A stretch of 18,499 nucleotides of DNA from Cytophagaceae bacterium (GTDB taxonomy: Bacteria; Bacteroidota; Bacteroidia; Cytophagales; Spirosomataceae), in NCBI GenBank assembly GCA_027485075.1, contig JAIXRT010000051.1:1-18499 (forward strand). The letters run 5' to 3'. Under the pieces are notes generated by a model that was not told the origin of the DNA, did not search any database, and worked only from the letters and a program-made list of their open reading frames with translations. A program made the position numbers and the translations under genes. Shown one piece after another: positions 1 to 18,499 of this stretch. The stretch's first letter is position 1, and the number at the start of each line of letters is the position of its first letter.

Positions 1-118
1 CGATTTGGAATCCGGCTAAAAAGGCAGATGCAAAAAACAAACCATACCAGCGTACTGGGAAACCAAATAAATCGATTATGGTCGGATCAGGACTCCAAGA
101 AATAGATGCAAACAACAT
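1..118 (-). CDS. lgt: Prolipoprotein diacylglyceryl transferase, N-terminal fragment
   Basis: Partial gene running off the left edge; only about 39 N-terminal residues are present. Lgt is the inner-membrane enzyme that moves a diacylglyceryl group from phosphatidylglycerol onto the lipobox cysteine of prolipoproteins. The visible protein begins MLFASISWSPDP, then TIIDLFGFPVRWYGL and the start of a hydrophobic segment (FFASAFLAGF). The W-x-P-x-P stretch followed by 'G-x-x-x-RWYGL' and a first transmembrane helix is the usual start of Bacteroidota Lgt. The ATG at 116-118 is the only ATG in this frame before the upstream peptide gene. It lies 44 nt downstream of that gene's stop, so the two are probably cotranscribed. 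The identification rests on a short N-terminus but the motif is distinctive. Confidence 0.82.
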   Translation of the reverse strand, partial: MLFASISWSPDPTIIDLFGFPVRWYGLFFASAFLAGFQI

Positions 119-162
119 GAACGTTTGGTTTAGACGCTCAAAATTAACGGAAAATTTAGGAT

Positions 163-306
163 TTAGCGCCCTACTTTCTTAACGATTACCTGAATTGTCT
201 TTTTGATGACTTTGGCAGGATATAAGCGAGTGGGTAATCCTAAGGCTAAGACAGATTGACTGAGTAGAAAAAAAGAAGCGACAAGAAGTAATGCTTTGAC
301 TTTCAT
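163..306 (-). CDS. Small predicted secreted peptide (47 aa), unknown function
   Basis: A 47-residue reading frame upstream of lgt. Residues 1-22 (MKVKALLLVASFFLLSQSVL) look like a Sec signal peptide: two lysines, a hydrophobic core, then 'LALG'. The rest is a short basic tail (PAKVIKKTIQVIVKKVGR) with no cysteine and no domain I recognise. Support for a real gene comes from a good Bacteroidota promoter ending 22 nt upstream (TAGTTTTG at 329-336 with TTG 20 nt before it) and from the absence of any other gene for that promoter to serve except lgt. After processing only about 25 basic, amphipathic-looking residues would remain. It could also be a leader or remnant upstream of lgt rather than a functional protein. 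Confidence 0.5.
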   Translation of the reverse strand: MKVKALLLVASFFLLSQSVLALGLPTRLYPAKVIKKTIQVIVKKVGR

Positions 307-328
307 AGCGGTTGATTTGTTCGATTGG

Positions 329-359
329 CAAAACTATAAAAAATTATAGTACTTTGCAA
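329..359 (-). promoter_or_regulatory. Promoter of the small peptide-lgt unit
   Basis: On the minus strand, TAGTTTTG (336 to 329) fits the Bacteroidota -7 consensus TAnnTTTG. TTG (359 to 357) lies 20 nt upstream, where the -33 TTG/TTTG element is expected. The start would fall near 322, giving a leader of about 16 nt to the ATG at 306. The -33 part sits at the centre of the inverted repeat at 348-370. Confidence 0.5.
333..350. repeat. Perfect 7-bp inverted repeat in the divergent region
   Basis: ACTATAA (333-339) and TTATAGT (344-350) are perfect reverse complements around a 4-nt A spacer. The repeat covers the space between the -7 and -33 elements of the minus promoter, so it could be a regulator site, but A/T-rich repeats like this also occur by chance. 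Confidence 0.4.
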
Positions 360-370
360 TGCAAGGTACT
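348..370. repeat. 11-bp inverted repeat (one mismatch), operator candidate
   Basis: AGTACTTTGCA (348-358) and TGCAAGGTACT (360-370) are reverse complements except for one T/C position, centred on base 359. The dyad overlaps the -33 element of the minus-strand promoter and lies between divergent genes, the usual place for a repressor or activator site. No cognate regulator is visible next to it. Confidence 0.45.
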
Positions 371-493
371 GTGTATGCTGAAATATATTTTTTGAATCGG
401 CAAGCTAGATGCATGAATCAATCAATTGGTTGCATGCTGGTTCCTTGCGAAATATGTTGTGGATGTGGACCTTTTACGCTTATTTTGAGGCTT

Positions 494-1063
494 ATGCAAG
501 AGATCGAGCCTTCCTTTCAATGGGAATCCCTGTACAATGCGTCGCATGATAAGAAATCGCCATTTTATGGTCGCTCCTATTCACAAACGGAATATGAGCA
601 CGACATCTATGGGTACTACATTCATCCCTTGTGGGATGAAATTGATTCGGAGACTTTGTATTGCAAGATTCTATATAGCGATTACCATATGCAATTCAGC
701 ATCATTGAGTTGTTTGGTGAATGGAATGACACCTTGCACAATGACATTATGTTATTCAAGCGCCAAGTTGTTGATCATTTACTCGCTGCCGGCATCAAGC
801 ATTTCATCCTTTTGGGAGAAAATGTATTCAACTTTCATGGCAGTTTTGAGGATGATTATTATGCTGAGTGGTTTGAGGAAGTTGAAGATGGCTGGATTGC
901 AGCCTTACAATTTGCCCCCTTTGTAGAGGAGGAATGGAAAAAATACCACGTAGATTATTACATCAATTTTGGAGGAAATTTAAATGTACTTCAGTGGCGC
1001 ACATTGAAACCGGAGGTGCTTTTTGCGGGTGTCCAACATATTTTAGCGCGTCGATTAAACTAA
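494..1063 (+). CDS. Conserved Bacteroidota protein of unknown function (189 aa)
   Basis: A soluble protein, rich in aromatic and acidic residues, with no signal peptide or membrane segment. Notable stretches are SPFYGRSYS near residue 22, YYIHPLWDEIDSETLYCKIL, IIELFGEWNDTLHNDIM, HFILLGENVFNFH and VDYYINFGGNLN. I recall uncharacterised Cytophagales proteins of about 190 aa with the same plan, beginning M-x-EIEP and containing a WIxALxF segment, but no function is known to me. The frame extends upstream to an ATG at 359. I prefer 494 because the extra 45 residues (cysteine-rich, MNQSIGCML...CEICCGCG) look unlike the rest and because 359 is the centre of an inverted repeat. The gene is divergent from the peptide-lgt unit and has no obvious partner. 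Confidence 0.7.
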   Translation: MQEIEPSFQWESLYNASHDKKSPFYGRSYSQTEYEHDIYGYYIHPLWDEIDSETLYCKILYSDYHMQFSIIELFGEWNDTLHNDIMLFKRQVVDHLLAAGIKHFILLGENVFNFHGSFEDDYYAEWFEEVEDGWIAALQFAPFVEEEWKKYHVDYYINFGGNLNVLQWRTLKPEVLFAGVQHILARRLN

Positions 1064-1132
1064 AATTGTGACCTTCAGGACAATAATTTACCAATCAAAT
1101 CCTAACTTGGGAATTCAAGCTTTTAACAACCT

Positions 1133-1876
1133 ATGAAAAAACTAACTTTATTACTGATGCTCGCTGTTTCCTTTGGCACATTAGCTAAAAAACCAGATTC
1201 TCGTTACTATGAAATGCGTATTTATTATTGCCATCCTGGGCGTTTAGACGCGTTGATTAGTCGGTTTACCAACCATACTACCAAGATTTTCGAAAAACAC
1301 GGAATGACGAATGTGGGCTATTGGATCCCAAATAACAACACCGAAAATGCTTTATACTACATCCTTTCCTACCCAAGTCAGGTAGAACGCGATTCTTCGT
1401 GGAAGCGTTTTGGCCGGGATCCAGAATGGAAAGAAGTCGCTAAAAAATCGGAAGAATCCGGAAAGATTGTTGCCAAGGTGACGAGCATTTTCATGCAAGC
1501 AACTGATTTTAGTCCACAAATAAAGCCTTCAAAAGCTGCAGAAGATCGGACGTTTGAAATGCGCACCTACACTGCCATGCCAGATAAATTACCTAATGTG
1601 TTAGCTCGCTTCAGAAATCACACAACCAAATTATTCAAGAAACACGGCATGGATAACATTGCTTACTTTACGACCATTCCGAAAGATGGATCACCAAGCA
1701 AACTGTTGTATTTCCTTGCGCACAAAAGTGAAGCAGCTGGAAAAGCGAGTTTTGATGCATTCCGTTTAGACCCCAAATGGCTGGCTGTCAAAGAAGCTTC
1801 AGAGAAGGACGGTAAAATTGTGGACAAGGTAGAAACTATGTACATGAGCCCGACGAATTTCTCAACTATACGATAA
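1133..1876 (+). CDS. Secreted protein with two NIPSNAP domains
   Basis: A 247-aa protein with a signal peptide (MKKLTLLLMLAVSFGTLA, residues 1-18) and two copies of the NIPSNAP ferredoxin-like alpha/beta fold. Repeat 1 begins at RYYEMRIYYCHPGRL (about residue 24) and repeat 2 at RTFEMRTYTAMPDKL (about residue 139). Each contains the family's 'RFxNHTTKxFxKHGM' helix followed by a 'YxxxIP' strand, so the protein is an internal duplication. NIPSNAP proteins are small dimeric alpha/beta-barrel-like proteins of unclear chemistry. In Bacteroidota, secreted forms often sit near sugar-oxidation and PVC-type dehydrogenase genes, as here (3937-7834). The 69-nt upstream gap shows only a poor promoter (TAACTTGG at 1103-1110). 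Family is clear; function is not. Confidence 0.88.
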   Translation: MKKLTLLLMLAVSFGTLAKKPDSRYYEMRIYYCHPGRLDALISRFTNHTTKIFEKHGMTNVGYWIPNNNTENALYYILSYPSQVERDSSWKRFGRDPEWKEVAKKSEESGKIVAKVTSIFMQATDFSPQIKPSKAAEDRTFEMRTYTAMPDKLPNVLARFRNHTTKLFKKHGMDNIAYFTTIPKDGSPSKLLYFLAHKSEAAGKASFDAFRLDPKWLAVKEASEKDGKIVDKVETMYMSPTNFSTIR

Positions 1877-1889
1877 TATTCTATCTTTG
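1858..1889 (+). promoter_or_regulatory. Promoter of the glycan two-gene unit
   Basis: TATCTTTG (1882-1889) matches the Bacteroidota -7 element TAnnTTTG. A partial -33 element, TTTC (1858-1861), lies 20 nt upstream, inside the 3' end of the NIPSNAP gene. Transcription would begin near 1896, about 23 nt before the ATG at 1919, within the inverted repeat at 1889-1912. Confidence 0.55.
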
Positions 1890-1912
1890 CGCGTGGATAA
1901 ACGTCCACGCGC
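1889..1912. promoter_or_regulatory. Perfect 9-bp GC-rich inverted repeat over the start site
   Basis: GCGCGTGGA (1889-1897) and TCCACGCGC (1904-1912) are perfect reverse complements with a 6-nt spacer (TAAACG). As RNA this is a strong stem-loop ending 6 nt before the ATG at 1919 and 13 nt after the NIPSNAP stop. No U-tract follows, so it is not a classical intrinsic terminator. It touches the -7 box and covers the predicted start, so an operator is possible; a stem-loop in read-through RNA is the alternative. Confidence 0.6.
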
Positions 1913-1918
1913 AGATTT

Positions 1919-2824
1919 ATGGAATGGATTAAACAAGGTAACATTTTCAACGCTTGCCATGCTCAAGTACCCATTGTAGACACACATCACGATGGTTTTT
2001 GGCGTATCTATTATTCCAAAAGAGAAAATCGCGGCCCCAGCAAACCCTACTATTTCGATGTGGAAGAGGGTAATCCTGCTCACATCCTACGCCATGGCGA
2101 AGGTCCTATTTTAGAACCAGGTGCACGCGGAAGTTTTGATTGGGCAGGTGTTATGCCCACCGAAATTTGGCAAGTAGGCAACTTAAAATACCTTTATTAC
2201 ATCGGTTGGGCCAATCGAATCGACGTACCATACCATAACAATCTAGGTCTCGCCATCAGCAAAGACCAAGGGCAGACCTGGGAAAAATTTTCTACCGGAC
2301 CTGTGTTTGCTACCTCCCACCGGGAGCCTGGCTATGTAGGCACCATCTCCATTATCGAAAAAGACAATCTCTTTTACGGTTATTATTTATCATGCCGCCA
2401 ATGGGAAGAATTGAATGGGCGCATCGAACCTATTTACGATATTAAAATTGCCACATCCGAAAATTTGATCGATTGGACTCCGCTCAACAGCACGGCTATC
2501 GGTTTAGAAGCAGGCGAAGGAGGAATCTCAAAAGCATCTGTTTTGGCCCTGAATGGCACATATTACCTTTGGTATGCCATTCGCAAGTCGACGAATTACC
2601 GGGAAGATCCAGCCAATTCTTATCGCATCAAATGCGCGGTCAGCACCGATTTACTTACATGGACTAAAATCGAAACAGCAGGTTTAGATATATCACCCGA
2701 AAGTAGCTGGGAAAATATTATGGTTGAATATCCACATGTCTTTACTAGTAACCAACGTACCTATATGTTTTATAATGGGAATGGTTTTGGTGAAACGGGA
2801 ATTGGCTTCGCAACCTTATCCTAA
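1919..2824 (+). CDS. Glycosidase-like beta-propeller protein of a glycan locus
   Basis: A 301-aa protein with no signal peptide. It has repeated blades of the five-bladed propeller shared by GH32/43/68-like families: FWRIYYSKREN (about residue 27), KYLYYIGWANR (about 95), FYGYYLSCRQW, TYYLWYAIRKS and TYMFYNGNGFG near the C-terminus. Between them are SKDQGQTW/TSENLIDW/STDLLTW turns. Sequences with 'NIFxxxHAQVP' and 'GISKASV' motifs are known to me mainly from polysaccharide biosynthesis clusters rather than degradation loci. Lack of a secretion signal and the glycosyltransferase 4 nt downstream fit a role in making or editing a cell-surface glycan. Substrate and even hydrolase activity are unproven. 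The start is the ATG just after the promoter/inverted repeat. Confidence 0.75.
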   Translation: MEWIKQGNIFNACHAQVPIVDTHHDGFWRIYYSKRENRGPSKPYYFDVEEGNPAHILRHGEGPILEPGARGSFDWAGVMPTEIWQVGNLKYLYYIGWANRIDVPYHNNLGLAISKDQGQTWEKFSTGPVFATSHREPGYVGTISIIEKDNLFYGYYLSCRQWEELNGRIEPIYDIKIATSENLIDWTPLNSTAIGLEAGEGGISKASVLALNGTYYLWYAIRKSTNYREDPANSYRIKCAVSTDLLTWTKIETAGLDISPESSWENIMVEYPHVFTSNQRTYMFYNGNGFGETGIGFATLS

Positions 2825-2828
2825 TCCA

Positions 2829-3857
2829 ATGAACTATAGCTATTTAGATAAAGACGTCTTTGGAAACCCAAACCTACCGGAAAATCCTAAATTAAGTATT
2901 TGCCTAATTACCTATAAACATGCATCCTACATTCGGACATGTTTGGACAATATCTTAAGCCAAGAAGTCAATTTTAGCTATGAAATCTTACTAGGTGAAG
3001 ATCATTCACCCGATGAAACAGCATCCATTGTTGCTGAATACGCTAACCAACATCCGACTCAAATCAAAGCATTTATTCGTTCAGAAAATGTAGGTGGAAA
3101 GGCCAATTTCCTACATTGCTTTTTACAGTGCCGTGGCGAATATGTCATCTTTATTGAAGGAGATGATTATTGGACAGATAATACCAAATTGCAACAACAA
3201 GTTGATTTTCTGGATACCCACCCACATGCATCTGCATGTTTTCACAATGCTGAAATTGTTTATGAAGACGAAAGTGGGAGGCTAAATGAAAACATTAACA
3301 GCACCGACCAAGCCGCTTGGACAAATACGGCAGATTTAGTTACAGAAAAAGAAGCTTGGTTTATGGCCACCGCAAGTGTCATGATGCGGCGCCAATATGT
3401 ATCTACCCTACCCGATTGGTTTGTGGATTGTAAAAGCGGCGATATTCCCATGTATGTAATTTTAGCTGAAAAAGGACCCATTGGCTACATCAACAAATGC
3501 ATGTCGGTGTATCGCAAAAACCTAGGTGGACAAAGTTTCACCGATAATACCAAATCAAAAGAATTTATTCAAAATCGCATGTTCATGTATTCAAAAATAA
3601 ATGAATACACCGCTTTCAAATACAATCAGGCGATACGAAATATCTTAGGCGAGTATCATCTTTTATTAATCAATTGCCTAGAACATAAATCTGCGCCACT
3701 CAAAAAGATATATCACCTTTTTGTCGCCTATTTTATGTTCAATGAGTTAAGTTTCAGAAAATTCAAATGGCTCGTACGTGACAACCTGATTAGCACTGAA
3801 AGTACGTTGGCCTACCTCAAGTTCCGAAGCAAAATAAACCGCTTCATCGGTAGATAA
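2829..3857 (+). CDS. Family 2 glycosyltransferase
   Basis: A 342-aa GT-A fold glycosyltransferase. The N-terminal strand and nucleotide site are in KLSICLITYKHASYIRTCLDNIL (from about residue 21), followed by YEILLGEDHSPDETASIV. The metal-binding DxD-type motif is in EGDDYW (D112/D113). NHEx-like acceptor elements are less clear. The C-terminal part is basic and aromatic without convincing transmembrane helices. The frame is open further upstream to an ATG inside the previous gene at 2724. I chose the ATG at 2829, 4 nt after that gene's stop, because conserved sequence begins just after it. Tight spacing implies cotranscription and a joint role in a surface glycan. The sugar donor cannot be told from sequence. 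Confidence 0.85.
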   Translation: MNYSYLDKDVFGNPNLPENPKLSICLITYKHASYIRTCLDNILSQEVNFSYEILLGEDHSPDETASIVAEYANQHPTQIKAFIRSENVGGKANFLHCFLQCRGEYVIFIEGDDYWTDNTKLQQQVDFLDTHPHASACFHNAEIVYEDESGRLNENINSTDQAAWTNTADLVTEKEAWFMATASVMMRRQYVSTLPDWFVDCKSGDIPMYVILAEKGPIGYINKCMSVYRKNLGGQSFTDNTKSKEFIQNRMFMYSKINEYTAFKYNQAIRNILGEYHLLLINCLEHKSAPLKKIYHLFVAYFMFNELSFRKFKWLVRDNLISTESTLAYLKFRSKINRFIGR

Positions 3858-3936
3858 ACAGCTTTTTTAGAGATTTGGAATTTTGAGCAAAAAAAGGCAA
3901 TTTTATGCCAAAGCACCTTGCTTAAACCTATTCCCT

Positions 3937-6930
3937 ATGAAACTAAATTACGCGCCGCTATTGATCGCGGTTTCCTGCATAAGCATGCTGGGAATCAGTG
4001 CCTTTCAAGTAAAATCAGTACCTAGTTTAGCGATCAGCCCAGATTCATTGAATCAATTTCACGCCAATTTAGTCGTACATCCCGAAGTTCAAATCACCAC
4101 ATTCGCCACCGAGCCGATGTTGAAAAATCCCACCAATATGGACATCGACTCCAAGGGTAGGATTTGGATAACAGAAGCGTATAATTACCGACCTGCCATT
4201 AGCGGCAATCCCACGAACCCAAAAGGTGATCGTATCTTAATTTTAGAAGACACGAATGGCGATGGTGTAGCAGATGCTCAGAAAATATTTTATCAATCAC
4301 CCGAACTAAATGCTCCACTAGGCATCGCAGTACTTGATTCCATGGTTATTGTATCACAGAGCCCCTACATGTGGAAAATGTTTGACGATAATCGTGATGG
4401 CGTAGCCGACCGAAAAGAGATACTTTTTCAGGGCATTGGTGGCGAACAACATGATCATGGTGCGCATGCCTTTACCTTTGGACCTGATGGTAAATTGTAT
4501 TTCAACTTTGGTAATGAGGGGAAGCAATTACTAGATGCCAAGGGCAAACCTGTCCTTGATCAAGATGGAGATGCCATCGGACCCGCAAAGTATAAGCAAG
4601 GGATGGTATTTCGTTGTAACCTAGACGGATCACAAGTCGAATGCCTGGGACACAATTTCCGAAATAACTTTGAAGTGGCCGTTGACTCATACGGGGCGCT
4701 TTGGCAATCCGATAATGATGATGACGGAAACAAAGGTGTACGTATTAATGCCGTATTCGAGCATGGAAACTATGGCTATACGGATGAAATGACCGGAGCA
4801 GGATGGTCAGCCAATCGCACCAATATCGAATCTGAAATACCCTTGCGCCACTGGCATTTAAATGACCCAGGGTCCATGCCTAATTTATTACAAACTGGAT
4901 CAGGATCGCCCACGGGTATGCTCATTTATGAAGGAAATTTATTGCCTCCTGTATTTCAAGGCCAAATGCTTCATGCAGACGCAGGGCCCAATGTCGTTCG
5001 CGCCTATCCTGTCAAACCGAAAGGAGCTGGATTTGAAGCTAGTATAGTTAATCTGATTGATGGTTCGAAAGATCAATGGTTTCGTCCTGCAGACGTGACT
5101 GTTGCACCTGATGGATCCGTTTTTGTGGCCGACTGGTATGATCCAGGCGTAGGAGGACATCAAGCAGGAGACCAAACGAAAGGACGAATTTACCGCATTG
5201 CACCTAAAGGTCACGCATATCGTGTACCCAAACTAGATTTAACAACTGCATCTGGAGCACTGGCAGCATTGAATAACCCCAATTTAGCTACTCGTTATCT
5301 TGGCTACCAAAAATTAAAGCAATTGGGATTAGCAGGTCTAGAAGAAGCGTATGAAACCGAACAAAACCCTCGCTTAAAAGCGCGTGCACTGTGGATGTTA
5401 ATACAAGGTCCAAAAGGATCGAGTTACCTGGAAAAAGCCATTCAGGATTCAAATCCTGACTTCCGCATGTTGGGCATTCGTGCCATGAAACGACTGCCAT
5501 TCTCAAACTGGTTAGCGCACGCTCAAAAACTACAAAATGATGCCAATCCACAAGTAAGACGCGAATTAGCTATTGCCTTACGTCACATTTCAGCACCAGA
5601 AGCGGATGCTATTTGGACCAAGTTAGCTTTGCAATATGAGGAAGGCGACCGCTGGTATTTAGAGGCTTTAGGTATTGGAGCAGATGGAAATTGGGACCAA
5701 CGGTTCGATGCCTATGCAGCTGCTAACCAATTAAATCGTGATGTGGTTTGGCGTGTACGCACCTCGAAATCCGTACCACAGTTGATCGCGTATGTACGTG
5801 AGGCGAAACCATTAACAGAAAAATTACGCTATTTCAGAGCTTTTGATTTTGTGCCGGGAAATGAAAAATCGGTCCAATTAATGCAGCTTATTAATGAGTC
5901 CATGCAAAAGGAACCTGCGCTGTCGATGGTTGCTTTACGTCATATTTCGACTGAATACATCCAGCAAAATCCCGCTGCACGTAAGACCGTAATTAGCATG
6001 TTGGCAAATGTTGAAGGAAATGAATATTTGGAATTGATCGAGAAATATAATTTGACTGAGATGGCCCCTAGCCTACTTAAAGATCTTTTGGCAGGGAAAA
6101 ATAGCCGGTCTACCGCTAAAGTCATCTATGCCTTAAACAGAGGCGATTTGATCCAAAAACAATTTACGTCAGGAACCAATACGCAGAAACGAGCGATTAT
6201 TGAGGGAATTAGATGGCAAGGAAACAATGAAAGTCTGAACCTTCTTTTTCGCGTGGTGAAACAACCCACTTACGAGCTTTCCGTCCGTCGGGACGCAGCA
6301 CGTGGATTAGGCAATTCATATCCAAATGGAGAAGACTTAGTTTTAAAATCGCTAAAAAATAAAGAAATCCCAACGGATTTAATTCCATCGGTTGTTGAGT
6401 CCGTGAGCAAGGCGTGGCGAAAAGGTGTACGCTTAGAAGCAAACGGGTATCTAACCGGAGCGCTAGCGCAATCAAAAACCAAACACCCTCCATTAAATGA
6501 TCTATTAACCAAAAGAGGGGTGATTGCTTCCGGGAAAAAGGTATTTGTTGACCAGTGTTCGATGTGTCATCAGGTTGACAATGAAGGAATTGATTTTGGC
6601 CCTAAATTATCTGAGATAGGCTCAAAATTATCACGGGAAGGCATGTATATGTCGGTGCTACACCCAAATGCTGGAATCGGTTTTGGCTACGAAACATTTG
6701 AAATCATCACCAAAAAGGGAGATACCTACCAAGGAATTATCGTTTCCAAAAATGAAACAGATATACTGATGCGCCTACCGGGTGGCGTCACGCAAAACTT
6801 TAAAACATCGGCACTAAAATCAGTTAAGCAATTGCCAAACTCCATGATGCCCGAAGGACTGGCGGATGGTATGTCGACACAAGAATTAGTTGACTTGATG
6901 GAATACTTAAACACACTAAAGAAAAAATAA
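3937..6930 (+). CDS. PVC-type membrane-bound dehydrogenase with HEAT repeats and cytochrome c
   Basis: A 997-aa exported protein with three parts. A signal peptide or anchor (residues 1 to about 23) is followed by a beta-propeller dehydrogenase-like domain to about residue 430, with calcium-loop-like motifs DTNGDGVAD (105-113), DDNRDGVAD and DQDGDAIG. A helical HEAT-like region follows, from about 440 to 850. A C-terminal mono-haem cytochrome c carries C874-S-M-C877-H878 and a probable distal methionine in SMMPEGL (970-971). This is the layout of the PVC-type dehydrogenases first noted in Planctomycetes and also common in Bacteroidota. They probably oxidise a sugar or related substrate in the periplasm and pass electrons to the haem. 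The frame could start at TTG 3883, but the ATG at 3937 begins a proper signal peptide. It is 1 nt from the isomerase gene downstream. Confidence 0.85.
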   Translation: MKLNYAPLLIAVSCISMLGISAFQVKSVPSLAISPDSLNQFHANLVVHPEVQITTFATEPMLKNPTNMDIDSKGRIWITEAYNYRPAISGNPTNPKGDRILILEDTNGDGVADAQKIFYQSPELNAPLGIAVLDSMVIVSQSPYMWKMFDDNRDGVADRKEILFQGIGGEQHDHGAHAFTFGPDGKLYFNFGNEGKQLLDAKGKPVLDQDGDAIGPAKYKQGMVFRCNLDGSQVECLGHNFRNNFEVAVDSYGALWQSDNDDDGNKGVRINAVFEHGNYGYTDEMTGAGWSANRTNIESEIPLRHWHLNDPGSMPNLLQTGSGSPTGMLIYEGNLLPPVFQGQMLHADAGPNVVRAYPVKPKGAGFEASIVNLIDGSKDQWFRPADVTVAPDGSVFVADWYDPGVGGHQAGDQTKGRIYRIAPKGHAYRVPKLDLTTASGALAALNNPNLATRYLGYQKLKQLGLAGLEEAYETEQNPRLKARALWMLIQGPKGSSYLEKAIQDSNPDFRMLGIRAMKRLPFSNWLAHAQKLQNDANPQVRRELAIALRHISAPEADAIWTKLALQYEEGDRWYLEALGIGADGNWDQRFDAYAAANQLNRDVVWRVRTSKSVPQLIAYVREAKPLTEKLRYFRAFDFVPGNEKSVQLMQLINESMQKEPALSMVALRHISTEYIQQNPAARKTVISMLANVEGNEYLELIEKYNLTEMAPSLLKDLLAGKNSRSTAKVIYALNRGDLIQKQFTSGTNTQKRAIIEGIRWQGNNESLNLLFRVVKQPTYELSVRRDAARGLGNSYPNGEDLVLKSLKNKEIPTDLIPSVVESVSKAWRKGVRLEANGYLTGALAQSKTKHPPLNDLLTKRGVIASGKKVFVDQCSMCHQVDNEGIDFGPKLSEIGSKLSREGMYMSVLHPNAGIGFGYETFEIITKKGDTYQGIIVSKNETDILMRLPGGVTQNFKTSALKSVKQLPNSMMPEGLADGMSTQELVDLMEYLNTLKKK

Positions 6931-6931
6931 A

Positions 6932-7834
6932 ATGGATCGCAGACATTTCGCTCAGCTCCTAGGAGCCGGATTTTTAACGACAGGCTTGACTCAATCAGCA
7001 CAAGCAAAATCACCAGCACAAGCACCTTTTGCTTTAAAATACGCTCCCCATTTTGGCATGTTTCAGCAACATGCAGGAAAGGACGAAATTGACCAGTTAA
7101 AATTCATGTACGATATGGGCTTTCGAGCACTAGAAGACAATGACATGATGGGAAGGTCTGTTGAAACGCAGGTAAAAATCGGCGAAACGCTAGCGCGCCT
7201 TGGTATGGACATGGGTGTATTTGTGATCAAGTTTGATGGGTTTTTCGATAAATCCCATATGACCACGGGCGACAAAGCATGGACCGACATGTTTCTACAG
7301 GCTTGCCACAAGGCTGTTGAAACCGCTAAGCGCGTTAATGCCAAATGGGCTACCGTGGTTCCCGGCAATTTCAGTCGGCAATTACCCATGGGCATTCAGA
7401 CCGGCAATGTCATTGAAGTACTGAAAAGAGGAGCTGAAATCTTAGAACCCCATCGCTTGACGATGGTGTTAGAACCATTGAGTGACAATCCAGATTTATT
7501 TTTACGTTATTCAGATCAAACGTATAGTATTTGCAAGGGCGTAGGAAGCCCTTCTTGCAAAATCTTATTTGATATATATCACATGCAACGGAATGAGGGC
7601 AATTTGATTGCCAACATGAATCGGTGTTGGGATGAAATTGCTTACATCCAAATAGGTGATAACCCAGGTCGTAAAGAGCCAGGAACAGGTGAGGTGAACT
7701 ATCAAAACATATTTAAACACGTGAAGACAAAAGGATATCAAGGTGTATTAGGCATGGAACATGGTAATTTCTACCCGGGGAAAGAGGGTGAATTGAAATT
7801 AATTGAGGCTTACCGCAAGGTAGACCTTGTCTAA
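6932..7834 (+). CDS. Secreted hydroxypyruvate isomerase-like TIM-barrel protein
   Basis: A 300-aa protein of the xylose isomerase-like TIM-barrel superfamily. It opens with a Tat-like signal (MDRRHFAQLLGAGFLTTG), suggesting export folded, perhaps with metal bound. Likely metal ligands are E181 in VLEPLSD, D214 in DIYHMQ and E276 in GMEHGN. The segment 'QIGDNPGRKEPGTGEVNY' (about 246-263) is the hallmark of the hydroxypyruvate isomerase branch (Hyi/OtnI-like). In secreted Bacteroidota members the substrate is more likely a keto-sugar than hydroxypyruvate. The start lies 1 nt after the dehydrogenase stop, so the two are cotranscribed and probably act in sequence on an oxidised sugar in the periplasm (inference). 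Confidence 0.85.
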   Translation: MDRRHFAQLLGAGFLTTGLTQSAQAKSPAQAPFALKYAPHFGMFQQHAGKDEIDQLKFMYDMGFRALEDNDMMGRSVETQVKIGETLARLGMDMGVFVIKFDGFFDKSHMTTGDKAWTDMFLQACHKAVETAKRVNAKWATVVPGNFSRQLPMGIQTGNVIEVLKRGAEILEPHRLTMVLEPLSDNPDLFLRYSDQTYSICKGVGSPSCKILFDIYHMQRNEGNLIANMNRCWDEIAYIQIGDNPGRKEPGTGEVNYQNIFKHVKTKGYQGVLGMEHGNFYPGKEGELKLIEAYRKVDLV

Positions 7835-7878
7835 ATCAGTTTTTATTTAGATATTAGCCTAATTATTTAATAAACCCC

Positions 7879-8166
7879 ATGGAAGCAGCATTCAAAGCCA
7901 TAAATGACCAAACGCGGCGAGAGATCTTACAATTATTAGTGGATGGCCCGCGCAACGCAGGTGAAATTGCTAAGCAATTTCAAATGACCAAGCCAAGCAT
8001 ATCGCATCATTTGGATTTACTCAAACAAGCTTCGTTGATTTTAGCTGAGAAAAAAGGGCAATTCATCCTTTACTCACTAAACAAAGAGGGATTTACCCAA
8101 ATTCATCACTGGTTTCAAGGCTTTGCCACCCACTTTGAATTCCCTAAACCAAAAATCAGATTATAA
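7879..8166 (+). CDS. ArsR-family winged-helix regulator, SdpR-like
   Basis: A 95-aa DNA-binding protein. 'FKAINDQTRREILQLL' at the N-terminus, the helix-turn-helix 'NAGEIAKQFQMTKPSISHHL' (about 26-45) and the wing 'EKKGQFILYSLN' match the SdpR subgroup of ArsR regulators. In Bacillus subtilis, SdpR is an autorepressor acting with the membrane signal protein SdpI. There is no cysteine anywhere, so it is not a CxC-type metal sensor. No SdpI-like gene is next to it; instead an unrecognised 165-aa gene follows 38 nt later. I see no convincing TAnnTTTG promoter in the 44-nt gap upstream. Fold and regulator role are clear; target genes are inferred to include its own and its neighbour. Confidence 0.88.
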   Translation: MEAAFKAINDQTRREILQLLVDGPRNAGEIAKQFQMTKPSISHHLDLLKQASLILAEKKGQFILYSLNKEGFTQIHHWFQGFATHFEFPKPKIRL

Positions 8167-8178
8167 AAATAAAAACGG

Positions 8179-8186
8179 TATTTTTG
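8179..8186 (+). promoter_or_regulatory. Candidate -7 promoter element for the 8205 gene
   Basis: TATTTTTG matches TAnnTTTG and would place the transcript start near 8193, 12 nt before the ATG. I do not see a good -33 TTG/TTTG at the right distance, so the promoter is weak or factor-dependent. Confidence 0.35.
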
Positions 8187-8204
8187 CCCAAAATATAGAT
8201 ACGT

Positions 8205-8702
8205 ATGTGTGCTCAACTTGCCCCATCATTTTCATTTCTTGCTTCAGAAATTCCATCTGATTTTATCGGTCTAGGCGTAATTCAATTACCTACCCGTAAT
8301 TTCTTTCAATCGATAGGTGATTATTTTGCAGAAAAATCAGGAAAACAACGTATTTCTTTCATGGCGATTGGGGCACATGAAATCAAAAAAATCCATACCC
8401 AAGGGTCGAGTATACTCGAGTCCACCAATATCCCTAAAAATTTAATTGAATCGATTTCATTCCGAGAAGATAAAACCTCAGATGGTTTAGTGGGTATCAC
8501 GCATGTAGACATCGTTGAATGTATTTCCGTAGACAAAAAAGGAAATAAAAAAATCAAGTCGCATTACTTTAAATTGATGCCTGCATTACTTGGCGAAAAT
8601 ACAGCACCCATTCAAAATGTGACTGAAATAACGGCAGCACACACCTCAAAAAAGGCAATCATTGAGACATTAACTGCTTGGGAAGCAGCCATAGAGGCCT
8701 AA
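8205..8702 (+). CDS. Unrecognised 165-aa protein next to the SdpR-like regulator
   Basis: I do not recognise this protein. It is 165 aa, soluble, and rich in lysine, isoleucine and serine, with no signal peptide or clear transmembrane helix. It has an alpha/beta character, with strands such as ISFMAIGAHEIKKI, GLVGITHVDIVECISV and HYFKLMPALLG, then a C-terminal helix (SKKAIIETLTAWEAAIEA). 'IQLPTRNFFQSIGDYFAEKSGK' near residue 26 may be a helix-strand unit. There are two cysteines (residue 2 and in VECISV). It has its own candidate -7 box yet sits 38 nt behind the regulator, so it may be controlled by it. It ends exactly against the stop of the convergent MFS gene. Length, codon use and open frame support a real gene; function is unknown. 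Confidence 0.65.
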   Translation: MCAQLAPSFSFLASEIPSDFIGLGVIQLPTRNFFQSIGDYFAEKSGKQRISFMAIGAHEIKKIHTQGSSILESTNIPKNLIESISFREDKTSDGLVGITHVDIVECISVDKKGNKKIKSHYFKLMPALLGENTAPIQNVTEITAAHTSKKAIIETLTAWEAAIEA

Positions 8703-9959
8703 TTATTCCATCTCTTTTTGAACATCTAAATCCAATAAATCTTTGGATTTATACGCTACAATAGAGACTAAGACGAGCGTAGCGCAGGCGCCCAAAATCA
8801 CAGAGGGAACCGTGCCAAAAAACTTCGCAGCCACCCCCGATTCAAAAGCACCCATTTCATTCGACGTACTCACAAAAACGCCATTAACCGACGACACGCG
8901 TCCTCGCATCTCATCCGGCGTGAATACCCGTAAGACCGTCTGGCGAATCACCACACTGATAGAATCAAATGCCCCTGTAAAAAATAGGGCAACGACCGAA
9001 ATCCAGAAATTAGTTGAAAATCCAAAAACAAACGTAGCCAATCCAAAGCCTGCAATCGCCAATAATAAATTTCGCCACGCATGCTTCAGCGGTGGAAAAT
9101 AGAGCATAAACAACATGGTCAATACAGCTCCCACCGATGGCGCCGCACGAAGTATCCCCAAACCCTCCGCACCTACATGTAAAATATCTTCCGCATACAC
9201 CGGTAAAATCGCGATAACTCCACCAAATAACACAGAAAACAAATCAAGGGAAATCGCATATAAGATGATTTTAGTCTTAAATACATACGTGATCCCCTCT
9301 CGCAAACTCAACCAAATTGAATCATGCTGTGTATTTTTAGGTGGAATAGGCCGACTCTCTATAAAAAATAGGCAAGCCATCACAATCAACAAAAACACAA
9401 TCACCGTAATCAACGAGCCCGCTAAACCTGCATAGGCATACAAAAATCCAGCAGCACCCGGTCCTAAAATCGAACCCAATTGCCAAAATGAACTATTCCA
9501 CGTAGCCGCATTAGCAAATACTTCCTTAGGAACTAAAAATGGATTCAAGGACGATGCAGCAGGACTGAAAAATCCCTTCGCTAATCCGATCAAAAAGATG
9601 ACAAAATAAATGGCATAAATATGAAAATCAGCATCCTGTGAATCCAATTGCAAAGCAGAATACAACAATAGACAGGAACCAAGTATAATCACCAACAATG
9701 AATTTTGCATGATTTTCTTCTTATCTCGATTATCAGCAAAGTGCCCTCCAAACAATACCAATGAAATATATGGAACCGCTTCAGCCAGGCCAATTAAACC
9801 CAAAGCCAGCGGATTATGTGTCAAATGATAAATTTCATACGCTAAAATCACCTCTTGCATCAATAAGGCAATCGTGAAAAATGTATTTCCCGTTACATAA
9901 GCCCTAAATTCCGGGAAACGCAAGGCCTGATAGGCATCTTTATTTTTAAAATAGCTCAT
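8703..9959 (-). CDS. MFS transporter, EntS/MFS_3-like exporter
   Basis: A 418-aa major facilitator with about 12 hydrophobic segments. The N-terminus 'ALRFPEFRAYVTGNTFFTIALLMQ' and the loop 2-3 motif 'GGHFADNRDKKKI' are typical of MFS proteins of the enterobactin exporter (EntS) type. The motif 'VLRVFTPDEMRGRVSSVNGVF' in the C-terminal half supports the same subfamily. It probably exports a small molecule by proton antiport; the substrate cannot be assigned. The start codon (9957-9959) overlaps the end of the upstream membrane-protein gene by 14 nt, pointing to translational coupling in a MOSC - membrane protein - MFS operon. The gene ends flush against the convergent 8205-8702 gene (TAA|TTA), leaving no space for a terminator. 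Confidence 0.85.
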   Translation of the reverse strand: MSYFKNKDAYQALRFPEFRAYVTGNTFFTIALLMQEVILAYEIYHLTHNPLALGLIGLAEAVPYISLVLFGGHFADNRDKKKIMQNSLLVIILGSCLLLYSALQLDSQDADFHIYAIYFVIFLIGLAKGFFSPAASSLNPFLVPKEVFANAATWNSSFWQLGSILGPGAAGFLYAYAGLAGSLITVIVFLLIVMACLFFIESRPIPPKNTQHDSIWLSLREGITYVFKTKIILYAISLDLFSVLFGGVIAILPVYAEDILHVGAEGLGILRAAPSVGAVLTMLFMLYFPPLKHAWRNLLLAIAGFGLATFVFGFSTNFWISVVALFFTGAFDSISVVIRQTVLRVFTPDEMRGRVSSVNGVFVSTSNEMGAFESGVAAKFFGTVPSVILGACATLVLVSIVAYKSKDLLDLDVQKEME

Positions 9960-10689
9960 ATACGAAATATATTACGGGACTTATAAAGGCAAGTTCGCCA
10001 ACCCACCGATACTGCAAATTGGGACTAAAATAATAAATCCCCACATGAATCCCCTGAATTATCGCAAGACAGATGGCAAGTTCCCATCCGAAAAACCATA
10101 AAATACTAGGCAAAATAGCCAGCAAAGCCCATTGAATCCCCATAAATAATATACGAAATTTCAACTTGCCCTCTAGCCAGGTAAATAATGACAAATTCAT
10201 GAGGGCCAACAAGACCACATGAATGAATAAAAGCCAACTGAACTTTCCAGCCGCATAACTAGGCAAAAACAAACCTGCAGTATAGAGCAGCGAAGTAAAT
10301 AATTCCTTCGGTAACCACATACGATCCCAATACCTCAAAATGGACCCATAAATCGCCATACCTATAGTTAGGCAAATACCTAAACGAATTAAATCGGCCG
10401 AAAGAAAGGCCAAAAAAATCCCCAAGCAAATAAGCAAAACCAGTAAAAGTCCACGAACAAATAACGGATAGCGATCGTGAAACAAATGAATTGAATCGGA
10501 AGGCCTGTGAATACTATTATCTAATTGCCGATCAGCTAAATAAAAAATCCAAACGGATATACCCAAGACCATTTGCTCAGACCAAGGCTGCATACCTCCA
10601 ACCATTACGTTCCAAAGCATCGCCTGCATGGCTATCGCGCCAAAAACAACATCCAAACTACTGATATGCAATAACCTAAAAAAGCGCAT
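9946..10689 (-). CDS. Polytopic membrane protein, possibly UbiA-like
   Basis: A membrane protein of about 247 aa with seven or eight hydrophobic helices. After the first helix comes 'WIFYLADRQLDNSIHRPSDSIHLFHDRYP' (about 47-75). An acidic, aromatic loop after helix 2 resembles the position of the NDxxD substrate loop of UbiA-type prenyltransferases, but the consensus is not met and the second acidic motif is not obvious. I therefore treat UbiA similarity as tentative. Two starts are possible: ATG 10689 (MRFFRLLHISSLDVVF, chosen because hydrophobic sequence begins there) and ATG 10716, nine codons earlier. Both overlap the end of the MOSC gene (by 14 or 41 nt). It also overlaps the MFS gene by 14 nt, so the three genes are probably coupled. 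Confidence 0.6.
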   Translation of the reverse strand: MRFFRLLHISSLDVVFGAIAMQAMLWNVMVGGMQPWSEQMVLGISVWIFYLADRQLDNSIHRPSDSIHLFHDRYPLFVRGLLLVLLICLGIFLAFLSADLIRLGICLTIGMAIYGSILRYWDRMWLPKELFTSLLYTAGLFLPSYAAGKFSWLLFIHVVLLALMNLSLFTWLEGKLKFRILFMGIQWALLAILPSILWFFGWELAICLAIIQGIHVGIYYFSPNLQYRWVGELAFISPVIYFVYELF

Positions 10690-11500
10690 CCTTGCTTTTC
10701 TCGACGTGAATTTCATCTCCTACTGACAATCTCCCCAGCGCTACAGGAACGGCTTGTTGGCCGAAATACACCTTATTTTCCATTTTTCGAAACGTACTCA
10801 ACGCCGCCAGCATTGACTTATCTACCTCACCCGTCGACGGTTCCACATTGACCAGTTGACAGCGCGCACATGGCTTCGCTCCCATCAAACGCACAGACCC
10901 CAGTGAAAACTCGGACCACGTATCTTCTTCAAAAGCTTCAACACCCGAAATAATGATATTGGCTCGAAAACGCATCCAGTCAAATGAAGTTCCCAATTGG
11001 CGTTCCACAGCTTGATAGGATGCTTCGGAAGCGACTAAAATAGGTAGCGAATCGGCAAAAGAACTTTGTTGAGATCCTTGGGTTTGGTATTTAGCTTGAA
11101 TTTCGCGCGGCGCCTCCGATTGAATCTGAACCAGTCGAACCGACTCCTCCAGCAAGTCAGAAAACCAGGCAGAAATGCCATCAGCCACTTCACGAACTCT
11201 AATTTCATCATCCCATAAAGTCACATCCACCCAATCACCCAATACAGGATTAACAGCTAAAACACGATGATTTTGCGTTACTTGGTCCATGATTAAATAA
11301 TCCGACCCATATAATTTCAACGCAAATCGCGTCAAATCTGGACGTGTCCGCTGGGTAATAAATTGACCCGAGTCTGACACCAACATGAACCGTCGGTCCC
11401 CAACCAAACCCAACGCATCCACCTCAGCCTGCTGCAACGCAACGGGACCGAGCGATTTAATGGGAAAAATGATTAGTTGGGATATAAGCGGCATAGACAT
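10676..11500 (-). CDS. MOSC-domain protein, YcbX/mARC-like
   Basis: A 274-aa protein with the N-terminal beta-barrel domain (SQLIIFPIKSLGPVALQQAEVDALGLVGDRRFMLV, about residues 6-40) and a C-terminal MOSC domain. The latter contains 'FRANIIISG' and the cysteine pair in 'KPCARCQLVNV' (C211 and C214), the position of the molybdenum-ligating cysteine in this family. YcbX and mARC relatives bind molybdenum cofactor and reduce N-hydroxylated compounds, with a separate electron donor; no ferredoxin-like domain is fused here. I chose ATG 11500, which has AGG just before it; ATG 11494 is equally possible. The frame reaches 11539, but that extension is not family-like. It heads the overlapping three-gene minus operon. 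Confidence 0.85.
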   Translation of the reverse strand: MSMPLISQLIIFPIKSLGPVALQQAEVDALGLVGDRRFMLVSDSGQFITQRTRPDLTRFALKLYGSDYLIMDQVTQNHRVLAVNPVLGDWVDVTLWDDEIRVREVADGISAWFSDLLEESVRLVQIQSEAPREIQAKYQTQGSQQSSFADSLPILVASEASYQAVERQLGTSFDWMRFRANIIISGVEAFEEDTWSEFSLGSVRLMGAKPCARCQLVNVEPSTGEVDKSMLAALSTFRKMENKVYFGQQAVPVALGRLSVGDEIHVEKSKDALF

Positions 11501-11580
11501 CCTGCAAATTAGCAATTTCAGAAATAAAATCACTATCACGACTTGTAGGCTAGATCCTTCGAATTCTGAATCAAAAGTGC

Positions 11581-11588
11581 TATGTTTG
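11581..11588 (+). promoter_or_regulatory. -7 promoter element of the TolC-like gene
   Basis: TATGTTTG fits TAnnTTTG. Transcription would begin near 11595, giving an 18-nt leader to the ATG at 11613. The -33 element is poor (TTCG at about 11558-11561). The 11501-11612 gap is divergent with the MOSC gene, for which I see only a one-mismatch box (TATTTCTG on the minus strand, 11519-11526). Confidence 0.5.
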
Positions 11589-11612
11589 TTCTTTGCCTCT
11601 TAATATTAACCT

Positions 11613-12932
11613 ATGAAACTAGTTGGCTTACCCCTTTCCCTCCTATTCATTTTCTCCCTTGGCGTATTTTCTGCTGATGCGCAAGAAACGTTACGCTTAG
11701 AAGATGCGATACAGCAAGGATTACAAAATCAATTCTCCATTCAAATCGCTAAAAAGCGTGAAAAAATTGCAGAAAATGATAATACGTTGGGGAATGCAGG
11801 ATTTTTACCAACCATCAACGGTACGACCACAAAAAATTATGCGGTATCAGGTTTAAATCAGGAGTTTTTTGGTGGATTACGTGCCCCTTTAAACCAAAGT
11901 GGCGTTCGATCGAATTCGGGAAATGCAGGGGTAACCATGGCCTGGACATTATATGATGGGAAAGGCATGTTTATTTTAAAAGATCGATTTGCTGAACTAC
12001 AACAATTAGGGGCCCAACAAACCGAAACTTCTATTGAGAACCTTATTGCCTTAATTAGCAATATCTACTACGATATCATCCGTCAAGAATTACGCGTTAA
12101 CAACTTTAAAAAGGGCCTAGAAATCTCTAATGACCGGCTCAAATTAGCTAAAGATCGCTATGAAGTGGGTCAAGGGTCCAAAGTAGACTATTACTCTGCT
12201 CAAGTAGATTATAACGAAGATAAAGCCTTATTACTTGCCCAAGAGCAATCATTTTTGAACACTAAAATTAGTTTCAATGCCCTTTTGGTGCGCGCGATGC
12301 AAACAGAATTTAAGGTACTTCCAGTCATTGACTTATTGCCCAAACTATCGCTCACTGAATTGCGTGATTTGGCACTGAAACAGAACCCAACACTTTTAGC
12401 AGCAATCGTAAGCAAGCGTATTTCGGATTTAGATATCAAGAACACGCAAAGTCTACAAATGCCGCAAATAGATTTACTTGCCGGATATAATATGAACCAA
12501 GTAGAAAATGGTGCTGGTTTCGGTGTTCAAAGAGGAACAAGTAATGCCCTGAGCTATGGCTTACGTGCAACCATCAATATCTTTGATGGTTACAATCAAA
12601 AGCGCCGCGTTCAAAATGCCAAAATCAATGCTGAAATCGCGCAATTGCAAGTGGACGATCTGAAGAACTCACTCAACGCTTCCCTAGAGCGCGCCTATGT
12701 AACGTATGAAAATGCATTGAATTTAATCAACTTAGAATCTGAAAATTACACCATCGCCAAGCAAAACATTGATATTGCTTTCGATCGATTTAAAGTAGGA
12801 ATTGCCACATCATATGAACTTCGTGAGGTACAACGCAATGCAGTTGCTGCAGAAACACGTTTAATCGAAGCGAAATTTGCGGCAAAATCAGCGGAGATTG
12901 AGTTGATTCGTTTAAGCGGAGGAATTTTATAA
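11613..12932 (+). CDS. TolC-family outer membrane efflux protein
   Basis: A 439-aa outer membrane factor with a signal peptide (MKLVGLPLSLLFIFSLGVFSADA, about 1-23). It has the duplicated alpha-barrel/beta-barrel pattern of TolC: 'LRLEDAIQQGLQNQFSIQIAKKR' opens repeat 1 and 'LSLTELRDLALKQNPTLLAAIVSKRISDL' opens repeat 2. The coiled-coil stretches 'LKLAKDRYEVGQGSKVDYYSAQVDYNEDKALLL' and 'DIAFDRFKVGIATSYELREVQRN' end each repeat. It would form the trimeric outer-membrane channel of a tripartite efflux or type I secretion system. No periplasmic adaptor (HlyD) gene is adjacent. The ABC exporter downstream is on the opposite strand and may not be its partner. Its stop codon overlaps the ABC gene's stop within TTATAA. 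Confidence 0.93.
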   Translation: MKLVGLPLSLLFIFSLGVFSADAQETLRLEDAIQQGLQNQFSIQIAKKREKIAENDNTLGNAGFLPTINGTTTKNYAVSGLNQEFFGGLRAPLNQSGVRSNSGNAGVTMAWTLYDGKGMFILKDRFAELQQLGAQQTETSIENLIALISNIYYDIIRQELRVNNFKKGLEISNDRLKLAKDRYEVGQGSKVDYYSAQVDYNEDKALLLAQEQSFLNTKISFNALLVRAMQTEFKVLPVIDLLPKLSLTELRDLALKQNPTLLAAIVSKRISDLDIKNTQSLQMPQIDLLAGYNMNQVENGAGFGVQRGTSNALSYGLRATINIFDGYNQKRRVQNAKINAEIAQLQVDDLKNSLNASLERAYVTYENALNLINLESENYTIAKQNIDIAFDRFKVGIATSYELREVQRNAVAAETRLIEAKFAAKSAEIELIRLSGGIL

Positions 12933-14711
12933 TCCCTGCTCCTCGTTCAACTGTTGCTGGTATAAATCGTAATACAATTGCTTGCTCTTCATCAATTGTT
13001 TGTGCGTTCCTTCCTCCAGTAATTTACCATCCTGTAAGACAAAAATACGGCTCGCTAATTTCGCTGAGGAAACACGATGGGAGATAATTAAGCTCGTCTT
13101 GTCAGCCATGATGGAACGCAAATGTTCCAAAATTTTATGCTCCGTATGCGTATCCACCGCAGAAAGACAATCATCTAATATCAACATGGTAGGACGTTTG
13201 GCTAATGCACGCGCCAGTGAAACGCGTTGCTTTTGTCCGCCAGAAAGTGTCACGCCCCGCTCGCCTAACAAGGTTTCATACTGATCTGGAAATTCCATGA
13301 TATTATCATGTACATCGGCAAAACGTGCTGCTTGATACATTTCATCCGATGTTAAATCATCTTGACCAAAACGAATATTTTCCGCAATTGATGTCGAAAA
13401 TAAGAATACATCCTGTGGGACAAATCCAAGATGTTTACGCACATGTTGAATATCCCAGTCCTTTAATGAAATGCCATCCAACAAAATATCTCCTGCCGAT
13501 GGATCATAAAAACGCGCCATTAATAACGCAATCGTGCTTTTTCCAGATCCGGTCGTACCCAATAATGCGACGGCTTCACCCGGCATAATCTCCAGATTGA
13601 TGTCATGCAAAACAGCTCGATCTGATCCAGGATATGTAAAATGCACGTTTTTGAACGTCCACCTCCCCTGTATCGTTTGTGCAATTTGTTTACCTGCAAC
13701 AAGCTCCGACTGGATATTCAAGAACTCATTGATGCGCTTTTGGGATGCCGCAGCACGCTGGATTTGGGAAGAGGTCCAACCGAGCGCGGTTACGGGCCAG
13801 GTTAACATAAAGACATACATAATGAATTCGGTAATATTACCGATACTCATGCGGCCCGCCATCACTTCCGTGGAACCCACGTATACGACGAGTAAAGTAG
13901 AAAAACCAACTAACAACGAAATGAGTGGTGTAAACAAGGAATCAATGCGAACTAAATCCAATGACTTGCTTCGGTAGTTGGCAGATGCCTGAGCAAAAGA
14001 AGCTACTGATTGCTTTTCGCGGACAAAAGATTTCAACACACGGATGCCAGAAAAAGCCTCTTGTGCAAAAGTGGAAATCGACGACAAACCAGCCTGAATC
14101 TCCTCCGACTTGCTAATGATGAGCGAGTTTACATAATATATACTAAAGGAAAGTATCGGCAGCGGAAGCAATACATACCACATAAGCGTAGGACTCACAT
14201 GCCACATGTAATAAATAACCAACGTAAATACAGAAATCAAATTGAGTCCATACATAACGCTTGGGCCCACGTACATCCGCACTTTGCTCACATCCTCCGA
14301 AATCCGCGCCATCAAATCCCCGGTATTTTGTTGGCGATAAAACGACAAAGGTAAGGTCTGATAATGCGCATAAATCTCCTGCTTCATATCATATTCAATA
14401 TGACGCGACATGACAATCAGTGTTTGCCGAACCAAAAACAAGAAAACGCCTTTGATGAAAGCCATCAAAACAATCAACACGCCGTAATAAAATAAGGTAC
14501 TAGCAAAAACCTCGTAGAAGGCCGACTGCATACTAAATCCCTTGAAAAGAAAATAAATATCTATCGTTTCGGTTACGAGATCGAGCGCAAAACGCACGAG
14601 TTGGGCAGGAACAACGCCAAAGAAATTAGATCCAAATGTAAAGATGATTCCTAAAAACAGCAACCACTTATACCGCCAAAAAAATGAATTGAGATGACCT
14701 AATGCGCCCAT
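12927..14711 (-). CDS. ABC exporter, fused permease-ATPase (MsbA/MdlB-like)
   Basis: A 594-aa half-transporter with a six-helix type I exporter domain (about 1-310) and a C-terminal ATPase. The Walker A is GTTGSGKST (K391), the Q-loop VPQDVFLFS, the signature LSGGQKQRVSLARAL, the Walker B LILDDCLSAVD and the switch IISHR. The residue after the Walker B aspartate (D513) is aspartate D514 instead of the usual catalytic glutamate. This is also seen in the degenerate subunit of heterodimeric exporters such as TM287/TM288. No second half-transporter is adjacent. The frame could start at TTG 14726, but that codon nearly touches the -7 box at 14728-14735; ATG 14711 is therefore the likely start. The substrate may be a lipid, peptide or drug. 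Confidence 0.92.
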   Translation of the reverse strand: MGALGHLNSFFWRYKWLLFLGIIFTFGSNFFGVVPAQLVRFALDLVTETIDIYFLFKGFSMQSAFYEVFASTLFYYGVLIVLMAFIKGVFLFLVRQTLIVMSRHIEYDMKQEIYAHYQTLPLSFYRQQNTGDLMARISEDVSKVRMYVGPSVMYGLNLISVFTLVIYYMWHVSPTLMWYVLLPLPILSFSIYYVNSLIISKSEEIQAGLSSISTFAQEAFSGIRVLKSFVREKQSVASFAQASANYRSKSLDLVRIDSLFTPLISLLVGFSTLLVVYVGSTEVMAGRMSIGNITEFIMYVFMLTWPVTALGWTSSQIQRAAASQKRINEFLNIQSELVAGKQIAQTIQGRWTFKNVHFTYPGSDRAVLHDINLEIMPGEAVALLGTTGSGKSTIALLMARFYDPSAGDILLDGISLKDWDIQHVRKHLGFVPQDVFLFSTSIAENIRFGQDDLTSDEMYQAARFADVHDNIMEFPDQYETLLGERGVTLSGGQKQRVSLARALAKRPTMLILDDCLSAVDTHTEHKILEHLRSIMADKTSLIISHRVSSAKLASRIFVLQDGKLLEEGTHKQLMKSKQLYYDLYQQQLNEEQGL

Positions 14712-14727
14712 GAAAATATTAATCAAA

Positions 14728-14735
14728 CAAAGATA
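14728..14735 (-). promoter_or_regulatory. -7 promoter element of the ABC exporter gene
   Basis: On the minus strand this reads TATCTTTG, a full TAnnTTTG match. The transcript would start near 14721, about 10 nt before ATG 14711. This placement argues against the TTG at 14726 as the start codon. A clear -33 element is not seen. Confidence 0.5.
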
Positions 14736-14759
14736 GCCCCTTTTTCAAATTAAAATAGT

Positions 14760-14767
14760 TAATTTTG
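14760..14767 (+). promoter_or_regulatory. -7 promoter element of the nusB operon
   Basis: TAATTTTG fits TAnnTTTG and would start transcription near 14774, 27 nt before the nusB ATG. The -33 region holds only a T-run (about 14739-14746). It lies 25 nt from the opposing ABC-exporter -7 box, so the two promoters share a compact divergent region. Confidence 0.5.
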
Positions 14768-14800
14768 TCTTTTCAAAAACAGAACGCTCTTTAATTTCGG

Positions 14801-15964
14801 ATGGTAAACAGAAGACTACTTCGTGTCAAAGCATTTCAGCAAATGTATGCTTACTGGACACAAGAACGTGCCCAATATCAATTGGCATTTGATGGATTAA
14901 CAGCCATTTTTCAGCCTGACTTATCTCTAATGATTGCCAAAGAAGACCAAACTCCACGTTTAGAAGGTCTTCGCAAATTAGCCGAAATCCAGTTAACAGA
15001 ATTTTTTCAAGGAGTACCTACCGAAGAAACAATCCCTACAGAGGCGCTAGAAGCAGCTAAATCCGTTCATCGCATTTATCAAAACAACGTCGCTAAAATT
15101 GCCAAGGAATTAAAGTTATCGATGGTGACGGAGGTTGAATCCATCTTCAAGCAATACTTGAAAATGCTTTATTTCATCCAAGCACTACCGATGATTGGAC
15201 AATGGGATGAGCAACGAAGACTATTAGAAAACCCTATTAAAACCTCAGTAATTAGTAAAAACAAGGTCTTAGCGATCATGCCGAAATGGCGTGATTTGCA
15301 ACAAGCTTTTACTGATTACAACATTGGCTGGGCGGAAGACGAGGAACATATGCTCAAGAAAGTCTTCATCGAAGGTATACTACCGGATGAGGCCTTTGTC
15401 TCGTACCTACCTACCGCAGGAAAAGATGTCACAGCAGATATCGAAATGATTAAATACATTTTGAAAAATTATCTGTTAAAACATCCCATCATGGCCGAAT
15501 ATTTCGAGGAAAAAGATTTAAATTGGCACCTAAATAAAGACGTCGTAAAAAGTTTAGCGACGAAAACATTCAAGGTCGAAGCACTCGAAGATTTACAAAT
15601 TCAACCCTTAGGATTACAGTGGGAAGATGACAAAAAATTCTTTGAAGAATTGTTCGATTATTGTGTGAAGGAAGACCTTCAATTAACACAATGGGTGAAT
15701 GATCAAACGAAAAACTGGGATATGGAGCGTTTAGCCACTACTGATTTAATCATATTAAAAATGGCGGTTGCAGAGATGATTCAATTCCCAAGTATACCCG
15801 TTAAAGTAAGTATCAACGAATTCATTGAGGTAGCCAAAAACTACTCCACACCGAAATCGGGATCATTTATCAATGGTATACTGGATGTGATTTCCATTCG
15901 TTTGATAAGTGAAAAAATTATACAAAAATCAGGTCGAGGATTAATCGACATAGCTAGTAAATAA
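14801..15964 (+). CDS. nusB: Transcription antitermination factor NusB, long Bacteroidota form
   Basis: A 387-aa protein. It begins 'MVNRRLLRVKAFQQMYAYWTQ', matching NusB's 'RRxxRxxAxQxLY' start. The classic C-terminal NusB fold is at about residues 245-375: 'WDMERLATTDLIILKMAVAEM', 'IPVKVSINEFIEVAKNYSTPKSGSFINGILDVI'. Between them is an insertion of about 200 residues, making it well over twice the 140-aa length of Escherichia coli NusB. Long NusB proteins are usual in Bacteroidota. NusB pairs with NusE (S10) on boxA RNA to keep RNA polymerase on rRNA operons. It heads an operon with about 1-nt spacing to the next gene. The identity is clear; the role of the insertion is not known to me. Confidence 0.93.
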   Translation: MVNRRLLRVKAFQQMYAYWTQERAQYQLAFDGLTAIFQPDLSLMIAKEDQTPRLEGLRKLAEIQLTEFFQGVPTEETIPTEALEAAKSVHRIYQNNVAKIAKELKLSMVTEVESIFKQYLKMLYFIQALPMIGQWDEQRRLLENPIKTSVISKNKVLAIMPKWRDLQQAFTDYNIGWAEDEEHMLKKVFIEGILPDEAFVSYLPTAGKDVTADIEMIKYILKNYLLKHPIMAEYFEEKDLNWHLNKDVVKSLATKTFKVEALEDLQIQPLGLQWEDDKKFFEELFDYCVKEDLQLTQWVNDQTKNWDMERLATTDLIILKMAVAEMIQFPSIPVKVSINEFIEVAKNYSTPKSGSFINGILDVISIRLISEKIIQKSGRGLIDIASK

Positions 15965-15965
15965 T

Positions 15966-16262
15966 ATGAGCAGATCATCTAAATCATTTTGGGCATTCGT
16001 CGTAGGTGCCGCAGCAGGAGCCGCTTTGGGCATATTATATGCTCCGGACAAGGGAGAAAATACCCGCGGGAGATTATACTTCCAATTAAACAAATACCGT
16101 GACCAATTGAAGCAATTGATTAACGATATCGTAGACGGCAAAGAAATTCCAGAAACATTAGCCAAATCTGAAGGCAAAAAAGTCGTTCAAGACACGAAAC
16201 TAAAAGCGGAAAAGCTATTGGAAGACGTGGAAAAAATGATGAGCCAAATCAAAGCCAAGTAA
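15966..16262 (+). CDS. YtxH-domain membrane-anchored protein
   Basis: A 98-aa protein with one N-terminal transmembrane helix, SFWAFVVGAAAGAALGILYAP (about 7-27). The 'GAAAGAxxGxLxAPxKGExTR' pattern defines the YtxH (gas vesicle/GvpP-like) domain. The rest is a highly charged helix (KVVQDTKLKAEKLLEDVEKMM) that may form a coiled coil. Such proteins are linked to envelope or general stress in some bacteria, but the molecular role is unknown. The ATG is 1 nt after the nusB stop, and the stop overlaps the next ATG (TAATG), so it is translated as part of the operon. Confidence 0.88.
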   Translation: MSRSSKSFWAFVVGAAAGAALGILYAPDKGENTRGRLYFQLNKYRDQLKQLINDIVDGKEIPETLAKSEGKKVVQDTKLKAEKLLEDVEKMMSQIKAK

Positions 16263-16705
16263 TGCGGAAAATCGGATTGTTTTTGGTGGCTATCTCATTT
16301 TTCGCTTGTGTCAACAAGCAAAAGGAGGCGGCAAGTTCGTCCGAAAATACCATTCCGCTCGAATTAAGACCGAGCCCGGAGAAACAAGCAAAAATGGTCT
16401 TCGACCAACCGCTCGTATATCTGGGCCGAATCAAGGAAGGGGAACAAATTTCTTATACGTTCCATTTCAAGAACAAAGGCAACATGCCTCTGCAAATCTT
16501 GTCGGTAAACGCATCCTGCGGATGCACCACGCCAAAATGGAGTAAAGAATTAGTCCAACCAGGAAAAAAAGGATTCATAAAAGTGACCTTTGATTCCAAA
16601 GGAAAAGAAGGAAAATTACAGAAAACGGTTACCGTGTATGCAAATACGTTGCCTGCCGACAATCAAGTGGCATTTAAAATAGAAGTTTTACCTAATACCA
16701 AATAA
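16262..16705 (+). CDS. DUF1573 lipoprotein
   Basis: A 147-aa exported protein. It starts MRKIGLFLVAISFFAC, a signal peptide ending in a probable lipobox (FFA-C16), so it should become a lipoprotein. The DUF1573 immunoglobulin-like domain runs from about residue 45: 'FDQPLVYLGRIKEGEQISYTFHFKNKGNMPLQI', then 'NASCGCTTPKW' with the conserved pair C86 and C88, then 'PGKKGFIKVTFDSKGKEG' and 'KTVTVYANT'. Function is unknown; the domain resembles ASPM/SPD-2/hydin-type Ig folds. Its place between nusB and yajC is a common Bacteroidota order. The start codon shares one base with the previous stop. Confidence 0.9.
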   Translation: MRKIGLFLVAISFFACVNKQKEAASSSENTIPLELRPSPEKQAKMVFDQPLVYLGRIKEGEQISYTFHFKNKGNMPLQILSVNASCGCTTPKWSKELVQPGKKGFIKVTFDSKGKEGKLQKTVTVYANTLPADNQVAFKIEVLPNTK

Positions 16706-16712
16706 ACCAAAC

Positions 16713-17015
16713 ATGATCACCTTACAAGCAGCTAATCCACAAATCATGCAAATTGTCCTTTTCGGAGGTATTTTTGTGGTATTTTATTTTTTCATGATTC
16801 GTCCACAACAACAAAAAGCGAAAGAAGCGAAAAAATTTATTGAAGAATTGAAAACAGGCGACAAAGTCGTGACCATCGGTGGTGCACACGGAACTGTCAT
16901 TACTATTCGTGAGAAAACAATTGTGGTGGAGGTAGATGCCAACAAAGGTGTCCGCATGGTTTTTGAAAAATCAGCCATCTCCAAAGATGCTTCTTCACGT
17001 TTAACAGAAGAATAA
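16713..17015 (+). CDS. yajC: Preprotein translocase accessory subunit YajC
   Basis: A 100-aa protein with one N-terminal transmembrane helix (about 12-30, 'IVLFGGIFVVFYFFMIRPQQ') and a cytoplasmic domain containing 'KxxxEELKTGDKVVTIGGAHGTVITI' and 'VEVDANKGVRMVFEKSAI'. 'FFMIRPQQQKAKE' right after the helix is the family signature. YajC associates with SecDF next to the SecYEG translocon. It lies 7 nt after the DUF1573 gene and 4 nt before coaE. Length and motifs match the family well. Confidence 0.95.
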   Translation: MITLQAANPQIMQIVLFGGIFVVFYFFMIRPQQQKAKEAKKFIEELKTGDKVVTIGGAHGTVITIREKTIVVEVDANKGVRMVFEKSAISKDASSRLTEE

Positions 17016-17019
17016 ATAG

Positions 17020-18438
17020 ATGTCTACAAGCCTGAAACCCTTTATCGGCATTACAGGCGGAATAGGATCCGGCAAATCGATGATTTGTCGGATTTTTTCT
17101 ATGCTGGGCATTCCCGTATTTGAGGCTGATCTGGCGGCCCGAAATCTCTGTGATACCGATCCAGAGGTTAAATCCGCCATCACAGAGGAATTTGGTCCTC
17201 AGGCATATTTAGCTGACGGTAGCTACAATCGGGAAGGCATCAAAAAGATCTTGCAAAAATACCCACAAGACATCGAAGTCCTCAATCGGATCATTCATCC
17301 TGCGGTGCGCAAAGCAGCTACCGCTTGGCTTGAAACTGCACCCGATGCCCCATTTTATTTATATGAATCCGCGCTGATTACGCCCAAAAACAAGCCAGAA
17401 CATTTGGATCAGCTTATTGCTGTATCTTGTCCGCTGGAAGAACGAATCAGCCACATCCAAAAAAGAAAACACATGAACTACATGCAAACCATGCAGATCA
17501 TTGATATTCAACCTAAACCTACAAGCTATATGAAAGGCGCCGAATTCATCATTGAAAACAGCCAAAAAACACGCATTTGGCCACAAATTGAACACATTTA
17601 TAAAAGTATGGGTGGCGTTATGCTACTACTCTTAATCAGCTTAAGCAGCTTTGGACAAATCAAAACCATGACGTTTAATATTCGACTCGACACGGATTCG
17701 GATGGACAAGATCAATGGAAATACCGCGCTAAACATTGTGTTGAATTAATTAAATACCATGAGGCTGATATCATCGGAATGCAAGAAGCTTTTGTGCATC
17801 AAATCAAGGATTTTGCCAAAGAATTGCCCGGTTACAAGTGGTTTGGCAAAGGACGTGACGATGGCAAAGAAGAAGGTGAATTCTCCCCCCTATTTTACAA
17901 TACTAAGAAATTTAAATTACTGAAAGAGAGCACATTTTGGCTTTCCGATTCCTGCGAAAAAGTAGGTTTTGGCTGGGATGCTGCCTGCCGCAGAGTCATG
18001 ACCTGGGGTCAATTTCAAGAGATCAAATCAGGTAAAAAATTCTACGTATTTAATACCCATTTCGACCATTTAGGTAAAATCGCACGCCGCGAAAGTGCCA
18101 AATTAGTCCTACGAAAAGTAGCGGAAATCGCAGGCAAATCTCCAGCGGTTATTACAGGTGACTTTAACGCTACGCCAGATGATGAGCCGATTCAAATTTT
18201 GGTGGACCCCACAAATCCCAACAAACTAACTGACGCGGAAACAATAAGCAAAAAGGGACACTATGGCCCATATAGCTCATTTAATGGGTTCAAAAAAGAA
18301 CAAGAAGGACGTCACATTGACTACATATTTGTTAAAAATGGCGTGCGTGTAAACCAACATGCCACCCATTCAGAAACGTGGGAAAACCGATATCCGACCG
18401 ATCATTTTCCGGTCAGCGCAGTTGTTGAATTGCCTTAA
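17020..18438 (+). CDS. coaE: Dephospho-CoA kinase fused in frame to EEP-family hydrolase
   Basis: One 472-aa frame holds two complete proteins. Residues 1 to about 196 are dephospho-CoA kinase, the last step of coenzyme A synthesis. It has a P-loop GITGGIGSGKS (10-20), 'GIPVFEADLAAR', 'IIHPAVRK' and 'YESALI', and normal CoaE length. Residues 197-472 are an endonuclease/exonuclease/phosphatase-family hydrolase with all expected residues: 'MTFNIR', E256 in GMQEAF, H347 in NTHFDH, D381 and N383 in GDFNAT, 'HIDYIF', and D461/H462 in TDHFP. The junction M197-GGV-M201-LLLLISLSSFGQ looks like a signal peptide, normal for the secreted hydrolase as a stand-alone gene. So this is either a real fusion or two genes whose coaE stop was lost by mutation or sequence error. 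An internal start at 17608 or 17620 could still make the hydrolase alone. Confidence 0.85.
   Translation: MSTSLKPFIGITGGIGSGKSMICRIFSMLGIPVFEADLAARNLCDTDPEVKSAITEEFGPQAYLADGSYNREGIKKILQKYPQDIEVLNRIIHPAVRKAATAWLETAPDAPFYLYESALITPKNKPEHLDQLIAVSCPLEERISHIQKRKHMNYMQTMQIIDIQPKPTSYMKGAEFIIENSQKTRIWPQIEHIYKSMGGVMLLLLISLSSFGQIKTMTFNIRLDTDSDGQDQWKYRAKHCVELIKYHEADIIGMQEAFVHQIKDFAKELPGYKWFGKGRDDGKEEGEFSPLFYNTKKFKLLKESTFWLSDSCEKVGFGWDAACRRVMTWGQFQEIKSGKKFYVFNTHFDHLGKIARRESAKLVLRKVAEIAGKSPAVITGDFNATPDDEPIQILVDPTNPNKLTDAETISKKGHYGPYSSFNGFKKEQEGRHIDYIFVKNGVRVNQHATHSETWENRYPTDHFPVSAVVELP
17608..17658 (+). other. Fusion junction: internal start and signal-peptide-like segment
   Basis: In-frame ATGs at 17608 (M197) and 17620 (M201) precede a hydrophobic run (LLLLISLSSFG) ending in Q, the usual +1 residue after Bacteroidota signal peptidase cleavage. 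No lysine or arginine follows either ATG; the nearest is K195 in the kinase part. If translation starts here, a 276- or 272-aa exported hydrolase results. Confidence 0.5.
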
Positions 18439-18479
18439 TGCATCTTTGGAAATTGATGCCGTAAAAGTTAACTTGCCGT

Positions 18480-18499
18480 ATGGAAAATTTTATCGTTTC
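18480..18499 (+). CDS. dnaX: Probable DnaX (DNA polymerase III gamma/tau) start, partial
   Basis: Only six full codons are in the window: MENFIV, with two bases (TC) of the next. Bacteroidota DnaX typically begins MENFIVSARKYRP, and TC fits serine. The gene runs off the right edge, 41 nt after the coaE/hydrolase stop. A one-mismatch -7 box (CATCTTTG, 18441-18448) lies between. With so few residues this is a suggestion rather than an identification. Confidence 0.45.

Follow-up and report, generated by a model that had tools for sequence, protein, structure and literature searches.

A dephospho-CoA kinase gene fused to an exported-type EEP hydrolase gene with a predicted internal signal peptide at the join

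Dephospho-CoA kinase (CoaE) catalyses the last step of coenzyme A (CoA) synthesis, which bacteria cannot do without. In Bradyrhizobium, the cytochrome b/c1 precursor FbcH is reportedly cut at an internal signal peptide into two mature proteins, which are said to be subunits of one membrane complex. The gene described here would resemble FbcH in giving two mature proteins from a single chain by way of an internal signal peptide, but these would be a cytosolic essential enzyme and an unrelated exported hydrolase. CoaE itself has been described with a C-terminal partner, since the mycobacterial CoaE Rv1631 is fused to a UPF0157 (GrpB) domain that helps folding, and the available excerpt of that study mentions no signal peptide (PMC2765170). 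As far as that excerpt goes, both proteins consist of an N-terminal CoaE and a C-terminal second domain, but the partner is UPF0157 in Rv1631 and, in our case, an EEP hydrolase behind a predicted internal signal peptide (PMC2765170). For exported proteins of Bacteroidetes, the available part of another study gives a Q-rule, under which most substrates of signal peptidase I have Gln as their new N-terminus after the cut, with a share of over 60% in P. gingivalis (PMC5837995). No CoaE-EEP fusion was found in the titles and abstract openings of the literature on CoaE fusions, on bacterial polyproteins and on signals inside proteins.

Sequence and predicted structure of the fused gene

The window, by which we mean the whole 18,499-nucleotide stretch of DNA that was analysed, carries on its plus strand an ORF with an ATG start and no internal stop codon that reads from CoaE into an EEP hydrolase. 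The features at this locus are as follows.

16713..17015, + strand: yajC, immediately 5' of coaE::EEP
17020..18438, + strand: fused coaE::EEP gene, 472 aa, stop codon included (ORF and Pfam)
17020..17604, + strand: CoaE half, residues 1-195 (Pfam PF01121 at 8-183)
17602..17655, + strand: predicted internal signal peptide, residues 195-212 (K SMGG VMLLLLISL SSFG), hydrophobic core 200-208 (sequence properties in 30/30 fused sequences; low model confidence at 200-209)
17653..17658, + strand: predicted signal peptidase I site between Gly212 and Gln213 following the Q-rule (A/G/S at -1 and Q at +1 in 30/30 fused sequences; putative cleavage)
17656..18435, + strand: EEP hydrolase half, residues 213-472 (Pfam PF03372 at 217-462)
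18480..18499, + strand: start of dnaX, truncated by the window end (window sequence; same start in relatives; Pfam match of the gene of relative L033)

Of 38 genomes of the window's genus, which is probably Aquirufa, 29 have the fused ORF open, as does Sandaracinomonas limnophila (G196, the only genome seen of its genus, g52), with 58-97% identity. These 30 fused sequences form the basis of the comparisons below. The gene order in the window is nusB-ytxH-DUF1573-yajC-coaE::EEP-dnaX, and the part from nusB to coaE was present in all ten loci examined from the two fusion-bearing genera (five unfused loci, G014, and the fused G007, G021, G059 and G196). None of nusB, ytxH, DUF1573 and yajC occurred near coaE in the stretches around this gene in G148, G167 and G171, which belong to other genera. 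On the 3' side, dnaX comes next in relatives both with and without the fusion; by tblastn, a dnaX-type gene followed coaE in 34 of 36 loci, the remaining two (the window's own genome, G000, and G014) being incomplete. The NusB-family protein of the window (14801-15964) has its Pfam match at residues 275-363 of 387, and the approximately 270 residues ahead of the NusB domain are without a Pfam match.

Both halves of the 472-aa product matched their Pfam domains above the cut-offs, CoaE (PF01121) as a full domain at residues 8-183 with 117.3 bits (cut-off 27) and Exo_endo_phos (PF03372) at residues 217-462 with 63.4 bits (cut-off 24.5). The CoaE half was also matched by NCBIfam TIGR00152 (86.1 bits, cut-off 65.55), and its P-loop, GITGGIGSGKS in the window, follows the pattern GxTGGxGSGKS at residues 10-20 that was invariant across the fused sequences. 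It shares with ordinary CoaE (PF01121; TIGR00152) the full domain, the P-loop, the conserved residues and the status of a single match in the genome, but it continues into a C-terminal exported-type hydrolase instead of ending at residue ~195-200. In the EEP half, seven positions (N220, E256, H347, D349, D381, N383 and H462) were invariant in the 30-sequence alignment. These positions presumably have the catalytic roles assigned to them in the family, among them the Asn, Glu, Asp/Asn and His residues N220, E256, D381, N383 and H462.

We modelled the fusion with AlphaFold2 from a 32-row alignment composed of 26 of the 30 fused sequences, three standalone EEPs and three CoaEs (two from other genera, one from an unfused member of the genus). 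The model had a mean pLDDT of 80.8 and showed two folded domains, with pLDDT below 50 between them at residues 200-209 and shorter weak stretches at residues 1-4, 225-230 and 311-315. Because the pTM was 0.57, we make no claim on the relative placement of the domains. The last CoaE helix extends to residue 198, the hydrophobic core occupies 200-208 and the first EEP strand starts at 213, leaving no linker. A first, sequence-only reading of this locus had described a full-length CoaE running straight into a full-length EEP hydrolase with its catalytic residues kept, no linker and a signal-peptide-like stretch at the join, and this description was borne out on each point, the properties of the stretch being conserved in all 30 fused sequences.

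Foldseek matched the CoaE half of the model to the dephospho-CoA kinases 9bkz, 6ari and 1n3b and the EEP half to 3g6s (E = 2.7e-24), 3mpr and 4c1r. These three are the closest solved EEP relatives, come from Bacteroidota and share the fold and family, with 35-40% of the domain identical as aligned by Foldseek; 3g6s and 3mpr are without a named activity, and 4c1r is the mannosyl-6-phosphatase BT3783. The sequence match to the mannosyl-6-phosphatase reached 2e-48, with 3g6s closer still. This similarity in sequence and fold suggests that the EEP half is a phosphate-ester hydrolase.

Distribution, origin and loss of the fusion

In the available part of a study on Aquirufa, the genus has two branches, and Sandaracinomonas is among its nearest genera (PMC11861422). 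The fused genomes of the window's genus include G007 (2.5 Mb, G+C content of 41.8% over 12 kb) and G021 (3.1 Mb, 37.1% over 13 kb), as well as G015 and G027, whose fused sequences start at a contig edge. As for the rest of the 38 genomes, five had CoaE alone, one (G014) ends by contig edge inside CoaE, and in three that are 81-90% complete (G011, G030 and G031) CoaE was not found.

A lost stop codon between two neighbouring genes was among the explanations first put forward. An error of assembly, binning or sequencing could remove such a stop, and the window's genome is indeed fragmented (286 contigs, 87% complete). We looked in the relatives for a stop codon or frameshift near position 17600, and the join was open in 30 genomes from different assemblies, including the one-contig genome G007 and the isolate genome of S. 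limnophila FSY-15. Moreover, the frame remained open despite length changes in the join. These genomes refute such an error, whose probability we place close to nil. At the level of the DNA, the reading as a true fusion is secure.

The fused gene was the sole CoaE match in 29 of the 30 fused genomes (the window's own genome, G000, together with G059, G196 and all 26 further ones). The thirtieth, G027, had a second CoaE match at the end of another contig, which looks like a broken assembly of one gene, the fused gene being split across two contig ends (G027:C29 and G027:C46) with overlapping CoaE parts. With no other CoaE match in these genomes, the essential step of CoA synthesis must depend on the fused chain, and it is likely that the CoaE half phosphorylates dephospho-CoA.

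Outside the two genera, we found no further CoaE-EEP fusion among the matches listed for 222 genomes of the family, sorted by E-value and headed by the fused sequences, and for an overlapping set of 291 genomes of the order, with matches of E-values up to 1e-40 only. Two long EEP frames, in G280 and G117, were inspected from listings in which others reached 415 aa, and no CoaE was found in either with E-values up to 1; the EEP frame of G280, given as 649 aa in the match listing, was 281 aa as read. In G117 (L102, G117:C111:5500-11500, minus strand), a genome of another genus that is 81% complete and in 560 contigs, a 709-aa frame has the EEP in frame behind a different protein, which by eye looks like an exported metallophosphatase, and the join again has a hydrophobic stretch and A-Q (SFVLLMCLSIASLAQ). 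This could be a second case or an artefact of assembly. In the window's genome, a second match to the extreme end of the EEP (33 residues, 97% identical) lies on another contig (G000:C260:3088-3186), perhaps through strain variation or a misassembled end.

The CoaE-only members of the genus (G001, G004, G009, G008 and G024) carry two types of scar. In G001, G004 and G009, the CoaE frame covers only the first few residues of the former signal peptide before it stops (..KSITGLT or ..KSIAGLA); the final few bases of the EEP come next, and then the spacer as in fused loci. In G008 and G024, the CoaE end is joined to the spacer that sits 3' of the EEP stop codon in fused relatives. No EEP was found elsewhere in any of the nine genus members searched, which have no fused EEP and are 79-94% complete (G001, G004, G008, G009, G011, G014, G024, G030 and G031).

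We built a tree from five flanking proteins in 36 genomes, some rows with partial data, and rooted it on G196 by assumption. The unfused groups fell in two clades (SH-aLRT 100 each), alongside seven and six fused genomes, respectively, and parsimony on this partly unresolved tree gave three changes with G014 excluded. In the EEP tree, all 30 fused sequences formed one clade (99) that grouped with G148 and G167. In the CoaE tree, the 30 fused sequences and the five unfused genus members formed one clade (98), with G001, G004 and G009 within a fused group and G008 and G024 beside seven fused sequences. G196 sat among the genus members in both the EEP and the CoaE trees, with a long branch in the latter, against the rooting of the flank tree. 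We also considered that the unfused genus members might retain ancestral separate genes, and rejected this because their scars match fused loci and the flank tree groups them with fused genomes. The history that fits best is one fusion event followed by at least two deletions of the EEP, and a stop codon lost between neighbouring genes is the likely evolutionary origin of the fusion. CoaE persists in genomes that have lost the EEP, so there is no tight coupling between the two functions.

Purifying selection acts on both domains. For 14 pairs chosen by hand, some with a genome in common, pooled pN/pS was 0.130 for CoaE, 0.052 for the EEP and 0.272 for the join, the last from few sites with single pairs ranging from 0.04 to 0.92 and one undefined. 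The EEP is therefore the dispensable yet slower-evolving half (0.052 against 0.130), contrary to naive expectation.

The join as a predicted internal signal peptide

The join varied in sequence and length among the fused sequences and was the least conserved part, with a mean pairwise identity of 0.31 over 435 pairs compared with 0.55 for CoaE and 0.78 for the EEP. Its properties were constant, as all 30 sequences had a strong hydrophobic core (best 9-residue Kyte-Doolittle mean of 2.49-3.70), at least one K/R within the nine residues ending at the first residue of the core, and a small residue (A/G/S) at -1 with Gln at +1. For comparison, we hand-picked 24 EEPs from the family matches, representing 15 genera other than the two with the fusion, and in all 24 a hydrophobic leader ended in [AGS]-Q at the corresponding place. 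Because the properties are kept in 30/30 fused sequences and are matched by 24/24 EEP leaders, we read the join as the signal peptide with which the EEP once began and which would now be internal. By sequence pattern, the charged n-region, core, small -1 residue and +1 Gln of a Sec/signal peptidase I substrate under the Q-rule are all present, but the signal begins ~195 residues into the ORF rather than at its N-terminus. The other Bacteroidota EEP relatives examined have their signal at or near their own N-terminus (G117 excepted), whereas that of the window lies behind CoaE. In four joins (L012, L013, L014 and L015), two successive small-Gln sites occur (for example SAQ...SAQ), a pattern that would fit a duplication or an extension of the processing site.

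A hydrophobic join could also anchor an uncleaved, membrane-tethered bifunctional protein. The charges agree with an N-in/C-out topology, and in 11 of the 30 sequences (G196, the G029 group and the G007 group) the uncharged stretch before the Gln spans 21-23 residues, approximately the length of a membrane helix. However, this span is just 16-18 residues in 18 of the 30, the window among them, and the [AGS]-Q processing site is retained throughout, so we give tethering only a slim chance. The span measure is distorted by charge near the processing site, with a value of 3 for G026 and of 1 or 3 for three standalone leaders.

Another alternative is that the whole protein stays in the cytosol, where the EEP half would have CoA or a related nucleotide coenzyme as its substrate and would thereby oppose or proof-read CoaE. 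Nocturnin, an enzyme that takes the 2'-phosphate off NADP(H), lends this idea some substance, since it was among the structural matches of the model (including the NADPH-bound 6nf0) and two nocturnin sequences matched the EEP half marginally (E = 0.008); in addition, both halves are intact. Even so, the mannosyl-6-phosphatase is far closer than nocturnin, the signal-peptide properties and the +1 Gln are retained in every fused sequence, the 24 EEPs elsewhere look exported, and at least two deletions have removed the EEP but not CoaE. We judge a cytosolic bifunctional enzyme to be very unlikely.

Translation and proposed fate of the fused chain

An exported hydrolase could be made separately if a second start codon near the end of CoaE gave a normal pre-EEP with its own signal, the long fusion then being a minor or degraded product. 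In the 30 fused sequences, we listed all in-frame ATG, GTG and TTG codons between the Gln and a point 45 residues ahead of MTFN. An ATG that would give a leader with a charged n-region was present in nine, and a TTG in two more, 19 to 28 residues ahead of the Gln; such leaders can be of textbook form, as in G036 (MKTLSCVLLFILLGFQSQG, followed by Gln). The start is not conserved, though: six sequences had only GTG or TTG, 33 or 38 residues back, 13 had none of the three codons in a position to yield a charged leader, and in S. limnophila the listed stretch contained none of them at all. In the window, the ATGs at residues 197 and 201 would give leaders that carry no positive charge. The earlier proposal of internal initiation was consequently rejected as the general mechanism, and it holds as a possibility for the lineages with a suitable ATG or TTG. 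Initiation at an internal codon may occur in some lineages, but, barring unusual codons, it cannot be the reason why the arrangement has been conserved. Overall, we consider this explanation unlikely.

We favour, with moderate confidence, an inherited gene fusion that would act as a two-compartment precursor, in effect a small polyprotein. Ribosomes would produce one CoaE-EEP chain, of which the CoaE half would fold in the cytosol and perform the final step of CoA synthesis. What used to be the N-terminal signal of the EEP would, from its internal position, engage the Sec machinery in the fashion of a type II signal, the EEP would be threaded into the periplasm, and signal peptidase I would cut between the small residue and the Gln. 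The Gln of the freed hydrolase would then be capped as pyroglutamate, as expected from the Q-rule, and CoaE would end in a short hydrophobic tail, by which it may stay attached to the inner membrane until the tail is trimmed off. Two observations count against this model: some lineages have an ATG or TTG well placed for separate initiation of the EEP, and the repeated loss of the EEP beside a retained CoaE shows that nothing ties the two functions to each other. A further step, which we consider unlikely, is that the single chain is obligatory and that the final reaction of CoA synthesis is retained at the inner membrane by the leftover hydrophobic tail, or by the chain itself if it stays uncut, physically coupling export to CoA supply.

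The fusion seems to be a natural and stable example of a single gene that serves two compartments through a signal peptide in the middle of the chain, with an essential enzyme in the place of the 'n-region'. It offers a means of testing whether a folded cytosolic domain of 195 residues before a short signal is tolerated by signal recognition and by signal peptidase I. With two types of deletion scar preserved, it also opens to study how such fusions arise and break down. For annotation, it calls for caution, as tools that consider only the N-terminus would probably miss this export signal.
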